64,000 nucleotides of DNA from Arthrobacter sp. 31Y (GTDB lineage: Bacteria > Actinomycetota > Actinomycetes > Actinomycetales > Micrococcaceae), in contig NZ_JAFW01000001.1 in the NCBI RefSeq assembly GCF_000526335.1, positions 2,728,001 through 2,792,000 of the forward strand. Reading direction: 5' to 3'. Below are positions 1-64,000 of this stretch, one piece after another. Numbering within the stretch: the stretch's first letter is position 1; every line of letters begins with the position of its first letter. Below the pieces are notes generated by a model. It saw nothing but the letters and a program-made list of their open reading frames with translations, was not told the DNA's origin and searched no databases. The position numbers were made by a program, and so were the translations under genes.

Positions 1-307
1 GATAAACGTTGCTGTGGTCCGAATGCTGGATGGCGGCGCGTGGAATCCATTTGGGCGCGGAGTCCTCTAGATTTTTCTGGAAGAAGACCTGCCCAGGGTG
101 TTCGGCGGTGCCCACTCCATTGACCCAGCGCTTGCGGGTGACAGGACGATTGGCAGCGGCGGGGATCAGGAAGGGTGCCACGGCGGCGTAGTACTCCAGC
201 ACTTCGGCCTTGGTGGTGCCGGTTTCCGGGTAGATGATTTTGCCCAGATTGGTGAGGGTGAGCTCGTGGCCTTCCACGTTCACCCGCTCCTGTTGCTTGC
301 CTGCCAC
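1..307 (-). CDS. ligD: ATP-dependent DNA ligase LigD, N-terminal part (runs off the window)
   Basis: The reverse strand encodes the first 102 residues of a LigD-type protein and runs off the left edge. The start is GTG at 307 with an AGGAG-type ribosome site just upstream. The visible segment reads as the beginning of the polymerase/primase (PrimPol) domain, with the family-typical stretches TNLGKIIYPETGTTKAEVL, NRPVTRKRWVNGVGT and FFQKNLEDSAPKW. LigD proteins fill gaps and seal double-strand breaks with Ku in bacterial non-homologous end joining. It is divergent from ku across 38 bases, so the two probably share a promoter region. Whether nuclease and ligase domains follow cannot be seen here. 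Confidence 0.9.
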   Translation of the reverse strand, partial: MAGKQQERVNVEGHELTLTNLGKIIYPETGTTKAEVLEYYAAVAPFLIPAAANRPVTRKRWVNGVGTAEHPGQVFFQKNLEDSAPKWIPRAAIQHSDHSNVY

Positions 308-345
308 CTCTTCTCCTCTGCTGTGTTGTGCTGTTGACTGGGTGC

Positions 346-1212
346 ATGAGGGCCATTTGGAAGGGATCTATCGCATTCGGTCTGGTCAACGTACCAGTGA
401 AGCTCTACAGCGCCACAGAGGATCACGATATTGGCCTGCACCAAGTCCACAATAAGGACGGCGGCCGAATCCGGTACCAGCGGAAATGCGAAATTTGCAG
501 CGAAGTTGTGGCTTATGAGGATATTGATAAGGCCTACGAGGAAGAGGGCCGCACCGTGGTCCTTACCGCGGCTGAATTGAAGTCCTTGCCGGAGGAGAAC
601 AGCCGCGAAATTGAGGTGGTGGAGTTTATCCCCGCCGAACAGCTGGACCCCATCATGTACGAACGCAGCTATTTCCTGGAGCCGGATTCCAAATCGCCCA
701 AAGCCTACATGTTGCTCCGGCAGACGCTGGAGGACACGGACAGGATCGCCATTGTGCAGTATGCGCTCCGGCAGAAGACCCGGCTGGGGGCGCTGCGCGT
801 TCGTGACGATGTGCTGTTGCTCCAGGCGCTCCTGTGGGGGGATGAAGTCCGCGAGGCCAAGTTCCCGTCCTTGGAGACGGACATCAAAATCTCGGACAAA
901 GAGCTGGAAATGTCATCCGCCCTGGTGGAATCCATGGCGCACGACTTCGACCCCGATTCCTACACCGATGATTACCAAGCTCAGCTGAAGACGTTGATCG
1001 AGGCCAAGCTGGAGAAGGGCGAGGCTTTGGACACCGAGGCCACGTTTGGTGTGGTGGAAGGCGAGGGCGAAGGCGGCGACGTCATAGACCTCATGGAAGC
1101 GCTGAAGCGCAGCCTGGACAAGAAACGCGGCAAGGAAAAAGCGGACGACGACGACGCTGCCGCCAGCAAAACGGCCAGCAAACCGAAGGCGCGAGCCAAG
1201 AAAAAAGCGTGA
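346..1212 (+). CDS. ku: Non-homologous end-joining protein Ku
   Basis: A 288-residue bacterial Ku protein that binds DNA ends as a homodimer and recruits LigD. The N-terminus MRAIWKGSIAFGLVNVPVKL is the family signature and fixes the start at 346; an upstream in-frame start at 328 adds residues not found in the family. The core beta-barrel domain fills roughly residues 1-250. The tail (about 255-288) is low-complexity, alternating acidic and Lys/Ala/Arg-rich, like the basic C-terminal extensions that modulate DNA binding in actinobacterial Ku. It is divergent from ligD, the usual arrangement. Confidence 0.96.
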   Translation: MRAIWKGSIAFGLVNVPVKLYSATEDHDIGLHQVHNKDGGRIRYQRKCEICSEVVAYEDIDKAYEEEGRTVVLTAAELKSLPEENSREIEVVEFIPAEQLDPIMYERSYFLEPDSKSPKAYMLLRQTLEDTDRIAIVQYALRQKTRLGALRVRDDVLLLQALLWGDEVREAKFPSLETDIKISDKELEMSSALVESMAHDFDPDSYTDDYQAQLKTLIEAKLEKGEALDTEATFGVVEGEGEGGDVIDLMEALKRSLDKKRGKEKADDDDAAASKTASKPKARAKKKA

Positions 1213-1252
1213 ACCGGCGTCGTGATTTCACGGTCGATATGCGCGCTGCAGG

Positions 1253-1777
1253 TCAGTCCGGCGAGGGGCCGTTGTTGTCTGTTCCGTTGTTGAGTAGAGC
1301 GTGCCGCTGCAGCCACAGCGGCATTCCGACCACCAAAACCAGCAGCACGAGGATGATGAAGCCGCCCGCCACCAATCCGGCGGTCCTACCTGCAGTGACA
1401 TCGAAGACCAGCGAAGCCGAGCCGGTAATGAGGATGGCAACTCCGGCCAAAGCCCACTTTGTGATGGTGTCGGCGCTGGAGACGAGTACGGATTTGAGGC
1501 CGCGTCGGAAGAGCCGGCGGTGAACGCTGACGGGGAGCACTATGAGCACGGTGGTCACTGCTGCCACCATCACGTTGAAGAGGTAGAGGCTCCGTTGCCA
1601 GTCGTCCAGGAGTTCGAATCGCTCCTGGAAGGGGAGTGTGAGCAGGAAGCCGCCAAGGATCTGGACACCTGTTTGGAGAACCCGTAATTCTTGGATCAGC
1701 TCCATCCAGTTGCGGTCCATCCGTTCTTCGGTGGATTCGTTCCTGCCGAATCTGGGGGCCTGCTCCGGCTCTACCAT
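1253..1777 (-). CDS. DUF6328-like membrane protein
   Basis: A 174-residue integral membrane protein. The start at 1777 is chosen because GGAGG lies 7 bases upstream; reading back to 1816 only adds residues without a ribosome site. The N-terminal 30 residues are polar and charged. The segment around FQERFELLDDWQRSLYLFNV is typical of the DUF6328 family, followed by three or four hydrophobic helices and a short polar tail. Function is unknown. It is convergent with ku. Family assignment is from recalled pattern only. Confidence 0.75.
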   Translation of the reverse strand: MVEPEQAPRFGRNESTEERMDRNWMELIQELRVLQTGVQILGGFLLTLPFQERFELLDDWQRSLYLFNVMVAAVTTVLIVLPVSVHRRLFRRGLKSVLVSSADTITKWALAGVAILITGSASLVFDVTAGRTAGLVAGGFIILVLLVLVVGMPLWLQRHALLNNGTDNNGPSPD

Positions 1778-1895
1778 TCGTACACCTCCAAGGTGGTTTT
1801 GGTGGACGACGACCATACACGGGACTACGGTCGAACTGTCAGCATTCCTCGATCATCTTCATCGGGGCCTCATCGCCATTTCCAAGGAGGAAGCA

Positions 1896-2117
1896 ATGAG
1901 CCAGGACGAACACCGCGTAGACCCGGACAGCGAGCCCGGCGGCTACGGAACTCCCACGCCGGAACAAGAAGTGCCCGGTCAGGGTGATGAACGCGAGACG
2001 CCGGAACGGCCTGCTCAGGGAGTCCCTGATGTGCCTGGCGAGGAGTTCCCCACGCCTCAGGATCCGGATGCGGCCCCACCACCCTCGGCCACAGGAGAAG
2101 GCACGGACGGCAACTGA
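1896..2117 (+). CDS. Small acidic proline-rich protein, probably disordered
   Basis: A 73-residue hydrophilic protein preceded by a strong AAGGAGG site. It consists almost entirely of Pro, Gly, Glu, Asp and polar residues, with no hydrophobic segment and no Cys, so it is probably intrinsically disordered. I do not recognise a family. A perfect 16-bp stem terminator follows 8 bases after the stop, which supports it as a real monocistronic gene. Confidence 0.65.
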   Translation: MSQDEHRVDPDSEPGGYGTPTPEQEVPGQGDERETPERPAQGVPDVPGEEFPTPQDPDAAPPPSATGEGTDGN

Positions 2118-2125
2118 GGATGCCG

Positions 2126-2168
2126 GAGGGCTGTTCCCGCCGCACGTGCACTGGCGGGAACAGCCCTC
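2126..2168. terminator. Bidirectional hairpin terminator
   Basis: Perfect 16-bp arms (2126-2141 and 2153-2168) with an 11-base loop lie between the + strand acidic-protein gene and the convergent small membrane protein gene. There is no T-run, as is common for actinobacterial terminators. Confidence 0.8.
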
Positions 2169-2226
2169 GCGTTCTGTGACTGCTTGTGGCCTCCCGATAG
2201 GTCCGGGCGGAGCAGGTCCGGCTGCT

Positions 2227-2397
2227 TTATACCGTGTGGCCTCTGCGGCCCGACATGAAGCTCAGCAACCAGCCGATGGCTGCGACAACGAGCAAGATGA
2301 CGCCTACCCACAGCAACCAGTTGAGTGCTTGGGTGAAGCCACCCACTATAAGAAGAACAATTGCCACTACACCAGCAATGATCAGAAGCGTATTCAT
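2227..2397 (-). CDS. Small hydrophobic membrane protein (56 aa)
   Basis: A 56-residue protein with two transmembrane helices: about residues 2-20 and 26-48, joined by TQALNW. A short basic tail, SGRRGHTV, suggests the C-terminus is cytoplasmic. The start at 2397 has AAGGA about 10 bases upstream; a longer reading from 2457 lacks a ribosome site. It resembles the small 'hydrophobic protein' genes common near stress genes in Actinobacteria, and the next gene upstream is a Dps. Function unknown. Confidence 0.7.
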   Translation of the reverse strand: MNTLLIIAGVVAIVLLIVGGFTQALNWLLWVGVILLVVAAIGWLLSFMSGRRGHTV

Positions 2398-2709
2398 GGT
2401 CAGCACGTTCCTTTCAGGGGAATCTATGACGATCGTCGTTGATTCCCAACTATGCATTCCTACTTACTTCGATTTAGTTATGCCGGTACTTGGGGCGTTT
2501 CAAGGCCCCAGGTGCCTTTGTCACTGCAATGTGCGGGCCTTCGCCCCGACGTCGGAAGTTCGCCAGTCGTGAACAGCAACACTCCTCATTGTACTACTAA
2601 GCACCCTTATGAAAGGCTTACGGAAGTCGTCATTTGATGATGGGGCAGTTGCCGCGGAACCTTTTTGCGGCACGTTTTAGGCTCACATGAATGTCTATGA
2701 GAGGAACAC
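2398..2709. other. Intergenic region upstream of dps and the small membrane protein
   Basis: About 310 bases with lower GC than the surroundings and no convincing gene. It must hold the divergent promoters. Two short hairpins are visible: TGGGGC/GCCCCA at 2491-2510 and GCCGC/GCGGC at 2651-2671 with a T-rich loop. I could not assign -35 or -10 boxes with confidence. Confidence 0.5.
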
Positions 2710-3189
2710 ATGAAAGCGTCACAGCAGCTTGCAGACAACCTTCAGATCGTCCTGACAGACCTTATTGAGCTGCAGCTTCAAGGAAAGCAGGCGCATTGGA
2801 ACATTGTGGGGCCGAACTTCCGCGACCTTCACCTCCAGCTGGACGAGCTGGTAGTGGCCACGCGCGAGTTCGCTGATGACACCGCCGAACGTATGCGGGC
2901 ACTCCACGCCCTTCCGGACGGCCGCAGTGCGACCATCGCCAAGGGCACGCGCCTGGAGGAATTCCCGGCAGGCCTGGTGAACACCAAGAACGCCGTCAAA
3001 CTGGTCACCGACCGTGTGGAACGCGCAGTCCAGACCATGCGCGATGTCCACGACGAAGTGGACGAGGAAGACCCCACGACGGCGGACTTGCTGCACGCCT
3101 TCATCTCCCGCCTGGAACAGCTGGTATGGATGATCAACGCCGAAATCATGAACGCCGGCGCCGCCGTGACGGATCCCGACGAGGCCTAG
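2710..3189 (+). CDS. dps: Dps family DNA-binding ferritin-like protein
   Basis: A 159-residue Dps/ferritin-like protein. The ferroxidase-site signature is visible in the first helices: KQAHWNIVGPNFRDLHLQLDEL carries the conserved His, and later an acidic D-x-x-A-E-R. Such proteins form hollow dodecamers that oxidise and store Fe(II) with peroxide and coat DNA under starvation or oxidative stress. The start is fixed by GAGAGGAA upstream. There is no Lys-rich N-terminal tail; the C-terminus is acidic. Next to topoisomerase IB and ku it forms a DNA-protection neighbourhood. Confidence 0.93.
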   Translation: MKASQQLADNLQIVLTDLIELQLQGKQAHWNIVGPNFRDLHLQLDELVVATREFADDTAERMRALHALPDGRSATIAKGTRLEEFPAGLVNTKNAVKLVTDRVERAVQTMRDVHDEVDEEDPTTADLLHAFISRLEQLVWMINAEIMNAGAAVTDPDEA

Positions 3190-3236
3190 CAGGAACCCCG
3201 GACCCCGGACGCGGCTGCGAACAGGCCGGATAGACC

Positions 3237-4196
3237 ATGCCCAGGTTGAAGCGGAGTGACCTCTCCAAACCCGGCATTGTTAGACGCAAAGTAGGGAAAG
3301 GGTTCAGCTACAGGCACCCCGACGGGAGCTTGGTCAGCAAAGAGGATCGCCAGCGCATTAATGCGCTGGCGATCCCGCCTGCGTGGACCGATGTATGGAT
3401 CAGCCCCTTCGACCACGGGCACATCCTCGCCACAGGGGTGGATGCTGCGGGGCGCAGCCAGTACATCTACCATCCTGGTTGGCGGGAGCGGAAGGACACC
3501 GAGAAATTCATCCGTGCTGCCAAGTTGGGATCGGTCCTGCCCGCGGTTCGCCGCAACGTCACGGTCCACCTGCAGGACGGAACCGATCCCCGGCAGCAGA
3601 CCCTTGCAGCCGCAGTCCGGTTCATGGACCTGGGCGCCCTGCGCGTTGGCTCAGAGATCTATATGAAGCAGAACGGCTCCTACGGGCTCACCACGCTCCG
3701 TTGCCGCCACGCGAGGGTGGATGGGCCGGACGTTTTCCTGAAGTTCACCGGCAAGAGCGGCCAGCTCTGGGACACGTCCATCCATGATCCCGCGCTGGCA
3801 GCGTTCCTGGAACCGTTGGCGGAGCGTCCGGGCAAGGAGCGCCTGCTGGCCTACCAAGCCAACGGAACCTGGGTGTTCGTAGACGCGTCCATGATCAACG
3901 AATACCTGCGCGGAATCGCCGGTGAGGCCTACACTTCCAAGGATTTCCGGACGTGGAAGGGGACGGCCGCGGCTGCGGTCTCCCTGATCAAATCCGGCCA
4001 CAAAGGAACGCCCCGCCAAGCGATTGTGCGGGCCATCAAGGAAACCTCGGAGCTGCTGGGCAACACCCCTTCCGTGGCCCGTTCCTCCTACGTGGACCCC
4101 AGGATCATTGAGGGCTACCTGTCAGAAGAGCTCAAGGACGTGAAGCCCACCGAGGCGTCGATTGCGGCTTACCTGAATGGCGAGCCGAAGGTCTAG
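3237..4196 (+). CDS. DNA topoisomerase IB
   Basis: A 319-residue bacterial (poxvirus-like) type IB topoisomerase, which relaxes supercoils by a 3'-phosphotyrosine nick without ATP. The N-terminal domain contains the conserved RINALAIPPAWTDVWISP stretch (about residues 40-57). The catalytic domain has GALRVGSEIYMKQNGSYGLTTL, KFTGKSG and the nucleophilic Tyr at about residue 285 in SSYVDPRII. Length is normal for the family. An unusual 32-bp perfect palindrome lies inside the RINALAIPPAW codons. It begins 47 bases after dps. Confidence 0.95.
   Translation: MPRLKRSDLSKPGIVRRKVGKGFSYRHPDGSLVSKEDRQRINALAIPPAWTDVWISPFDHGHILATGVDAAGRSQYIYHPGWRERKDTEKFIRAAKLGSVLPAVRRNVTVHLQDGTDPRQQTLAAAVRFMDLGALRVGSEIYMKQNGSYGLTTLRCRHARVDGPDVFLKFTGKSGQLWDTSIHDPALAAFLEPLAERPGKERLLAYQANGTWVFVDASMINEYLRGIAGEAYTSKDFRTWKGTAAAAVSLIKSGHKGTPRQAIVRAIKETSELLGNTPSVARSSYVDPRIIEGYLSEELKDVKPTEASIAAYLNGEPKV
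3344..3375. repeat. 32-bp perfect palindrome inside the topoisomerase IB gene
   Basis: Bases 3344-3359 are the exact reverse complement of 3360-3375, with no spacer. The sequence encodes part of the conserved motif before IPPAW, so coding constraint and palindrome coexist. It could extrude as a cruciform or fold as a 16-bp mRNA hairpin. Confidence 0.9.
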
Positions 4197-4220
4197 GCCA
4201 GCCCTTCGGGTGATCCTGTC

Positions 4221-4251
4221 GTTTTTTGAGTACACTCGTACTAACAAAAAC
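4221..4251. promoter_or_regulatory. Candidate TetR operator
   Basis: A near-perfect inverted repeat with core AGTAC-actc-GTACT (4229-4242). It is extended outward by GTTTTT on the left and AAAAAC on the right. It lies 44 bases upstream of the membrane protein gene that is cotranscribed with a TetR regulator, so it is the likely autoregulatory site. Confidence 0.65.
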
Positions 4252-4294
4252 GGCGGGCCGTGGCTTCGTCGGCACACGGCTTGAGGAGCTTTCG

Positions 4295-4852
4295 ATGATC
4301 CTGTTCGCAATCGTGGTGTGCGAAGTTGCGTTCTGGGTAGCGATTCTCGCTGGCCTAACAGCTCGGTATGTGCTGCGGCGCCCCCGCCTTGGTGGAGCTC
4401 TCCTGCTCCTTGCTCCGGTGATCGATGCTGTTCTGCTTGCCTTGGTCGCTGTGGATCTGCTGGGCGGGGGGACGGCCTCGTGGCACCACGGATTGGCGGC
4501 AATCTACATTGGCGTCTCAATCGCTTACGGAAAACGCATGGTGTCCTGGGCTGACGCGCATTTCCAGCACCGGTTCGCCGGCGGACCCGCGCCTGAACGA
4601 CTCACAGGAACCCGTTACACGGTCAAGTGCTGGCGGGATGTACTTCTCACCGCGCTGGCGGTGGTGATCGCGGCGGCGACGCTGGGAGCGATCATCCTTC
4701 TCGTGGACGACGCAGAACGAACCGCTGCCCTGTCCGAGTTCTTTCGTATTCTGGGCCTCATCTTCGCCATCGATTTCCTGTGGGCTGTGAGCTACACGAT
4801 CTGGCCGAAGAAGTCCGCCCGGGCACTGCCGGCTGCTACTCCTTCACGCTGA
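4295..4852 (+). CDS. Four- to five-helix membrane protein, TetR-operon partner
   Basis: A 185-residue membrane protein. The start at 4295 has GAGGAG 8 bases upstream; a longer reading from 4226 would run through the candidate operator. Hydrophobic helices lie at about residues 1-22, 32-50, 60-80, 110-130 and 143-163. The loop SYAYGKRMVSWADAHFQHRF-like segment around residues 80-100 is amphipathic. I do not recognise a named family. It ends 4 bases before the TetR gene and so is cotranscribed with it; the pair is probably a regulator and its target. Confidence 0.8.
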   Translation: MILFAIVVCEVAFWVAILAGLTARYVLRRPRLGGALLLLAPVIDAVLLALVAVDLLGGGTASWHHGLAAIYIGVSIAYGKRMVSWADAHFQHRFAGGPAPERLTGTRYTVKCWRDVLLTALAVVIAAATLGAIILLVDDAERTAALSEFFRILGLIFAIDFLWAVSYTIWPKKSARALPAATPSR

Positions 4853-4856
4853 GACC

Positions 4857-5444
4857 ATGCCCCGCAGAATCGACGCAGAGGCACGTACCGCAGCAATTGC
4901 TGAAGCTTCCCTGCGTGTCCTCGAACGTGATGGATTGTCTGGCCTGTCCGTGCGGGGGGTCGCAGCGGAAGCCGGCATCGCCGCGGCCTCGCTGCGGCGT
5001 GCGTTCGCCACGCAGCATGCCCTCAGGGAGTACTGCCTGCAGCTCATTGAGAATCGCGTCATCGCCAGGGTGATGGCACTCGAGGTCACCGGGCGAGCTC
5101 TGGTTGATGAGTTGCTGTTGCAGTTGCTACCTCTCGACAAAGAGCGGCGCCTGGAACTGGTGGCGCAAGTCCAGCTCGGCGTGCTTTCCCTCACCGACAG
5201 CGAGCTGCGTCCTGCTGCGGTCCGGCTGAGCGACGGCGTCGCTCGCGCAAGCCACGCCGCTATCCAGATCCTGACGGAAGCGGGTCAGTTCCACCGGGGC
5301 CGCGATCCCGAGTATGAGGCACAGCGGCTACGCGCGCTCCTCGATGGGATCGCGATGAACGGGTTATGGAGTGGAGAACTGAAGACGGCCAGTCCCATGC
5401 TCAGCATGCTCGCACGCCACCTCGACGAGCTCGCCGAACCCTAA
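4857..5444 (+). CDS. TetR family transcriptional regulator
   Basis: A 195-residue TetR-type repressor. The N-terminal helix-turn-helix spans about residues 5-50: RTAAIAEASLRVLERDGL, then SVRGVAAEAGIAAASLRRAF. The C-terminal ligand-binding domain is helical and resembles the TetR_C_6-type domains. It begins 4 bases after the membrane protein stop, so the pair is an operon. A very strong terminator follows 1 base after its stop. The palindrome at 4221-4251 is the probable operator; the ligand is unknown. Confidence 0.9.
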   Translation: MPRRIDAEARTAAIAEASLRVLERDGLSGLSVRGVAAEAGIAAASLRRAFATQHALREYCLQLIENRVIARVMALEVTGRALVDELLLQLLPLDKERRLELVAQVQLGVLSLTDSELRPAAVRLSDGVARASHAAIQILTEAGQFHRGRDPEYEAQRLRALLDGIAMNGLWSGELKTASPMLSMLARHLDELAEP

Positions 5445-5445
5445 A

Positions 5446-5491
5446 GAAAGAGCCTGGCGATACCCGCATGCGGGTATCGCCAGGCTCTTTC
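5446..5491. terminator. Bidirectional terminator, 46-bp perfect palindrome
   Basis: Two 23-base arms (5446-5468, 5469-5491) are exact reverse complements with no loop sequence. They are flanked by an A-rich start and a T-rich end, so the hairpin ends in a T-run on either strand. It separates the tetR operon from the convergent ptsH gene. Confidence 0.92.
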
Positions 5492-5511
5492 CGTGTCCGC
5501 TGAGTGGTTTC

Positions 5512-5790
5512 CTACTCGGCGTCGTGGTCCGTTTCGAGGATCTTTACCAGGCTGTCCAGTGCGGCGTCTGCGCCTTCACCTTCGGCGCGGAGCACTACGA
5601 CGTCGCCGTGGGAGGCGCCCAGGCTCATGAGGGACAGGATGCTGGCGGCGTCCATGGCGTCGTCGGCGGGCTCGCCCTGACGTGCGATGGTGACGTCGAT
5701 GTCCAGGTCTCCGGCTGCCTCCGCGAAGATGGCTGCCGGGCGGGCGTGGAGGCCCACACGGCTTGCGATGGTTGCTGTACGTTCTGGCAT
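5512..5790 (-). CDS. ptsH: Phosphocarrier protein HPr
   Basis: A 92-residue HPr that carries phosphate from enzyme I to the sugar-specific EIIA domains of the PTS. The active-site histidine is His15 in SRVGLHARPAA. The regulatory-serine region reads DAASILSLMSLGA, close to the family pattern around Ser46. The length is normal. It lies 53 bases downstream of fruA on the same strand, so it is probably the last gene of the fructose operon; enzyme I is not in the window. AAGGAG precedes the start. Confidence 0.95.
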   Translation of the reverse strand: MPERTATIASRVGLHARPAAIFAEAAGDLDIDVTIARQGEPADDAMDAASILSLMSLGASHGDVVVLRAEGEGADAALDSLVKILETDHDAE

Positions 5791-5843
5791 TGGTGCTCCT
5801 TTTTATGAAGGGTGGCGGTTAGTGAGGTGGCTTTGTGGGAAGT

Positions 5844-7853
5844 CTAGACGCTGACGGTGGCTGGGGCGGCTTCCGCTTCTACCGGCTTCTTGACTGCAAA
5901 GCGCTTCAGGGCGATGACGGCCAGCGCGCTGACCACCATTCCGGCCACGATGGCGATGATGAACATCGGCAGGTTGCCAATGGCGAAGAAGACGAAGAGC
6001 CCGCCGTGGGGAGCCTGGGAGGTGACCCCGGTAGCCATGCAGAGGGCGCCTGTCAGTGCGCCGCCCACCATGCTGGCCGGGATGACGCGCAGCGGGTCGG
6101 CCGCGGCGAAGGGGATGGCACCTTCGGAGATGAAGGATGCGCCGAGCAGCCAGGCGGCCTTGCCGTTTTCGCGCTCTGCGAGGCTGAAGAGCTTCTTGTT
6201 CAGGACCGTTGCGAGGGCCATGGCCAGCGGCGGAACCATGCCCGCTGCCATGACGGTGCCCATGATGAGCCACGGTGCCTGGTTGTCAGCGCTGCCTGCG
6301 CTCAGGCCAGCGACTGCGAAGGCGTAGGCAACCTTGTTGACCGGGCCGCCGAGGTCGAAGCACATCATGAGACCAAGGATGATGCCGAGGACTACAGCAG
6401 AGGCGCCGCTCATGCCCGTTAGCCAGTTGTTGAGAGCCACGGTGAGGCCGGCGATGGGGCCGCCGAGGACCAGGAACATCAGGCCCGAAGCGACGATGGA
6501 GGCCAGCAGCGGGATGATGACAACCGGCATCAAGCCGCGGAGCCAGCGGGGTACCTGCCAGGTCCCGATCAGATGGGCGATGTAACCGGCCAGAAGACCG
6601 CCCACAATGCCGCCGAGGAAGCCGGCACCCATGAAGCCTGATACCGCACCGGCGACGAAGCCCGGCGCGATGCCCGGACGGTCGGCGATGGCGTAGGCAA
6701 TGTAACCGGCCAGCGCCGGGACCAGGAAGCCCATGGATAGGGCACCGATCTTGAACAGGACCGCACCGAGGTAAATGGTGAGCCCGCCTTCAGGCAGGTT
6801 GCCGAAGTTGTTTTCCAGCACCACCTTGTCCGCAACCTCAGTGATTTCGTAGCCGCCCAGCAGGAAGCCCAAGGCAATCAGCAGACCGCCGCCAGCCACG
6901 AACGGGATCATGTATGAGACGCCCGTGAGGAGCGCGCGCTTCAGCTTCTGGCCGATGTGCTCGCCCTTCTCATCCTCGGCGCGCTCTGCCTGCTCTTCAG
7001 CGCCAAAATGCGGCACGCGGCGTGCGTGCGGGTCCTCGGCCGCCGCAAGTGCTTCCCGGACCATCTTCTCCGGCTCGTCGATGCCGCGCTTGACCGGAGC
7101 GTTGATGACCGGCTTGCCAGCGAAGCGCTCCTTGCCGCGAACATCGACGTCGACGGCGAAGATCACGGCGTCCGCCGCTGCGATCACTGCCGGGTCGAGA
7201 GGCTTGGCGCCGGAGGAACCCTGGGTCTCCACCTGGAGGTCAACACCCATTTCCTTGGCAGCGGCAACCAGCGAGTCGGCCGCCATGTAAGTGTGCGCAA
7301 TGCCCGTGGGGCAAGCTGTCACGGCCACGATGCGCTTGGGGGCGGCAGCCGTCGTCGTGCTTTCTACAGGAGCTGCGGCAGCGGCAGGAGCAGCCGCAGG
7401 CTTGTCAGCCAGCGCGCCGTCCACGAGGTCCACGATGTCCTGCTCCGTGGCGGCCGCACGCAGCGCTGCGGTGAAGTCCTTTTTGATCAGCGAACGGGCC
7501 AGCTTGGAGAGCAGCTTCAGGTGCTCTTGGTCCGCGCCGTCCGGGGCTGCGATGAAGAAGATCAGGTCAGCGGGACCATCCTTGGCGCCGAAGTCCACCT
7601 TGTGGGACAGACGGGCCATGGCCAAGGCAGGCTCCTGGACCGCGGCGGAGCGGCAGTGCGGAATGGCGATGCCACCGGGGACGCCCGTTGCCGTCTTCTG
7701 CTCACGGGCGAAGGCGTCGGCAAAGAGCCCCTCAACCTCGGAAGCACGGCCGCTGGCGGCAACTTTGCCGGCCAGTACGCGGATGACGTCGGCGGGGGAG
7801 TCGCCCAGGTTTTGGTCGAGGGTGACCAATTGGGTTGTGATCAGCTGGGTCAC
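5844..7853 (-). CDS. fruA: Fructose-specific PTS permease EIIABC
   Basis: A 669-residue fused fructose transporter that takes up fructose as fructose-1-phosphate. Domain order is A-B-C. EIIA has His66 in GGIAIPHCRS. An Ala-rich linker (about 150-172) follows. EIIB has the phosphocysteine Cys181 in AVTACPTGIAHTYMA. EIIC starts near residue 310 with about eight to ten membrane helices. The start is GTG at 7853, with AGAAGGA upstream; its codon overlaps the fruK stop by 4 bases, showing translational coupling. A longer reading from 8084 overlaps fruK and is not real. Confidence 0.95.
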   Translation of the reverse strand: MTQLITTQLVTLDQNLGDSPADVIRVLAGKVAASGRASEVEGLFADAFAREQKTATGVPGGIAIPHCRSAAVQEPALAMARLSHKVDFGAKDGPADLIFFIAAPDGADQEHLKLLSKLARSLIKKDFTAALRAAATEQDIVDLVDGALADKPAAAPAAAAAPVESTTTAAAPKRIVAVTACPTGIAHTYMAADSLVAAAKEMGVDLQVETQGSSGAKPLDPAVIAAADAVIFAVDVDVRGKERFAGKPVINAPVKRGIDEPEKMVREALAAAEDPHARRVPHFGAEEQAERAEDEKGEHIGQKLKRALLTGVSYMIPFVAGGGLLIALGFLLGGYEITEVADKVVLENNFGNLPEGGLTIYLGAVLFKIGALSMGFLVPALAGYIAYAIADRPGIAPGFVAGAVSGFMGAGFLGGIVGGLLAGYIAHLIGTWQVPRWLRGLMPVVIIPLLASIVASGLMFLVLGGPIAGLTVALNNWLTGMSGASAVVLGIILGLMMCFDLGGPVNKVAYAFAVAGLSAGSADNQAPWLIMGTVMAAGMVPPLAMALATVLNKKLFSLAERENGKAAWLLGASFISEGAIPFAAADPLRVIPASMVGGALTGALCMATGVTSQAPHGGLFVFFAIGNLPMFIIAIVAGMVVSALAVIALKRFAVKKPVEAEAAPATVSV

Positions 7854-8842
7854 TGTGAGTCCTTCTGGAGGGCCGTGATGGTTACGGCATTGGGGGTTGT
7901 CTGGTGGACTGCCGGGACAGTGGAGCCCGGCAGCGAAGCAGCAGCGGCACCATGTGCCACGGCTTGACGAAGGCAGTCCTGCGCAGAGCCGCCTTGGGTT
8001 GCGGCCAACAAGTATCCGGCCAGTGAAGAGTCCCCGGCGCCCACCGTGCTGACGGCTTTGATGGGCGGATGCGTGGCGAGCCATGCTCCGTCCGCCGTCA
8101 CCAGGACTGCTCCTTTGGACCCGAGTGTTGCTAGAACGGCGCCTACACCGCTGGCGACGACGGCGGCTGCAGCTTCGGCGGCTTTGGCCGGATCCGCTTC
8201 CAGTTCGTCAGCAGTGGAGACGTTGGTGAAACCGGCGGCGGCAGCAAGTTCTGCGAGTTCTTCCGCGTTCGGCTTGAGGAGGTCCGGTTTCCCTGCGGCG
8301 TCGCCCACCAAGGCGGCCGCGAGCGGCGCCCCCGAGGAGTCGATGGCGATGCTTGGGGAGGCCGTTCCGTCCGCTCTCGACCGGAGCCGACGAGCGATGG
8401 TGGCGTAGAAATCCGCGGGCACTCCTGGTGGGAGCGATCCGGCGAGAACCACCCAGCTGGCGCCACGAGAGCGTTCCAGCAACAGCCCGATCAGGGCTTC
8501 CTGCTGTTCACCGCTCAGCTCCGGGCCGGGTTCGTTGATCTTGGTGGTGACGCCATCGGGTTCGGTGAGCGTGACATTGCTGCGCAGCGCCTGCCCGATA
8601 GGCAGCGCCGCGAACGGTACGCCGGCGTCGTGCAGCCCTGACAGAACAGGGTCCGAGTCGGCACCCGGAAGAACGGCCAGGGTGTCGAGGCCGGAGGCCA
8701 CGAGCGCCCGGGAAACGTTGACGCCCTTTCCGCCGGATTCCTGGTGGACGGCCACGGCGCGCTGCACTTCACCGCGGGCCAAAGCAGCGGAAAGCTCAAC
8801 AGTGCGGTCCAGGCTGGGATTGGCGGTCAAGGTGACGATCAT
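7850..8842 (-). CDS. fruK: 1-phosphofructokinase
   Basis: A 330-residue PfkB-family kinase that phosphorylates fructose-1-phosphate from FruA to fructose-1,6-bisphosphate. Family signatures are visible: N-terminal TLTANPSLDRTVEL, HQESGGKGVNVSRALVASG (substrate binding) and the C-terminal VSTVGAGDSSLAGYL with the catalytic Asp. It overlaps fruR upstream and fruA downstream by 4 bases each, so the three genes are translated in a coupled series. Confidence 0.95.
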   Translation of the reverse strand: MIVTLTANPSLDRTVELSAALARGEVQRAVAVHQESGGKGVNVSRALVASGLDTLAVLPGADSDPVLSGLHDAGVPFAALPIGQALRSNVTLTEPDGVTTKINEPGPELSGEQQEALIGLLLERSRGASWVVLAGSLPPGVPADFYATIARRLRSRADGTASPSIAIDSSGAPLAAALVGDAAGKPDLLKPNAEELAELAAAAGFTNVSTADELEADPAKAAEAAAAVVASGVGAVLATLGSKGAVLVTADGAWLATHPPIKAVSTVGAGDSSLAGYLLAATQGGSAQDCLRQAVAHGAAAASLPGSTVPAVHQTTPNAVTITALQKDSQ

Positions 8843-9630
8843 GCGATCACCACGTCGACGCCGGCATCGGCCAGGGCTGCTGCGAGTTCCGCGGACGGTT
8901 CGCCGTCTGTAATCAAGGTGTCAACATCCTTCAGGTTGGCGAACTGGACCAGGGTTTCGGCGTCCAGCTTGGAAGAGTCGGCAAGGGCCACTACGCGGCG
9001 GGCTGAGGTAACGAAGGCGGATTTGACCGCGGCTTCCTCTGGATCGGGGGTGCTGAGCCCGAACGTTGCGTGGATGCCGTTGGCTCCGACGAACGCGATG
9101 TCCGGGCGAAGTTTGTACGCCGCCTCCACGGTGGACTGCCCGACGGCGGCCTGGGTCAGTCCGCGGACACGGCCACCAAGGATTTGAAGTGCTATCCCTT
9201 GCGTGGAAGACAGCTTGCCGGCGATGGGAATGGCGTGCGTGATGACTACGAGTTCATCGTTTCCATTGGTCGAGGGCGTCTGCTGGGCCAGCAGGTCTGC
9301 GAGTATTTCCGTGGTGGAGCCAGCGTCCAGGAGAATGCTCCCGGTGGTGAGCTGGGGGATCAGGGCGAGTGCTGCCTCGGCGATGCGGTGTTTTTCCACC
9401 TGCCGCTGGACGGCGCGCTCCAGGATGCTCTCTTCGCGGGTGCTCAGGCGATCCGAGGGGACGGCGCCGCCGTGAACGCGCCGCAGATTGCCGGAGACCT
9501 CAAGGGCCGCGAGGTCGCGGCGGATTGTCTCAGTGGTGATGCTGAAACGGTCGGCGAGGTCTGTGACGCTCACCCGTCCGCGCTCTGCGACGAGTGCGGA
9601 GATCAGTTGCTGGCGTTCTTCGGCGAACAC
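8839..9630 (-). CDS. fruR: DeoR family regulator of the fructose operon
   Basis: A 263-residue DeoR-type repressor. The N-terminal winged helix (about residues 1-57) includes RQQLISALVAERGRVSVTDLA and TTETIRRDLAALE. The C-terminal sugar-phosphate-binding domain has LLDAGSTTEILADLL and FVGANGIHATFGLSTPD. It is first in fruR-fruK-fruA-ptsH, overlapping fruK by 4 bases. The inverted repeat at 9712-9759 upstream is the likely operator, with fructose-1-phosphate the expected inducer by analogy with FruR of corynebacteria. Confidence 0.92.
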   Translation of the reverse strand: MFAEERQQLISALVAERGRVSVTDLADRFSITTETIRRDLAALEVSGNLRRVHGGAVPSDRLSTREESILERAVQRQVEKHRIAEAALALIPQLTTGSILLDAGSTTEILADLLAQQTPSTNGNDELVVITHAIPIAGKLSSTQGIALQILGGRVRGLTQAAVGQSTVEAAYKLRPDIAFVGANGIHATFGLSTPDPEEAAVKSAFVTSARRVVALADSSKLDAETLVQFANLKDVDTLITDGEPSAELAAALADAGVDVVIA

Positions 9631-9711
9631 TTACCCTCCATTGGTCAAGCTGCTTAGCAGTGCAGCCACATCAGTGACTGCTGTCACAACGATGTGGAAT
9701 TGCTTGACTCT

Positions 9712-9759
9712 ATCTGTGTTTATGTTGGCAAGTCAAGGGAAATCAACATAAACACAGAT
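9712..9759. promoter_or_regulatory. FruR operator and fru promoter
   Basis: Two perfect 16-base arms, ATCTGTGTTTATGTTG (9712-9727) and CAACATAAACACAGAT (9744-9759), are separated by 16 bases. On the minus strand TTGACT (9736-9731) lies in the spacer and TAGAGT about 18 bases on, so one arm sits between the -35 and -10 boxes of fruR. This is a classical repressor layout. Confidence 0.8.
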
Positions 9760-9791
9760 TCAATGTGGGGGAGCGGTCCTTAGCGCGCGAA

Positions 9792-9829
9792 GAGGGCGTG
9801 CCGCGCTCCCTGTAGCGCGGCATGCCCTC
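9792..9829. terminator. Hairpin terminator
   Basis: 16-base arms (9792-9807, 9814-9829) with one G-T wobble and a 6-base loop. It lies between the end of the Pro-rich small genes and the fru promoter. Confidence 0.75.
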
Positions 9830-9855
9830 GTTCGGATCCCGACTGGGGGATAGGA

Positions 9856-10014
9856 CTAAGTCAATGGCCCCGGCGGTTCTCCGGGTGCTGGAGGTCCTGG
9901 TGTCGGCTCGGGAGCCGGCGGCGGCCCCGGCTCCGGCAACGGAACTGGCTCAGGTGTAGGCCCCGGTTCGCGGGTGGGGTCCGGATATGAGGGGTTCGGC
10001 GGGAATCCGTTCAT
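9856..10014 (-). CDS. Small proline-rich protein (52 aa)
   Basis: A 52-residue reading frame with Pro at roughly every second position (PTPEPVPLPEPGPPPAPEP and similar). There is no hydrophobic segment, so it would be an extended polyproline-like or disordered protein. The ATG at 10014 has GGAG about 9 bases upstream and begins 2 bases after the stop of the 67-residue gene, which suggests a two-gene operon. A terminator follows. No family recognised; GC-rich DNA can produce such frames by chance. Confidence 0.45.
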   Translation of the reverse strand: MNGFPPNPSYPDPTREPGPTPEPVPLPEPGPPPAPEPTPGPPAPGEPPGPLT

Positions 10015-10016
10015 GA

Positions 10017-10220
10017 TCACGCGCTCCGCCCGTGAGTGGGGTGTTGGGGCCGCTTACTTCCGGGAACAGTGGAGGGGTACCTGCTGGAATCCCACCCTGC
10101 GCCCGGATAATCGATGGGTAGATTGTCTGGGTCCGGAGGGTCGGGAAGGCTGCGTTTGCCGGCTTCCCCCGGATTTCCGCCCGTCGCCGAAGGCTCTTTT
10201 CTTTGTGAATCTGTGTGCAT
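10017..10220 (-). CDS. Small hydrophilic protein (67 aa)
   Basis: A 67-residue hydrophilic, Pro/Ser/Arg-rich protein. The start at 10220 is favoured by GGAAGGG 5 bases upstream; a longer reading from 10346 runs into the neighbouring gene. It contains PDPPDPDNLPIDYPGAGWDS and no Cys or hydrophobic helix. It is followed directly by the 52-residue Pro-rich frame. Function unknown. Confidence 0.5.
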   Translation of the reverse strand: MHTDSQRKEPSATGGNPGEAGKRSLPDPPDPDNLPIDYPGAGWDSSRYPSTVPGSKRPQHPTHGRSA

Positions 10221-10309
10221 GCTGACCCTTCCGGTAGTTTCGGAACTGTTCGTGTAGCTCGTCGTCGCTCGGTTCCTCATGGCATCGCGCCACATGGCGC
10301 CCCCAGCCC

Positions 10310-10741
10310 TTAGTCGGGGATTTCCATGCGGAATCCGCAGTGACACCCGAGAATGCGGGTGTTGATAAGTACCTCGTAAATCCGCAGCTGAGCTCCCGGA
10401 GTCAGCGCCAAGGGGGCCTGGATTCTGCGCAACTCGCAGCTTTTGGTCTTCATCGGTTCACCGCAATGCAGGTACTGCCCGCCGAACTGCAACACGCCTT
10501 GAGGGACGCCCGGGCGGTTCAGGACCGCTGCGACCCGCCCAACGGAGGCAACGTGTTCATAGGAGTACTTGCAGGTATGGCATTCGTACGCAACTTCCAC
10601 CCTGTTGGGCGCGGGTGGATAGTGCGATTGAATCGAGTTCACCAGTAGATGCTGGTCCGTATCGCAGTGTGTGCACCACAACGGTTCGTCAGGTGGTTGA
10701 TGTGCTTCGTCCGGGACTCTGGACGCTGGCTGAGCCGGCAT
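10310..10741 (-). CDS. Cys-rich zinc-ribbon-like protein, paralog 1
   Basis: A 143-residue protein with paired metal-ligand motifs: CTHCDTD (about 23-29), CHTCKYS (54-60), HCGEP (92-96) and CHCGF (133-137). It therefore probably binds one or two zinc ions. It is clearly paralogous to the protein at 11907-12356: same motif order and spacing, and both end in a CHCGF/CRCGFxMEvP segment. The start at 10741 is chosen for AGAGG upstream. It is divergent from the GAF-ANTAR gene. No named family recognised. Confidence 0.8.
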   Translation of the reverse strand: MPAQPASRVPDEAHQPPDEPLWCTHCDTDQHLLVNSIQSHYPPAPNRVEVAYECHTCKYSYEHVASVGRVAAVLNRPGVPQGVLQFGGQYLHCGEPMKTKSCELRRIQAPLALTPGAQLRIYEVLINTRILGCHCGFRMEIPD

Positions 10742-10918
10742 GGGTCTATACCTCTGCATCAAAAAATGCGGGATGCCCGTCTGCATGAGCTGGAAAGCGT
10801 GGGTCCTGTGATGTGGACTATAGGTTGATTGTGCACATAGGTGCACCAGAGATGCAAGGATTCTGTATCCGTTGCCGAAAGGGTGACCAGTTGGTGCCGG
10901 GCGACCGTAAAATGAGGC

Positions 10919-11692
10919 ATGGACGAAATGAACGTTGATTTTGCGGTGCCTGATGCTGTGTCTGCGCCCGACGATGTTTCGGTGCCTGAGCAACTGCAGG
11001 ACTTGGTGATAGACAGCGAGGATGTGGGCGGATTCCTGCATGAGCTCGCGGTCTTTTCGGCTTCCGCGGTGTCGCAGGCCGTTGGCTTGGATGTGCTCTG
11101 CGGCATTACCCTGAGCCGTCGCCGCCGCACCGCCACGGTGGCGGGAAGCACCCACGAGGCCAGGCTGATCGATGAGGTGCAGCAGGCGTACGGGGATGGT
11201 CCGTGCCTGGAGGCCATGCGCAGCCATGGGACCCAGCATGTTCCTGACACGTCCATTGAAGACCGGTGGTCCGAGTACTGCACTGTCATTGCCGAACGGG
11301 GGCATCTTTCGGCTCTTTGCGTGCCCTTGGAATTGGATGAGGGAGCCACGGCAGCCCTGAACTTCTTTGCTCCGCAAGCCCACGCTTTTGACGAAGCAAC
11401 CATCCGCAATTGCGAACTCTATGCAAGCCAAGCCGAGCGGTCGTTGCGGTTGGCTGTTCGGATCGGCGTCAAGCAGCAGCATGCTGAGGACCTCCAGGAT
11501 GCCATGAGGACGCGAACGGTGATCGACTTGGCCAGCGGAATCATCATGGGCCAAAACCGCTGTACGCAGGAGGAAGCGTTCCAGATCCTGAAGAAAGCGT
11601 CCAGCACCCGTAACCAGAAGCTGCGGGACGTCGCGGAATCCCTCGTCAAGAGTGTGGCCAAGCAAGCTCCCGTGGCCCATTTCGAAGCCTAG
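10919..11692 (+). CDS. GAF and ANTAR domain-containing regulator
   Basis: A 257-residue cytosolic regulator. Residues about 30-185 form a GAF domain (GLDVLCGITLSRRRRTATVAGS, QAYGDGPCLEAM, FFAPQAHAFDEATI). Residues about 192-246 form an ANTAR domain (LQDAMRTRTVIDLASGIIMGQNRCTQEEAFQIL and on), which binds paired hexaloop hairpins in nascent RNA and blocks termination. TAAAAT lies 5 bases before the first ATG, so the mRNA may be leaderless or start at the second ATG (10928). It is flanked by two paralogous Cys-rich genes that could be targets. The GAF ligand is unknown. Confidence 0.92.
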   Translation: MDEMNVDFAVPDAVSAPDDVSVPEQLQDLVIDSEDVGGFLHELAVFSASAVSQAVGLDVLCGITLSRRRRTATVAGSTHEARLIDEVQQAYGDGPCLEAMRSHGTQHVPDTSIEDRWSEYCTVIAERGHLSALCVPLELDEGATAALNFFAPQAHAFDEATIRNCELYASQAERSLRLAVRIGVKQQHAEDLQDAMRTRTVIDLASGIIMGQNRCTQEEAFQILKKASSTRNQKLRDVAESLVKSVAKQAPVAHFEA

Positions 11693-11906
11693 GGCGCGAA
11701 GACGGATTCCGTGGCCCCAGCACTTGTGACGGCCGCCACTGGTGAACTACATTCATACATGGGTTAAGCAGATAGCCCTTGGAGCCTGATGAGTTGGAGC
11801 CATCCGAGATGGTCCAAAAACTGCACCTCTATAGCCGTGGCCCTTTTCGGCCGGCCCACAGCGTGCCTCCATGCAGGTTCCTTGAAGGAGCATAAGGAGA
11901 ATGGCA

Positions 11907-12356
11907 ATGACGCTTGGTTCCCCGATTCCCGCCCCGAAGCCTGCAAGCCCACGGACAGCTGCAACTGCTGCACGCCCTTGGTGCACCGTTTGCAATACTG
12001 ATTCCCACATTTTCGTAGAGACGGTGGTGGAATCAACCCCGAATCAATCGGAGATCGTTGAAGTCAGCTATACCTGTAGCGAATGCGATACGTTTTACGC
12101 CCACTCAGTCCGATTGGACGCCCTGGTTCCCGCGATCCAGAGTGAATTTCTCTCCACATCCGCAGCCGGGCTCTGGTTCAGTTGCACCCATTGCGGTGAC
12201 CCCATGACGTTGGGACGCCCTGCAGAACGAGTTATCGAGGCTCCCCGGACCACTGACGATCCGGATGGTCTCAGCCTCCTTGAGGTGTACCTCCAGACCC
12301 AGGTGCTGCACTGCCGTTGCGGTTTTCAAATGGAGGTTCCGCGCCACGTTGGATAA
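11907..12356 (+). CDS. Cys-rich zinc-ribbon-like protein, paralog 2
   Basis: A 149-residue protein with the motif series CTVCNTD, CSECDTF, CTHCGDP and CRCGFQMEVP, matching the paralog at 10310-10741. The ATG at 11907 is preferred over 11901 because AAGGAG is 7 bases upstream of it and only 1 base from the earlier ATG. A leader of about 210 bases separates it from the GAF-ANTAR gene. That leader contains the hairpin-prone segments GGAgCCATC/GATGGtCC and GGCC/GGCC, but I could not confirm an ANTAR target. Function unknown. Confidence 0.8.
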   Translation: MTLGSPIPAPKPASPRTAATAARPWCTVCNTDSHIFVETVVESTPNQSEIVEVSYTCSECDTFYAHSVRLDALVPAIQSEFLSTSAAGLWFSCTHCGDPMTLGRPAERVIEAPRTTDDPDGLSLLEVYLQTQVLHCRCGFQMEVPRHVG

Positions 12357-12395
12357 CGGCCGTCTCAAATTCACTTAACGCGGGGAGGGGTGGCA

Positions 12396-13547
12396 ATGCG
12401 CACGTTTGGCGTTGAAGAGGAACTGCTGATTGTGGATCCTATAGACGGCTTACCCATGGCCTTGGCCCCCGACATCCTGAATGTCGATGCCTCCGATGGT
12501 GTGTTGACTGAAGTCGGAGGGCTGGGCGCAAGTGGTCCGGCGCTGAAATCGGAGTTCAAGCAGGAACAAGTCGAGGTCAACTCGCGCCCGTGCAGCACAG
12601 CGGGGGAGTTGCGGTCCGAGATTCGCAACGGCCGCGCAGCAGCCGATGCCGCAGCAAGGTCGTTGGGTGCCCGGGTTGCCGCGCTGGCCACGCCTCCGGT
12701 GTTTCATGCCACGCCTACTGTTGGCAACCAGCGCTACGCCACCATGGGCAACGAGTTTGGGCTGATAGCGCGTGAACAACTCACCTGCGGCTTCCATGTC
12801 CACGTGTCCATCGATTCGCCCGAGGAAGGCGTTGCGGTTCTGGATCGGATGCGCCACTGGCTGCCCGTACTCCTGGCCCTCAGCGCTAATTCTCCGTACT
12901 GGATGGGAGCGGATACCGGCTTTGCGAGCTACAGGACGCAGATCTGGAACAGGTGGCCGACTGCTGGTCCCATGGATGTTTTCGGTTCCGCGGACGGCTA
13001 CCGTGCGGTGCTGTCCGCGCTCCTGGGGACGGGAGTGCCGCTGGACGAGGGCATGATCTACTTCGATGCCCGCCTGTCCAGGGGGCAACCCACTGTCGAA
13101 GTCAGGATTGCGGACGTCTGCCTCTACGCCGAAGACGCCCTCACCATCGCGGTCATTGCCCGCGCGCTGGTGGAAACCTCGGCGGAGGAATGGCGGAAGG
13201 GGGTTCCGGCGTCGAGCATGGTGACGCCAGTGCTGCGTATGGCCAACTGGAAGGCCAGCCGCTTTGGCGTCAGCCACCAACTGCTGCACCCGCTGGAGCA
13301 ACAGCCCTCTTCGACGTCGGACGTGGCGGTTGCCCTGCTCCGGCACGTCAGCCCGGCCCTCATTGCGTCCGGTGACTTGGCGCTCGCCCGCACCGGGGTG
13401 GCCACCATCCTGCGCCGCGGCACCGGGGAGCGGCTGCAGCGGCAGGCCTACAGCCGACGGTTGCGGTTGTCCGACGTCGTGTCTGCCGCCATCGCATCCA
13501 CCCATCAGGACGGAGAGCTTTCCGACGCCGGCCTGCTGAGTCATTAG
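12396..13547 (+). CDS. Carboxylate-amine ligase, GCS2/YbdK type
   Basis: A 383-residue ATP-dependent ligase of the glutamate-cysteine ligase type 2 (YbdK) family. The N-terminus RTFGVEEELLIVDPIDG carries the metal/ATP-binding Glu residues. Other family stretches are FKQEQVEVNSRP, CGFHVHVSID and TVEVRIADVC. The ATG at 12396 has a GGGGAGGGG site; GTG at 12390 is the alternative. Many actinobacteria carry several YbdK-type paralogs whose substrates are not known, so a role in glutathione-like or ergothioneine synthesis is only a possibility. A hairpin overlaps the stop codon. Confidence 0.9.
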   Translation: MRTFGVEEELLIVDPIDGLPMALAPDILNVDASDGVLTEVGGLGASGPALKSEFKQEQVEVNSRPCSTAGELRSEIRNGRAAADAAARSLGARVAALATPPVFHATPTVGNQRYATMGNEFGLIAREQLTCGFHVHVSIDSPEEGVAVLDRMRHWLPVLLALSANSPYWMGADTGFASYRTQIWNRWPTAGPMDVFGSADGYRAVLSALLGTGVPLDEGMIYFDARLSRGQPTVEVRIADVCLYAEDALTIAVIARALVETSAEEWRKGVPASSMVTPVLRMANWKASRFGVSHQLLHPLEQQPSSTSDVAVALLRHVSPALIASGDLALARTGVATILRRGTGERLQRQAYSRRLRLSDVVSAAIASTHQDGELSDAGLLSH

Positions 13548-13556
13548 CAGGCCGGC
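13527..13556. terminator. Hairpin terminator overlapping the ligase stop codon
   Basis: Perfect 11-base arms GCCGGCCTGCT/AGCAGGCCGGC with an 8-base loop. It lies between the convergent ligase and VOC genes. Confidence 0.75.
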
Positions 13557-13566
13557 GGCTGGTAAC

Positions 13567-13968
13567 TCAGCCCTGGTTAATGCGGATCATGTTGCCGGAG
13601 GGGTCGCGGAAGGCGCAGTCGCGCGGTCCCCACGGCTGCTCGATCGGTTCTTGGAGAACTTCGGCGCCGGACGCCCGCAGTTTCTCAAAGGTGGCGTCAA
13701 GATCGTCCGTGGTGAACACGAGCATGGGCATGACGCCCTTGGTCAGGAGTTCCTGGATCGCGTCGCCGTCGGCCTGCGAACGCCCGGCATGCGGAGGGGA
13801 CAAGACCAGTTCCAAGTCCGGCTGGGCATCGCTGCCCAGGGTGACCCAGCGCTGGCCGTCAGAGCCGACGTCGTTCCGCACATCGAAGCCCAAGGCGTCG
13901 CGGTAGAAGGCGAGTGACTCGTCGAGATCGTTGACGGTGACGTGTGCGTACTTCAATGAAATGTTCAT
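13567..13968 (-). CDS. VOC (glyoxalase/dioxygenase) superfamily protein
   Basis: A 133-residue single-unit vicinal-oxygen-chelate protein. It begins with YAHVTVNDLDESLAFYRDALGFDV, the first beta-alpha-beta-beta-beta module, and ends with FRDPSGNMIRINQG, which carries the C-terminal metal-ligand region. Such proteins range from glyoxalase and fosfomycin-resistance enzymes to ligand-binding proteins; nothing here specifies the substrate. It lies 19 bases downstream of the AraC-type gene on the same strand, so the two are probably cotranscribed. Confidence 0.9.
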   Translation of the reverse strand: MNISLKYAHVTVNDLDESLAFYRDALGFDVRNDVGSDGQRWVTLGSDAQPDLELVLSPPHAGRSQADGDAIQELLTKGVMPMLVFTTDDLDATFEKLRASGAEVLQEPIEQPWGPRDCAFRDPSGNMIRINQG

Positions 13969-13987
13969 GAATCACACGCTATTGCAG

Positions 13988-14428
13988 CTACGACGCGGGC
14001 GCTTCTTCAATCCTGCTCAGGTTCTTGCTACCGGTTCTTTCGGGACGTGTGTGCTGCTTGGCAATGCAGGTGGGCATGGCCTTGACGGCGTGGTGCTCCC
14101 GGGCGCGGTATTCGCTGGGGTTGATGCCGACGATTTCCGTGAAGCGCGTGCTGAAGGAACCCAATGACGTACAGCCGACTTCCATGCAAGCGTCGGTGAC
14201 GGAAGTTCCCGCCCGGAGCAGCGCCATGGCCCGTTCGATCCGCCTGGTCATGAGGTAGTTGTACGGCGATTCGCCGTAGGCAGCCTTGAACTGGCGGGAG
14301 AAATGCGCGGGGGACATCAGGGCGCCGGCAGCCATGGTGGGCACATCCAATGGACGCGCATATTCGCGATCTATGAAGTCGCGGGCGCGCCGCAGATGGG
14401 CCAGGTTGGCCAGTTCCTGCGGAGTCAT
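13988..14428 (-). CDS. AraC family regulator, DNA-binding domain only
   Basis: A 146-residue protein that is almost entirely an AraC/XylS double helix-turn-helix (about residues 8-110: RRARDFIDREYARPLDVPTM, SPAHFSRQFKAAYGESPYNYL, ACMEVGCTSLGSFSTRF, GINPSEYR). There is no N-terminal sensor domain, so it may be controlled by abundance or by an unseen partner. TAGACT sits exactly 6 bases before the ATG, indicating a leaderless mRNA. It is divergent from the esterase gene across tandem 19-bp repeats and is followed by the VOC gene. Confidence 0.9.
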   Translation of the reverse strand: MTPQELANLAHLRRARDFIDREYARPLDVPTMAAGALMSPAHFSRQFKAAYGESPYNYLMTRRIERAMALLRAGTSVTDACMEVGCTSLGSFSTRFTEIVGINPSEYRAREHHAVKAMPTCIAKQHTRPERTGSKNLSRIEEAPAS

Positions 14429-14430
14429 GG

Positions 14431-14483
14431 GCACAGTCTACTAGGAGGGGCACAGTCTACTAGGAGGGGCACAGTCTACTAGG
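14431..14483. repeat. Tandem 19-bp repeat, 2.8 copies, in the araC/esterase intergenic region
   Basis: Units at 14431-14449, 14450-14468 and 14469-14483 (partial) repeat GCACAGTCTACTAGGAGGG. On the minus strand each unit contains TAGACT, and the first is the likely -10 box of the AraC gene. The repeats fill the whole space between the two divergent start codons. Confidence 0.9.
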
Positions 14484-14492
14484 CTCGTGCCC

Positions 14493-15110
14493 ATGGAATC
14501 AGTGGTGTGGTCGAAGCCCGAAAACCAGCGCAAGGGCACGCCGTTGCTGGTGATGATGCACGGTTATGGCACCAGCGAGCAGCGCATGGTCAATCTCTTC
14601 CCGCACCTTCCCGGCGAGTTCAGCTGTGCCGCGCTGCGCGGCCCCAAGGTCATTGGCGACGATTACGGCTGGTTCCTCCTGGACTACTTCCTGACCAACG
14701 ACTTCTCGGATGTCATCGCGTCCACCAACTCGGTGTTCGATTGGATCAATTCCGTCAAGGACAATCACAGTAGCGTCAGCCTCTTGGGCTACTCGCAGGG
14801 CATGGCCATGGCCAGTACGCTCCTCCGCCTGCGGCCCACCGCGTTCAAGGCAACCGTGGGCCTGTCCGGGTTCGTCCTGGACAACGATCTCCTGGCCCTG
14901 AGTGAATCCTTTGACACCCCGCCGCCCTTCTTCTGGGGGCGGGACAAAGCCGATCCCGTGATCAATGAGGACGCCATAGACCACACGGAGGAGTGGTTGA
15001 ACGCCAATGTAGCCCTGACGGCGCGAACCTACCCGGGAATGGGACACAGGATCGAGCCGCCCGAGCTGGTGGATGTGAGCGCCTTCCTGAAGTACTACGT
15101 CCTGGGGTAA
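14493..15110 (+). CDS. Alpha/beta-hydrolase, phospholipase/carboxylesterase family
   Basis: A 205-residue carboxylesterase-type hydrolase. The oxyanion region is MMHGYGTSE, the nucleophile serine lies in LLGYSQGMAMAS (about residue 101), the acid is likely Asp in GRDKADPVI and the base His in GMGHRIEP. The substrate is probably a small acyl ester. The ATG at 14493 is used; an in-frame GTG at 14487 is 6 bases after TCTACT and could be a leaderless start. It is divergent from the AraC-type gene, which probably controls it through the repeats. Confidence 0.9.
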   Translation: MESVVWSKPENQRKGTPLLVMMHGYGTSEQRMVNLFPHLPGEFSCAALRGPKVIGDDYGWFLLDYFLTNDFSDVIASTNSVFDWINSVKDNHSSVSLLGYSQGMAMASTLLRLRPTAFKATVGLSGFVLDNDLLALSESFDTPPPFFWGRDKADPVINEDAIDHTEEWLNANVALTARTYPGMGHRIEPPELVDVSAFLKYYVLG

Positions 15111-15208
15111 GCCCCGGGATTAGAAGGCATTCAGCCTCGGGAATCAACCCCTTGGTGAGATTCGCGTCACAAAATCGCATTCGACCGCACTCTATTGAAT
15201 GACGAAAT

Positions 15209-15222
15209 TGTAAGCGCTTACA
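15209..15222. promoter_or_regulatory. LacI-type operator
   Basis: Perfect 14-base palindrome TGTAAGCGCTTACA with the central CG typical of LacI/GalR operators. It lies 76 bases upstream of the LacI-family gene that heads the disaccharide phosphorylase operon, so autoregulation is likely. Confidence 0.8.
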
Positions 15223-15297
15223 CTTTTGGCTTGTGGCCCGGACCGGGTCCCACGCCAAGGCGTCAGGCGAGGATGGAAAGGGTTGAGGCCGTGTTTC

Positions 15298-16317
15298 ATG
15301 GTTAGGACTCACAGAGTGACAATCCAGGACGTTGCCGTTCTCTCCGGATTGTCCATTTGCACGGTGTCGCGGGCTCTCAGGAATCTCCCCAATGTTTCTG
15401 AAAAAGCACAACGACAAGTGGCGGAAGCCGCCAGCAAACTTGGCTACAAAGCCTCAGCCGCGGCGTCCAGATTGGCGGGCGGCAATACGGGGTCGGTGGC
15501 TATCGTTGCCCCGACCGCTACGGCCTGGTTCTTCGCCCAGGCTGTGGAGGCGGCAGAGGAAATCTTTGGCGACAGCGGTTACGACACCGTCCTGATCAGC
15601 CTCCGCAACAAGGCCAGTGTGCGGCGGCAGTTCTTTGCCGACCTGGAGGGCCTTGCGCAGCGTGTGGATGGGCTGCTCCTGCTCAATGTTGACCTCACGC
15701 CCCAGGAAATGGAAGCGTTGGAAGCCTGCGGGATGGCCGTAGCCAGCGTGGGTATGGGAAATGTTCCGTGGGACAATGTAGGTATCGATGACGAGCACGC
15801 GGCCTGGCAGGCAACCCAACACCTGCTGGGGCTGGGCCATTGGGACTTGGCAGTTCTCTCGAGCAATGAACACTCGGTTGCGACAGAGACCCCTCGGTTC
15901 CGTGGCTTCAAGCGCGCGCTGGATGAACACCACCTCACCGTCCACCCGGACTTTGTGGTGGGCGCCGGGCCAAGTATCGACGACGGCAGGCGGGCGATGA
16001 CTGAACTCATCGCCCGGGGCGCAAAGCCCACTGCAGTTTTCGCCCACTGTGACGAAGCTGCCTTCGGGGCCTTGACGGCGCTCCGCGAACACGGTTTGTC
16101 CGTGCCCAAGCACGTCTCCGTGATTGGCATCGACGACCACCCCATGAGCTGGTTCCTTGGCCTGAGTACAGTGGCGCAGCCCGTGGCCGACCAAGGTGCC
16201 TTCGCAGCGAACCTGCTGTGTGAACGCCTGCTGAATACTGAAGCTCCCCATCAACCCTCCAACCACCTGCTCGATACCAAGCTCATCGAACGCAAAACCA
16301 CGCGCCACAAGCGCTGA
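15298..16317 (+). CDS. LacI family transcriptional regulator
   Basis: A 339-residue repressor. The HTH is at about residues 6-55 (VTIQDVAVLSGLSICTVSRALRN, VSEKAQRQVAEAASKLGYK). A periplasmic-binding-like sensor domain follows (about 60-335), with DGLLLLNVD, VGIDDEHAAWQATQHLLGLGH and VSVIGIDDHPMSWFLGLSTV. The ATG at 15298 is chosen because the HTH begins there; a reading from 15226 would overlap the palindrome. It heads the set LacI, beta-phosphoglucomutase and GH65 phosphorylase, so the inducer is probably a glucose disaccharide or its product. Confidence 0.93.
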   Translation: MVRTHRVTIQDVAVLSGLSICTVSRALRNLPNVSEKAQRQVAEAASKLGYKASAAASRLAGGNTGSVAIVAPTATAWFFAQAVEAAEEIFGDSGYDTVLISLRNKASVRRQFFADLEGLAQRVDGLLLLNVDLTPQEMEALEACGMAVASVGMGNVPWDNVGIDDEHAAWQATQHLLGLGHWDLAVLSSNEHSVATETPRFRGFKRALDEHHLTVHPDFVVGAGPSIDDGRRAMTELIARGAKPTAVFAHCDEAAFGALTALREHGLSVPKHVSVIGIDDHPMSWFLGLSTVAQPVADQGAFAANLLCERLLNTEAPHQPSNHLLDTKLIERKTTRHKR

Positions 16318-16331
16318 ACGGAACTATGCAC

Positions 16332-17057
16332 ATGACTGATCTTCGTAATGCCTGGACTGGCGCTTCGGCGCTGTTGTTCGACCTCGACGGCGTGCTGACG
16401 CCCACTGCCGTGGTGCATGAGCATGCGTGGCAGGAACTGTTCGATGGCTACCTCTCCGAAGCTGGCCACCCCCAGGGCTACCAAGAGAGCGACTACTTCG
16501 ACCACATTGATGGGAAGCCGCGCTTCGATGGCGTCCGGGATTTCCTGGCTTCGCGCGGCATCACCCTGCCCGAGGGCCCGGTCCATGACCACCCGGACAA
16601 CCAGACCGTGCAGGGCTTGGGCAACCGGAAGAACGCCATCTTCAATGAGATTGTGAACTCCCGTGGTGTTGAGCCGTACGAGGGCTCGGTCAAGTTCATC
16701 AATGCCGCCGTGGAGCTGGGACTGAAAGTGGCGGTGGTGTCCTCATCCCGCAACGCGCCCGCGGTATTGAAGGCCGCCGGACTTGACCACCACTTCGAGG
16801 TGGTGGTGGACGGCCAGGTGGCTGCCGGCGTCGGGCTTCCCGGTAAGCCGGACCCGGCCACGTATGTCTATGCAGCGGGACTGTTGGAGGTGCCTGTGGA
16901 GGAATGCATCGTGGTTGAGGATGCAGTGTCCGGTGTGCAAGCCGGGGCGGGCGCTAACTTTTACTCCGTGATCGGCGTGGACCGCGGTGCGGGCCGCCAA
17001 ACTTTGCTGGACGCCGGCGCCACGCTGGTGGTCGACGACCTCAACGATCTTCTCTAA
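16332..17057 (+). CDS. Beta-phosphoglucomutase-like HAD hydrolase
   Basis: A 241-residue HAD-superfamily protein. The first motif LLFDLDGVLTPTAVVHEHAW carries the nucleophilic Asp and the acid/base Asp of the beta-phosphoglucomutase group. Motif 2 is VVSSSRN, and the third/fourth motifs are KPDPATYVYA and CIVVEDAVSGVQAG. It should convert beta-glucose-1-phosphate from the downstream phosphorylase to glucose-6-phosphate. The ATG at 16332 sits 9 bases after CGGA; the ATG at 16326 is too close to it. It lies 14 bases after the lacI stop and 30 before the phosphorylase. Confidence 0.92.
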   Translation: MTDLRNAWTGASALLFDLDGVLTPTAVVHEHAWQELFDGYLSEAGHPQGYQESDYFDHIDGKPRFDGVRDFLASRGITLPEGPVHDHPDNQTVQGLGNRKNAIFNEIVNSRGVEPYEGSVKFINAAVELGLKVAVVSSSRNAPAVLKAAGLDHHFEVVVDGQVAAGVGLPGKPDPATYVYAAGLLEVPVEECIVVEDAVSGVQAGAGANFYSVIGVDRGAGRQTLLDAGATLVVDDLNDLL

Positions 17058-17087
17058 CCCTACTTTTTCGAAGGATTTCATCAGCTC

Positions 17088-19442
17088 ATGGCACTCATCA
17101 GCTCCGATCGGCTGCGCTTCCCCTGCGAGCCCTGGAAGCTCGTGGAAAACATCCACGTCCCTGGTGACGAGGGAACGCTGGAAACGCTGTTCGCGCTTGG
17201 CAACGGACACCTTGGCATCCGTGGCTCGCATTCCACGGCGGGCGACGGCGAGCTTCCCGGCACATTCATTAACGGTTTCCATGAGATCTGGGACATCAAG
17301 CACGCCGAGAATGCCTACGGCTTTGCCCGCACCGGCCAGAGGATCGTCTACGTGCCGGACGCCAACAATTTCACCGTTTCCATTGATGGCGAGGCCCTGA
17401 GCCTGGCCGAATCCACCGTGCTGGACTACCACCGCAGCGTGGATTTTTCCACGGGTATCTACGAGGAAACCATTACGTGGGCGTGCCGCTCCGGCGCTAC
17501 TGTCACCACGGCTGAGCGCCGCGCCGTAGGGTTCGATGCCCGCGGATGTCTTGGCCTGGAACTGTCGCTGACAGCTGACCGGGACGTGTCCGCGGACATC
17601 ACCTCCGGCGTCGTGAACCGCCAGGACCAGGCTGTGGAGGACCACTCGGTCCATGACCCGCGCCGCTCGGGCCGGCACGCCGGCCGTGTCCTTTTGCCGC
17701 TGCACCTCCAGGGTGCCGATGGCTCGCTCCGCCTCGCGTGGGAGACCTCCGAATCGCGCCAGCGCGTAGCCATGGCTGTGGATCACTGGATCTCCGCCGA
17801 GGGCCAGCCGTTTGAGACGCTGGTGGCGGAAGACGACTCATCCGTCCGCTACGTTTTGGCCATTCACGACGGCGACACGTTCCGTGTGGAGAAAACCGTC
17901 AGTTACGTGGTGGCCGGCTCCAGCGACGCGGAAGACCGCGGCGAAAGCCTCGCGACGGAAGCTGAAGCCAACTTGGTGTCGTTCGCTGAAATCCTGGACC
18001 AAAGCAAGGCGCACTACGCCGAGTACTGGACCACTGCGGACATCTCCATTGGCGGGCAGCCGGAAATGCAACAGGCTGTGCGGTGGGGTTTGTTCCAGCT
18101 GGCTCAGGCCACTGCGCGTGCCGGTGTAGCGGGTATCCCGGCCAAGGGAGTGAGCGGGTCCGGTTACGAAGGCCACTATTTCTGGGACCAGGAGGTCTAC
18201 CTCCTGCCGTACCTCACCTACACCAACCCATCTGGTGCCAGGAAGGTGCTGGAATCACGGCACGCCATGCTGCCGGACGCTCGCGTGCGTGCCAAGGAGC
18301 TCAGTGTTGATGGTGCGCTGTTCCCTTGGCGGACCATCAATGGCCTGGAAGCCAGCGCCTACTACGCGGCAGGAACTGCCCAGTTCCACATCGCGGCTGC
18401 CATCGCTTTCGCGGCCAACCGCTACGAGTGGGCCAGCGGCGACTCTACCTTCCGTGGTGAGTTGGGTGCCGATTTGCTCATTGAAACGGCACGCATGTGG
18501 GCTTCGCTGGGGTTCTTCGGCAAGGACGGCATGTTCCACATCCACGGTGTCACCGGCCCGGATGAGTACACGGCTGTGGTCAACGACAACCTGTACACCA
18601 ACGTCATGGCGCGCTTTAACCTGCGTGCCGCGGCCGCGCTGGAGCACGATGGCGTTGCCGATACCGAGCGCATGGTGTGGCGGCAGGCAGCCGAGCGGAT
18701 GTCCCTTCCGTACGATCCGCACCTGCAGGTGTTCAGCCAGGACAACGACTTCATGACCCTGGAGCCCTGGGACTGGAACACGCCCAAGTCCAAGTACCCG
18801 CTGCTGTTGAACTTCCACCCTTTGGTGATCTACCGCCACCAGGTCCTCAAGCAGGCCGATACTGTGCTGGCAATGTTCCTGCAGTGGGAGGACTTCACTG
18901 CAGAGGAGAAGCAGCGCGCCTTCGATTTCTACGATCCCATCACCACCGGCGACTCCACCCTGTCCGCCTGCGTGCAGGGCATTATGGCGGCCGAAGTCGG
19001 GTACGGGGATGTCGCGCTGCAGCACTTCACCGAGGCACTGTTCATCGACCTCGACAACTCGCACGGCAACACCATCGACGGCGTCCACATCGCTTCAACC
19101 GGCGGCATCTGGAGCTCCTTGGTGTGCGGTTTCGCCGGTATGCGGGACCAAGGCGAGGTGCTGCGCTTCGACCCGCGCCTGCCTGTGGAGTGGGAGGGAC
19201 TGTCCTTCAGGCTCAAGGTGCATGGACGATTGCTGGCCGTTGACCTCTCGCAAGGTTCCATCGCCCTGACGCTCGTGACCGGTCAGGACTACAGCGAGGA
19301 ACCGCTGCGCCTGGATGTGCGGGACCACCACGTCACAGTCGGCACAGACACCGTGACGGTGCCGCTGGAAACCGTGCCGGTCCCGCCGCCGTCGATCTTT
19401 CCCAGCGTCTTCCCGACGGCGGGACTGCCCATCATCCGGTAG
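17088..19442 (+). CDS. Glycoside hydrolase family 65 disaccharide phosphorylase
   Basis: A 784-residue GH65 protein, an inverting phosphorylase that splits an alpha-glucosyl disaccharide with phosphate into beta-glucose-1-phosphate and glucose. The N-terminal beta-sandwich spans about residues 1-270. The (alpha/alpha)6 catalytic barrel contains SGSGYEGHYFWDQEVYLLP and the general-acid Glu in HGVTGPDEYTAVVNDNLYTN. A small C-terminal beta domain follows. Sequence alone does not separate maltose, trehalose and kojibiose phosphorylase. The coupled beta-phosphoglucomutase supports phosphorolysis rather than hydrolysis. The frame is intact. Confidence 0.92.
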   Translation: MALISSDRLRFPCEPWKLVENIHVPGDEGTLETLFALGNGHLGIRGSHSTAGDGELPGTFINGFHEIWDIKHAENAYGFARTGQRIVYVPDANNFTVSIDGEALSLAESTVLDYHRSVDFSTGIYEETITWACRSGATVTTAERRAVGFDARGCLGLELSLTADRDVSADITSGVVNRQDQAVEDHSVHDPRRSGRHAGRVLLPLHLQGADGSLRLAWETSESRQRVAMAVDHWISAEGQPFETLVAEDDSSVRYVLAIHDGDTFRVEKTVSYVVAGSSDAEDRGESLATEAEANLVSFAEILDQSKAHYAEYWTTADISIGGQPEMQQAVRWGLFQLAQATARAGVAGIPAKGVSGSGYEGHYFWDQEVYLLPYLTYTNPSGARKVLESRHAMLPDARVRAKELSVDGALFPWRTINGLEASAYYAAGTAQFHIAAAIAFAANRYEWASGDSTFRGELGADLLIETARMWASLGFFGKDGMFHIHGVTGPDEYTAVVNDNLYTNVMARFNLRAAAALEHDGVADTERMVWRQAAERMSLPYDPHLQVFSQDNDFMTLEPWDWNTPKSKYPLLLNFHPLVIYRHQVLKQADTVLAMFLQWEDFTAEEKQRAFDFYDPITTGDSTLSACVQGIMAAEVGYGDVALQHFTEALFIDLDNSHGNTIDGVHIASTGGIWSSLVCGFAGMRDQGEVLRFDPRLPVEWEGLSFRLKVHGRLLAVDLSQGSIALTLVTGQDYSEEPLRLDVRDHHVTVGTDTVTVPLETVPVPPPSIFPSVFPTAGLPIIR

Positions 19443-19459
19443 TTCCGGCTTTCGCGGGG

Positions 19460-21160
19460 CTACTTCGCGGTGAGGTCCATGGTGGTCACGCGCAACCACA
19501 GCCACAACCGTTTCTGTGGGTCCGCCAGGTCCAGGTTGAAGTCCTCGGCCAGGCGGGCCACGCGGTACCGGACGGTGTTGTTGTGGACGTGGAGGTCGGC
19601 GGCCATGGCGGAGATGTTTCCGTTGAAGGCCAAATAGGCGCGGAGCGTGTCCAGGTAATCTGTCTGTTGCCCGGCGTCGTGGGCCTGGATCCTGGCGATC
19701 TCATCGGCGCCGGCAAGCCCGTTGTCTTCGATGAATGCCCCGATTTTGAGCAGGTTCAGCGGAATCTGGAAATCTTCGAAGAGTGCGACACGTGACTCTT
19801 GATTCCCGCGTGCCTGCGCTTTCCCTTCCCGGGACTTACCCTCCCTGAAGTTGAGGTTCAGCAAGTAGTGGAGGGTCTGCATGGCTTCCGACCTGGACCG
19901 GGGCAACTCTTCCACGCTGACGGCGATTCCGCCCACCGTTGCGATGACCGGAAACGAGCTGATGGTGTGCGAGTACGCTTCGATCTCCTGGATGATCCGG
20001 CCGTGCAGGGCCCGCGGGGAGGCTCCGTTGCAGGGCAGCAGCGCATAGACCACTGAGCCGATCAAGGCGCTGTGGCTGGTGCCGAACTGCACGTTGCATA
20101 CGGTGGTCACCAAATGCAGCAGCCGGTGGATTTCACGCACGGACTCCAGGCTTCCGGTTTCCGGCCGGACGATCGAAAACGCTGCCACGGCGAGCCCGTT
20201 GGCGGTGTCGAGCCCGAGCTGCGCCGCCGCGAACGAGGCATGGGGAGTATCGTCCATGAGCGTCCTGATGAGGTCGGCATTGCGCCGTTCGCCGAAGTCC
20301 GAGGCCGATCGGGCGTGCAGCATGTGCAGACCGGCCAAGGGTGCCATCCGATCCAGCGCGTTCAATGCCGTGGCTCGCTTCTCTTCCCCGGGATCGATGA
20401 TCCAGATGGACCCGAGGAGTTCACCGCCCGCCCGTACGGCCAGCGCAAGGCGGGCCATACCGTCGTCGGGGGCGGGTACCAACACGGCTCCCGGGGCGGC
20501 ATAAACGATCTTGAAATCCTGGTCGAAAGCCGGCTGGGTGGTTTCCTGCAGTGTCAGCGTGGTGATGCGGCGGAGTTCATCGATGGGCTGCCCGGGCAGT
20601 GTGGAATAGCCCAGAATCCGGCCCAGCGGATCAACGATGCTTGCCGCGCCGTTAGTGATGGAAGCGGCCGCATTGGCGAAAGCGTAAAGGTCGCCCAGCC
20701 GGACCCCGGAAACCGAGTCTGCGGCAGCACCCATCACCGATGCCCGAGCCAATGCCACCAACCGCGTCCAGTCGGCATTGTCCGGGGCCACGAGCACCGA
20801 CAGGCTGTGCCGGACGGCCGCTGCGCGCAACTCCTCCATACGGGCACCGTGCGCTTTGACCACCACCGCAGCCGCATTGCTGTTCGCGGCCCTGTGGAGG
20901 AGTTGATCGAAATCCGGAGATCCGTAGGTGCACCCCACGGCCAGGATGATGCGATCGTCCACGCTTGACCAGTGGTCCAGGGGATCGTACATCAGCACGT
21001 CGGAAACGGGGTGCCCGAGGTTCTCCGGTGTGGGGTTAGCGTGTACTAGGTCTGCCTGCATGAGCTGGATGCAATCGGACAACCGGACCGTGGATTGCTG
21101 CATTCCGGACCGGGAACGCTCGGCGGGTTGGGGCTCTGGAAGCGCCATTGCTGTGTCCAT
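19460..21160 (-). CDS. PucR/CdaR family transcriptional regulator
   Basis: A 566-residue regulator. The N-terminal PucR-type domain covers about residues 25-150, followed by a GAF-like central region. The C-terminal HTH_30 domain (about 505-560) has AYLAFNGNISAMAADLHVHNNTVRYRVARL. TAACGT (21172-21167) lies 6 bases before the ATG at 21160, indicating a leaderless mRNA. It is divergent from the hydroxyacid oxidase/ABC transporter/RidA operon and presumably controls it. Proteins of this class often sense nitrogenous or organic-acid nutrients. Confidence 0.88.
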   Translation of the reverse strand: MDTAMALPEPQPAERSRSGMQQSTVRLSDCIQLMQADLVHANPTPENLGHPVSDVLMYDPLDHWSSVDDRIILAVGCTYGSPDFDQLLHRAANSNAAAVVVKAHGARMEELRAAAVRHSLSVLVAPDNADWTRLVALARASVMGAAADSVSGVRLGDLYAFANAAASITNGAASIVDPLGRILGYSTLPGQPIDELRRITTLTLQETTQPAFDQDFKIVYAAPGAVLVPAPDDGMARLALAVRAGGELLGSIWIIDPGEEKRATALNALDRMAPLAGLHMLHARSASDFGERRNADLIRTLMDDTPHASFAAAQLGLDTANGLAVAAFSIVRPETGSLESVREIHRLLHLVTTVCNVQFGTSHSALIGSVVYALLPCNGASPRALHGRIIQEIEAYSHTISSFPVIATVGGIAVSVEELPRSRSEAMQTLHYLLNLNFREGKSREGKAQARGNQESRVALFEDFQIPLNLLKIGAFIEDNGLAGADEIARIQAHDAGQQTDYLDTLRAYLAFNGNISAMAADLHVHNNTVRYRVARLAEDFNLDLADPQKRLWLWLRVTTMDLTAK

Positions 21161-21168
21161 ATGTGGAC
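21155..21168. promoter_or_regulatory. Inverted repeat at the PucR gene start
   Basis: GTCCA-tatg-TGGAC overlaps both the start codon and the probable -10 box of the leaderless PucR-type gene. It is a candidate operator for self-repression. Confidence 0.45.
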
Positions 21169-21288
21169 GTTATCACAAACCGATGTTCAATCTTGTGGAG
21201 GAATTCACATATAGAGCGGGAGAGATCTGCGTCACTATTGGGAAAGGAGCTGGGCGGGTAACCCCAGCAGGAACGCAGAGGACACACC

Positions 21289-22575
21289 ATGAAACTCAAG
21301 GACATCAAGGCGCTCGCCTCGGTGCAGGGACCGGCCCGATCCGTCTCGGAGCGCCTGTCGCGCAAATGCTACAGCGTGGAGGACATGCGGAAATTGGCGG
21401 CCAGGCGCCTGCCCAAGAGCATCTTCGAATACATCGAAGGAGGCGGGGAAGACGAGGTCTCGCTTCGCCGCAACCGGTCCTCGTTCGACGAGTGGTCATT
21501 CCTCCCCAAGTGGGGTTCGGTGGACAACCTGGACCTCAGCTCAACCCTCCTCGGCGGACCGGTCTCCATGCCGGTGACCCTCTCGCCCACAGGCGGCACC
21601 CGACTGTTTCACCCCGAGGGGGAGTCCGCCGTCGCCCGCGCAGCGCTCGCCGCCGGCATCCCGTATGGCTTGGCGCACCTGAGCACCACCACCATGGAAG
21701 ACGTCAGTGCCGCGGCGCCGGGGCTTCGCCGGTGGTTCAACCTGGAACCTACCTCGGACAAGGGCCTGCTCCAGGCCGTCCTGGATCGCGTGTCCAATGC
21801 CGGTTATGAGGCCCTGCTGGTCAACGTCGATTGCCGGGCCATCGGGCACCGCGAACGCGATTACCGCAATGGCTTCACCGCCCCGCCGTCCATCAAGCCC
21901 AAGACGGTTGTGGAGGGGATGTTGCACCCCGCATGGGCGCTGGGATTCCTGGCCAACGACGCGATCGCTTTCCCCAACCTGGACGCCGAGGTCCCAGAGG
22001 GCCCACTGGCCAGCTCGCCGGACATGTGGCGCACGCTTCTTGCCGGTTCCTACGAGCCCACCGATTGGGATGACATCCGGGACCTGCGGGAACGCTGGAA
22101 CGGTCCGATCGTCCTGAAGGGCGTAGTGAACGCGAACGACGCCGCGCTGGCGGCTTCCCTGGGAATCGACGCCATCCAAGTCAGCAACCACGGGGGACGG
22201 CAGCTGGACCACATGGCAGCTCCGCTGGATGTCCTTCCGGACATTGTGGAGAAAACTGCCGGACGGATGGAAATCATCGTCGACGGCGGAATCCGCCGGG
22301 GATCCGACGTGGTCAAGGCATTGGCCCTCGGCGCGGACGCTTGCTCCATCGGGCGCCCCTACCTGTATGGCTTGGCCGCCGCCAGCCAGGCCGGCGTGGA
22401 ACACGTCCTGAAAATGTTCCGGGCCGAAATGACCCGCACCATGATGCTCCTCGGAGTGTCCACCATCGAGGAACTGCGTACCGAAGGCCGGGAATTGATC
22501 CGGCACCGCAACGAAGCCTTTGCCCGCACCCAACCCACCCGTATCCCTGAGGCCCCCTTGGCCTTGCAAAAATGA
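21289..22575 (+). CDS. FMN-dependent alpha-hydroxy acid oxidase/dehydrogenase
   Basis: A 428-residue TIM-barrel flavoenzyme of the lactate/glycolate/mandelate family that oxidises a 2-hydroxy acid to the keto acid. Family stretches visible: the N-terminal YSVEDMRKLAARRLPKSIFEYIEGG, QVSNHGGRQLDHMAAPLDVLP (catalytic His and substrate Arg) and IIVDGGIRRGSDVVKALALGA (FMN phosphate site). The substrate-side strand reads LLVNVDCRAIGHRERDYRNG. AGAGGA precedes the start. It is 9 bases from an amino-acid-type ABC transporter, so the substrate is probably imported by that transporter. Confidence 0.92.
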   Translation: MKLKDIKALASVQGPARSVSERLSRKCYSVEDMRKLAARRLPKSIFEYIEGGGEDEVSLRRNRSSFDEWSFLPKWGSVDNLDLSSTLLGGPVSMPVTLSPTGGTRLFHPEGESAVARAALAAGIPYGLAHLSTTTMEDVSAAAPGLRRWFNLEPTSDKGLLQAVLDRVSNAGYEALLVNVDCRAIGHRERDYRNGFTAPPSIKPKTVVEGMLHPAWALGFLANDAIAFPNLDAEVPEGPLASSPDMWRTLLAGSYEPTDWDDIRDLRERWNGPIVLKGVVNANDAALAASLGIDAIQVSNHGGRQLDHMAAPLDVLPDIVEKTAGRMEIIVDGGIRRGSDVVKALALGADACSIGRPYLYGLAAASQAGVEHVLKMFRAEMTRTMMLLGVSTIEELRTEGRELIRHRNEAFARTQPTRIPEAPLALQK

Positions 22576-22584
22576 GGACCCCCA

Positions 22585-23523
22585 ATGAAAACGATGTCAC
22601 TCACCCAACGAACTAAATCCGGCTTACCCGTCGTCGTTACGGCAGCGCTCCTGCTGGCAGTGACGGCATGCAGCCCCACCGGCAACGCATCGGCGTCGAA
22701 CCCTTCCGGCGACGCTGCCGCAGCGGGTACCGGCGTCCCCGCCCTGGAAGTCAACCAGGCCGCCGTCGACCTTCTTCCGGAGTCCGTCAAGGCGTCCAAA
22801 GTGTTGCGCGTGGCCATCCCCACCAACGAACCGCCGACGCAGTTTTACCGCGAAGGTACGCAGGAAATGACCGGAACCAACCCGGACGTGGCCCGTCTCA
22901 TCGGCGAGGCATTGGGTGTCAAAGTGGACATCCAGGTGGCCAACTTCGACTCCATCATTCCCGGCCTTGCCGCCAACCGCTACGACATGACCGTCTCCTC
23001 CATGACGCCCACGGAGAAGCGCATGGAAGTCCTGGACTTCGTGGACTACCTTCAGATCGGCAACGCCATTGCCGTTCCCAAGGGCAACCCCGGCGGCATC
23101 AAGGACGAGAACGCACTCTGCGGCAAGAAGGTAGGGCTCCTTACGGGCTCATACCAGCTGACCGTGAACGTTCCTGCCTATGACGAAGCTTGTGCTGCTG
23201 CCGGTAAGGACGCCATTCAGAAGAGCGAATTCCAGGACACCCGCCAAGCCATTTCCGCCCTCACCAGCGGGCGGCTGGACACGGTGCTCGCGGACTCGCC
23301 CATCCTGAACTTCGCGGCCACTCAGAACCCGCAGATCGAGGTTGCCCGGACTTACGAGTTTGCTCCGGTGGGCGTGGGTATGCCGAAGGAATCCGGGTTG
23401 GTGAAGTCTGTCTCCGCAGCTCTGGACGTCGTGATCAAGAGCGAGTCATACACCAAGGTCCTTGCGAAGTATGGACTAGAGACCAGCGCCATCACCGACG
23501 CCCGCGTCAACTTTGCCCAGTAG
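22585..23523 (+). CDS. ABC transporter substrate-binding lipoprotein, polar amino acid type
   Basis: A 312-residue lipoprotein with signal peptide and lipobox VTAC (Cys29), a Ser/Ala/Gly linker and an SBP_bac_3 domain from about residue 68 (KVLRVAIPTNEPPTQF; NPDVARLIGEALGVKVDIQVANFDSIIPGLAANRYDM; CGKKVGLLTGSYQLT). The fold binds amino acids or related small organic acids. It is the first gene of a binding protein, permease and ATPase set and is cotranscribed with the hydroxyacid oxidase. Confidence 0.93.
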   Translation: MKTMSLTQRTKSGLPVVVTAALLLAVTACSPTGNASASNPSGDAAAAGTGVPALEVNQAAVDLLPESVKASKVLRVAIPTNEPPTQFYREGTQEMTGTNPDVARLIGEALGVKVDIQVANFDSIIPGLAANRYDMTVSSMTPTEKRMEVLDFVDYLQIGNAIAVPKGNPGGIKDENALCGKKVGLLTGSYQLTVNVPAYDEACAAAGKDAIQKSEFQDTRQAISALTSGRLDTVLADSPILNFAATQNPQIEVARTYEFAPVGVGMPKESGLVKSVSAALDVVIKSESYTKVLAKYGLETSAITDARVNFAQ

Positions 23524-23535
23524 GAGATCGCACTC

Positions 23536-24489
23536 ATGAATTCCCCCAACAAAGAGGTGACGGTTATGCATCAGCAACCCCCAGTCCCCGATACCAAGGA
23601 GCCGGCCACAGCGGCTTCCGGGGATTCGATACCCGTGGTGCCATTGAAGCACCCTGTCCGCTTGGCCCTTGCCATTGTCCTCATCCTGGTGGCGCTCGGT
23701 GCAGCATGGGATGTAGCCGTGAACGAGCGGTACCGCTGGGACGTTGTGGTGTCCTACCTGTTCGCCCCACAAATCCTCGCAGGTGCCGGGCTGACGCTTC
23801 TGTTGACCGTAGTATCCATGACCGTGGGCATCGCATTGGGAACGCTGCTGGCGATCATGCGGCTCTCCGATAATCCGATTCTCAGCACCATCAGCCGCGG
23901 CTACATCTGGTTCTTCCGCGGCACGCCACTGCTGGTCCAGTTGATCTTTTGGTACAACATTGCGGCACTCTACCCGGTGATTGCTTTCGGGCTTCCCTTT
24001 GGGGGACCTTCCATGGTCCTGGGATCAGCGAACGTATTGATCTCCCCGCTGGGTGCCGCCCTCTTGGGCTTGTCACTGAACGAGGCTGCGTACATGGCCG
24101 AGATCATCCGCGGTGGCATCGGATCTGTGGACAAAGGACAGTACGACGCCGGCCGGGCCTTGGGTATGAGTGGAGGCAAGCTCATGAACAGGGTGATCCT
24201 GCCGCAAGCCATGCGAGTGGTGCTTCCGCCCACGGGCAACCAGGTCATTTCCATGCTGAAGGGAACCTCCCTTGTGAGCGTCCTGGCGATCTCGGACCTG
24301 CTCTACTCGGCCCAGATCATTTACGCGAACAACTACCAGACCATTCCGCTGCTGATTGTCGCCAGCCTCTGGTACCTGCTCATGACCACCGTCCTGAGCT
24401 TCTTCCAAAACAAACTTGAACGCAGGTACGGCCGCGGTTTCGACTCAGCCCCGCGACGGACCCGCAAGCCAAAGACAAGGACAGCATGA
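23536..24489 (+). CDS. ABC transporter permease, polar amino acid type
   Basis: A 317-residue permease of the HisM/GlnP class. One extra N-terminal helix (about 44-62) precedes the five-helix core. The EAA loop reads [53 protein letters not shown]. The first ATG has AGGAGA upstream; an internal ATG 10 codons on is an alternative. Its stop overlaps the ATPase start by 4 bases. A single permease gene implies a homodimeric channel. Confidence 0.93.
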
Positions 24490-25253
24490 TGACTACCGCC
24501 ATGGTGGAAGCCCGGGGAGTCCGGAAGAACTTCGGCGTTATAGAGATCCTGAAGGGCATAGACCTCAGGGTTGAAAAGGGATCGGTGACCTGCCTGATCG
24601 GCCCGTCCGGATCCGGCAAGACCACCTTCCTGCGCTGCATCAACCACCTGGAGAAGGTGGACGCGGGCCGCCTCTACGTTGACGAGCACCTGGTGGGTTA
24701 CGCAGAGCGCAACGGAAAGCTCTACGAAATGAAGGAGCGCCAGACTGCCCGCTCGCGGCTCAACGCAGGCATGGTGTTCCAGCGCTTCAACCTGTTCCCG
24801 CACATGACCGTGATGGAGAACATCATCGAGGCGCCGGTACATGTGCTTGGCCGGCCCCGGCGCGAGGTACTCGTGGAAGCGCAGGCTTTGCTCGACCGTG
24901 TGGGCCTGGGCAACCGTGGCCACTCCTACCCCCAGGAACTCTCCGGCGGACAGCAGCAACGCATCGCGATCGCCAGGGCTTTGGCCATGAAGCCGAAACT
25001 GATGCTCTTTGATGAGCCCACCTCCGCCCTCGATCCCGAACTGGTGGGCGAAGTCCTGGACGTGATGAAGTCCCTGGCTGAGGCCGGAATGACCATGGTG
25101 GTGGTGACCCACGAGCTTGGCTTCGCCCGGCAGGTGGCCGATCAAGTGGTCTTTATGGACGGCGGCGTTGTGGTGGAAAGCGGTCCGCCCGAGGAAGTCC
25201 TGGACAACCCGCAACAGGAACGCACCAAGGCGTTCCTCTCGAAGGTCCTCTAG
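24486..25253 (+). CDS. ABC transporter ATP-binding protein, polar amino acid type
   Basis: A 255-residue ATPase. Walker A is [13 protein letters not shown] (about residues 39-51), the Q-loop is in [11 protein letters not shown], the signature is [15 protein letters not shown], Walker B is [13 protein letters not shown] and the switch His is in [14 protein letters not shown] slightly long insert, [16 protein letters not shown], precedes the Q-loop, as in some glutamate/opine-type ATPases. It is coupled to the permease by ATGA overlap. Confidence 0.95.
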
Positions 25254-25285
25254 CAACTCTTTTCAACAGCAACGAAAGGCAATTC

Positions 25286-25681
25286 ATGTCCCGCCAGCAA
25301 GTCGTCACCAGCCTCGCACCCAGCCCGGCCGGCCCCTACTCCCAAGCCATCGTGGCCAACGGGTTCCTCTTCACCGCGGGCCAGACGCCGCACGATCCCA
25401 TCAGCGACGAACGGGTTGGGATCACCATTGAGGAACAAACCATCCAGGCCATGAAGAATCTTGGCGAAGTCCTTGGCGCCCACGGCTTGGACTTCTCCCA
25501 CGTCGTCAAGGCAACCGTGCACCTTCATCACCCGGGGCGCGACTTCGACGGGTTCAACGCTATCTACGAAAAGTACGTTGTGGCTCCGTACCCGGCACGC
25601 ACCACCGTGGGTTCGTTCCTGGGCGACTTCCTGGTGGAGATTGACGTGGTTGCTGCTCTTCCCGCGCCAGAGGTCAGTTAG
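25286..25681 (+). CDS. RidA family (YjgF/YER057c) deaminase
   Basis: A 131-residue RidA-type trimeric protein: SPAGPYSQAIVANGFLFTAGQ at the N-terminus and the active-site strand YPARTTVGSFLGDFLVEIDVVAA with the conserved Arg. RidA members hydrolyse reactive enamine/imine intermediates made by PLP or flavin enzymes. As the last gene with the hydroxyacid oxidase and amino acid transporter it may clear an imine made in this pathway, which would suggest the oxidase acts on an amino- or hydroxy-acid that yields one. Confidence 0.93.
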   Translation: MSRQQVVTSLAPSPAGPYSQAIVANGFLFTAGQTPHDPISDERVGITIEEQTIQAMKNLGEVLGAHGLDFSHVVKATVHLHHPGRDFDGFNAIYEKYVVAPYPARTTVGSFLGDFLVEIDVVAALPAPEVS

Positions 25682-26037
25682 TTGCTGCTTGCCGTCTCTT
25701 CCCGGCTTTTGCCTAGGGCACGACGCCGGTCCAACTCGCAGTTGATCAGGTCCAGCAACGCTTGGGCCGGCTCGGACAAGTGGTGGGTGTCCGGCGAGCC
25801 GAGTTGATCGCAGTGGAGCAGGACGTGCCGGATCCGTTCCAGTTCACGGGACGGTACCAGCGGCCAGCGATGGAAAAGCTGCCTGACGGCGATGGCGCCC
25901 AGAAGCGCATCGGGTTTGTTGGCGGCAACGCGATGGTGGCCGTGGCTTTCGGCTGCTCTTCGTCGGGCAACACTCGCAGCTGAAGGGCCGACGCCATGGG
26001 CCAGGAGAATCTCGGCCTTGAGCGAATTGGGGGCCAA
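25678..26037 (-). CDS. Hypothetical protein (119 aa), TTG start
   Basis: A 119-residue protein starting at TTG 26037 with a GGGAGG site 4-5 bases upstream. Its stop overlaps the ridA stop by 2 bases on the opposite strand. It is Ala/Arg/His/Leu-rich and predicted mostly helical, with ELERIRHVLLHCDQLGSPD and EPAQALLDLINCELDRRRAL. No membrane segment and no known family recognised. Codon pattern and ribosome site support it moderately. Confidence 0.55.
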   Translation of the reverse strand: MAPNSLKAEILLAHGVGPSAASVARRRAAESHGHHRVAANKPDALLGAIAVRQLFHRWPLVPSRELERIRHVLLHCDQLGSPDTHHLSEPAQALLDLINCELDRRRALGKSREETASSN

Positions 26038-26185
26038 GGGGACCTCCCGGGATGAGAGCGGTGAAAGCCGGCTGCGTGACTTTGAATTCAGCTTACAGAA
26101 TGTGAGTTATGTCACGCCATTATTTACGTGAGGCGATCGCCGTCGAAAATTGCTCGCTCAGCACGGCGCAAATGAGATAGCAGCG

Positions 26186-26225
26186 CAAAGGCGCCGTCAC
26201 CCCGGTGGGGGTGGCGGCGCCTTTG
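26186..26225. terminator. Hairpin terminator of the MFS gene
   Basis: CAAAGGCGCCG (26186-26196) pairs with CGGCGCCTTTG (26215-26225), with an additional inner ACCCC/GGGGT stem. It lies just after the MFS stop on the minus strand. Confidence 0.8.
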
Positions 26226-26231
26226 TAGTTG

Positions 26232-27707
26232 CTAACCCAGGTGGATGTGCGGGGTGTCATCCGTTCCGCTGAACGTCTTGCGGTCGATCCTGATGAGTAG
26301 CAGTGCCACGGGGACAATCAGCAGCGCGACTCCGGCGGCCCACAGGAACACCAGCGAATAGCCTGACGTCAGGGCGGCCAGTGACGATCCGCCTGCTGCC
26401 GCGGTGGCTGCCGCGGCCAGGGCGCTGAAGAGTGCGATGCCCAGTGAGCCGCCGATCTGCTGTGACGCATTGACCAGGGCGCTGGCCACGCCGGAATCGT
26501 CCTTATCCACACCGAAGAGGGCCAGGTTTTGCATGGGGACGAAGACCATGCCCAGCCCGATGCCCATGAGGACCAAGGCCGGCAACATGTTGACCGTGTA
26601 TGTGCCCTCGGGTGTGACCTGGGTGAGCCACAGCATCGCGGCCGCCATGAAGACGGGGCCGATTGCGCTGGGGATTCGTGCTCCCAGCCTGGGCAGGTTC
26701 TTCGCAACCAACCCCGCGGTCACGATCAGTACCACCGTCATGGGCAAGGACGCGATGCCGGCGGCGAATGGCGCGAAACCCAGGACTATTTGGAGGTAGA
26801 AGTTGATGAACAGGATGCCGCCAATCAGGACGGCCCCGGCAAGGAATGATGCCAGGAAGGCCGCTGCACGGTTGCGTTCTGTTGCCACTCGAAGCGGCAG
26901 CAGCGGGTTTTTGACCTTGCGCTCGACGGCGACGAACAGAACCAGCAGAATCACTCCTGCGGCGATGAAGCCCCAGGATTCGATAGCATCCCAGCCGTGC
27001 TCAGCGTTCGCGAAGCCGTAAACCAGGGAGCCGAGGCCCAGGGCGGCAAGAACGACGCCGGGCCAGTCGTACTTGGTGGAGCCGCCCGCCTTGCTTTCAC
27101 TCACCAGGGTCCAGACGCCGATGAGCGCGATGATGGCGATGGGGACGTTAACGAAGAAGCACCAGCGCCAAGAGACGAACTCGGTGAGGAAACCGCCGAG
27201 CAAGACTCCTGCCGCCGCGCCAACTCCGCTGATGGAGCCGAAGATCGCAAACGCCGTGCCCCGATCCTTGCCGCCCGGGAAAGCAACCGTCAGGAGCGCC
27301 AGCGCCGCCGGTGCGAGCAGCGCTGCGAAGATGCCCTGCAGCGCACGTGCTCCAATCAGTTCCCATGGCTGTTGCGCGAGGCCGCCGATGAGGGAGGCAA
27401 TCGCGAAGCCTGCAGAGGCTGTGATGAACGTTCGTTTCCGGCCCCAGAAATCCGAGATCCGGCCACCCAGCAGCAGGAAGGCGCCGAAAACGAGGGCGTA
27501 CGCGGTGACTACCCACGAGCGGGTGGAATCGCTGATGCCCATTTCCAGTTGGAGGCGCGGTAGCGCCAGGTTCACGATGGTGCCGTCCAGGACCACCATG
27601 AACTGGGCGAGGGCAAGGAAGGGCAGGGCCCGCCAGCCGATGCTCTTATTGTTGCCTTTGCCCGGTTGGGCTTGGACGCCCGCCGATTCGAGTAGTTGTG
27701 ATGCCAC
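26232..27707 (-). CDS. MFS drug exporter, DHA2 family (14 helices)
   Basis: A 491-residue proton-driven efflux protein. DHA2 signatures: motif C-like FMVVLDGTIVNLALPRLQ in helix 1, motif A GGRISDFWGRKRTFI between helices 2 and 3, and ALQGIFAALLAPAALALL. About 14 helices are seen, with a charged ERKVKNPLLPLRVATERN loop after helix 8. The start is GTG at 27707; no clear ribosome site is visible. It lies 88 bases downstream of a MarR gene on the same strand, with a MarR-type operator between them, so it is probably induced by compounds that release MarR. Confidence 0.92.
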   Translation of the reverse strand: MASQLLESAGVQAQPGKGNNKSIGWRALPFLALAQFMVVLDGTIVNLALPRLQLEMGISDSTRSWVVTAYALVFGAFLLLGGRISDFWGRKRTFITASAGFAIASLIGGLAQQPWELIGARALQGIFAALLAPAALALLTVAFPGGKDRGTAFAIFGSISGVGAAAGVLLGGFLTEFVSWRWCFFVNVPIAIIALIGVWTLVSESKAGGSTKYDWPGVVLAALGLGSLVYGFANAEHGWDAIESWGFIAAGVILLVLFVAVERKVKNPLLPLRVATERNRAAAFLASFLAGAVLIGGILFINFYLQIVLGFAPFAAGIASLPMTVVLIVTAGLVAKNLPRLGARIPSAIGPVFMAAAMLWLTQVTPEGTYTVNMLPALVLMGIGLGMVFVPMQNLALFGVDKDDSGVASALVNASQQIGGSLGIALFSALAAAATAAAGGSSLAALTSGYSLVFLWAAGVALLIVPVALLLIRIDRKTFSGTDDTPHIHLG

Positions 27708-27733
27708 GCGTCACCCATTCTTGTAAGTAGTAA

Positions 27734-27753
27734 TACTTATGAAAGTATAAGTA
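27734..27753. promoter_or_regulatory. MarR-type operator before the MFS exporter
   Basis: Perfect inverted repeat TACTTAT-gaaagt-ATAAGTA in an AT-rich patch, 27-46 bases upstream of the exporter start. It is the expected size and composition for a MarR dimer site. Confidence 0.75.
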
Positions 27754-27795
27754 CTTTTGGTGACTCTTGTAAGCCATGGGGCAGTGACTTACGTC

Positions 27796-28278
27796 CTAGT
27801 GATGTAGTTCTGGCGCCTTTTCCGGGGCCTTTTCGGGCTCCGCAAGGAACGACGCCAGCCGCTCCAGCGCGGGAAGGCTGGCCGCGATCTGATCCCGTTC
27901 CTCGGGAAGCAGGCGTTCGCTGGCTTTTGTGAGCGCCTCGGCCCATTCCCCCTCAAGGAGAGCCTTGATCCTCTTGGACTCCTCAGTGGGGTGAAGGGAC
28001 ACATAGCGCTTGTCCGAGGCATCCTTGACCCTGGTCACCAAGCCCGCCGCCACGAGCTCACGCAATTGGACGCTCACGTTGCTGAGTTGCCGGCCCAGAC
28101 GAGCTGCGACCTCCGCAACCGTCACCCCCGGATGGCTTTCAACCACACGGAGAATCTCCAGGACGCCGTTCGAAATGGGGCGGAGGCCCGTCTCATTGAG
28201 CGACTTGCGCCGAATATCGGACGAGATGTCGATCATGCAGACGGCCAACGCCACATGGTCCACTGGCTTTTCTCCCAT
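27796..28278 (-). CDS. MarR family transcriptional regulator
   Basis: A 160-residue winged-helix regulator. The DNA-binding part (about 35-100) reads GVLEILRVVESHPGVTVAEVAARLGRQLSNVSVQLRELVAAGLVTR, with the wing VKDASDKRYVSLHPTEE. A C-terminal dimerisation helix ends in Glu/Ala/Pro-rich residues. TATGCT lies exactly 6 bases before the ATG at 28278, indicating a leaderless mRNA and fixing the start. It precedes the MFS exporter and probably represses it. Confidence 0.9.
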   Translation of the reverse strand: MGEKPVDHVALAVCMIDISSDIRRKSLNETGLRPISNGVLEILRVVESHPGVTVAEVAARLGRQLSNVSVQLRELVAAGLVTRVKDASDKRYVSLHPTEESKRIKALLEGEWAEALTKASERLLPEERDQIAASLPALERLASFLAEPEKAPEKAPELHH

Positions 28279-28371
28279 CCGACAAGCATAGGTGGGGCCG
28301 CCTCGACAAGCGGGCGGCACCGACTGCCGCCGGTACCCAAGCCGCCGGTGCCCAACTGCAATAGTGGAAGG

Positions 28372-29127
28372 ATGATCAACCAGCAGCAGCTCTGGGACGA
28401 CGACGCCGCCAAGCAGTACGACACCCCCGGGGGCGGCATGTTCTCTCCCGACGTCCTCGGCCCCACTGTGGAAGTCTTGTCCGAACTCGCCGGCAACGGT
28501 CACGCCATTGAATTCGCGATCGGTACGGGTCGTGTCGCCATCCCCCTCTCCGAAGCGGGGGTGCGCGTCAGCGGCATCGAACTGTCCCACGCGATGATCG
28601 CCCGACTTCGTGAAAAAGTGGGCGAGGACCGGATTCCAGTGGTTCAGGGCGACATGTCCCAAACGAGGGTGGATGGCACCTTCACGCTGGCCTTCCTGGT
28701 CTTCAACACCATTTCCAACCTGCTGGCACAGGACGAGCAAGTCCGGTGCTTCCAGAACGCTGCCCGCCACCTTGCGCCCGGCGGACGCTTCGTCATTGAG
28801 CTCTGGGTGCCGCAACTGCGTTCGCTGCCTCCTGGGCATGGCGGAACAGTGGAGGTGAGCCAGGCCGGGTATCTGCTGGTGGATACCTACGACGTGCTGC
28901 GCCAACATGTCGTTTCGCATCACGTGAGGTTCGGCCCTGACCTTTCGGACGGGCGCGACGCGCGGATTGGGCGGACACCTCATCGGTACATCTGGCCGAG
29001 CGAGCTCGACCTCATGGCGCGGTTAGCCGGGTTCGAGCTGGAGTCCAGGTGGGCTGACTGGGACCGCAGCGAGTTCACGTCCGATTCCCGCAGCCACGTG
29101 TCCGTCTACCGGCTCACGGAACGCTAG
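28372..29127 (+). CDS. Class I SAM-dependent methyltransferase
   Basis: A 251-residue methyltransferase. Motif I is AIEFAIGTGRVAIPLSEAGVRVSGIELS (about 40-67), where EFAIGTGR replaces the more usual E/DxGxGxG. Motif II-like is VVQGDMSQ; motif IV-like FTLAFLVFNTISNLLAQDEQ; then HLAPGGRFVIELW. The C-terminal half is beta-rich. Substrate unknown. It is divergent from the MarR gene over about 90 bases. GGAAGG directly abuts the ATG, and AATAGT 6 bases upstream may instead mean a leaderless start. Confidence 0.88.
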   Translation: MINQQQLWDDDAAKQYDTPGGGMFSPDVLGPTVEVLSELAGNGHAIEFAIGTGRVAIPLSEAGVRVSGIELSHAMIARLREKVGEDRIPVVQGDMSQTRVDGTFTLAFLVFNTISNLLAQDEQVRCFQNAARHLAPGGRFVIELWVPQLRSLPPGHGGTVEVSQAGYLLVDTYDVLRQHVVSHHVRFGPDLSDGRDARIGRTPHRYIWPSELDLMARLAGFELESRWADWDRSEFTSDSRSHVSVYRLTER

Positions 29128-29189
29128 GGTCTTAATGACTGACTATTGGGGTATTAACCCGCGGTAATGCCGGGTGCTTTGGGGGAAAC

Positions 29190-30227
29190 ATGAAGTTTGC
29201 GGTTCGATCTGTCCTGCTCGCGGTAGCGCTGACTACGGGGCTGGCCGCCTGTACCTACGCGGATGCATCACCTGACTCTGCGTCATCACCTGACCCGGCA
29301 CCATCACCCGACCAGGAGCGGTCGGCGAGCGGCGCGCCCGGCGCAACTGCCGCCGTCGACGATGCGTCCCTCAAAGGGGCCACGGTCACCGATTCGTTCG
29401 GAAACGTGGACTTCTACACAACGGTCGACGGCGACACCCTTGCGAGCGTGGCTGACTCCTTCAAGCTCTCCGCAGCGAAGCTCGCGCAATTCAACGGCAT
29501 GCCGACCGGGGCGACTTTGGTACCGGGCACCAAACTGCGGCTGATTCCTGCGCCAGGTCCGATCACGGGCGCCAAGGGGGCGGCAACTGAGGACACGCAG
29601 GGCATCCCTGTGACTTACATGATCGAAACCGGCGACACGCTGGACGGGATAACCTACCGGTTCGGGCTCAGCAGCAAGCAGCTGGCCGAAGCGAACAAGG
29701 TTCCTTACGTGTATGAGCAAGGCAATACGTACTTCATCCGTGAAGGGCACCTCATCCAGCTGCAGAAAAGACCGGTGGACAGCAGGTCCAGTTCCGGCGC
29801 CACGATCAACAACTCCTTCGGCCAGACCATCTTCTACACCAGTGTTGACGGTGATTCCTTCGACAGTCTCGGTTACAAATTCCGGTCCACCACTGAGCAG
29901 CTGCTGATGTACAATCCCACTCTGCTGGCCGACAAGCCCATCCCCGCGGGCACCAAAGTGCGGTTGATGCCAGGGGATCTCCGCATCGACGGTGCCCGGG
30001 GCGCCTTTACCTCTGACGCTGATGGCATCCCCATGACCTACACGACGGCGGCGGGAGACACGGAGGGGCAGGTCTCCTTCCGTTTCAGCGTTGTCGACAT
30101 TCGTTCGGCGAACCGGCCGCTCACCGGGACTGGCGGGACCTGGTACGAATTCACTGAAATTTCTATCGGGGAGTTGGAGGCCGGCCAGACCATCAGCCTC
30201 GCCTTGAACAAACCGATCAACAGGTAG
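29190..30227 (+). CDS. Secreted lipoprotein with LysM-like repeats
   Basis: A 345-residue exported lipoprotein: signal peptide with lipobox LAAC (Cys21), then a Pro/Ser/Asp-rich linker (about 25-60). Four repeated units follow, two with clear LysM character (YTTVDGDTLASVADSFKLSAAKLAQFNGM and YMIETGDTLDGITYRFGLSSKQLAEAN) and two more divergent (YTSVDGDSFDSLGYKFRSTTEQLLMYN and YTTAAGDTEGQVSFRF). It probably binds peptidoglycan on the outer face of the membrane. It is 6 bases from the next small membrane gene. Confidence 0.85.
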   Translation: MKFAVRSVLLAVALTTGLAACTYADASPDSASSPDPAPSPDQERSASGAPGATAAVDDASLKGATVTDSFGNVDFYTTVDGDTLASVADSFKLSAAKLAQFNGMPTGATLVPGTKLRLIPAPGPITGAKGAATEDTQGIPVTYMIETGDTLDGITYRFGLSSKQLAEANKVPYVYEQGNTYFIREGHLIQLQKRPVDSRSSSGATINNSFGQTIFYTSVDGDSFDSLGYKFRSTTEQLLMYNPTLLADKPIPAGTKVRLMPGDLRIDGARGAFTSDADGIPMTYTTAAGDTEGQVSFRFSVVDIRSANRPLTGTGGTWYEFTEISIGELEAGQTISLALNKPINR

Positions 30228-30233
30228 CCCGGG

Positions 30234-30572
30234 TTGCGGAAACGGTGGGGCCCGGCCGCCTTGATCCTTGCGGTTCTGTGTTTAGCTGCGTACGCAGTGC
30301 TGGACGCCCAGCCCTTCAGGGGGCCGCAGGGAGAGCCGCTCCTGTTCTACTTCCTTATTGACGAGGACTGGTGGTCGTTCTTGTTGTTTGGGCTGGGTGG
30401 TCTCTTGGTGTTTGCTGCTGGTTTTTGCTTGGTGCCGCCACCAGTGAACAAACTTACGGTGATTTGGGTGAGGCGGGGCCTGAAAATACTGCTCGGCCTG
30501 TCCTTTGCTGGTGCGACACCAAGCAAAGCGAGGTTCCAAGTGCCTGTGCCGGAGTCCTGTGCCGGGGTATAG
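30234..30572 (+). CDS. Small membrane protein (112 aa), TTG start
   Basis: A 112-residue protein with two hydrophobic helices (about residues 7-24 and 44-66), a central acidic LIDEDWWSF segment and a basic C-terminal part. It begins at TTG six bases after the LysM lipoprotein stop and may be translationally coupled to it. No family recognised. Its 3' end overlaps the promoter of the following leader RNA, so the last residues are the least certain. Confidence 0.5.
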   Translation: MRKRWGPAALILAVLCLAAYAVLDAQPFRGPQGEPLLFYFLIDEDWWSFLLFGLGGLLVFAAGFCLVPPPVNKLTVIWVRRGLKILLGLSFAGATPSKARFQVPVPESCAGV

Positions 30573-30579
30573 TCGGCCC
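30568..30579 (+). promoter_or_regulatory. Extended -10 promoter of the PheRS-like gene leader
   Basis: TATAGT at 30568-30573, preceded by GGGG, is followed by exactly six bases and then the ATG of a short open frame at 30580. This spacing predicts transcription starting at that ATG. No good -35 is visible. Confidence 0.65.
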
Positions 30580-30651
30580 ATGCTCTCCATGCGCCGATTT
30601 ACTTGCCCCCGACCGGTCTCCGGTCGCGAGGGCTTATTGGCGCGCGCCTAG
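30580..30651 (+). CDS. Putative leaderless leader peptide (23 aa)
   Basis: A 23-codon frame with sequence MLSMRRFTCPRPVSGREGLL plus ARA and a TAG stop. It starts at the predicted transcription start and ends inside the CGCGCC/GGCGCG hairpin. It carries a TTT Phe codon, which is rare in such GC-rich DNA, as codon 7, followed by a Cys codon. The position upstream of an aminoacyl-tRNA-synthetase-like gene suggests ribosome-mediated attenuation, but this is inference. Confidence 0.5.
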   Translation: MLSMRRFTCPRPVSGREGLLARA

Positions 30652-30694
30652 GTCCTGGCGCGGAGTGAGTCGGGGGAGGAAACCCACTCATTCC
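30606..30694 (+). promoter_or_regulatory. Structured leader with mutually exclusive hairpins (putative attenuator)
   Basis: Visible pairings: CCCCCGAC (30606-30613) with GTCGGGGG (30669-30676); GACCGG/CCGGTC (30611-30625); CGCGCC/GGCGCG (30643-30662), which encloses the leader-peptide stop; and GGAGTGAGT (30662-30670) with ACTCATTCC (30686-30694). The first and last share bases, so they exclude each other. There is no T-run after the last hairpin. The ribosome site AAGGA of the main gene lies just downstream. Confidence 0.55.
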
Positions 30695-30712
30695 AATCTG
30701 TAAGGACCAGCT

Positions 30713-31831
30713 ATGCCTACGTATTTAAGCCCGGACGAGCTTCACAACGCCCTGAACGTCAGGGACCTCTCCAATCCTGACCACCGTCCACACGCCATGC
30801 AGATTCTGTTGCGAGGAGTAGTGCGTGCCCTGAGCGACAAGGGGGACGTGCCGGAACGAACCATCCGCCACAGTCCCTTGGTCAGCGTTGCGGACAACTA
30901 CGATCGGCTGGGGTTCAGCCCTGCAGACGTCACGCGCGACCAAAGGTACTCCCGCTACATCAGCCCCACCGTCATGCTGCGCAGCCACACCTCAGCGTCC
31001 ATCCCGTCGCTGTTGCGTGGTCTGGATCCTGAAGAATCCATCGACGAACTCTGGGCCATCCCGGGGTTGGTCTATCGCCGTGATTCCATTGACCGCACCC
31101 ACGTGGGGACGCCCCATCAAGTGGACCTGTGGAGGGTCAGTTCCCGCACGGCGCTGAGCCCGCGCCACTTGCAGGACATGGTCGAGGCCCTTGTGGCAGC
31201 TGTCCTTCCGGGCGCGGACTGGAGGGCAGTTCCGGCCGTCCATCCCTACACGGACCACGGCCTGCAGATCGATGTCCGTATGGACGGCGACTGGTTGGAA
31301 CTTGCGGAGTGTGGGCTGATGTCGCCACAACTTTTCCTGGACGCTGGTTTGGATCCCGCGAAGTGGACAGGGCTGGCCCTCGGGATGGGGCTGGACCGCG
31401 CGTTGATGCTACGCAAGGGCATCCCTGACATCAGGTTGCTGAGGTCCGGGGAGCCACGAATTCAACAGCAGATGATGGACCTGGAACCCTGGAAGCCCGT
31501 CTCCCACATGCCCTCGATCAGCCGGGATCTTTCGATTGTGGTGGGGGAAGACCTGGATGCTGAAGTGCTCGGCGACAGGGTCCGGACTGCCCTGGGAGAC
31601 CTGGCCGAGGATCTTGAAAGCGTGGAACTGCTGGCACTGACTCCCTGCGGGTCGCTTCCCCCGGCAGCCCAGGAACGGCTCCGCATCCGCGCCGGGCAGT
31701 CCAATGCGCTGCTCCGGGTGGTGATGCGTCCCCTCACGCGGACCATGACGGATCGGCAAGCCAACCAGATCCGGGATGATGTCTACCTTGCTCTGCACGA
31801 AGGCCCGGTCAAGGAGCTCATTGCCGGTTAG
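30713..31831 (+). CDS. Stand-alone PheRS-like class II ligase (PheS core fused to FDX-ACB)
   Basis: A 372-residue protein made of a PheS-type class II catalytic core (about 1-260) and a C-terminal FDX-ACB anticodon-binding domain (about 268-372). Motif 2 is GLVYRRDSIDRTHVGTPHQVD. Motif 3 is GLALGMGLDRALMLRKGIPDIRLLRSGEPR. The FDX-ACB domain begins PVSHMPSISRDLSIVV. This is the architecture of monomeric mitochondrial PheRS rather than bacterial alpha2-beta2 PheRS. It lacks the N-terminal coiled coil of PheS. It is probably not the housekeeping enzyme; the substrate amino acid and acceptor are unknown. A structured leader precedes it. Confidence 0.88.
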   Translation: MPTYLSPDELHNALNVRDLSNPDHRPHAMQILLRGVVRALSDKGDVPERTIRHSPLVSVADNYDRLGFSPADVTRDQRYSRYISPTVMLRSHTSASIPSLLRGLDPEESIDELWAIPGLVYRRDSIDRTHVGTPHQVDLWRVSSRTALSPRHLQDMVEALVAAVLPGADWRAVPAVHPYTDHGLQIDVRMDGDWLELAECGLMSPQLFLDAGLDPAKWTGLALGMGLDRALMLRKGIPDIRLLRSGEPRIQQQMMDLEPWKPVSHMPSISRDLSIVVGEDLDAEVLGDRVRTALGDLAEDLESVELLALTPCGSLPPAAQERLRIRAGQSNALLRVVMRPLTRTMTDRQANQIRDDVYLALHEGPVKELIAG

Positions 31832-31840
31832 ATTCTCCCG

Positions 31841-31879
31841 TGCTGTGCCGGTGGTTGCCCATGCGCTGCCGGCACAGCA
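31841..31879 (+). terminator. Hairpin terminator after the PheRS-like gene
   Basis: Perfect 11-base arms TGCTGTGCCGG/CCGGCACAGCA (31841-31851, 31869-31879), 9 bases after the stop codon. Confidence 0.8.
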
Positions 31880-31959
31880 TCCTGGCATAACCATGAGCAA
31901 CCCGGCCACCCTCCAGCCAGGGTGCCATTCTGCTAGCAGGCGATTGCTAGTCTGGAGTC

Positions 31960-32295
31960 ATGACCCGTCGACTCGCAGCACTGTCCGCCGTCCCCCTTTT
32001 GTTGCTGCTCGTCGGCTGCGGAGCCGTGGAGGAAGCAGCTACCAACGCAGCCAGCGACGCCGCCTCCAAGGTGGCTACGGCTGCCGCCGATGAGGTCACC
32101 AAGCAGGTTTGCGCCGCAGTCCAGGACGGCTTGGTCAGCGTTCAGGACAAGCAAGTACTTGCTGGCTTGGTCTCAGCCGCCGACGCTGCCGGAGTTCCCG
32201 CAGAAATTACGACGCCGCTGAACCAGATCGCGCAAGCAGGAGACGAAGTGCCGGCTGAGTCGGTTCAGGCACTGAAGGACGCCTGCGCACCGTAG
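31960..32295 (+). CDS. Small Ala-rich lipoprotein
   Basis: A 111-residue exported lipoprotein: signal peptide with lipobox LVGC (Cys20), an Ala-rich amphipathic helix (EEAATNAASDAASKVATAAA) and a second half with two Cys residues (CAAVQDG near 51 and the penultimate-region CAP) that may form a disulphide. TAGTCT lies 6 bases before the ATG, so the mRNA is probably leaderless. No family or function recognised. Confidence 0.75.
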   Translation: MTRRLAALSAVPLLLLLVGCGAVEEAATNAASDAASKVATAAADEVTKQVCAAVQDGLVSVQDKQVLAGLVSAADAAGVPAEITTPLNQIAQAGDEVPAESVQALKDACAP

Positions 32296-32329
32296 CTGGT
32301 GCTGCGCTCTGCCTTCCTCCAGCGCGCAC

Positions 32330-33892
32330 CTAGATCCGGGTGAGATCTCGACTTTGCTGTTGAGGTGATCCCCGTTTGGCTGCGGACTGTTTTGCTTCGG
32401 CCGTCGCTACTGCCGCCACCGTCGCCTGTGGTGAATGATCACTGCGCTCGCATCCTGAGCCACGCTCATACCCCGGCAGTGGTGGCGCAGTGGATTGGTA
32501 GCTATGCCCTGTGGGAGTGCTCATGCGAAGGGTGTGCACATCGCCGGGTGTGGTTTTCGCCGTCCAGCCCGGATTTTCCTTGGTGTGGTTGCAGGCTTCG
32601 CAGAGTCCTGCGCCGTTGTTCAAGGTGGTGGTTCCGCCCGAGTGCCAGGGGACCACGTGGTCGATGTGTCGGATGGGCGCGTCGCAGTAGGGGGTGCGGC
32701 AGGTGTCGTCCCGGGCTTCGATGAATCGTCTTAATCGTGTGGGGAAGAGCCGAGCATTGGAGTCCATGCTCAGGAGCTCGCCCGTTCCGGGTGCCGTGTA
32801 GAGCCGTCGCAGCCACACATTGAAGTCGGGGTCCGGCTCTGACGTGCCTTCCTGGCCGGTCGCCAAACCACTTGCTTCGTCTGCCTGACGTTCACCAACC
32901 TGACGTTCACCAACCTGACGCTCACCAAGCAGGGTTCTGGCCCACTGTGCCGGGACGATTCCGTACCCCTTGAGCCGTGCTGGTTCGCTGTCACCTTGGA
33001 ACAGGGTACGGTCCGTCATCACAAGGTCCAGGTTGATCCCGGAGAACCCGCCCGGGGTTCCGGTGACCCGCTCCACCAAGGTATCGGCCATGACCTGGCC
33101 GCGGGGACGGGAATCGCCGCTGGAACGGGCCGAGTCAGCCGTTCGGGTCAACGCAGCATACGCAGCCACGCCTTGGGCGACTGGCAGGAGGGCGGTCAGG
33201 TACGTCATGGTGTCCGGCGCGGGTCGCAGACTCACTGTTCGTTCGGTGGCTGCGTGGCTGGCGCGTTGGGCCACAGAGCGGGGATCACGACGGTACGCGG
33301 CAGCCTTGGCAGAGGCGATGATTGCCCGGTCGCCTTTGCCTTCGAAGGTCCCGGTGTCGGGGGCGAGTTCCTCATCTACCGCGCACCGGTCCTCCACGGA
33401 CAGGCACGCTGTTTCCTTCACCAGCAGCGTGGCCCGCCATTCATTGAGCTGACCGGATTCCAGGGCGGCCAGGGTGCGGGGCATCTCCGTGACCACCGCC
33501 TTCGCAAAGCCCAATAGCCGGGAGCCCTTGTTCGGGGATTCCCGCCGGGCCAACGCAACCTGCGCTCCGACGCCCTGACCTTGCTCGGCAATCGGAACAC
33601 CAGCAGCGGCCTGTTCCTGCCGCTGGGCAAGATCAAACGCCACAGCAATCCGAGCCTGCAGACCGGTGATGGCAGACTTCAGGTCCTCCAACCCGCGGAT
33701 CTGGTCAATCAGTTCTCCGCTGGAGTCGCCCAGAGGGACTGAGCCAAGGAGTGCGATGAGGTCAGGAACCCGGGGCGCTGAATGACCGGACAGAGGCCCT
33801 GAGGAAGGGGGTGTGGAGTGGCCGGGCTGAGGTTCCGAGGCGCGATCGAGCTCATCGTGTGACGGCGTGTGGGTGGCCCGGATCTGCTCCAT
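32330..33892 (-). CDS. DUF222 and HNH endonuclease domain protein
   Basis: A 520-residue protein of the actinobacterial DUF222-HNH (13E12-repeat-like) family. The DUF222 region covers about residues 60-330. The HNH nuclease is at about 405-455: [25 protein letters not shown] with the catalytic DHV, then [16 protein letters not shown] short tandem repeat (GERQV three times) sits around residue 322-336. N- and C-terminal tails are low-complexity. Members occur in many copies per genome; their role is unclear. Tandem 18-bp repeats lie upstream of the start. Confidence 0.88.
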
Positions 33893-33941
33893 GCTTCAAC
33901 TCTTCCAGCAGGCGGCAGGCGCTCTAAGAGCACAACTTCCG

Positions 33942-33991
33942 TATGTGGAAACCAGGGCCTATGTGGAAAACAGGGCCCGTGTGGAAAACCC
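33942..33991. repeat. Tandem 18-bp repeat upstream of the DUF222-HNH gene
   Basis: About 2.8 copies of TATGTGGAAAACAGGGCC (33942-33959, 33960-33977, 33978-33991 partial) lie 50-100 bases upstream of the HNH gene start, in its promoter region. Confidence 0.85.
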
Positions 33992-34056
33992 ATGAGAGCG
34001 GAGAGCCCAGCTCGTTGAGCGTTCGATCGGTCGGCAAAGAGTTGAGATCTCGCCCC

Positions 34057-34872
34057 TCAGCGGTCGTGCGCAACTCCAACCCCAGCCCCCGCCATCACAC
34101 TCCGGGCCCGCACCGTGATGGCCGCCCCGAGTACCAAGGCAGCAGCAACAGCCGCGGCGACCGCCGTCGGGAATGACTCAGGTGCGTCGGCGCTGCGGCC
34201 GACGGTGATCCACACGAGGCCCCACGCGATGGCAGCCGCCAAGGCGAGCCGGCCGTGACCCTTGATTGCCAAGGCGATTCCGACGACGGCCACCACAACC
34301 AGCACAGCCACTGACCAGACTTCGGGACGCAACCCAAAGCCCCCAAAACCGGCAGCCTTCAACGCGGCTGCGATGTTTGCGCACACGGCCACGCTGGTCC
34401 AGCCCAGGTACAACCCCAATGTCCCATCAACAACTACGGCTTCAACCCAGGAACCAGCGCGGCTCTGGCTGTAGCGGAGGAAGGCCAGAACAAGAGTGAT
34501 CAGCAACGCCAGAATCACCAGCACGCTGACAAAAAGAAAGCCCGCCTGAACGGAAAGGATCCACGCCGCGTTGAGGATCATGGACACAGCAACGATCCAC
34601 CCGAGCGAGCGTTGCCGCTGGTTGCTCCGCTGCGAAGGCAACCACTGCCACACCGTGTAAGCCACCAGTCCGGCGTACACCACCGACCATATGGAGAAGG
34701 CGGGCGTGGCGGGGGCCAGCAGTGTGGAGTCGGCGGCCAGGGCGCCGCCGGCAGCCTGCGCAATCGGTGTTCCGCCGAAGACTCCGACGCCGATCATGGA
34801 ACCAACAATGCAGACCACCAGGCTCACGGTGACTGCGATCTGCCGCCTAAGATCCGGGCTTTGATTTTTCAT
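34057..34872 (-). CDS. TspO/MBR-like tryptophan-rich membrane protein
   Basis: A 271-residue membrane protein. The start at 34872 has an AGAGG site; the reading from 34914 lacks one. The N-terminal half resembles TspO/MBR proteins (PATPAFSIWSVVYAGLVAYTVWQWL, then LGWIVAVSMILNAAWIL and LGLYLGWTSVAVCANIA). It is longer, with about eight helices instead of five. TspO-type proteins bind porphyrins and affect carotenoid/tetrapyrrole control in some bacteria; here it is divergent from a MarR gene next to a carotenoid operon. Function by position is only a guess. Confidence 0.75.
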   Translation of the reverse strand: MKNQSPDLRRQIAVTVSLVVCIVGSMIGVGVFGGTPIAQAAGGALAADSTLLAPATPAFSIWSVVYAGLVAYTVWQWLPSQRSNQRQRSLGWIVAVSMILNAAWILSVQAGFLFVSVLVILALLITLVLAFLRYSQSRAGSWVEAVVVDGTLGLYLGWTSVAVCANIAAALKAAGFGGFGLRPEVWSVAVLVVVAVVGIALAIKGHGRLALAAAIAWGLVWITVGRSADAPESFPTAVAAAVAAALVLGAAITVRARSVMAGAGVGVAHDR

Positions 34873-34940
34873 ATGCTGGGCCTCTTTCCTCGGTGGATGT
34901 GCGGTGTCATGCATTAGTGGGCTGGGTGACTTAGTATCAA

Positions 34941-34959
34941 ATTGCTAGTTACACAAGCT
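34941..34959. promoter_or_regulatory. MarR-type element, copy 1 (carotenoid locus)
   Basis: ATTGCTAG-ttac-ACAAGCT lies between the divergent TspO-like and MarR genes. The same two half-elements occur, without the 4-base spacer, at 41400-41414 before the second MarR gene and idi. Confidence 0.55.
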
Positions 34960-34983
34960 TTACGCTTATCGAAGGAACATCGG

Positions 34984-35520
34984 ATGGACGCGGAAGGCCA
35001 CGCAAAGGGCTATTGGTACGGCAAAGACCCAGGTCAGAAGGCCATTGCCATTGACGTGCTGAACGCCCTCCGGGATTACCGCGCCTCCGAGCAAGCGATG
35101 CGTCGCCGGACCCGGTCATCCATGGGGATGGGTGAGAAGGACCTGCTGGCCCTGCGCTACCTGTTCGAGGCAGAGGCCGACGGAAAATTGATGAAGCCGA
35201 AGGATCTGGGTGACAAGCTCGGGATAACGTCGGCTTCCATGACCACGTTGATCGACCGATTGGTGGAGTCCGGCCACATCCGCCGCGAACCCCATCCCAC
35301 CGATCGTCGCGCGCTGATCCTGAGGGCAACCCCGGGTTCGGACCAGGAAGTGCGTCATACCCTGGGTGGAATGCACCGCCGGATGCTGGATGCGGCCTGC
35401 GCCTTGAACCCGGACGAGTCGCAGATAGTGGTGAACTTCCTGCAGCACATGCGCGAAGCCCTGGACACCATCGACGAAGAGCCTGAGCACGCTGAGAACC
35501 CTGGGAAGTCCACGTCATGA
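34984..35520 (+). CDS. MarR family regulator next to the carotenoid operon
   Basis: A 178-residue MarR protein. The winged helix reads LMKPKDLGDKLGITSASMTTLIDRLVESGHIRREPHPTDRRALILRAT (about 68-118), flanked by dimerisation helices. GAAGGA 7 bases upstream fixes the start at 34984. It ends tail-to-tail with crtYf::crtEb (6-base overlap) and shares helix-turn-helix wording with the MarR at 41460-42050 on the other side of the cluster. Both are probably involved in control of pigment genes. Confidence 0.88.
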   Translation: MDAEGHAKGYWYGKDPGQKAIAIDVLNALRDYRASEQAMRRRTRSSMGMGEKDLLALRYLFEAEADGKLMKPKDLGDKLGITSASMTTLIDRLVESGHIRREPHPTDRRALILRATPGSDQEVRHTLGGMHRRMLDAACALNPDESQIVVNFLQHMREALDTIDEEPEHAENPGKSTS

Positions 35521-36753
35521 CGTGAGGCTCCACTGCAGGATAAAAATGAGCGTCACCAGGAATCCCGAACCGTAGTTGAGCCAGATGAACCGCCGCCATG
35601 CCACGTTGGTGCGCGCCGCCGTCGTATCCGTCACGTTCCAATACGGGGCGCAATTGATGATGTACGGGACGGCGATGATCGCCGCGAGCGGCCCGGGCCA
35701 CGGCGTGGCAAGCATCGCCAGGCCCGCAACAAGCCAGAGTCCGACGGCGAGCCTCACCGTCCGGCGGGCACCGATGACAGTCGCTATGGAGCCGATGCCG
35801 GCCTGACGGTCGGGTTCGATGTCCTGGACGGCGCCGAACGCGTGGGCGGCCATGCCCCAGAGGAAGAAAGCGGCCAAGAGGATCAGCAGTCCGGGCGTCA
35901 CATCAGCGCCTGCCAGCGCCAAGCCGACGACGGCGGGACTTACGAAGTGCGTGCTGGACGTCAGGGAGTCCAAGACCGGGCGTTCCTTGAAGCGGAGCCC
36001 TGCCACGGAGTAGGCCACCACGGCGAATGCGCTCACGGTCAGGCTGATCCATGCCGCCGGCCCGCCCGCTAACGCCAACACCAACAGGAACGGAATGTTG
36101 GTGATCGCCGCGAGCCACAGCATGGGCCGGTGAAGGTGCGGCTGAAGCAGTGCCCCCTCGATCCCGCCCTTACGCGGATTTTTGAGGTCTGACTCATAGT
36201 CAAAGACGTCGTTGATGCCGTACATGGCCAGGTTGTAGGGGATCAGGAAGTAGAAGGTGCCTACGATCAACACCCAGTCGATTTCGCGCGTGGTAAGAAG
36301 CAGGGCCGCGGCAAACGGGTAGGCGGTGTTGATCCAGCTGACCGGGCGTGATGCGAGGAGGGCCTGCGGGACGAGGCCCTTGAAGTTCTGGGAAGAGCCG
36401 GGGCTGGCATCGTTGCGCTTGCGCGTCAGCCACATCCATAGGCCCGGCAACGCCACGGCGCCCGCCAGAGGGTAGGCAAAATCCTCGATGGGTGCCAAGC
36501 CAATTTTGAGGCCAAGAATGTGCGAGGCGTCGTAGTGGAAGAGCTCCATGCCGATCATGACGGAGTCGAACACCGCCGTGAGGACAGCAAGGGCGGCGAA
36601 GGCCAACCCAACGGCCTTCCAATGCTGGGCTGTCTCACCGGGTTGGGCACCGCCGGGTTGGGCACCACCTCGCCGGGCACCCGCACGGGCAAAGATCACG
36701 CCCGCGACGACTGCTGCTGCGATGAACGCGAGCGCGAGCCACAAGTAGGTCAT
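35515..36753 (-). CDS. crtYf-crtEb: Fused carotenoid cyclase subunit and lycopene elongase (CrtYf-CrtEb)
   Basis: A 412-residue fusion. Residues about 1-115 are a lycopene-cyclase subunit of the CrtYe/CrtYf type (FDSVMIGMELFHYDASHILGLKIGLAPIEDFAYPL). Residues about 125-412 are a UbiA prenyltransferase (lycopene elongase) with both Asp motifs, NDVFDYESD and DIEPDRQAG. The elongase adds two dimethylallyl units to lycopene; the cyclase half, with CrtYe, closes the ionone rings to give a C50 carotenoid. In Corynebacterium these are separate genes. It is the last gene of the operon, overlapping crtYe by 4 bases. Confidence 0.9.
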   Translation of the reverse strand: MTYLWLALAFIAAAVVAGVIFARAGARRGGAQPGGAQPGETAQHWKAVGLAFAALAVLTAVFDSVMIGMELFHYDASHILGLKIGLAPIEDFAYPLAGAVALPGLWMWLTRKRNDASPGSSQNFKGLVPQALLASRPVSWINTAYPFAAALLLTTREIDWVLIVGTFYFLIPYNLAMYGINDVFDYESDLKNPRKGGIEGALLQPHLHRPMLWLAAITNIPFLLVLALAGGPAAWISLTVSAFAVVAYSVAGLRFKERPVLDSLTSSTHFVSPAVVGLALAGADVTPGLLILLAAFFLWGMAAHAFGAVQDIEPDRQAGIGSIATVIGARRTVRLAVGLWLVAGLAMLATPWPGPLAAIIAVPYIINCAPYWNVTDTTAARTNVAWRRFIWLNYGSGFLVTLIFILQWSLTS

Positions 36754-37106
36754 ACGTTCTCACGCTCCCGCTCGTTTTCATGGCGCTTAGCAGGGATCAG
36801 GTCAAGCAGCCGTCGCGCGCCCGTGTACAGGACCATGGTGCAGAGCACCAGGAAAAGCAGGAACACGGGTTCCTCGATGGGCAGTTCCGGTGCGAGCAGC
36901 AACCCCGTGGCGATGGTTCCTTCGCCGCGCAGGAAGATCCCCAGCCCTATTCCGGCCAGGTCCCAGCCAAGGAGGAACAAGACTCCGACGGCGGTCACGA
37001 TTGCCGCCGCTTTTGCGTCCCGCCAGAAGAACAGGCGGAAACGGTGATCGAGCAGGAGCATGCAGGTGATGCCCAAGAGCAACGAGGCCAAGTAGAGAAC
37101 ACCCAT
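36750..37106 (-). CDS. crtYe: C50 carotenoid epsilon-cyclase subunit CrtYe
   Basis: A 118-residue membrane protein with three helices, of the short lycopene-cyclase domain family: LYLASLLLGITCMLLLDHRFRLFFW and ELPIEEPVFLLFLVLCTMVLY, where the PIEE motif is conserved and likely catalytic. It acts as a heterodimer with the CrtYf half of the next gene. The start overlaps the crtI stop in TAATG and the stop overlaps crtYf-crtEb in ATGA, showing coupled translation. The tail is charged. Confidence 0.9.
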   Translation of the reverse strand: MGVLYLASLLLGITCMLLLDHRFRLFFWRDAKAAAIVTAVGVLFLLGWDLAGIGLGIFLRGEGTIATGLLLAPELPIEEPVFLLFLVLCTMVLYTGARRLLDLIPAKRHENERERENV

Positions 37107-38758
37107 TAGCCGATCCTGCTAGCAACAGGCCTCACAGTGGTAGGGCCGGTGCTGTGATCGCCGCGGATCCGTTTGAGAACAAGTTCGGCGCTGATGAGGC
37201 ACATGGGCACGCCGACGCCCGGAGCGGTGGTGGCACCTGCGTAGTACAGGCCGCGAACACGCTTGGAGGCATTCTGCGCCCGGAACATGGCGCTCTGCCT
37301 CAGGGTGTGTGCCGGTCCCAGCATGCCGCCGCGCCACGAGTTGTAGTCGCGCGCGAAGTCGGCCGGCCCTATGGTGTGCCGGACCACCACGCGTTCGCGG
37401 AGGTCCGGGATGTTGGCCCACTGGGCAATCTGGTCCAGGGCGGCGTCGGCTGTCCGTTCGATCAGCTCATCGCCGCAACCGTCAGGTCCACCTGCTCCGA
37501 GCGAGGGGTCGGCAGGGATGGGAACCAGGACAAAGAGATTCTCGTGATCCTGCGGTGCGACGCCGGGGTCAGTGGCGCTGGGTTTGCAGACGTAGATGGA
37601 GGCGGGATCCGGAATGCTTGGATCGTCACCGTAGATCGAGGCGAAGTTGGCCTCCCAATCGCGGGTGAAGAACAAGGAGTGGTGGGGGAGGTCCGGCAGG
37701 GAACCCTTCACTCCCAACATCACCAGCACTGCACCGGGCCCACTGGTGCGGCTTTGCCAGTACTTCTTGTTATAGCTGCGGTCACGGACGCCGAGCAGTT
37801 GGGTTTCGGTGTGGTGCAGGTCAGCGCCGGAGACCACTTGATCGGCCACGCTGTAGTGCTCAACACCGGTGTTGTCCCGCCATTTCACTCCGGTGACTTC
37901 CCGGCTGTCCTTGCCGGTAAACCATGCGGGAAGGTCCAGGCCGTCAAAGCGCCCCAGTTTCTTGGGGTGGGCCGCTTCGCGGGTGGTGATCTTGAGGGCT
38001 TCGGCTCCCGTGTGGATCCTGACCCCGGCATCGAGGGCCAAGGCTTCCAGACGTTCAACCAGGGCCCAAAAACCGCCCATCGGGTACTGCACGCCATCGC
38101 CCAGGTCCAAGGCACTCATCAGGTGGTACATGGACGGAGCGGCGGAAGGACTGGTACCCAGAAATACCGCCGGATATCCGAGCACCTGCCGAAGCACTGG
38201 ATGCTGGAACCGCTGGGAAACGTATTTGTCGAGCGGTGTCAGGAGCAGCTGGGCGAGCTTGGGCAGGCTGCGCACAACCTCCGGATGAAGCAGCGCCTGC
38301 AGTTTGGTGAACGGGTTGTAGAGGAAGAACCGTTCGGCCATCTCCGTGGTGTGCTGCGCCGAAGCGAGGTAGGTCCGGAGTTCTTTGGCGCTGCCGGGCT
38401 CAACGCTTTCGAAGGTGTCCAAAACCTGCTCGCTGCCAAGGGGGATTGTCAGCGGGTCCGGCCGTACGCCGTCGTGGTTTGGTTCGCTGAAGATGCGGTA
38501 CGCAGGACTGAGGGTGCGCAGATCCAGCTGTTCGGCGGTGCTGGTGCCGAGCAAGTTGAAGAAATGATCAAAGACGCCCGGCATGAGGTACCAGGAGGGG
38601 CCGGTGTCCCAGCGGAAGCCGTCCCGTTCGAGGCTGCCTGCACGGCCGCCCACCCGGTCGCGTTGCTCAAGGAGCTGGACTTCATGTCCTTCGTGGGCGA
38701 GGAGTGCGGCGGTGGCAAGCCCAGCGATGCCACCGCCGATCACTACTGTCCGGGTCAT
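37106..38758 (-). CDS. crtI: Phytoene desaturase
   Basis: A 550-residue CrtI-type FAD enzyme that takes phytoene to lycopene in four desaturations. The dinucleotide-binding motif VIGGGIAGLATAALLAHEGHEVQLLEQ is at the N-terminus. The CrtI signature at the C-terminus is RVRGLYYAGATTAPGVGVPMCLISAELV. Family length is normal. It lies between crtB and crtYe with overlapping stop/start codons on both sides. Confidence 0.95.
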   Translation of the reverse strand: MTRTVVIGGGIAGLATAALLAHEGHEVQLLEQRDRVGGRAGSLERDGFRWDTGPSWYLMPGVFDHFFNLLGTSTAEQLDLRTLSPAYRIFSEPNHDGVRPDPLTIPLGSEQVLDTFESVEPGSAKELRTYLASAQHTTEMAERFFLYNPFTKLQALLHPEVVRSLPKLAQLLLTPLDKYVSQRFQHPVLRQVLGYPAVFLGTSPSAAPSMYHLMSALDLGDGVQYPMGGFWALVERLEALALDAGVRIHTGAEALKITTREAAHPKKLGRFDGLDLPAWFTGKDSREVTGVKWRDNTGVEHYSVADQVVSGADLHHTETQLLGVRDRSYNKKYWQSRTSGPGAVLVMLGVKGSLPDLPHHSLFFTRDWEANFASIYGDDPSIPDPASIYVCKPSATDPGVAPQDHENLFVLVPIPADPSLGAGGPDGCGDELIERTADAALDQIAQWANIPDLRERVVVRHTIGPADFARDYNSWRGGMLGPAHTLRQSAMFRAQNASKRVRGLYYAGATTAPGVGVPMCLISAELVLKRIRGDHSTGPTTVRPVASRIG

Positions 38759-39690
38759 CGGTGCAGCTCCATCCAGGTTGAGGCGACAGCGCGGGCCGCG
38801 AGTCCGGCTTTTACGGCATCAGGTACACGGACCCGGGAGCGGTAGAGCTCGTCCACGGTGGTCTGGTCAATTTTGTCCGTCAGCGCCTGGAACAGTGCCG
38901 AGGCGCTCCGGACGGCAGCGCGGGCGTCGCGCGGCAGCAGGGGGATGACGGCGTTGGCATCGGCCAGCTGCGCCCGGATGGTGCTGACCCACTGCATGCG
39001 GTCCTGATCCTCGAGATGGTCCGAGGTTCCCAGGTAGCTGCGGCCCAGGCGGGTGGTGTCGTCGGCCAGGTCCCTGAGGAAGTTGATGTTCTGGAAAGCA
39101 GCGCCCAACCTGCTCGCGCCGTATTCCAAAGCCGTGGCATCGGCGTCGTCAATCTTCTCATCCCGCATGAAGACCCGCAGGCACATCAGCCCCACCACCT
39201 CGGCGGAACCGTGGACGTAACCGTCGTGGGCATCGGCGTCGAAACGCAGCGGCGCCGACTGTTGCGCGGCAGCGGGCGCCGCCCTGCCGCCAAGGTCGGT
39301 ATGCCCGCCAAGGTCCATGCGCATGGAGGCAAAGAACGGATCAATGAGCGATTGATCAATCCTTGCGGTGCGGGCTGTCTGGGCGAAAGCGTGGATGATG
39401 AGGTCGCTGCTGTAGCCGAGCAGAACGGCCCTGTGTGTCTCGTCAATGAAGTGGGTCAGGGCGTCGCACTGCTCCTGGTAGCTCAGGCCGGCCTCCGCCG
39501 TGACGCCGTCAACGAGTTCGTCGGCCACCCGCACCAGGGCGTAGATGTTGCGGACGTGCTGGCGGTGCCTGGATCCCAGCAACCTGCATGCCAATCCGAA
39601 CGAGGTGGAGTATGCGGAGATGACCTGGTTGGCCGCACGCTCGGCCGTGCGTGTGAAATGCGTGAACGAGGTATCCGTTGCGACGCTCAT
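38755..39690 (-). CDS. crtB: Phytoene synthase
   Basis: A 311-residue squalene/phytoene synthase that condenses two GGPP to phytoene. The two Asp motifs are IYALVRVADELVDG and INFLRDLADDTTRLGRSYL. Earlier FGLACRLLGSRHRQHVRNI is the family N-terminus. ATGA overlaps link it to crtE upstream and crtI downstream. Confidence 0.95.
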   Translation of the reverse strand: MSVATDTSFTHFTRTAERAANQVISAYSTSFGLACRLLGSRHRQHVRNIYALVRVADELVDGVTAEAGLSYQEQCDALTHFIDETHRAVLLGYSSDLIIHAFAQTARTARIDQSLIDPFFASMRMDLGGHTDLGGRAAPAAAQQSAPLRFDADAHDGYVHGSAEVVGLMCLRVFMRDEKIDDADATALEYGASRLGAAFQNINFLRDLADDTTRLGRSYLGTSDHLEDQDRMQWVSTIRAQLADANAVIPLLPRDARAAVRSASALFQALTDKIDQTTVDELYRSRVRVPDAVKAGLAARAVASTWMELHR

Positions 39691-40811
39691 GATTGCCGTC
39701 CCTCCAGCTGACCTGCGAGGTCGAGCAACACGTTGCGCACGCTTGCCGGGATGGTGCTGGTCAGTTGATTGTTGAATGCCTGCATTTGTTCCTCGATGAG
39801 GCCCTGGACAAAAGCCTCGGCCCCGCAGTCGCTGAGGTGCCGACGGACATGCTCGCCGTCTCCGACACTGAGCTCAGGCCTGCCAAAGAAGGGCTCGATG
39901 TCCACCCACGCCACGGTGGTCCGGGCATGGGCGATGATGGCCGTCTCCTTCCCCTCGCGGAGATCGGAAAAGGGATCCTTGCCGTGGCGGCGAGGATCCC
40001 CGAAGGTGGACAGGAGGTCGTCCTGGAGTTGGAAGGCGAGGCCAAGGTGCCGGCCGGCGGTTGCGAGCGCATTCTCGACGGCGAAGTCGGCGCCCGCCAG
40101 CGTAGCGGCTGCACGCAGGGGGAGTTCGAAGGTGTACGTCGCCGTTTTGTAGCCGCACATCACCAGGATGGTCTGGAGGTCCGGGGCAATGACGCCGTCG
40201 CCGAGTCCCACGTCCAGTTGCTCGCCGGCCACGGTCTCGTTAATGGTGTGTTCCAGGAGGTCCAGAAGCCGCAGGCGAAGATCGTGGGGGAGATCTGCCC
40301 GGGCAAAGGACTGGTGTGTGGCTGCGAGGAGCATGTCGCCCATCAGGATTCCGCCGGTCTGGGCCCAGTGGAGGAAGCTCCCGGCGTGGGTGCTGTCTGC
40401 GCCAGTGGTTTCACGGGCGGTTTCGCCGGCTTCGGACAGGAGGGAACCGATCAGGTTGGCATGCCCGCGGCGGACGAGGTCGCCGTCGATCACGTCATCA
40501 TGCAGGAGGAAAGCATAATGCAGGAGTTCGATGGCGGCGGCGATGCTGATGGCGGTTTCTCGGTGGCGCGATTCCGCTGGGCGATTTTCCTGCCGAGTGT
40601 GGTTCAGGGCGTCGTAAGTCTCCATGAGCAGGAGTGGCCGGACGAACTTGCCGCCGAGGACGTTCTGGCCGGCGAGCGCCCAGAGCCTGGCGAAGTCCGG
40701 GCCATAGGCCGTTGCTGCGCTGGCCCTCTTGCCGATCAGCCCGCCGAGTTCGTTTTCGATCGCGGTGCAGAGATCGGTGCGGCTGCGGACGGTGTTTGAA
40801 GTGATGGTCAT
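39687..40811 (-). CDS. crtE: Geranylgeranyl diphosphate synthase
   Basis: A 374-residue all-trans prenyl diphosphate synthase. The first Asp-rich motif is LLHDDVIDGDLVRRGHAN and the second is FQLQDDLLSTFGDPRRHGKD. The region before it, FVRPLLLMETYDAL, takes the place of the usual GGKRLRP segment. It supplies GGPP for CrtB; actinobacterial relatives use DMAPP, GPP or FPP as allylic primers. It overlaps idi and crtB by 4 bases each. Confidence 0.94.
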   Translation of the reverse strand: MTITSNTVRSRTDLCTAIENELGGLIGKRASAATAYGPDFARLWALAGQNVLGGKFVRPLLLMETYDALNHTRQENRPAESRHRETAISIAAAIELLHYAFLLHDDVIDGDLVRRGHANLIGSLLSEAGETARETTGADSTHAGSFLHWAQTGGILMGDMLLAATHQSFARADLPHDLRLRLLDLLEHTINETVAGEQLDVGLGDGVIAPDLQTILVMCGYKTATYTFELPLRAAATLAGADFAVENALATAGRHLGLAFQLQDDLLSTFGDPRRHGKDPFSDLREGKETAIIAHARTTVAWVDIEPFFGRPELSVGDGEHVRRHLSDCGAEAFVQGLIEEQMQAFNNQLTSTIPASVRNVLLDLAGQLEGRQS

Positions 40812-41362
40812 GCTTCAGCACCGGCTCGGAGCGGCAAGGCGCTGGCCTCAAGTAGCTGTGGGAATTGGAGCCCTAGCCAGGGGCTGAAAGCGGCGGGTGT
40901 GTGGTTCAGGGCATCAGCTAGCAGCGCAGGCGAGATCCAGGCCCAGTCCGCAACCTCTGCGGGGTTGGGGTTCAAGACGCCGGTGATGTGGGCTACGTAT
41001 ACGGGGCAAACTTCATTTTCGACGATCCCGGTGGGGTCCACCGCCCTGTAGCGGAAGTGGGGGAGGGCCAGTTCGATCCTGGTGGCGTCGACTCCGAGTT
41101 CGAACTGTGCCCGCCGTTGGATGGCCTCCTCGAATTCTTCACCGGGGCCGGGGTGGCCGCAGAAGCTGTTGGTCCACACGCCGGGCCACGTCTTCTTCTC
41201 GGGTGAACGGCGGGTGAGGAGAACTTCCCCGACGTCGTTGAGCAGGTAGCAGGAAAATGCGAGGTGGAGGGGAGTGTCCAGCGTGTGCACTCCTGCTTTG
41301 GGAGCCTGCCCAATGGGCGCTCCGGCGTCGTCAAGGAGGACCACCATCTCTGTCGCGTTCAT
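40808..41362 (-). CDS. idi: Isopentenyl-diphosphate delta-isomerase, type 1
   Basis: A 184-residue Nudix-fold isomerase that interconverts IPP and DMAPP, the latter needed both to prime CrtE and as elongase substrate. The catalytic Cys is in TNSFCGHPGPGE and the catalytic Glu in IVENEVCPVY. The ATG at 41362 has GGAGGAAGG upstream; a longer reading to 41515 runs back through the operator region. First gene of the carotenoid operon; divergent from a MarR gene. Confidence 0.94.
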   Translation of the reverse strand: MNATEMVVLLDDAGAPIGQAPKAGVHTLDTPLHLAFSCYLLNDVGEVLLTRRSPEKKTWPGVWTNSFCGHPGPGEEFEEAIQRRAQFELGVDATRIELALPHFRYRAVDPTGIVENEVCPVYVAHITGVLNPNPAEVADWAWISPALLADALNHTPAAFSPWLGLQFPQLLEASALPLRAGAEA

Positions 41363-41399
41363 GTTGCGCCTTCCTCCATTTTCCTGGCTAAACCTGAAT

Positions 41400-41417
41400 A
41401 TTGCTAGACAAGCTAGA
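41400..41417. promoter_or_regulatory. MarR-type element, copy 2 (idi/marR intergenic)
   Basis: ATTGCTAGACAAGCTAG lies between idi and the second MarR gene. It contains the repeated CTAG half-sites and the ATTGCTAG...ACAAGCT elements seen at 34941-34959. It is about 45-60 bases from the leaderless start of the MarR gene and could overlap the idi promoter. Confidence 0.6.
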
Positions 41418-41459
41418 AGAAAGGCTACCATGTAGGAAGTTGGGTGTAACATACCAAAC

Positions 41460-42050
41460 ATGTCCAGATCTGAAGAGATACCCGAAGAAGCCGGCACCCC
41501 GGTTTCCGAGGGCATCTATCATCTGGAGGCCAACGATCCCCATCACGAACTGGTGGATCGCTCCGGCCTTTCCGGAGCGGACGTAGAGCAAATAAGCGAG
41601 CTCATGGCAGCGCTGGGAAGACTGCGCGAGGCAGAAGAACGCCTCTCCGACGCCTCGCTCAGATACATGAAGCTCAACCAATCCGACATGCGCGCCCTGC
41701 ACTATCTGATTGTCTGCGCCAACCACGGTGTCATTGCCACACCCGGTGCAATAGCGTCCCGCTTGCACATCTCGACGGCGTCCACCACCAAGCTGCTCGA
41801 CCGGCTGGAACGCGCGGGGCACGTCACGCGACACGCCCACCCTTCCGACCGCCGCGCGCTCGCAATCGCCATCACTCCCGAAACGCACGAAGCCGCCATG
41901 GAGACCGTTGGCCGGCAGCAGGCCAAACGGTTCCTGGCGGCAGCACGTCTCACTCCCTCTGAACGTGAAACGGTGAAGCGCTTTTTGGACGACATGGCGC
42001 AGGAGATCGAAGTTTCGGACGAGGCGTGGGCGGGGACCGCGGGTTCTTAG
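41460..42050 (+). CDS. MarR family regulator of the carotenoid operon (CrtR-like)
   Basis: A 196-residue MarR protein with an N-terminal polar extension (about 1-35). The winged helix is NHGVIATPGAIASRLHISTASTTKLLDRLERAGHVTRHAHPSDRRALAI. TAACAT (41447-41452) is 7 bases before the ATG, so the mRNA is probably leaderless. Position, divergent from idi-crtE, matches CrtR of Corynebacterium, which represses the crt operon and responds to prenyl diphosphates; the same role is inferred here. Confidence 0.9.
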   Translation: MSRSEEIPEEAGTPVSEGIYHLEANDPHHELVDRSGLSGADVEQISELMAALGRLREAEERLSDASLRYMKLNQSDMRALHYLIVCANHGVIATPGAIASRLHISTASTTKLLDRLERAGHVTRHAHPSDRRALAIAITPETHEAAMETVGRQQAKRFLAAARLTPSERETVKRFLDDMAQEIEVSDEAWAGTAGS

Positions 42051-42100
42051 TACAGGAAAGACGGCCTAGTTCCGCTGAAATCTAGTACAGGAAGATCGGC
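42048..42100. repeat. Short direct repeat at the convergent gene ends
   Basis: TAGTACAGGAAAGACGGC (42048-42065) and TAGTACAGGAAGATCGGC (42083-42100) repeat at a spacing of 35 bases. The second copy encodes the last residues and stop of the CPBP gene on the minus strand; the first would encode nearly the same tail (PSFLY versus PIFLY), suggesting a small local duplication. Confidence 0.7.
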
Positions 42101-42891
42101 AGCCAGTCCCTGTTGTGCGCATGAACCAGTGCGAGGAACAGCACCAGGTCGAAGAGCAGGTGCACGGACACCACGTACGTGAAGGATTTGGTGAGTTTGA
42201 ACGTATAGCCCTGGAGTAGAGCAAACGGGAACGTCAGCAGCGGACCCCAGGACTGGTAGCCGATCTCCCACAGGAAAGACGAGAACACCACGGCTTGCAG
42301 GAGGTTGGCCAGCCAGTCCGGAAAATGTTGGCGCAGCAGGGTGAACGTGGTGCAGATGAAGAACAGTTCGTCCCAGATTCCCACGGCGTTAACGCCCAGG
42401 AAGAGCCGCCAGAAGATCTGGGGATCGGAAGCATCCGGCCAGTTTTGGTAGACGCCCGTCCTGATCAGGTACACCGGCAGGATGAAGTACCCGAGTGCAA
42501 CCACGCCTATGAGGTACAGCTTCGCGGCCAGCGGCCACTTACGGCCCGTATTCACCGGGAACCTGATGATGTCTTCCCGGTACAGGAACCGCGACACCAG
42601 CCATGGCACCAGTACGGCCAAGGCCAAGGCGCCGCCCATGATCGCCATATGCTCATTGCTGAGGTCAGCGTTGAGGGGTACCAGGCTGAAGATGGTCATG
42701 CCTGCTGCAATCAAGGCGAGGTGCCGCATCAGGCGGTGGTCGATGAAGGCCGCCGTCACCACACTCGCCACCAGCAGGCCATAGCCGAGCAGTCCGTTCC
42801 CCAACGCAAAGAGCGGCACGCCGGACAAGGAAAGCAGTGCCGCCGGCATCAGCTTCCACGTCAGTGCGGTCCGGGGTAGTTCCCTTGACAT
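42082..42891 (-). CDS. CPBP family intramembrane metalloprotease-like protein
   Basis: A 269-residue membrane protein with about eight helices. The CPBP/Abi-type motifs are visible: GIWDELFFICTTFTLLRQHF (E-x-x-F form), then FSSFLWEIGY and VSVHLLFDLVLF with the metal-binding His. The start at 42891 has GGAGGGG upstream. Related membrane proteins are found beside carotenoid genes in other actinobacteria and some have prenyl-processing or immunity-like roles; the function here is not known. Confidence 0.82.
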   Translation of the reverse strand: MSRELPRTALTWKLMPAALLSLSGVPLFALGNGLLGYGLLVASVVTAAFIDHRLMRHLALIAAGMTIFSLVPLNADLSNEHMAIMGGALALAVLVPWLVSRFLYREDIIRFPVNTGRKWPLAAKLYLIGVVALGYFILPVYLIRTGVYQNWPDASDPQIFWRLFLGVNAVGIWDELFFICTTFTLLRQHFPDWLANLLQAVVFSSFLWEIGYQSWGPLLTFPFALLQGYTFKLTKSFTYVVSVHLLFDLVLFLALVHAHNRDWLPIFLY

Positions 42892-43074
42892 GGGTGTCAC
42901 CCCTCCAGCATGTCAGGGCTTCCCGTCCTGCGACACGTTTTCCCTTGTCAGGAGTCATCCGAGTGTCTCAGGTGCACCGATTCCTCTGTAAGATTCGTGA
43001 CAAGGCCCACACGTTTTCGTGGCGCCAGGTCATGGCTGGCTTTTGCCAGTGGGGGACACACAAAGGAATAATTA

Positions 43075-44175
43075 ATGGCTCAAGACGCGGGCTCTTCAAT
43101 ACCGGAAAGCGGAAACTCACCGGAAGACGGTGCTGTGGCATCTCCGGCCAGCGAAGAAATGACCATGCGCGAACAAGTGCTGGACATCATCGAATCCATC
43201 CTTGCCGATAGCGATGCCCGCAGCGAAGGCGTCAGGAACAACCTTCGCGCCTTGCTTGAAGCGCGCCCTGACGACCCCGAGCGCGTCTTGCTGGAGCACT
43301 TGCTGGAAACCCGCAAGACGCCGGGTTCACCAGCCAAGGTCCCGGTGCAACGTGAGGCTGCCAGCCTGCACCTGGAGTCATCGGACATTGCCCGGACCGT
43401 ATCCGTCCCCGTCAGCCATGAAGTCCGCGAAAGCATCCAATCGATCCTTGCGGACAAGCTCTTGCTGACAGCCTTCCAGCCTGTCCATGCGCTGCCCGGC
43501 GGCGAAGTGGTGGGCGTGGAGGCCTTGACCAGGTTCGTCGGTGAGGATGGGGCCGGAGCCGACGTTTGGTTCAACGAGGCCGCAGCAGCGGGGTTGGGCA
43601 CGGAACTCGAAATTGCTGCCCTGCATTGCGCCCTGACAGCTGCACACGACGTCCCGGAAAACATGTCCGTTGCGCTGAACCTTACCCCTGCGACGTCCAG
43701 CGACCCCCGCGTGCGGAACCTGCTGGCCGCTGCGGCGCTCGCTCCGGACAGGATCATTGTTGAACTGACGGGCAGTTTGGACGCGGTCGGAAGGCAAACC
43801 GGCACCGACGGCCTTGGCCCCCTGCGTGCCTTGGGTTTGCGCCTGGCCATCAGCGCTTCTGGAGCCGCTTTGGTTTCCATGGAACGGATTGAACAGCTGC
43901 GCCCGGACATCATCAAGCTGGATCGGCACTTGATTGAAGGAATTGAAAGCAACGACGGTCAAAAAACCCGGGCCAGGACCATCGTGGAGCTCGCGCGGGA
44001 AATCGGTGCGGACATCATTGCGGAAGGCATCGAAACAGCTGCCGAACTTGATGAAGTCACTGCCCTGAAGGTGACGGCAGCACAGGGGTACCTCTTGGGT
44101 CGCCCCTCCGTTCACCCCTTGGACTGGTCCACGTGGAGCATCCGTGCGCAGACGGAAGCGCAGCCTGCAGGCTAG
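43075..44175 (+). CDS. EAL-domain protein, catalytically degenerate
   Basis: A 366-residue cytosolic protein with a C-terminal EAL domain (about 122-350) after an N-terminal region of about 110 residues without a recognised domain. EAL itself is present (VGVEALTRF, E149), as are KLDR (Lys281) and AEGIET (Glu318). The metal-binding DDFGTG loop is replaced by LAISASGAAL (260-263) and ELTE by ELTG. It should therefore not hydrolyse c-di-GMP and may instead bind it or act by protein contacts. AAAGGA precedes the start. Confidence 0.88.
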   Translation: MAQDAGSSIPESGNSPEDGAVASPASEEMTMREQVLDIIESILADSDARSEGVRNNLRALLEARPDDPERVLLEHLLETRKTPGSPAKVPVQREAASLHLESSDIARTVSVPVSHEVRESIQSILADKLLLTAFQPVHALPGGEVVGVEALTRFVGEDGAGADVWFNEAAAAGLGTELEIAALHCALTAAHDVPENMSVALNLTPATSSDPRVRNLLAAAALAPDRIIVELTGSLDAVGRQTGTDGLGPLRALGLRLAISASGAALVSMERIEQLRPDIIKLDRHLIEGIESNDGQKTRARTIVELAREIGADIIAEGIETAAELDEVTALKVTAAQGYLLGRPSVHPLDWSTWSIRAQTEAQPAG

Positions 44176-44290
44176 CAAACTGCCCGGCTTTTGGGTGACT
44201 CGCGTAAAGTGGCATGCGGGGGTTTTTCGGTCCCAAGAAAATCGGGGACTGCTAAGGCAGGGACCCACCTAGCCAGGAAGTTCTTCGTTG

Positions 44291-45595
44291 ATGGACAGTT
44301 TTTTCAGTATGCTCGCGGATCTTCGCGATAAAACAATCCCAGCGAGGTTGGCGGCAAGCATGAACTCTCCGCGAGGCCTTTTGTGGGGCTTCGTGGTGAT
44401 TCACCTGGTGTTCCTGGTCTTCGCCGCCGTGTTGTCGTTGCGCGGGGAGGCCTTCAGCGACACCTTTATCTACCGTGAATGGGCGCTCGCGGGGTTCAAC
44501 GATGCCAACTTGACCGGCGGGCCCAGCCCCTGGGTGTACCCCATCCTGGCGCTGATTCCCATGGGCCTGGCAGCAGTTGCCGGCCCTGGCCCTTTCTTCT
44601 TCCTGTGGGTCCTGCTCACTACGCTGCTGAACGGTTGGGCGGTGCTCAAGCTCACTGACCGCGGCCGTCGGCAGGAGGCGATTCCCGCTGCCTGGTGGTG
44701 GCTGGTTTTCGTCTTCCTCATGGGCTGGCTGGGCTTCGCCCGCGTTGACGGGTTGACGGCCCCCATTGTCCTGGTGGCCCTTGTTTACGGCGCCACGCGG
44801 CCCTTCGTCGCGTCGATTCTCCTGAGCGTTGCCACTTGGGTGAAGGTCTGGCCCGCAGCCGTCATGCTGGCCCTGTTCGCGGTGGTCCGGAAGCGCCTGC
44901 ACGTTGTGGCGGCGGGAATTGCGACGACGGCGGTTGTGGTTGGGCTGGCTGCGGCAGTTGGCGCCGTGCCCAAGTTGCTGAACTTCCTGACCCAACAGGG
45001 AGACCGGGGCATGCAGCTCGAAGCGACCTTCACCACGCCATGGTTGTGGTTGTCGGTCCTCGGCGTCGGGGATTCCCGCATGTACATGAACACTGACATC
45101 AACTCCATGCAGGTTGATGGACCCGGTACGGCATTCATGTCCGTGCTGATGCAGCCGCTGCTGCTGCTGGCCGCGGCCGCCGTCGCCGGTTTGACCTTCT
45201 GGGCATTGCACAAAGGAAAGCTCAGCGGAGGCGTGGACCGCACGGAACTCCTTCTTTCTGGAGCCCTCACACTGGTGACCGCCTTCATCGTTTTCAACAA
45301 AGTGGGTTCGCCGCAGTTCATGGTGTGGCTTGCTCCGGCCGTGGCTGTGGGGCTTGCACACAACTGGAAAGAGTGGCGTGTGCCGGCCACCATGCTGATA
45401 GTGATCGCAGTTGCCACCTACTTCATTTACCCGCTCTTCTATGATGCGTTGAGCCACAACAACCCATGGATGGCCCTGGTCCTGACTATCCGTAACGTCC
45501 TGCTGGTTGTCCTGTTCTTCTGGTCAGCGCGTCGCTTGTATTCACTGGGCCGTAAGCCATCCGTGGTCACGGCACCTGCAGGCAAGGAGCACTAA
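44291..45595 (+). CDS. GT-C fold glycosyltransferase, GT87/DUF2029-like, paralog 1
   Basis: A 434-residue membrane protein with about ten to twelve helices. The first extracytoplasmic loop FSDTFIYREWALAGFN carries an acidic motif typical of polyprenyl-phosphate-sugar-dependent GT-C enzymes. GFARVDGLTAPIVLVALVYG and FIVFNKVGSPQFMVWLAP are shared with the next gene. It is probably a mannosyltransferase in lipoglycan or cell-wall glycan assembly. ATG 44291 follows AGGAAG; an overlapping TTG at 44288 is possible. Confidence 0.85.
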   Translation: MDSFFSMLADLRDKTIPARLAASMNSPRGLLWGFVVIHLVFLVFAAVLSLRGEAFSDTFIYREWALAGFNDANLTGGPSPWVYPILALIPMGLAAVAGPGPFFFLWVLLTTLLNGWAVLKLTDRGRRQEAIPAAWWWLVFVFLMGWLGFARVDGLTAPIVLVALVYGATRPFVASILLSVATWVKVWPAAVMLALFAVVRKRLHVVAAGIATTAVVVGLAAAVGAVPKLLNFLTQQGDRGMQLEATFTTPWLWLSVLGVGDSRMYMNTDINSMQVDGPGTAFMSVLMQPLLLLAAAAVAGLTFWALHKGKLSGGVDRTELLLSGALTLVTAFIVFNKVGSPQFMVWLAPAVAVGLAHNWKEWRVPATMLIVIAVATYFIYPLFYDALSHNNPWMALVLTIRNVLLVVLFFWSARRLYSLGRKPSVVTAPAGKEH

Positions 45596-45596
45596 G

Positions 45597-46892
45597 ATTT
45601 CAGCGACGTTCTTCGACCGGCTGGTCCGAATCCGCAGCCGGGTCCTGCCTCCTGCCGTTATTGAGTGGTTCGCCCGCCCTTCCAGCGTGTGGTGGGGATT
45701 CGCCGTGGTCCACTTCTACTTCCTGTGCTGGATGGCGTCCTTCTTCCTCAGCGGCAACACCTTCAGCGACACTGAGCAATACCGCCAGTGGGCCATGGAG
45801 GGCTTCAACCCAGAGAACCTCAGCGGAAAAATCAGTCCCTGGGTCTATCCCGTGCTGGCCCAGATTCCCATCTTCCTGGCAGGCATTGCCGGTCCGGATC
45901 TCTACTTGTTGATGTGGACCCTGGGAATCACGGCCCTCAACGCGCTGGGCCTTTGGTACCTGACGCGCGGCCCACGGCGTGTTACCGGGATCGCGCCCGC
46001 ATGGTGGTGGCTGTTCTTCACCGTGTTCATGGGGTATCTCAGCTTCGCCCGCGTTGAGGGCATCACCGCCCCCATCGTGTTGATTGCGTTGATCTGCGCA
46101 GCCCAAAGGCCCGTTGTTGCCTCAGTTCTGCTGAGCATCGCGACGTGGATCAAAGTGTGGCCGGCCGCAGTGCTGGCACCCATGATCATCGCTTCGAAGA
46201 ACCGGCTGCAGATGGTCGCTGCCGGGGTGGGCGTCTCCGCCGTCGTAGGCCTTGGAACGTACCTCGCCGGTGGCTTCAGCCACATCCTGGACTTCCTGAT
46301 CAACCAGGGAGAGCGGGGCATGCAACTGGAAGCCACGTTCTCCACGCCTTGGGTTTGGCTCAGTGTCTTCAACATCGCCGGCTCCAAAATGGCGGACAAC
46401 ACAGCCATCAACTCCACAGAGGTTTACGGCCCCGGCGCGGAAGTTGCCGCGTTCCTGATGCAGCCATTGCTGATAGTTGCCGCGATCGCGGCCGCCATCC
46501 TCCTGATCCGTGCGCTGAGGCGGGGAGCGGAGCGCGAGGAACTGTTCCTCGAGGGCGCCCTGATGATGACTACGGCATTCATCGTCTTCAACAAGGTGGG
46601 CTCGCCGCAGTTCATCATCTGGCTGGCCCCTGTGATCGTTGCCGGCCTGACGCACGACTGGAACCGTTGGAAGGTACCAGCTGCCTTGCTGATGGCCATC
46701 GCCATGACCACGTTCGTGATCTATCCGCTGTTCTACACCCCGCTCATTCACGCCCACCCGGTCATGGCTGCGGTGCTTACCACCCGGAATGTCCTGCTGG
46801 TGGTATTGCTGTGGTGGTCGGTGCAGCGGACCGTCGAACTCGGACGGCGGGTCAAGCACGACGGCGCCCCGGTGGTCCCGAAAGCGCTCTAG
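45597..46892 (+). CDS. GT-C fold glycosyltransferase, GT87/DUF2029-like, paralog 2, probable ATT start
   Basis: A 431-residue paralog of the preceding gene, with the same loops (FSDTEQYRQWAMEGFNPENL, FARVEGITAPIVLIAL, FIVFNKVGSPQFIIWLAP). There is no ATG or GTG at the expected position. An ATT at 45597 lies 1 base after the upstream stop and 7 bases after AAGGAG. Translating from it gives ISATFFDRLVRIRSRVLPPA, which aligns residue for residue with the paralog N-terminus MDSFFSMLADLRDKTIPA. A TTG at 45507 is within the previous gene and has no ribosome site. Confidence 0.82.
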   Translation: MSATFFDRLVRIRSRVLPPAVIEWFARPSSVWWGFAVVHFYFLCWMASFFLSGNTFSDTEQYRQWAMEGFNPENLSGKISPWVYPVLAQIPIFLAGIAGPDLYLLMWTLGITALNALGLWYLTRGPRRVTGIAPAWWWLFFTVFMGYLSFARVEGITAPIVLIALICAAQRPVVASVLLSIATWIKVWPAAVLAPMIIASKNRLQMVAAGVGVSAVVGLGTYLAGGFSHILDFLINQGERGMQLEATFSTPWVWLSVFNIAGSKMADNTAINSTEVYGPGAEVAAFLMQPLLIVAAIAAAILLIRALRRGAEREELFLEGALMMTTAFIVFNKVGSPQFIIWLAPVIVAGLTHDWNRWKVPAALLMAIAMTTFVIYPLFYTPLIHAHPVMAAVLTTRNVLLVVLLWWSVQRTVELGRRVKHDGAPVVPKAL

Positions 46893-48496
46893 CGGATAGT
46901 CGGGGGTCGGTGGAGCAGGCGACGGTCAGTCTGCCCCACCCAGCGCGATAACTTGCCTTGGACCAGCAGCCTGCGTGTATGAATGTCCAGGAACACCAGG
47001 TAGAACGCGAACAGCAGCGCAATGGCGAATGCCAACGAGGACAGGTCCACAGAGACTTCCACGAAGGACCACACCGATAGCTGGTCCTGGGCGCCGAAGA
47101 CCACAAAGAACGTCACGCCCACATAGAGGCACCGCATCTGCCAGTCGTCCCTGATCCCCGTTACGGCCAGGAACGGCACGAACCACAGGATGTACCACGG
47201 CTGAATGATGGGGGAGAGCAGCACGATCGCTGCGAAGGCAAGGGCCATCCTCCGCACCACACGCGAATGGTCGCCGCGGAACATCAGCACAAGGACCAAG
47301 GCTACGGCGCCCCACTTCATGGCGGCTCGCAGGATGTCCGCCATGGCGTTGCCGGGCAGCCCCAAGGCGTTGCCGAGGAACTCAATCTGCTGGCCAATGA
47401 AGCCCGACGGGGAGTAACCCGTGAAACCGGGGGTGGGATCCGTGATGGCCCACGCCCAGCCCAGACCCAAGCCGTAAGGGATGCCGCTGACCACCAGTAT
47501 GGCGAAGCTGATGCCCGCCGTTGCTGCCCAGATTCCGAACTTACGCGGCCAGGATGCCCCGGCGCCTGCCCACATCAGGCCAATGAAGGGCAGCAACAAA
47601 ACGGTGGCCGGTTTGATCCCGATGGAAAGTGTCACCAACAGGATGCCCAGGAGCGGCCGCTTGGTGGCCGCGAAGTACGTTCCCGCGACGGCGAAGCCCA
47701 CCATAATGGCGTCGTTGTGAGCGCTGGCCACGAAGCTGATGAGGAAGAGTGGATTAGCCACCGCAATCCAGAGCGCCCGGGCACCGTTGATCCCATGGAG
47801 CTCCGCGAGCTTTGGTACGTAAATAACGCACAACAGCACCCCGCCTGCGGCCAGTAGCCGGAAGAGCAGGACTGATACGTCTGGCTGGGCGCCCGTGATG
47901 GCAACCACCGCGTGGGCCATCCACAAGAAGTAAGGCCCGTACGGAGTACGGGCTTCCGCCCATGCCGGATCCGCGCCCAAGGCGAACCAGTTGTTCAAAG
48001 CCGAGATGCCGACGTCGTAAGGGTCCTGGCCCTCCATCATCAGCCGGCCCTGGCCAATATACGCGTAGACGTCACGGGAATAGACGGGCACAGCGAACAG
48101 CAATGGAAGCGACCAGGCTCCGATCGCAGCGACAATCGGTTTGAGGGAGTTCCCCTCCCAGCTGCCCATCCGTTGGCCCAAACGCAGCCAGGACCGGACC
48201 AGCAGCATGGCGCCCACCGTCAGGAGGACAGCGGAGACCGTTACGCCCCAGCCCTCCGTGCGCAGGGCAATGACTATGGGGTGGCGGATCATGGGGGATC
48301 CATTGGCGATCCAGCCGATGCCAATAGACCCGGCAAACATGAACAAGGAGCCGAGGAACCCCTGCAGAATGGCGGGATACGCTACGGGCTTTGTTGCCGG
48401 TGTTGTTGGTTTGGGGGACTTGGTTGCAGTAGAGGAAGCCTGGCTTGCTGCTGCTGAAGTCTCTGGAAGTGGACTGGGGGTACTGCCTGCCGTCAT
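46889..48496 (-). CDS. Polyprenol-phosphomannose-dependent alpha-1,6-mannosyltransferase, MptB-like
   Basis: A 535-residue GT-C membrane enzyme. A Ser/Thr/Pro/Ala-rich cytoplasmic N-terminus (about 1-40) precedes some twelve helices. The first large loop contains YSRDVYAYIGQGRLMMEGQDPYDVG with the conserved acidic residues, then ARTPYGPYFLWMAHA and FVASAHNDAIMVGFAVAG. It should extend an alpha-1,6-mannan using polyprenyl-phosphomannose outside the cell. The ATG at 48496 is preferred to a TTG at 48535. It meets the GT87-like pair tail-to-tail with a 4-base overlap. Confidence 0.87.
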   Translation of the reverse strand: MTAGSTPSPLPETSAAASQASSTATKSPKPTTPATKPVAYPAILQGFLGSLFMFAGSIGIGWIANGSPMIRHPIVIALRTEGWGVTVSAVLLTVGAMLLVRSWLRLGQRMGSWEGNSLKPIVAAIGAWSLPLLFAVPVYSRDVYAYIGQGRLMMEGQDPYDVGISALNNWFALGADPAWAEARTPYGPYFLWMAHAVVAITGAQPDVSVLLFRLLAAGGVLLCVIYVPKLAELHGINGARALWIAVANPLFLISFVASAHNDAIMVGFAVAGTYFAATKRPLLGILLVTLSIGIKPATVLLLPFIGLMWAGAGASWPRKFGIWAATAGISFAILVVSGIPYGLGLGWAWAITDPTPGFTGYSPSGFIGQQIEFLGNALGLPGNAMADILRAAMKWGAVALVLVLMFRGDHSRVVRRMALAFAAIVLLSPIIQPWYILWFVPFLAVTGIRDDWQMRCLYVGVTFFVVFGAQDQLSVWSFVEVSVDLSSLAFAIALLFAFYLVFLDIHTRRLLVQGKLSRWVGQTDRRLLHRPPTIR

Positions 48497-48689
48497 GACT
48501 GGTCGGTTCCCCCACTCACGGTATGGCGCTTCCAAGAAAAGGAAACGCGGATTGAAGCCGAAGAGCTTGTACTTGCGGCAAGTGAAATTTTAGCGTCGAT
48601 CCAGCCAACACCACCACAGGCGCGGCAAAGGGTGACGGACTCCATAGCCATGCATCGTTATGCCGAGGGAGATTCCCCTGATTTCATGA

Positions 48690-49571
48690 CTAATTCGGGA
48701 TACCCCCAGGGTCCCGGCCTACATATGCCCCTGGAGGCATACTGGCTCCGAACACGGGGCCGGGCTCCGGACGCTTTGCGTGCCGTCCGTCGTCGGCGTT
48801 TCGCTGCGTTAAGCGGCGCACCACCCACGGAAAAAGATGCTCCCGGGCCCAGATCATGTCGCCCGCACGTGCCTCACGCCAGTTCCGCTCGGGCAGGGCC
48901 TTCGGAGTCAACGGTTCCAGGGAATGTGGGACGTTGAGTGCATCGAGAACCATGATGGCTATGGTGTGCTGGCCAAGCGGGGAAAAATGCAGCCGGTCCG
49001 CATTCCACATACGAGAGTCCGTGAGTTGGCGCAATGCCCACAGATCTGCGATCAGGGCATCATGCCGGGCCGCAATGACCCGCATGTTCTCGTTGAAGAT
49101 GGCCACCTTGCCACGGGCCAGCCCCAGCACAGGGGTCGCTCCAAAGTCCGGCCCGGCAAAGAGCAGAATGGTTGCACCCGTAGCTGCCAGCCGCTCCACA
49201 CCCGCGTCCAGCTCGAGGGCGAGTTTGTCCGGATCGCTCCTGTGGAAGAGGATGTCGTTTCCGCCGGCGTTGAGGGTGATCAGATCAGGGCGCAACTCGA
49301 TTGCCGGGCCCACCTGCTCGTCGAGTATTTGGTGGAGCAGCTTTCCGCTGATAGCCAGATTGGCGTAGGCAAAGTCCTCGTGGCCAGTGCTCAACTCTTC
49401 CGCTACCCGGTCCGCCCAGCCCCGGAGGCCGCCTGGGCTCCGGGGTTCAGGATCACCCAAACCTTCCGTGAACGAATCGCCCAAAGCCACATAACGGCTC
49501 CACGGGTGCAGGCTGGCCCCGAAGCGACCGGAACCGCCCCGGGCCGAGCCATCCGCAGAGTAGGCGTTCAT
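48690..49571 (-). CDS. SGNH/GDSL hydrolase
   Basis: A 293-residue hydrolase. Block I is RYVALGDSFTEGLGDP with the nucleophilic Ser, block II has Gly in NLAISGK, block III NAGGNDILF carries the oxyanion Asn, and block V is MWNADRLHFSPLGQH with the catalytic Asp and His. There is no signal peptide, so it is likely cytosolic. The C-terminal ~60 residues are low-complexity and beyond the usual domain. The substrate, an ester, is unknown. GGGGAG abuts the ATG, an unusually short spacing. Confidence 0.88.
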   Translation of the reverse strand: MNAYSADGSARGGSGRFGASLHPWSRYVALGDSFTEGLGDPEPRSPGGLRGWADRVAEELSTGHEDFAYANLAISGKLLHQILDEQVGPAIELRPDLITLNAGGNDILFHRSDPDKLALELDAGVERLAATGATILLFAGPDFGATPVLGLARGKVAIFNENMRVIAARHDALIADLWALRQLTDSRMWNADRLHFSPLGQHTIAIMVLDALNVPHSLEPLTPKALPERNWREARAGDMIWAREHLFPWVVRRLTQRNADDGRHAKRPEPGPVFGASMPPGAYVGRDPGGIPN

Positions 49572-49639
49572 CTCCCCATAGTGCGCTTATGGGACCTTCT
49601 ACGCCATGGGTGGCCTCGCGTGAGCCGGGGCGGAGCAGC

Positions 49640-50665
49640 TCATCCGAACAGGACGGCGGCTTCGTCGTACCGGCGCTGGGGGACCACCTTGAGTTTCCCG
49701 AGGGCCTCTTGGAAATCCACCTGCTCAATATCCGTTCCCTTGAGCCCCACCATGGTGCCCCAGCGGCCCTCGGCCACGGAGTGGACAGCGGCCATGCCAA
49801 GACGGGTTGCAAGAACCCGGTCGTAGGCAGTGGGCACACCACCGCGCTGCACATGGCCAAGGATCGTGGTCCGGGTCTCGATGCCGGTCCGGGCTTCCAA
49901 CTCTGGTGCCAGCTGGTCTGCGATGCCACCCATCCTGGGCCGGCCAAAGGTGTCAAGGCCACGCTCCGAGTGCGGAGAGTCCATGTGCTCCGGAACGAAG
50001 CCCTCGGCCACCACAACAAGCGGTGCCCGACCGCGCGCGTGAGCCTCCTTCACCCATTGGGCGATCTGTTCAACGCTGACCTTTTGCTCGGGAATGAGGA
50101 TCGCGTGGGCGCCGGCCGCCATTCCGGCGTGCAGGGCAATCCATCCGACGTGCCGGCCCATCACCTCGGCAATCATGCAGCGGTGATGGGATTCGCCGGT
50201 TGTCCTGAGGCGGTCGATGGCCTCGGTCGCGATGTGGACGGCAGTGTCGAAGCCGAAACTGTAGTCCGTAGCGTCGAGGTCGTTATCCACTGTCTTGGGC
50301 ACGCCCACAATCTTGAGCCCGGCATCAGTGAGGCGCTTGGCGGCCGCAAGGGTGCCTTCGCCGCCGATTGCGATGATCGCATCAATCCCCAGCCGATCCA
50401 GGTTGTCCTTGATGACGTCCGGGCCGCCACCATTCTCAAAAGGGTTGGTGCGCGAGGTGCCCAGGATAGTACCGCCCTGCTTGGCAATACCGCGCACCAT
50501 GGTTCGCGGTATATCCATGACGTCACCCTGGACAACCCCGCGCCAACCGTCTCGGAATCCGACGAACTCATGGCCTTTGATGGCAATGCCCTTCAGAACA
50601 GCGCCGCGGATGACGGCGTTCAATCCCGGGCAATCTCCGCCACTGGTAAGGATCCCAATTTTCAT
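49640..50665 (-). CDS. pfkA: 6-phosphofructokinase
   Basis: A 341-residue PfkA-family enzyme. GILTSGGDCPGLNAVIRG begins the nucleotide site. The diagnostic positions are GGEGT (Gly, as in ATP-dependent enzymes) and PKTVDNDLDAT (Lys, as in PPi-type and in actinobacterial group III ATP-PFKs). This combination predicts ATP use. MGRHVGWIALHAGMAAGAH and ILGHVQRGG are substrate-site stretches. The neighbours are GAPDH and hexulose-phosphate synthase, so it may serve the fructose-bisphosphate branch of sugar or C1 assimilation. Confidence 0.93.
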   Translation of the reverse strand: MKIGILTSGGDCPGLNAVIRGAVLKGIAIKGHEFVGFRDGWRGVVQGDVMDIPRTMVRGIAKQGGTILGTSRTNPFENGGGPDVIKDNLDRLGIDAIIAIGGEGTLAAAKRLTDAGLKIVGVPKTVDNDLDATDYSFGFDTAVHIATEAIDRLRTTGESHHRCMIAEVMGRHVGWIALHAGMAAGAHAILIPEQKVSVEQIAQWVKEAHARGRAPLVVVAEGFVPEHMDSPHSERGLDTFGRPRMGGIADQLAPELEARTGIETRTTILGHVQRGGVPTAYDRVLATRLGMAAVHSVAEGRWGTMVGLKGTDIEQVDFQEALGKLKVVPQRRYDEAAVLFG

Positions 50666-50700
50666 GCTTCAGCTCGCTTTGTTAGGCCTGGAAGTGAAGG

Positions 50701-52188
50701 TCAGGAACCCACGGCAGCTAGCACCGACATGGCTTCCTCAACCACATTTGCTGCCGGGAACGACGGACGGTTCACGCCTGCCATCTCCTCCATCACGCGG
50801 ACCACCTGGCAGCTGTAGCCGAACTCGTTGTCGTACCAGACGTACAGCACCAGGTTCTTGCCGTTGGAAATGGTGGCGAGGCCGTCAACAATTCCGGTGT
50901 GCCGGGAGCCCACGAAATCGGTGGAAACCACCTCCGGCGAATCCATGTAATCGATCTGTTGCCGCAGGACGGAGTGCAGCGCCATCTCCCGCAGGTAAGT
51001 ATTGACCTCATCCTTGGTGGTGTCGTTTTCCAAGTTCAGGTTCAGGATGGCCATCGAGACGTTCGGAGTGGGCACACGGATGGAGCTGCCGGTGAGCTTT
51101 CCCTCCAACTCTGGCAGTGCTTTGGCCACAGCCTTGGCGGCACCCGTCTCAGTGATCACCATGTTGAGTGCAGCAGACCTGCCCCGGCGGTCACCCTTAT
51201 GGAAGTTGTCGATCAAGTTTTGGTCGTTCGTGAACGAGTGCACCGTTTCCACGTGGCCGTGAATGATGCCGTACTTGTCGTTGATGGCTTGCAGGACAGG
51301 TGAGATGGCGTTCGTCGTGCAGGAAGCCGCGGTCACAATCTTGTCGGCGTCGTTGATGCTGCCGTGGTTGATGCCATGCACGATGTTCTTCAAGTCGCCC
51401 TTGCCCGGCGCAGTCAGCAAAACACGGTCAGCACCCTTGCTCAAGAGATGTTGAGACAGGCCTTCGGCGTCCCGCCACCGGCCTGTGTTGTCAACAATCA
51501 GGGCGTCCTTGATTCCGAACGCGGTGTAGTCGATCGTGGCCGGGTTGTCCGAATAGATCACCTGGATCCGTACACCGTTGGCAGTGATCGTGTTGGCCGC
51601 AGCGTCCACCTTGATGGACCCTTCAAAGGACCCATGGACTGAGTCGCGCCGCAGCAGGCTGGCGCGTTTGGTGAGATCGTGGTCCGCACCCTTGCGGACC
51701 ACGATTGCGCGAAGCCGCAACCCGTGGCCGCCACCTGCTTGTTCCACGAGAATACGGGTCAGCAGGCGGCCGATCCGGCCAAAGCCATAAAGCACGACGT
51801 CGGTGCTCCCGCCGTAACCGTTCACGCTCTTGCCCACCACTCCGGCTAGCTCAGAACGAAGGAATTCCTCAAGGCCGGCTCCGTTGCCCTCTTCCTTGAA
51901 TTTCTGGTTCAGCCGGGCGATGTCTATCGTGGCTGAACCGAGCTGGAGCTTTGTCAACGTGTCCAGGAGCGGCGCCGTCTCGTCCAGGAGTAACTCTTCC
52001 TTGCTGATCCGGCGGGCGAAGCGGTGGGCCTTGAGGATGCTCATGGTGGACTTGTTGACCAGGCTGCGTCCGTGGATGGTGGTCACCACGTTGTTTTCGC
52101 GGTAGAGCCGGCCGATCACCGGAATCATGGCTTCGGCCAGGGCCTCCCGGCCCATCCACTCAGCAAGATACGGATCTGAGGTTTGCAT
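50701..52188 (-). CDS. gap: Glyceraldehyde-3-phosphate dehydrogenase, long form
   Basis: A 495-residue GAPDH with a helical N-terminal extension of about 125 residues absent from the usual 335-residue enzyme. NAD(P)-binding is VVLYGFGRIGRLLTRILVE (about 131-149). The catalytic Cys290 is in TAASCTTNAISPVLQ, and the C-terminal WYDNEFGYSCQVV contacts the cofactor. Long-form GAPDHs of actinobacteria are distinct from the glycolytic gap gene and may serve gluconeogenesis. It is 35 bases upstream of pfkA on the same strand. Confidence 0.92.
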   Translation of the reverse strand: MQTSDPYLAEWMGREALAEAMIPVIGRLYRENNVVTTIHGRSLVNKSTMSILKAHRFARRISKEELLLDETAPLLDTLTKLQLGSATIDIARLNQKFKEEGNGAGLEEFLRSELAGVVGKSVNGYGGSTDVVLYGFGRIGRLLTRILVEQAGGGHGLRLRAIVVRKGADHDLTKRASLLRRDSVHGSFEGSIKVDAAANTITANGVRIQVIYSDNPATIDYTAFGIKDALIVDNTGRWRDAEGLSQHLLSKGADRVLLTAPGKGDLKNIVHGINHGSINDADKIVTAASCTTNAISPVLQAINDKYGIIHGHVETVHSFTNDQNLIDNFHKGDRRGRSAALNMVITETGAAKAVAKALPELEGKLTGSSIRVPTPNVSMAILNLNLENDTTKDEVNTYLREMALHSVLRQQIDYMDSPEVVSTDFVGSRHTGIVDGLATISNGKNLVLYVWYDNEFGYSCQVVRVMEEMAGVNRPSFPAANVVEEAMSVLAAVGS

Positions 52189-52478
52189 GGAGCTACCTTT
52201 CCAGTGGAGGGGCGGGTCAGTTCAGCGGCCTTCCGGGACGATCCAGAAGCTACCCATCCATCGTCGTTCCGGGGCCAAGGATGCGAAACGCTAATTCAGG
52301 ATGGTTATCACCACCCTTTCGGGTGGGCAGGATGACATCCAGGGAACTGGCCTTCACGTCCGCACGCTTCCCAGTCCGAAAGGGTAGTTCCAACCATCCA
52401 AAAACAGCGTTACCCCTGCCCCTCCGCTTAGGGACGATTGATGAGGAACCTCACTTCTTACTGAAAGGCCACACCATC
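52189..52478. other. Divergent region and leader of hexulose-phosphate synthase
   Basis: About 290 bases between gap (minus) and hps (plus), with no gene supported. It holds the promoters of both. One short hairpin, CCACCC-tttc-GGGTGG, is visible near 52310-52330. The reading frame continues upstream of the hps start without a credible start, so the leader is probably untranslated. Confidence 0.5.
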
Positions 52479-53102
52479 ATGAAACTCCAGGTTGCTATTG
52501 ACTTGCTTACTACCGAGGCTGCTCTTGAGCTGGCTGGTCAGGTTGCTGAGTACGTTGACATCATTGAGCTCGGTACCCCGCTGATTAAGGCTGAGGGTCT
52601 TTCGGTGATTACCGCGGTGAAGAATGCTCATCCGGACAAGATTGTTTTTGCTGATTTGAAGACCATGGATGCTGGTGAGCTTGAGGCTGATATTGCGTTC
52701 AAGGCCGGTGCTGATTTGGTGACTGTGCTTGGTGCTGCTGATGATTCCACCATTGCTGGTGCGGTGAAGGCTGCGAAGGCTCATAACAAGGGTGTTGTGG
52801 TTGATCTGATTGGTATCGCGGATAAGGTTTCCCGGGCTAAGGAAGTCCGTGCCCTGGGTGCGAAGTTCGTGGAGATGCACGCTGGTTTGGATGAGCAGGC
52901 CAAGCCGGGCTTTGATCTTAATGGTTTGCTTCGTGCCGGTGCTGAGGCCCGTGTTCCGTTCTCTGTTGCTGGTGGCGTGAAGCTGGCCACGATCGGTGAT
53001 GTTCAGAACGCTGGTGCTGATGTGGCTGTTGCTGGTGGCGCTATTTATGGTGCTGAGGATCCGGCGCTGGCCGCGAAGGCCCTCCGCAACGCCATCGTCT
53101 AG
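52479..53102 (+). CDS. hps: 3-hexulose-6-phosphate synthase
   Basis: A 207-residue enzyme of the OMP-decarboxylase-like TIM barrel that adds formaldehyde to ribulose-5-phosphate (first step of the RuMP cycle). Hallmarks: LQVAIDLLTTEAALELAG, VDIIELGTPLIKAEG, FADLKTMDAGELEA with the catalytic Asp/Lys/Asp set, and FSVAGGVKLATIGDVQNAGADVAVAGGAIYG. The start at 52479 has GAAAGG upstream. Codon use is striking: many GCT, GGT and GTT codons, unlike the C/G-ending neighbours. The isomerase partner (Phi) is not in the window. Formaldehyde is probably supplied by the amine genes downstream. Confidence 0.94.
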   Translation: MKLQVAIDLLTTEAALELAGQVAEYVDIIELGTPLIKAEGLSVITAVKNAHPDKIVFADLKTMDAGELEADIAFKAGADLVTVLGAADDSTIAGAVKAAKAHNKGVVVDLIGIADKVSRAKEVRALGAKFVEMHAGLDEQAKPGFDLNGLLRAGAEARVPFSVAGGVKLATIGDVQNAGADVAVAGGAIYGAEDPALAAKALRNAIV

Positions 53103-53118
53103 TTCTTTTCCACAGACC

Positions 53119-53198
53119 GTGGCGTCCCGCCATCTACAGGGGTTGCGGGACGTCACAACTACGGCTGCGGGCCCTGGAATCTCAGGGACCGCAGCCGT
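53119..53198 (+). terminator. Two consecutive hairpin terminators after hps
   Basis: First hairpin GTGGCGTCCCGC/GCGGGACGTCAC (53119-53130, 53145-53156, one mismatch). Second hairpin ACGGCTGCGG...CCGCAGCCGT (53161-53198) with an inner CCCTG/CAGGG stem, followed by a T-rich tract (TCATTTTTGTC). Confidence 0.85.
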
Positions 53199-53256
53199 TC
53201 ATTTTTGTCGGGGCAGACCCGTCGCTCTTTACACGAACTTTGCGGGAGGAAGCATC

Positions 53257-53292
53257 ATGAGCACAACGAAGAGGGGTGCCGTCCATGTCTAG
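53257..53292 (+). CDS. Putative 11-residue leader ORF overlapping the HAD gene start
   Basis: MSTTKRGAVHV begins with the best ribosome site in the area, GGGAGG 6 bases upstream. Its stop codon overlaps the ATG region of the HAD phosphatase gene (start 53285), so ribosomes terminating here could re-initiate there. It may be a translational-coupling leader; the peptide itself is unlikely to be functional. Confidence 0.4.
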   Translation: MSTTKRGAVHV

Positions 53293-54292
53293 GCGGCTGA
53301 TTGACGGATACGACGGCGTCCTCGCGGACCTCGATGGTGTGGTTTACACAGGACCACGGGCCATCGATGGGGCAACAGAAGCGCTGGAGAGGCTTGGCGA
53401 GGAAGGCAAGCGCTTGGCGTACGTGACCAACAATGCGTCCCGTTCATCGGAGCAAGTTGCTGCCCATCTTCGTGCGTTGGGCGCTCCAGCCACAGCGGAA
53501 CAGGTGTTCGGTTCAGCGCTGGCTGGTGCAGAACTCCTGGCCGGGCAGGTTGCTGAAGGCTCAGCAGTGCTGGTGGTCGGGAGCGATTCCCTCGCGGATG
53601 CTGTGAGGGCGCAAGGGCTCGTGGTGGTCCACTCGGCCGACGACCAACCGGACGCCGTCATCCAAGGGTTCTCGCCGGAACTGGGGTGGAAAGATCTAGC
53701 CGAAGCCGCCTACGCCGTGGCCGCGGGCGCAGTATGGGTAGCCACGAACACGGACATGTCACTTCCCCAAGAGCGCGGTTTCGCGCCCGGGAACGGAACT
53801 TTCGTGGCCGCAGTGGCCGCAGCCACCTCGAAGACGCCATCAGTTGCAGGAAAACCCGGGCCCGCCCTTTTTGAAACCGCGGCCCGCCATTCAGGTCTGG
53901 TCCGTCCGCTTGTGGTGGGTGACCGGCTGGACACGGACATTCTCGGCGGAAACCGGGCAAAAATGGACACAGCGCTCGTCCTGACAGGCGTGGACACGGT
54001 GCACTCTGCCCTGGCATCGCACGTTGACCAGAGGCCGGACTTTCTCATTGGTTCCCTCGCGGAGCTGTACGAGGAGTACCCCACCATAAAACCCGACGGC
54101 GTCTCATACTCCTGCGGTGAGGCCGTTGCCACCGCCACCGTCACCACAGTGACGGTCAGCGGTCGCGAGGACCACCTCGATAGCTGGCGGGCCGCGTGTG
54201 CCGCCTGGTGGGCAATGCATCCCGAGGTCACACCTTCTGCCGCCCCCGAGGTCAGCTTCACAGTGGCTCTATCCTTCACTGTGGCTGGCTAG
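53285..54292 (+). CDS. HAD-IIA family phosphatase
   Basis: A 335-residue sugar-phosphatase-like HAD protein of the NagD/PGP type: GYDGVLADLDGVVYTGPRAIDGA (nucleophile Asp), LAYVTNNASRSSEQVAAHL, the IIA cap, AGKPGPALFETAARHSG and VVGDRLDTDILGGNRAKMDTALVLTGV. Beyond about residue 265 there is an extra segment rich in Thr/Val/Ala not needed for the fold. The ATG at 53285 has GAGGGG 8 bases upstream. The substrate could be a sugar phosphate from the neighbouring RuMP/glycolytic steps, but this is not shown. Confidence 0.9.
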   Translation: MSRRLIDGYDGVLADLDGVVYTGPRAIDGATEALERLGEEGKRLAYVTNNASRSSEQVAAHLRALGAPATAEQVFGSALAGAELLAGQVAEGSAVLVVGSDSLADAVRAQGLVVVHSADDQPDAVIQGFSPELGWKDLAEAAYAVAAGAVWVATNTDMSLPQERGFAPGNGTFVAAVAAATSKTPSVAGKPGPALFETAARHSGLVRPLVVGDRLDTDILGGNRAKMDTALVLTGVDTVHSALASHVDQRPDFLIGSLAELYEEYPTIKPDGVSYSCGEAVATATVTTVTVSGREDHLDSWRAACAAWWAMHPEVTPSAAPEVSFTVALSFTVAG

Positions 54293-54330
54293 ACTTCCCG
54301 CACTGGGCTGTGGCTAACTCCCTGCCTTGG

Positions 54331-55008
54331 CTAGACGGCGAGGGTGGCGAACATGAGGGCCATGACGGCGGCGCCTCCGGCTTCGAGCACATGATCAAGG
54401 CGGGCGCTGTGCCCTGTGGCCTGAATGTGCCCTGTGGTCTGATGGGCGGGCCGCCGGTGGCGACGCAGGAGCAGGATCAGGAAGATGACTGCGGCGGTTC
54501 CGAAGATCACGGTGAGGGCGATGGCCAGGGCAGCGGTGTGCAGGGAAGCTGTTGCAGGGCCGAGTGCTGACGTGCTGGCGTGGTGTCCGTGGCTGCTCAT
54601 TCCAGACCCTGTGGTGGCGGAGCCGGTTGGTGCTGGCGGGGCTATGGCGGGGATGGCCATCATAGCGATCATGAGGGCTGCCGCGGCCATGGTGAGACTG
54701 TGATAGAGGCATTTAAGACGGTCCCGGGTACCAGCACAGAAGGATCTGAACTGGGGGCGGGCCACGGCTTGGATGATGAACCAGAGGGCGGCGGCCGCGA
54801 GGACGGCGATCTGAGCCAGAGTGGTGGAGGCGGCGGCGTCCCAGAGCATGGCCGCCATCAGGGTGTGCATCAGGGCGTGGAGACTGTTGTTAATGCGCTC
54901 CGTGGTGCGCCGGGACCGGATGGCCTGCAGTGCGTAATGGATTCCGCCGACCACAAGAACCAGGGTCAGGGTCCAGGTTAGTGCTGGGGTATTGAACACG
55001 CGGATCAC
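54331..55008 (-). CDS. DUF5134-like membrane protein
   Basis: A 225-residue membrane protein with about six helices. It has conserved-looking His residues in helix pairs (LVVGGIHYALQAIRSR, INNSLHALMHTLMAAMLW, CLYHSLTMAAAALMIAMM) and a His-rich loop SSHGHHAS. This layout fits the DUF5134 family, thought to be linked to metal or heme handling in actinobacteria. It lies downstream of a copper enzyme gene, separated by terminators. Function unknown. Confidence 0.75.
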   Translation of the reverse strand: MIRVFNTPALTWTLTLVLVVGGIHYALQAIRSRRTTERINNSLHALMHTLMAAMLWDAAASTTLAQIAVLAAAALWFIIQAVARPQFRSFCAGTRDRLKCLYHSLTMAAAALMIAMMAIPAIAPPAPTGSATTGSGMSSHGHHASTSALGPATASLHTAALAIALTVIFGTAAVIFLILLLRRHRRPAHQTTGHIQATGHSARLDHVLEAGGAAVMALMFATLAV

Positions 55009-55069
55009 GCTCTCACTGGTGGGTTAGCCGGCGCACGCATGCCCGGGCGGGGGTTTCTGGGCAGATGGA

Positions 55070-55154
55070 TTCGGTCCCCGGTACGGCTTTGAGCAGCACC
55101 GGGGACCGAAGTCTGGTCAGGTTCCCGGTGCCGCTGGAGGCCGCACCGGGAACC
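55070..55154. terminator. Tandem terminators downstream of the amine oxidase
   Basis: Two perfect hairpins: 13-base arms TTCGGTCCCCGGT/ACCGGGGACCGAA (55070-55110) and 12-base arms GGTTCCCGGTGC/GCACCGGGAACC (55120-55154). They end the long minus-strand amine operon. Confidence 0.85.
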
Positions 55155-55205
55155 GGTTGCCGGGCTGCTCTTAGTCAGCCCGCTCTCTCATGAAGTGGTT
55201 CCTGC

Positions 55206-57152
55206 TTATTGGTTGTTGGTGTGGCAGCAGGTGTCGTTGTTGGTGGTGTTGGTTGTGGTTCCGGTGGGGAGGTTGAGGGTGGGGTTTTGGTTGAAGAAGC
55301 CGTGGGGTTCGAGCATGAAGCCGATGTTTTGGCGTGGCATGACGGGCCAGTCTTCGAGTCGGACGACGTGGTGCATGCCGAAGGTGTACCAGATGACGAG
55401 GTCGGTATCTACGATGTTCCGGTTTTGTTCGGTCCAGATGTGGAGTCCGTCGTCGGCTCCGGTGGCTTGGTTGGGGTATTCGCCGGCGGCGAAGCGTTCG
55501 GTGCGGTTGTAGGCGGTGACCCAGAGGTTGTTCCGGGCGAATTGGGCTCGTTTGGAGACGTAGGATTCGTCTCCTGCGGCGAGTTGGATGCCGTTGGTGG
55601 GGATCAGCCGGTACGCGACGGGTTCGTTCACGAGGTTTGTTTTGTCGTGGTTGGCGATTTTCCAGAAGCGGTGTTTGGCGGAGTCGGTTTTGCGGATGGC
55701 TTGTTGTTCGGTTTCCAGGAGCCGGTCCACGGCTTTGAACGCGGTGTGGGTGGGGTTGTGCTCGGGGTATTCCATGTCCACTTCGTAGACGGCGTTGTTG
55801 GGTCCGTCCAGTTCGAAGTCCATGCGGACGTTGAACATGTGTTGGTGGATGGGGGCGTAGAGGCCATCGTTGTTCAGGTTCTGGCCGTAGGGGTTGTTTT
55901 CCCCGGGGTTCTGGCCGGCGGTGGAGAGGATGCCGGTGGCTTTGACGAGGAACTCGATGGAGCCGTCCAGGAACAGGTGCCAGTAGAACGCGTATTCGTA
56001 GTTCGCGACCGTGGCGATGAAGGAGATGACCAGTTTCCGGGACCGGCGGGTTTCAGCGGTGCCTTCGCGGAAGTCGAAGTGCTTCCACAGGATCGAGTCG
56101 TCTTCTTCGTGCATGCAGATCGCGTTCTCGATGGTCCAGGGGTTGCCGTGGGAGTCCACGCTGTTACCGTCGAAGTACTTGATCTCGCCCAGGCAGTCAC
56201 AGCCCAGGGTCAGGGAGTTGGCCATGTTACCGATGTTGTACTCACCGGAATCGAACGCGTTTTTCTTCGCCTGGACCGGTGCGGTGTCACCGTACGGGAC
56301 CACCATTTCCGAGAGGGAGGCCCGGTTGATGACCGGCCGGTCCACGCCCTGGTCACGGAACTTGAGCTGGTGCAGGACCAGGCCTTCACGCGGAGTGAAC
56401 CCTACCCGGAAGGACCAGTCAGCCCACCGGACGTGATTACCGGTGACCGTGAACGAAGCACCTTCGGGCTGGGTGATGTTGATCGGTTTCAAGTCCGTAC
56501 GGGCCTCCCCGACGTACTTGGGCAGGTAATTACCCCGGGCCGAGGGCACCGGGATCGCCTGGTCATCTTCAAGCCGGACAACCTTACCGGCCGAGAGGTC
56601 ATAGAACACGATGAAGTTCTCGATCGGGTGCGCGTACGGGCTATCGTCCGCTTCGTCACGAACGAACACCAACGCACGCATCAACCGCCGGCCCTCGGCG
56701 TCCTCACCGAAATACCCCACCGACCACGGCTCGAAACACACCAGGTCCAGGTCCGTCAGGCCACGCTTGGCCAACGCCGCGATCACCTCGGGATCTTTCC
56801 GGCACGCTTCCTCGCACTCAGCGAACTCATCGGGCATGAACGGCGGCTGCACACCAGCAGCTAACTGCACCCACCGCTCCACCGTGCCCGCGTCAAGATC
56901 AACCACAGCCTCGAACGAACGCCCCACAGCACGATCAACCAGCACCGCGTCAGCCTCACGAGCCACCTGCACACCATTGCGCAGATCCTCCTTAGCCGGC
57001 TCACGCAACTCAACACTGATAAAACGGAACGACTCCGCCGCCGCAGGACCCTCCTTCAAAACAGCAACAACACGGGAAATCTCCTCCCGCGACAACGGAT
57101 CCAACGGATGCGAAACACCCACAAGAGCCTCAGTTTCAATATCCAAAGTCAC
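55206..57152 (-). CDS. Copper amine oxidase (TPQ-dependent primary-amine oxidase)
   Basis: A 648-residue quinoprotein that oxidises a primary amine to aldehyde, ammonia and hydrogen peroxide. The TPQ precursor is Tyr385 in VANYEYAFYW, the catalytic base Asp301 in NAFDSGEYNIGNM, and two copper ligands are His436 and His438 in PIHQHMFNVRMD; the C-terminal WPVMP is conserved. There is no signal peptide. The start is GTG with AAGGAG 6 bases upstream. Arthrobacter enzymes of this family act on methylamine, phenylethylamine or histamine; methylamine is favoured here because dmm-like and hps genes are adjacent. The tail is Thr/Asn-rich with CC. Confidence 0.95.
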   Translation of the reverse strand: MTLDIETEALVGVSHPLDPLSREEISRVVAVLKEGPAAAESFRFISVELREPAKEDLRNGVQVAREADAVLVDRAVGRSFEAVVDLDAGTVERWVQLAAGVQPPFMPDEFAECEEACRKDPEVIAALAKRGLTDLDLVCFEPWSVGYFGEDAEGRRLMRALVFVRDEADDSPYAHPIENFIVFYDLSAGKVVRLEDDQAIPVPSARGNYLPKYVGEARTDLKPINITQPEGASFTVTGNHVRWADWSFRVGFTPREGLVLHQLKFRDQGVDRPVINRASLSEMVVPYGDTAPVQAKKNAFDSGEYNIGNMANSLTLGCDCLGEIKYFDGNSVDSHGNPWTIENAICMHEEDDSILWKHFDFREGTAETRRSRKLVISFIATVANYEYAFYWHLFLDGSIEFLVKATGILSTAGQNPGENNPYGQNLNNDGLYAPIHQHMFNVRMDFELDGPNNAVYEVDMEYPEHNPTHTAFKAVDRLLETEQQAIRKTDSAKHRFWKIANHDKTNLVNEPVAYRLIPTNGIQLAAGDESYVSKRAQFARNNLWVTAYNRTERFAAGEYPNQATGADDGLHIWTEQNRNIVDTDLVIWYTFGMHHVVRLEDWPVMPRQNIGFMLEPHGFFNQNPTLNLPTGTTTNTTNNDTCCHTNNQ

Positions 57153-57203
57153 GATGAACTCCTTTGATTCGATGTGTTTGATATGTCGATTGATCGATGG
57201 TTA

Positions 57204-58202
57204 TTAGCCGGCAAGCAGCCACTCGGAGGCTGCCTTCCGGTAGCGGATGATGCCTTTGTATTCCGCCATGTCTTCCGGAAGTTCGGCCAGGACTTTGCCG
57301 AACCTTTCGCGCCAGGCAGGTACCTGTGCGATGTCCCTCAGAGGCAGGAGGTAGCTGCGGATCAGGAACAGAAGGGTTCCCGTGTGGGGGAGGCGGATCA
57401 GGTGCTGGACTTCGACACGCAGATGAAGCTTGTCCGGCATGTCCGGATCAGTGGCAATGGTGGCGCGGTCAGGCCCCCACTCGGGGTACGTCTCCGTGGA
57501 GGTATCCAGCCGTCTGCCGATGGTCATGGTCCAGTTGGTGCGCCGGAACTGTTCACCGGGCTGCAGGCGGAGGAGGAACTGTTCGGCGCGGCTGATGATG
57601 CGTTCTTCCTTGACCCGCGGAACAGGGTGGTGGATTTCCTGGAAGCTCATGCCGACGTCGAATCCGAAGGACCAGTCTGCGGCGAAGCTGACCAGGCCGG
57701 CGTCGAGCCACATGGTGTCATCCCTGACGTCCAGGAGGACGATGTCGTCTTGGATCTGCGTGCCCAGAAAGCGCAGGGGTCCCATGGGGAGCGAGTCGTC
57801 GTCGCCAACTGTGAACGTGATGTCCAGGTTCTGGAGCTTGTTTTGCCACCGGCAGCTGTTTCCTTCGCGGTGGAATGACATGATGTCCGGGTTTTCTTCC
57901 GCCATGGTGGGCAGCAAGGTTGCCACGGTGTCCCACACTGCAGGACGCATGTGCGGCAGGACCTGCATGCGTGTCGGGTCGCGCCTCAGAATCCGATCGC
58001 GGTCGGCGATTTCGTCGAGGTAGAACTCGTCAATGTCTATCACCCCGGCACCCCAGGAACCCACCGCAGTGGCCGCGGCGTTATTGGCCGGCTGGACGTT
58101 GGCGCTGTAGCGGTAGGTATCGCCGCTGAAGGGGAAAGGGAACCGCCTGATGCGGTCCGGGAGGGAGGTAATATCCGCGTCGTTGTCTATGGTGGTGCTC
58201 AA
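57204..58202 (-). CDS. dmmA: Heme-dependent oxidative N-demethylase, dimethylamine monooxygenase subunit A-like (DUF3445)
   Basis: A 332-residue DUF3445/HODM protein, the heme subunit of dimethylamine-monooxygenase-type enzymes that release formaldehyde from a secondary amine. Typical stretches: FPFPFSGDTYRYSANVQPAN, MSFHREGNSCRWQNKLQNLDI, FGFDVGMSFQEIHHPVPRV and RTNWTMTIGRRLDTSTETYPEW. The start is TTG at 58202, overlapping the dmmB-like stop by 4 bases (TTGA), with GGAG 8 bases upstream. Substrate preference for dimethylamine is inferred from family and neighbours. Confidence 0.86.
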   Translation of the reverse strand: MSTTIDNDADITSLPDRIRRFPFPFSGDTYRYSANVQPANNAAATAVGSWGAGVIDIDEFYLDEIADRDRILRRDPTRMQVLPHMRPAVWDTVATLLPTMAEENPDIMSFHREGNSCRWQNKLQNLDITFTVGDDDSLPMGPLRFLGTQIQDDIVLLDVRDDTMWLDAGLVSFAADWSFGFDVGMSFQEIHHPVPRVKEERIISRAEQFLLRLQPGEQFRRTNWTMTIGRRLDTSTETYPEWGPDRATIATDPDMPDKLHLRVEVQHLIRLPHTGTLLFLIRSYLLPLRDIAQVPAWRERFGKVLAELPEDMAEYKGIIRYRKAASEWLLAG

Positions 58203-59179
58203 AGGTCCAACTCCAGTTCCGGGTCTTCGCTGCGTGAAACACAGCACATCATTGTGGTGTTCTCGGCCTTCTCCTGATCGGTGAGGTAAAGGTCCCTATG
58301 CTGTGGGGTTCCCTTGAGGACCGGAAGGATGCACTCGCCGCAGATGCCTTTGCGGCACATGTTGGGGATGCTCTTGCCTGCCTTTTCCAGGGTGTCCAGC
58401 AGTGATATGCCGGCTGGTACCTCAAGCCGGAGCCCGCTCCGGACAAGGTTCACTATGAACGGCTCGCCGTCATCCAGCTCGGCTGCTCCAAAGGCTTCAG
58501 AGTGCAACCTGGCCGATGCCCAGCCCAGTTCACGCGCCAGATCCAGGACTGAATCCATGAACGCAATCGGGCCACAGACGTAGAGGTGGGTTCCAACGCC
58601 TTGGGTTGTGAGCTGCTCGGTGAGGACCTGCTGGAAGCTCTCGCGGTTGCGGCACTCGGTCAGGGCAGGTCCCAGTAGTTGCCTGGCCTCCTCCACATGC
58701 GCGCCCGCACCGGGCCTGTAAACATAGATCAGCGACGATGCGGTGCCGCGATCAGCGGCGGCACGTGCATGGGAAAGAACTGGCGTGATTCCAATTCCAG
58801 CAGCAACAAGGAGATGGTGAGTGGCTGTTGACGCAGGAGCAAAGGCACTGCGGGGCCGCGACACGAAGACCCTGTCACCTACCATGAGCCGGTGCATGGC
58901 CATGGAGCCGCCCGTGCCTTCCTCCACCCGGAGGACGGAGATGGTGTATTCGGAGGGGGCGTTGCCGGAACCCGTCAGCGAGTAGGCATTGACTCCTTCC
59001 TCACCGTACTGGACCACCAAATGGCTGCCCGGAACGTAGGACGGCAAGTTTCTTCCTGACGGGTCTGCCAAGGTGATGCTGACAATCGAGTCCGTCTGGG
59101 GCTTGACGTTTGTCACCTCGAGCTGCAGGCCTCCGTCCACTGCCGGATGGGGACTGATGGGGAGCGCTGTCACCGTCAT
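58199..59179 (-). CDS. dmmB: Flavin/[2Fe-2S] reductase, dimethylamine monooxygenase subunit B-like
   Basis: A 326-residue phthalate-dioxygenase-reductase-type protein. The N-terminal flavin-binding barrel has PGSHLVVQYG and AYSLTGSG. The NAD-binding domain contains LLVAAGIGITPVLSHARA and LYVCGPIAFMDSVLD. The C-terminal plant-type ferredoxin has Cys275, Cys280, Cys283 and Cys313 (CRKGICGEC, then MCC). It passes electrons from NAD(P)H to the heme subunit. It overlaps both neighbours by 4 bases. Confidence 0.9.
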   Translation of the reverse strand: MTVTALPISPHPAVDGGLQLEVTNVKPQTDSIVSITLADPSGRNLPSYVPGSHLVVQYGEEGVNAYSLTGSGNAPSEYTISVLRVEEGTGGSMAMHRLMVGDRVFVSRPRSAFAPASTATHHLLVAAGIGITPVLSHARAAADRGTASSLIYVYRPGAGAHVEEARQLLGPALTECRNRESFQQVLTEQLTTQGVGTHLYVCGPIAFMDSVLDLARELGWASARLHSEAFGAAELDDGEPFIVNLVRSGLRLEVPAGISLLDTLEKAGKSIPNMCRKGICGECILPVLKGTPQHRDLYLTDQEKAENTTMMCCVSRSEDPELELDL

Positions 59180-59655
59180 GATGCCTCCTCTACATTTGCT
59201 TGGTACCCCAGATACGCGCCCATCCGGCGGGAAAAGTGGTCAGTGGTGGTGAGGTTGGTGCCGCAACTTTTGCACTTCACCTCGGAGCCGGCCACCCGAA
59301 GAGTTGAGGTGGTGGCGTGGCAATGCGGGCAGTAGATCGCCCTGGGTGCGGATTCTTCACTCAGGAGCGTCATCTCCTCCTGCTGGATTCCGCATTCTGC
59401 GGCGACTGCTGCCGCCGCACGAATGTCCGATGTTGGGCCAGCGAGCATGAGCCGGACGCCTACCTTCGAACATCCGAGTGCCCGCCTCAGCTCCGAGAGG
59501 GCTTCGGGGGTTGCGGAGTCAAATCGTAGATCGTGCTTGGGTTGACCACCGCCAGGTAGTTCCGCGGTGTTACCTGCGCCAAAAGTTGCGCAGATAACAC
59601 CGCGAAAACCAGGTTCCAAGCCTGTGCCTGCCGGTGGCATTGACGCGGAACGCAC
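59176..59655 (-). CDS. dmmC: Small zinc-ribbon protein, dimethylamine monooxygenase subunit C-like
   Basis: A 159-residue protein. The middle part (about 43-105) is an alpha/beta domain, LRFDSATPEALSELRRALG then VRLMLAGPTSDIRAAAAVAAECG. The C-terminus has a zinc ribbon (IYCPHCHATT...VKCKSCGTNLTTTDHFSRRMGAYLGY). Small subunits of this kind accompany dmmA/dmmB genes. The start is uncertain: GTG 59655 (AGGA upstream) or ATG 59640. The first 40 residues overlap a strong hairpin and are poorly family-like. Overlaps dmmB-like by 4 bases. Confidence 0.78.
   Translation of the reverse strand: MRSASMPPAGTGLEPGFRGVICATFGAGNTAELPGGGQPKHDLRFDSATPEALSELRRALGCSKVGVRLMLAGPTSDIRAAAAVAAECGIQQEEMTLLSEESAPRAIYCPHCHATTSTLRVAGSEVKCKSCGTNLTTTDHFSRRMGAYLGYQANVEEAS
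59563..59604. promoter_or_regulatory. Strong hairpin within the 5' part of the dmmC-like gene
   Basis: CGCGGTGTTAcCTGCGC (59563-59579) pairs with GCGCAGaTAACACCGCG (59588-59604): 17-base arms with one mismatch and an 8-base loop. It could be an attenuator or RNA-processing site between the cupin and the monooxygenase genes. Confidence 0.7.
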
Positions 59656-59664
59656 GGCGGGGTC

Positions 59665-60042
59665 CTACGGAGCGAACGAACGGTCGCCGGCGAAGAACCC
59701 GAGGCCGTACTCGGGTGTCTCGAACTTGACGGTTGTTCCCTTGGGGAAGAACAGCACGTCACGCTCTTTCGCGTGGGTCACTTCGCCGGTGGTCTGGTCG
59801 GTGAGGATGAACTCACCCTGGATGACTACCTTCATTTCGTCGTACGTGTACGTGTACACCACGGGCTCTGACGCCTTTAGCTCGAAGAAGCCGGCGCTCA
59901 TTACCGAGCCTTCGGGGTTGTGGAGGGCGTCACCGATGAAGGCTTCGCTTCCGGGGAGGTCCATCGACGGAATTCCTACATAACCGCCTTCCACCTTGTG
60001 AATGGATCCGGCCTTGCTGAGTGTTCCTACGAGCGTGTCCAT
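59665..60042 (-). CDS. Cupin domain protein (EutQ/DUF861-like)
   Basis: A 125-residue single-cupin protein: YTYTYDEMKVVIQGEFILTDQTTGE and ERDVLFFPKGTTVKFETPEYGLGFFAG are the two cupin boxes. The usual first-box His residues are replaced (TYDEMK), as in EutQ-like proteins. The start has AAAGGAGAG upstream. It heads the cupin, dmmC, dmmB, dmmA, amine oxidase operon. A role in handling an amine-derived intermediate or metal is possible but not shown. Confidence 0.85.
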   Translation of the reverse strand: MDTLVGTLSKAGSIHKVEGGYVGIPSMDLPGSEAFIGDALHNPEGSVMSAGFFELKASEPVVYTYTYDEMKVVIQGEFILTDQTTGEVTHAKERDVLFFPKGTTVKFETPEYGLGFFAGDRSFAP

Positions 60043-60076
60043 GGGTCTCTCCTTTGAGTGAGTAACGGTGGGTTTC

Positions 60077-60095
60077 GAAATGTCTCACTTCAAAT
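60077..60095. promoter_or_regulatory. Motif shared with the FadR-type gene promoter, copy 1
   Basis: GAAATGTCTCACTTCAAAT, 35-53 bases upstream of the cupin start. Allowing two single-base gaps it matches 63910-63926 upstream of the FadR-type regulator, so it is a candidate binding site for that regulator. Confidence 0.5.
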
Positions 60096-60193
60096 GCATT
60101 TAGCAACTGAGTGAAAGGTGGGCCGACTGGCCCGGGTGGGCGGGATGCTATCCCTGAAGACCCTTTGTTTTGGGGGATAGATGTGACTCCAAC

Positions 60194-60223
60194 ATCACAC
60201 ATGATCTTGTGATTCGGATCACT
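60194..60223. promoter_or_regulatory. CRP/GlxR-like binding sites
   Basis: TGTGA-ttcgga-TCACT at 60208-60223 matches the CRP/GlxR consensus TGTGA-N6-TCACA except the last base. ATCACA-N8-TGTGAT at 60194-60213 overlaps it. Another TGTGA (60182) precedes. The same TGTGA-N6-TCACT occurs at 62284-62299 upstream of the permease. Confidence 0.65.
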
Positions 60224-60366
60224 CCCTCGCCCCATAAGTAAAGCTACTCGAGCTAATACTTATAGTCCAGACTTTTTTATAAAAAACTTCATGATGAGTT
60301 TCCTGTGGCGCCTTCAAGCGGTTTCGATTCATGCCCCTCTGCCGGAATTGCCGTGGAAATAACAGA

Positions 60367-60398
60367 GGGGGCAGGGCCAGCTGACCGGCCCTGCCCCC
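60367..60398. terminator. Hairpin terminator of the permease gene
   Basis: Perfect 12-base arms GGGGGCAGGGCC/GGCCCTGCCCCC (60367-60378, 60387-60398), 59 bases downstream of the permease stop. Confidence 0.8.
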
Positions 60399-60456
60399 CT
60401 GCGGGCAAGCTTTCTCGACGTGATGATGCCTGCGGACGGCGGCGTTCTTTTGCTGC

Positions 60457-61953
60457 CTAGAGGCGGGTGACGCCCTCCAGGTCCTCTTTGTTGTGACTTG
60501 AAGGCTCGACGGCGGCAGTTGCCTTCTCTCGGGACCGCGCCGCTTCGCGCTGGGAATAGAACCAGATGGGAATGTAGAGCCCCAGGACGATGAAGCCCAC
60601 CCATGTGGGTGTCCAGCCGATCTCCAGGCTGTTCAAATAGACCACGCCGATCAGGCAGAGGGGCAGGTTGAATAGGCCGAACAGCAGCGCGACGTTTTTC
60701 CAGCCTTTGGGTGCCTTGAAGGGCCTTTCCAGCCCTGCAAACGTCGGGTTTTTCTTGGCCTTCACGTAGGCGAATAGGCTGATGCCGTTGGCGCAGGTGT
60801 AGCCAATGGCCGATGCGGCGACGATTGCGGCGGGGTTGCCCATGAAGATCAGTACCAGATTGAAGATGCCAATCACCAGCATGGCGACGAACGGGGTGCC
60901 ATTGCGGTTGGTCCGGCCCAGGGATCTGGGCAGATTTCCTTCCATGGCCATCGAGTGCATGGCGCGGGAGGAGCCGAGGTAGGCCGTCTGCATGATGAGG
61001 ACCATGGCGGCAATGAGCATGATGATGGTGACCACCGAGCCCACAGTGCCGAAAACTGCACTGGCAACCGGGATCAGGGGAGAGACTGGTTCCGCCCGGA
61101 CTCCTTCGACACCCAGCACGCCTATGACGGCCGCCTGGACCAGCACGAAGGAGAAGAAGCAGATGATGCCGCAGGCAAAGAGGGCTTTGGATACATCCTT
61201 GCCCGGGTTCTTGTACTCGGGGCCGTAGATGGCTGCCGTTTCCCAGGCGCAGGCGCTCCACTGGGCGATCGCAAAGATACCCAGGAGGATCAGGACGTGG
61301 TGCATATCCCAGGACCAGTCAGCCGGCAGCCAATTTCCGGTGATGTTGGCAATGTCAACGTGTCCGGTGGCAAACGGAGCCGCCGTGAGTACCACCAGCG
61401 GTATCAGGGAAAACGCGGCAAGGACGTAGCCCAGCTTCGCGCCATCCTTAAGGCCGAACCAATTCACTACGAACAAGCCGCCGATGATCACCGTCCCCGC
61501 CATCAGGGCGAGTTGGTTGACGCTGAATATTTCGGCCAGAACGGGGAAGAGCCCATGAAGGTAACTCCCCACCAGTATGGAAAAGATTGCCAGGACAGGA
61601 GTCCAGGCGAACCAGTAGCTCCAGGCGCTGAAACCGCCCAGCAGTTTGCTTTTGTCGTACCTGCCTTGATAATTCTCAGTGCGGAAAACGTGCTGTGCAA
61701 AGCCCGGCAGGCCGGAGGCCTTGGGGAAGGTGGTGGCCAACTCGGCGTAGGCGGCGTTCTGGAAGAAGCCCTGCACTACCGATAGTCCCCAGACGACAAT
61801 GGCTCCAGCCGACAAATACATGGGCAGATAGCCCAAGGATGGCAGGATCAGCAGGGGCACACCCAGTGCGATGGCCAGTCCCTGCTTCCAATCGATTGAC
61901 CTTGCCAAGCCGTCTGTTTGGCCGTTGGTTGTATCTGAACGGTTCTCACTCAT
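60457..61953 (-). CDS. APC family amino acid/amine permease
   Basis: A 498-residue transporter with 12 helices. The N-terminal helix 1 region LAIALGVPLLILPSLGYLPMYL lacks the classic GSGIF wording. FPKASGLPGFAQHVF, SACAWETAAIYGPEYKNPGKDVSKAL and SSRAMHSMAMEGNLPRSLGRTNRNGTPFVAML are APC-type loops. It is probably the uptake system for the amine used by the downstream operon. AGGGAGA precedes the ATG. It has its own promoter region with a CRP/GlxR-like site and its own terminator. Confidence 0.9.
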   Translation of the reverse strand: MSENRSDTTNGQTDGLARSIDWKQGLAIALGVPLLILPSLGYLPMYLSAGAIVVWGLSVVQGFFQNAAYAELATTFPKASGLPGFAQHVFRTENYQGRYDKSKLLGGFSAWSYWFAWTPVLAIFSILVGSYLHGLFPVLAEIFSVNQLALMAGTVIIGGLFVVNWFGLKDGAKLGYVLAAFSLIPLVVLTAAPFATGHVDIANITGNWLPADWSWDMHHVLILLGIFAIAQWSACAWETAAIYGPEYKNPGKDVSKALFACGIICFFSFVLVQAAVIGVLGVEGVRAEPVSPLIPVASAVFGTVGSVVTIIMLIAAMVLIMQTAYLGSSRAMHSMAMEGNLPRSLGRTNRNGTPFVAMLVIGIFNLVLIFMGNPAAIVAASAIGYTCANGISLFAYVKAKKNPTFAGLERPFKAPKGWKNVALLFGLFNLPLCLIGVVYLNSLEIGWTPTWVGFIVLGLYIPIWFYSQREAARSREKATAAVEPSSHNKEDLEGVTRL

Positions 61954-62283
61954 AACAATCTCCCTTGACTGAACTAAGGGCCCGTCTTCTTCAGTTGGAT
62001 GAACTTGCCGCCCCCAATAGCCCCGCTAGAACCCGCTAAAAATGGGTCAGCGAACTCCACGGCAAGTTGTGTCTAAACATTCAGAGTGCGCGTCATTTTT
62101 CCCGCGCGTCGAGGCATGGACGAAGCTGTGGGTCCGGATATCGAGCGCGCTGCTGCTGGTCGTCAGCGTGGCGCGGCCGGAGGTGAACTGGCGACGGACC
62201 GGGCGAGGTGCCGTCAACGGAAGAATGATGATGAAGCGCCTGCGGCTGTGGGGCAGGCCTTCCGCTTACCGTTCCGAGCTTCC

Positions 62284-62299
62284 TGTGAAATGGATCACT
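62284..62299. promoter_or_regulatory. CRP/GlxR-like site upstream of the permease
   Basis: TGTGA-aatgga-TCACT, the same pattern as at 60208-60223. Confidence 0.55.
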
Positions 62300-62322
62300 T
62301 CAGAGGTTACCTCCATATACCT

Positions 62323-62349
62323 TCATTTCAACAGCTTTTATTGAAATGA
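62323..62349. promoter_or_regulatory. Inverted repeat between the permease and the Cache-protein gene
   Basis: TCATTTCAA-cagctttta-TTGAAATGA, perfect 9-base arms in an AT-rich patch. It could be a regulator site for the permease or a weak terminator of the Cache-protein gene. Confidence 0.55.
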
Positions 62350-62380
62350 GTTTGAGAAGGTGCTCGGGGAGGTCTCGGTG

Positions 62381-63091
62381 CTAGCTGCCGTAAACCAGGG
62401 AGAGGCCCAGATGCGGGACGTCCAGATCCAGGCGTTGCTGGTCTTCAGGAGATCCGGGCTTGATGCGTTCGCCTACCAAGTACATCCCCGAGTTTCCCAT
62501 GATGACGCGGTTGCTGGCGTTCACCAGCGCCGCATTGCCCGGGATGGCGCGCAAGTCCGGCATGATCAGCGGTTCCAAGTCCTTGACCAGGATGTCGCAC
62601 CCCGCCACTCCCGCGAAGGTGCCGTGGAGAGAGAACGGCGCTGTCAGCGTGATGATGTATTCCTCGAAGCCGAGATAGTCAATATACGGGCCCCAAAGAG
62701 TCTGTTCGCCAGTGGAAGCTGCAGTGGAAAAGAACGGGAGCTTCTCGTAGTCGTAGTAGCGGTTGCTGCCTGGAGTCAGGTCTGCATCGAGCTTCGCGAT
62801 GGAGCCCGACTGCCCCCGGGACCACCACTCGAAAATGTGCCCCTCCGCCTCGACGGACTGGGCTGCGAAGAAGGTTCCCGCGCCTACGGCGAACGAGTTT
62901 TTGGCGAGGAACTCCCGTGAGAGCACTTCGAGTCCCAGCAGTGATGACTCGTCCACTTTCGGGCGGCCGGCCAGGTTCAATTCCACCAGTTCGGCAACGT
63001 TTCGGGCTAGGTGGTTGATCTCGGCCAGGACGCCGCCGGTCCAAAGGGCCAGGGCATGTGCAGCGTGTACGACTTCGTTGTCGAGCTTCAT
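62381..63091 (-). CDS. Soluble Cache (PDC) sensor-domain protein
   Basis: A 236-residue protein with no signal peptide or membrane helix. The Cache/PDC-like core (about 60-215) includes RYYDYEKLPFFSTAASTGEQTLWGPYIDYLGFEEYIITLTAPF and GTFAGVAGCDILVKDLEPLI, the pattern known from extracellular receptor domains. N-terminal helices (about 1-55) could mediate dimerisation. It overlaps the FadR-type regulator by 4 bases, so the two are made together. It is probably a cytosolic ligand sensor partnering the regulator; the ligand, perhaps an amine, is unknown. Confidence 0.82.
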   Translation of the reverse strand: MKLDNEVVHAAHALALWTGGVLAEINHLARNVAELVELNLAGRPKVDESSLLGLEVLSREFLAKNSFAVGAGTFFAAQSVEAEGHIFEWWSRGQSGSIAKLDADLTPGSNRYYDYEKLPFFSTAASTGEQTLWGPYIDYLGFEEYIITLTAPFSLHGTFAGVAGCDILVKDLEPLIMPDLRAIPGNAALVNASNRVIMGNSGMYLVGERIKPGSPEDQQRLDLDVPHLGLSLVYGS

Positions 63092-63888
63092 TGGGCATCC
63101 TGATTTGATTGGGCGTATCCGACTGTTAGCTTCGTATCAATCAGATGGAAAATGTTCCGCCTGATGTGTCCAAGCACCAACGCCTGGGCCTTCTCGGGCT
63201 GATCTTGCGCAACTGCCCGCACCAACTCCAAGTGTTCAGCGGTTGCCGTTTCGGGGTCAAATGCTACAGCAAGGGGCGTCCACAACTGCTGGACGGTCTC
63301 CTGTTGCAGCCTGATCTCGGCATTGGCGAGCCTGGGTGATTGAGCCGCCACAGCCAACTCGACGTGGAAACGGCTGTCCGCGGATGCGCGGTGCTCGGGG
63401 GAGTGGGCAAGCACCAAGGAACGGGCGAGCTCCTGGAGACGCTCGAAGTCGTGGGCCTCTGCGCGTTCGCAGGCCAGCCTGATGGTTGCGGCTGCTATGG
63501 CTGCGTGTTCGTCTCCGATGTCCCGGATCTCGGAGATCGACGTCGAAAGGAACCACGCCCGCATGGCATCCGCTTGCGTTTGTGGCTGCTTGACGACGAA
63601 AGAACCGCCGCTCCGGCCCCTGCGCGTCTCGACGATTCCCTGGTCCCGCAGCGCAGTCAACGCTTCGCGAAGGGTTGCGCCTCCCACACCGAACATTTCC
63701 GAGAGTGCCGCTTCAGCCGGCAGGCGTTCGCCTACTTTCAGCAGGCCGAGGGAGATCGCCGTGGAGATTCTGTCGACAATTGCCTCGGCGCGCTCAATCT
63801 CCGGCAAGGAGCGGTAAATCTGCGACTGAAAAGAGGACGGCGATGCCAAGTGTCTGCGCTCCGAAAGTTGGACTGCGGGTGCCTTCAA
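63088..63888 (-). CDS. GntR family regulator, FadR/FCD subfamily
   Basis: A 266-residue regulator. The GntR winged helix is at about 32-100 (EAIVDRISTAISLGLLKVGERLPAEAALSEMFGVGGATLREALTALRDQGIVETRRGRSGGSFV). The FCD ligand domain runs about 120-250 (RLACERAEAHDFERLQEL, RFHVELAVAAQSPRLANAE, HLELVRAVAQDQPEKAQALVLGHI) with its metal-binding His/Asp set. The start at TTG 63888 is uncertain, as no ribosome site is visible. It is coupled to the Cache-protein gene and is the probable regulator of the amine genes. Confidence 0.87.
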   Translation of the reverse strand: MKAPAVQLSERRHLASPSSFQSQIYRSLPEIERAEAIVDRISTAISLGLLKVGERLPAEAALSEMFGVGGATLREALTALRDQGIVETRRGRSGGSFVVKQPQTQADAMRAWFLSTSISEIRDIGDEHAAIAAATIRLACERAEAHDFERLQELARSLVLAHSPEHRASADSRFHVELAVAAQSPRLANAEIRLQQETVQQLWTPLAVAFDPETATAEHLELVRAVAQDQPEKAQALVLGHIRRNIFHLIDTKLTVGYAQSNQDAQ

Positions 63889-63909
63889 TACTACAGACGA
63901 GAGTTACTT

Positions 63910-63926
63910 GAAAGTCTCACTCAAAT
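63910..63926. promoter_or_regulatory. Motif shared with the amine operon promoter, copy 2
   Basis: GAAAGTCTCACTCAAAT, 22-38 bases upstream of the FadR-type gene start. It matches 60077-60095 apart from two single-base gaps, suggesting autoregulation and control of the amine operon by the same protein. Confidence 0.5.
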
Positions 63927-64000
63927 CGAGCCCTTTTAGTGCTCTGACTCCGGCTGAAACTTTCAAACGCCGTGTGGACCACTCCTTAAGTGTAGGAAGA

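Follow-up and report, generated by a model that had tools for sequence, protein, structure and literature searches.

The srmL Locus and Its Product

The stretch of DNA analysed here (the window; 64,000 nucleotides from Arthrobacter sp. 31Y) carries a gene, srmL, for a PheRS-like ligase, preceded by a short upstream ORF (uORF) and by the candidate leader elements collected in Table 1. The protein matches the NCBIfam model NF051887 (SrmL) with 524.6 bits at a cut-off of 300 and is thus a member of this family, whose name, 'PheS-related mystery ligase SrmL', gives no function. In the literature searched, 'mystery ligase' was not found, and no bacterial monomeric, one-chain PheRS figured among the titles listed. 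What is added here to the known family name is its leader, the scarcity of Phe and the members found in phages.

Table 1. Features of srmL and its leader, in window positions
Feature	Position	Strand	Remarks
-10-like box TATAGT	30568..30573	+	six bases before the uORF ATG; from sequence
Upstream ORF (leader peptide, 23 aa) MLSMRRFTCPRPVSGREGLLARA	30580..30651	+	uORF in 36/36 actinobacterial loci
Proposed control codon, Phe TTT, leader codon 7	30598..30600	+	TTT in 35/36 leaders, TTC in 1/36
Segment A1 (GCCCCCGACCGG)	30605..30616	+	may pair with A2 or B; swap test
Segment A2 (CCGGTCGCGAGGGC)	30620..30633	+	may pair with A1 or D; swap test
Segment D, at the stop codon of the uORF; putative anti-Shine-Dalgarno with core GGTCCT	30651..30656	+	D:SD swap test
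Segment B (GTCGGGGG)	30669..30676	+	may pair with A1 or C; swap test
Segment C, putative 3′ partner of B	30683..30694	+	B:C swap test
srmL Shine-Dalgarno (SD) AAGGACC	30702..30708	+	from sequence and complementarity to D
srmL	30713..31831	+	PheRS-like class II ligase of one chain; 372 residues, of which 2 are Phe

A sequence-only reading of this locus had noticed a PheS-like core joined to an FDX-ACB domain in one chain, and this is confirmed: SrmL consists of a PheS-type core and a ferredoxin-fold anticodon-binding domain, the latter retained in the structure model and with conserved residues running through it. The same reading was right that the PheS coiled coil is missing, in that SrmL lacks the N-terminal extension when aligned to the PheS of its own genome, and that there is no PheT partner nearby, as no FDX-ACB match was found near srmL. 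The canonical pheS and pheT that it expected elsewhere in the Arthrobacter sp. 31Y genome are present. The stand-alone, 'mitochondrial-style' layout that it described holds for architecture and predicted fold, the best fold match being FARS2, the human mitochondrial PheRS (PDB 3cmq), over residues 1-367. As a statement of kinship, however, the term fails: the protein scores 134.1 bits against the mitochondrial PheRS model TIGR00469, under the cut-off of 258.35 (and 92.1 bits against the bacterial PheS model TIGR00468, under 237.45), and it has a clade and an invariant pocket signature of its own, both described below. Architecture apart, a relationship of SrmL to mitochondrial PheRS is thus unsupported. 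Pyrrolysyl- and phosphoseryl-tRNA synthetases, which come after PheRS in the fold comparison (VIA-align), were read as sharing the class II fold only.

SrmL resembles FARS2 in being one chain with a PheS-like catalytic core and a ferredoxin-fold anticodon-binding domain, but FARS2 keeps a Phe-rich pocket (F at 134, 177 and 179), contains 19 Phe over the 286-residue stretch compared and sits on a separate tree branch. With bacterial PheS, SrmL shares the class II core, the motif 2 and motif 3 arginines and the pocket alanine; it differs in having no coiled coil or nearby PheT, an anticodon-binding domain of its own and a Phe-free pocket.

In a tree of 44 core sequences, rooted at the midpoint, the SrmL proteins form one clade with 100/100 support on a long stem. 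The PheS proteins make up one side of a branch supported at 96/92, with FARS2 outside PheS on a long branch (1.55). Because of that branch and the midpoint root, FARS2 is poorly placed in the tree, and since the root is not inferred, the tree is silent on whether the FARS2-like layout had a single or a double origin.

The genome was searched for tRNAs with Rfam RF00005 and ARAGORN, which gave 56 matches. In the part read, all except eight long-armed ones, the one tRNA-Phe found is an ordinary GAA gene (G000:C1:2879340), so that the earlier suggestion that SrmL charges a special tRNA has no support in this genome. Within the window, ARAGORN found no tRNA. The genome-wide search also gave a 128-base tRNA-like match at G000:C1:2922228-2922355 (L181; 44.8 bits, uncalled by ARAGORN), which resembles a tRNA whose anticodon arm holds an insertion. 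In addition, an identical 43-base tRNA 3′ part occurs at G000:C1:3295761-3295803 and 3304325-3304367, 8.6 kb apart on the same strand and with only the second in the tRNA list; the two repeats look as if they bounded an element that had integrated into a tRNA gene.

Distribution, Neighbours and Mobility

Among 197 genomes from the same family, 24 have an srmL match above the cut-off, as do 9 of 297 from the order (a set that includes the window genome and one other from the family set) and 2 of 396 from the phylum, one of which is the window genome. Two named Arthrobacter genomes have copies that are 97% and 94% identical. Three plasmid records match at E 1e-30, namely Glutamicibacter nicotianae pGnB68 (L066), Azotobacter chroococcum HR1 and Corynebacterium diphtheriae FRC0402_p2 (L068); the last copy is a remnant of residues 155-370, and a smaller srmL piece lies on a Corynebacterium sp. 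plasmid. On pGnB68, srmL adjoins a cmx-type chloramphenicol exporter and is about 8 kb from tet(33), and the C. diphtheriae remnant has erm(X) on one side and tet(65) on the other; srmL may travel with resistance elements. The distribution is, then, sporadic and partly mobile. Split or truncated copies are common (L025, L027, L028, L029 and L030; in four of these the leader persists), which shows that the gene often decays, and over long periods srmL can thus be dispensed with.

Shared neighbours were sought in 25 loci (20 genomes, the two named Arthrobacter, two plasmids and the window). While srmL was found in 24 of these, no other family was present in more than 7 loci, and those loci share one chromosomal place. 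In the window, a secreted LysM-domain protein (Pfam; 29190-30227) is encoded just upstream of srmL and is conserved only in two near-identical Arthrobacter loci. Positions 32330-33892 encode an HNH nuclease domain protein (Pfam HNH, 33.8 bits), of a kind frequent in actinobacteria. On the minus strand, 35515-41515 holds what appears by ORF reading to be a carotenoid-type cluster, with a prenyltransferase, phytoene desaturase, phytoene synthase, polyprenyl diphosphate synthase and isopentenyl-diphosphate isomerase.

The Leader of Actinobacterial srmL Genes

All 36 actinobacterial loci with an srmL N-terminus carry, in the space between srmL and the gene before it, a uORF that is 21-29 codons long. 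These uORFs were sought by the motif F-x-x-P-[R/P], which itself contains F; a motif-independent alignment of 28 upstream regions gives the same block, CGATTTA then CCCYCGGCCG, from which L035 and L036 deviate. Among the 182 Phe codons of 15 window genes, 36 are TTT, the Phe codon usual in the leaders (Table 1); of the 22 in 18 srmL coding sequences, none is. The peptides are alike beyond the Phe codon (F..PR, and an Arg near the end), and the Arg ahead of this codon is not invariant, as L124 and L125 have Ser there. Several leaders repeat one another exactly or almost exactly, and 28-29 differ by more than 10%.

In most of the 36 leaders (not in L028), a TAnnnT-like box precedes the start codon by about six bases. 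Its position would put the transcript start at or next to the uORF ATG, and the transcript is therefore probably leaderless. A sigma-70 consensus scan upstream of the window uORF found no promoter, and an Rfam scan of 30200-32400 gave three chance-level matches (best E 0.08), all far below the gathering score.

The window leader folds better than 200 of 200 shuffles (z -3.66). A covariance model built from 17 leaders and run with stricter filters on the 197 family genomes gave a single match per genome in 24 of them and nothing in the others. Every one of these is directly upstream of an srmL match, and 10 of the 24 genomes are outside the model's alignment. Two genomes have an srmL match and no leader match (one at a contig edge, the other 5′-truncated), and in two the leader match stands before a split, sub-cut-off srmL. 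Judged by this co-occurrence, the leader belongs to srmL.

Complementarity within each leader was compared with that of leaders swapped among species. In this test (28 leaders, 20000 permutations, relatedness uncorrected), the pairs A1:A2 (z -6.0), A2:D (z -3.1; 34 of 20000 permutations as good), D:SD (z -7.3), A1:B (z -6.5) and B:C (z -5.7) all scored; among ten unproposed pairs, nine were not above swaps (z -1.3 to +2.1) and D:C scores (z -2.95). The D segment and the Shine-Dalgarno covary across species, GGTCCT going with AGGACC and GTCTCC with GGAGAC. The mutually exclusive helices of an attenuator are thus found in A1:A2, A2:D and D:SD, and also in A1:B and B:C. The first three follow one another as 1:2, 2:3 and 3:4 do in classical attenuators, and segment 1 comes shortly after the Phe codon.

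In common with pheL/trpL-type attenuators, srmL leaders have a leader ORF with control codons and alternative helices, and the phage and Azotobacter forms described below have the terminator as well. The actinobacterial form differs in its one Phe codon, its probably leaderless ORF and its hidden Shine-Dalgarno, and in that no intrinsic terminator was found before srmL in the window form.

Folding was simulated with a ribosome at the Phe codon that masks A1. In these simulations, A2:D rises from 0.23 to 0.54-0.67 and SD:D falls from 0.55 to 0.42-0.48, the direction that the model wants; Shine-Dalgarno accessibility goes from 0.27 to 0.32-0.33, with a rise of more than 0.1 in 5 of 28 leaders and a fall in 2. 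A simulated ribosome at the stop codon frees the Shine-Dalgarno more (0.37, with SD:D at 0.17), and when the ribosome was slid along all codons of 29 leaders, no peak appeared at the Phe codon. The simulations lend the actinobacterial switch weak support.

Phage, Viral and Azotobacter Relatives

The phage records yielded one SrmL, 41.7% identical and encoded by the uncultured huge phage LR745206 (L119; 634,780 bases). An alignment search of IMG/VR gave four further contigs with srmL, of 181-578 kb. The viral nature of the smallest of these, L128, is doubtful because its neighbours are DUF4116 and GGDEF genes. In a BFVD fold search of viral proteins, the class II synthetases returned were all distant, and the other matches were short proteins without a name.

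In LR745206, a uORF, MNTNTTFNFFFSHKMV, with Phe at codons 7, 9, 10 and 11 precedes srmL. It is followed by a terminator with an 11-pair stem and a T tail (1 found against 0.0 in shuffles), and the uORF end can pair with the 5′ arm of this terminator at -12.8 kcal/mol. The uORF of L128, MNMLNKNNFSFFMFDFFGTQARGAILLKE, has six Phe codons and is likewise followed by a terminator. Shuffled upstream DNA gave as many Phe in nine residues in 13 of 1000 cases for LR745206 and in 0 of 1000 for L128; along the two loci, 8 of 213 and 12 of 147 windows, which cover coding DNA and include the leaders, hold four or more Phe. Short F-rich ORFs are not rare in these AT-rich loci. The other three of the five viral contigs, L127, L129 and L130, were searched and no Phe leader was found. 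In Azotobacter (L067), the uORF MNNRSHRFSRPWVRSDQDRAARA has TTT at codon 8, ahead of a terminator, and A1:A2 (-16.1) competes with pairing of A2 to the terminator 5′ arm (-24.0), the terminator hairpin itself having -20.0 kcal/mol. In most cases the leader of actinobacteria and of Azotobacter contains just one Phe codon.

Some viral copies lie among tRNA genes. In L129, the srmL ORF (3959-5089) is between tRNA-Phe genes at 3714-3788 and 5240-5314, and in L130 a tRNA-Phe is the second tRNA upstream of srmL, with a tRNA-Val in between. L127 (IMG/VR, 508 kb) has no tRNA-Phe among its 15 tRNAs; its translation island runs from four tRNA-Ser and two tRNA-Arg genes through SerRS, a response regulator and a short HisRS-like gene directly before srmL, with more tRNAs after it. 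No tRNA was found near srmL in L119 and L128. As there are 15-17 tRNAs per locus and a tRNA-Val intervenes in L130, the proximity of tRNA-Phe is only suggestive.

Depletion of Phenylalanine in SrmL

Amino acid composition was compared in 24 SrmL proteins: that of the window, 17 others from actinobacteria, that of Azotobacter and five viral ones, a few of which lack some N-terminal residues. Together they contain 23 Phe in 8878 residues (0.26%), and 14 of the 24, including all five viral ones, have none at all. PheS has 6.12% Phe (n=19, 10 of them core pieces), and the remaining ORFs of the viral contigs average 3.8-5.5%, so that the binomial probability of zero Phe in the 359-364 residues of viral SrmL is 1e-9 to 8e-7. 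Tyr (2.77%) and Trp (1.53%) are not low. In the shared core, Phe is the outlier among the 20 amino acids, with a log2 ratio of -4.44; the next is Cys at -0.86. None of the 13 alignment columns that are mostly Phe in PheS has Phe in any SrmL; among these columns are those of the pocket (F134, F177, F179, F221 and F223) and F63, which is replaced by Y.

Descent from a Phe-free ancestor would not, by itself, account for this. When evolution was simulated along the SrmL tree from such an ancestor (LG+G4, 200 runs), the Phe content reached 1.82% (sd 0.28, minimum 0.98), a value as low as that observed or lower was found in 0 of 200 runs, and at most one tip per run was Phe-free, against the 14 observed. 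Since simulations from a Phe-free ancestor never ended so low, Phe is excluded rather than simply absent by inheritance.

SrmL is thus depleted of the very amino acid whose shortage it would answer, which is the pattern of cognate bias. According to PMC4209129, amino acid biosynthetic enzymes avoid their own product, as in a tryptophan synthase alpha without Trp, and by the idea of Alves and Savageau (2005), cited there, an enzyme that is required in a shortage avoids the amino acid in question; the same would apply to SrmL. The bias set out in PMC4209129 is one of biosynthetic enzymes, whereas SrmL is synthetase-like and its depletion goes far beyond it.

Proposed Function of SrmL

We consider it likely that SrmL is an auxiliary single-chain PheRS for emergencies in which the normal PheRS is blocked and charged tRNA-Phe is exhausted. 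Of the three roles that the sequence-only reading had put forward, a backup synthetase is the best, while for the charging of a special tRNA this genome, with its ordinary GAA tRNA-Phe, gives no support. SrmL would charge tRNA-Phe with Phe, and its leader would respond to uncharged tRNA-Phe. A block of PheRS would leave tRNA-Phe uncharged, and ribosomes would stall at the Phe codon of the leader. In actinobacteria, the stalled ribosome would cover A1, leaving A2 free to pair with D, and in the phage and Azotobacter forms A2 would pair with the 5′ arm of the terminator; this pairing of A2 would free the srmL Shine-Dalgarno or prevent termination. In such a cell no Phe-containing protein could be made, PheS and PheT included, and a SrmL purged of Phe could be synthesized independently of the tRNA that it would charge. 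With an attenuator that reads a Phe codon and a PheRS that itself lacks Phe, the system would offer a way out of the blocked-PheRS trap. Because a second synthetase is no cure for missing Phe, poisoning of PheRS would be the trigger rather than plain Phe starvation. In favour of this reading are the depletion of Phe, the Phe codons of the leaders with their complementary segments, the invariant catalytic residues and, in L129 and L127, the setting among tRNA-Phe, SerRS and HisRS-like genes; against it count the altered pocket, the simulations in which the Phe codon did not stand out, the scoring of D:C, the lone Phe codon of most actinobacterial leaders and the three viral contigs where no Phe leader was found. 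One candidate natural PheRS inhibitor is ochratoxin A. Another natural inhibitor, isopatulin from Penicillium, is described in PMC12447630.

The nearest known arrangement to srmL is probably in Streptomyces coelicolor, where, as Vecchione and Sello reportedly found in 2010, an auxiliary, indolmycin-resistant TrpRS1 is under ribosome-mediated attenuation (cited in PMC4787780). Like SrmL on the present reading, it is a second, inducible synthetase behind a leader-peptide attenuator. The srmL system differs in that it concerns Phe, that a single chain would replace an alpha2-beta2 enzyme and that the protein avoids its own amino acid. For such an inducible backup synthetase, the new trait would be its freedom from its own amino acid.

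The Amino Acid Pocket and Alternative Explanations

Would the amino acid be Phe? The sequence-only reading had left it to the pocket residues, and these give a divided answer. R122, Q136, T180, A222, G224 and R229 are invariant in 24 of 24 SrmL proteins, whereas F134P, E138D, L140W, F177H, F179Y and S183G are changed from the PheS majority in all 24. The FPF loop has become H-[PSYN]-Y (H177 and Y179 in 24 of 24), F221 has become L (S and V once each) and F223 L or M; F134 is an adenine-side residue. In M. tuberculosis PheRS, the pocket includes Phe255, Phe257, Thr258, Ala305, Gln215 and Glu217, and further Gly309, Arg312, Arg201 and Ser177 (PMC12447630); SrmL keeps the counterparts of Thr258, Ala305, Gln215, Arg201 and Arg312. 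In human cytosolic PheRS, according to PMC12447630, Asn410 and Tyr412 occupy the FPF positions and Tyr412 holds the Phe ring, and the H-P-Y loop of SrmL resembles this N-P-Y loop. An alanine-to-glycine change widens the pocket of E. coli PheRS (PMC3275996), and the alanine is kept in SrmL. As H-P-Y resembles the N-P-Y solution and the alanine is kept, Phe is the favoured substrate on these residues.

Since the pocket differs from that of PheS, the amino acid could also differ: SrmL might charge tRNA-Phe with, or activate, a Phe analogue or a Tyr-like amino acid. This would fit the invariance of the changes at 134, 138, 177, 179 and 183 and those at 221 and 223, and in particular E138D and S183G, for which Phe removal gives no account. 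Most of the pocket changes, however, remove Phe and are explained by the purge alone, and the pocket counterparts are kept, with human cytosolic PheRS binding Phe by its N-P-Y loop (PMC12447630). We therefore regard an altered specificity as unlikely.

Somewhat less probable still is that the leader encodes a drug-sensing arrest peptide, as those of erm and cmx do, and that SrmL protects against, or modifies, an antibiotic directed at the ribosome. The resistance genes beside the Glutamicibacter and C. diphtheriae plasmid copies, the likeness of the actinobacterial peptides beyond the Phe codon and the simulated stop-codon ribosome, which freed the Shine-Dalgarno most, would agree with it. Yet phage-type leaders share only the Phe codons with the actinobacterial ones, no resistance neighbour recurs at the other srmL loci examined, and the Phe-free protein would be left unexplained.

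Other synthetase paralogues use non-tRNA acceptors, and a stand-alone, sporadic gene with no tRNA partner in bacteria might encode a ligase that acts on such an acceptor by aminoacyl-adenylate chemistry; the anticodon-binding domain, kept in the model and with conserved residues along its length, and the place of phage copies in tRNA/synthetase islands make this very improbable. That SrmL is a decaying paralogue with no function of its own, for which the split and truncated copies and the plasmid remnants might speak, is hardly credible in view of the invariant catalytic residues, the maintained leader and the sustained selection against Phe in 24 intact genes.

Implications

An emergency PheRS thus remains our preferred explanation of SrmL. 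More tentatively, and with the balance perhaps leaning slightly against it, SrmL could be the first synthetase to be recognised as self-codon-free, a mobile enzyme that is inducible and confers resistance to natural PheRS poisons, and with which phages likewise keep Phe decoding going. If so, it would break the catch-22 of a cell whose PheRS is blocked and which cannot make the Phe-containing PheRS, and to sense a shortage by a codon and answer it with a protein that avoids this codon would be an extreme case of selection on protein composition. A 'mystery' family would gain a function open to testing, and bacteria would possess a PheRS of one chain with no Phe at all in its pocket. Natural PheRS poisons would have to be common enough in soil to keep srmL circulating on plasmids and phages. 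PheRS is a drug target (PMC12447630), and a ready-made PheRS bypass would matter for inhibitor design. SrmL may also serve as a compact, Phe-free charging enzyme, and other synthetases may have self-free backups of their own.
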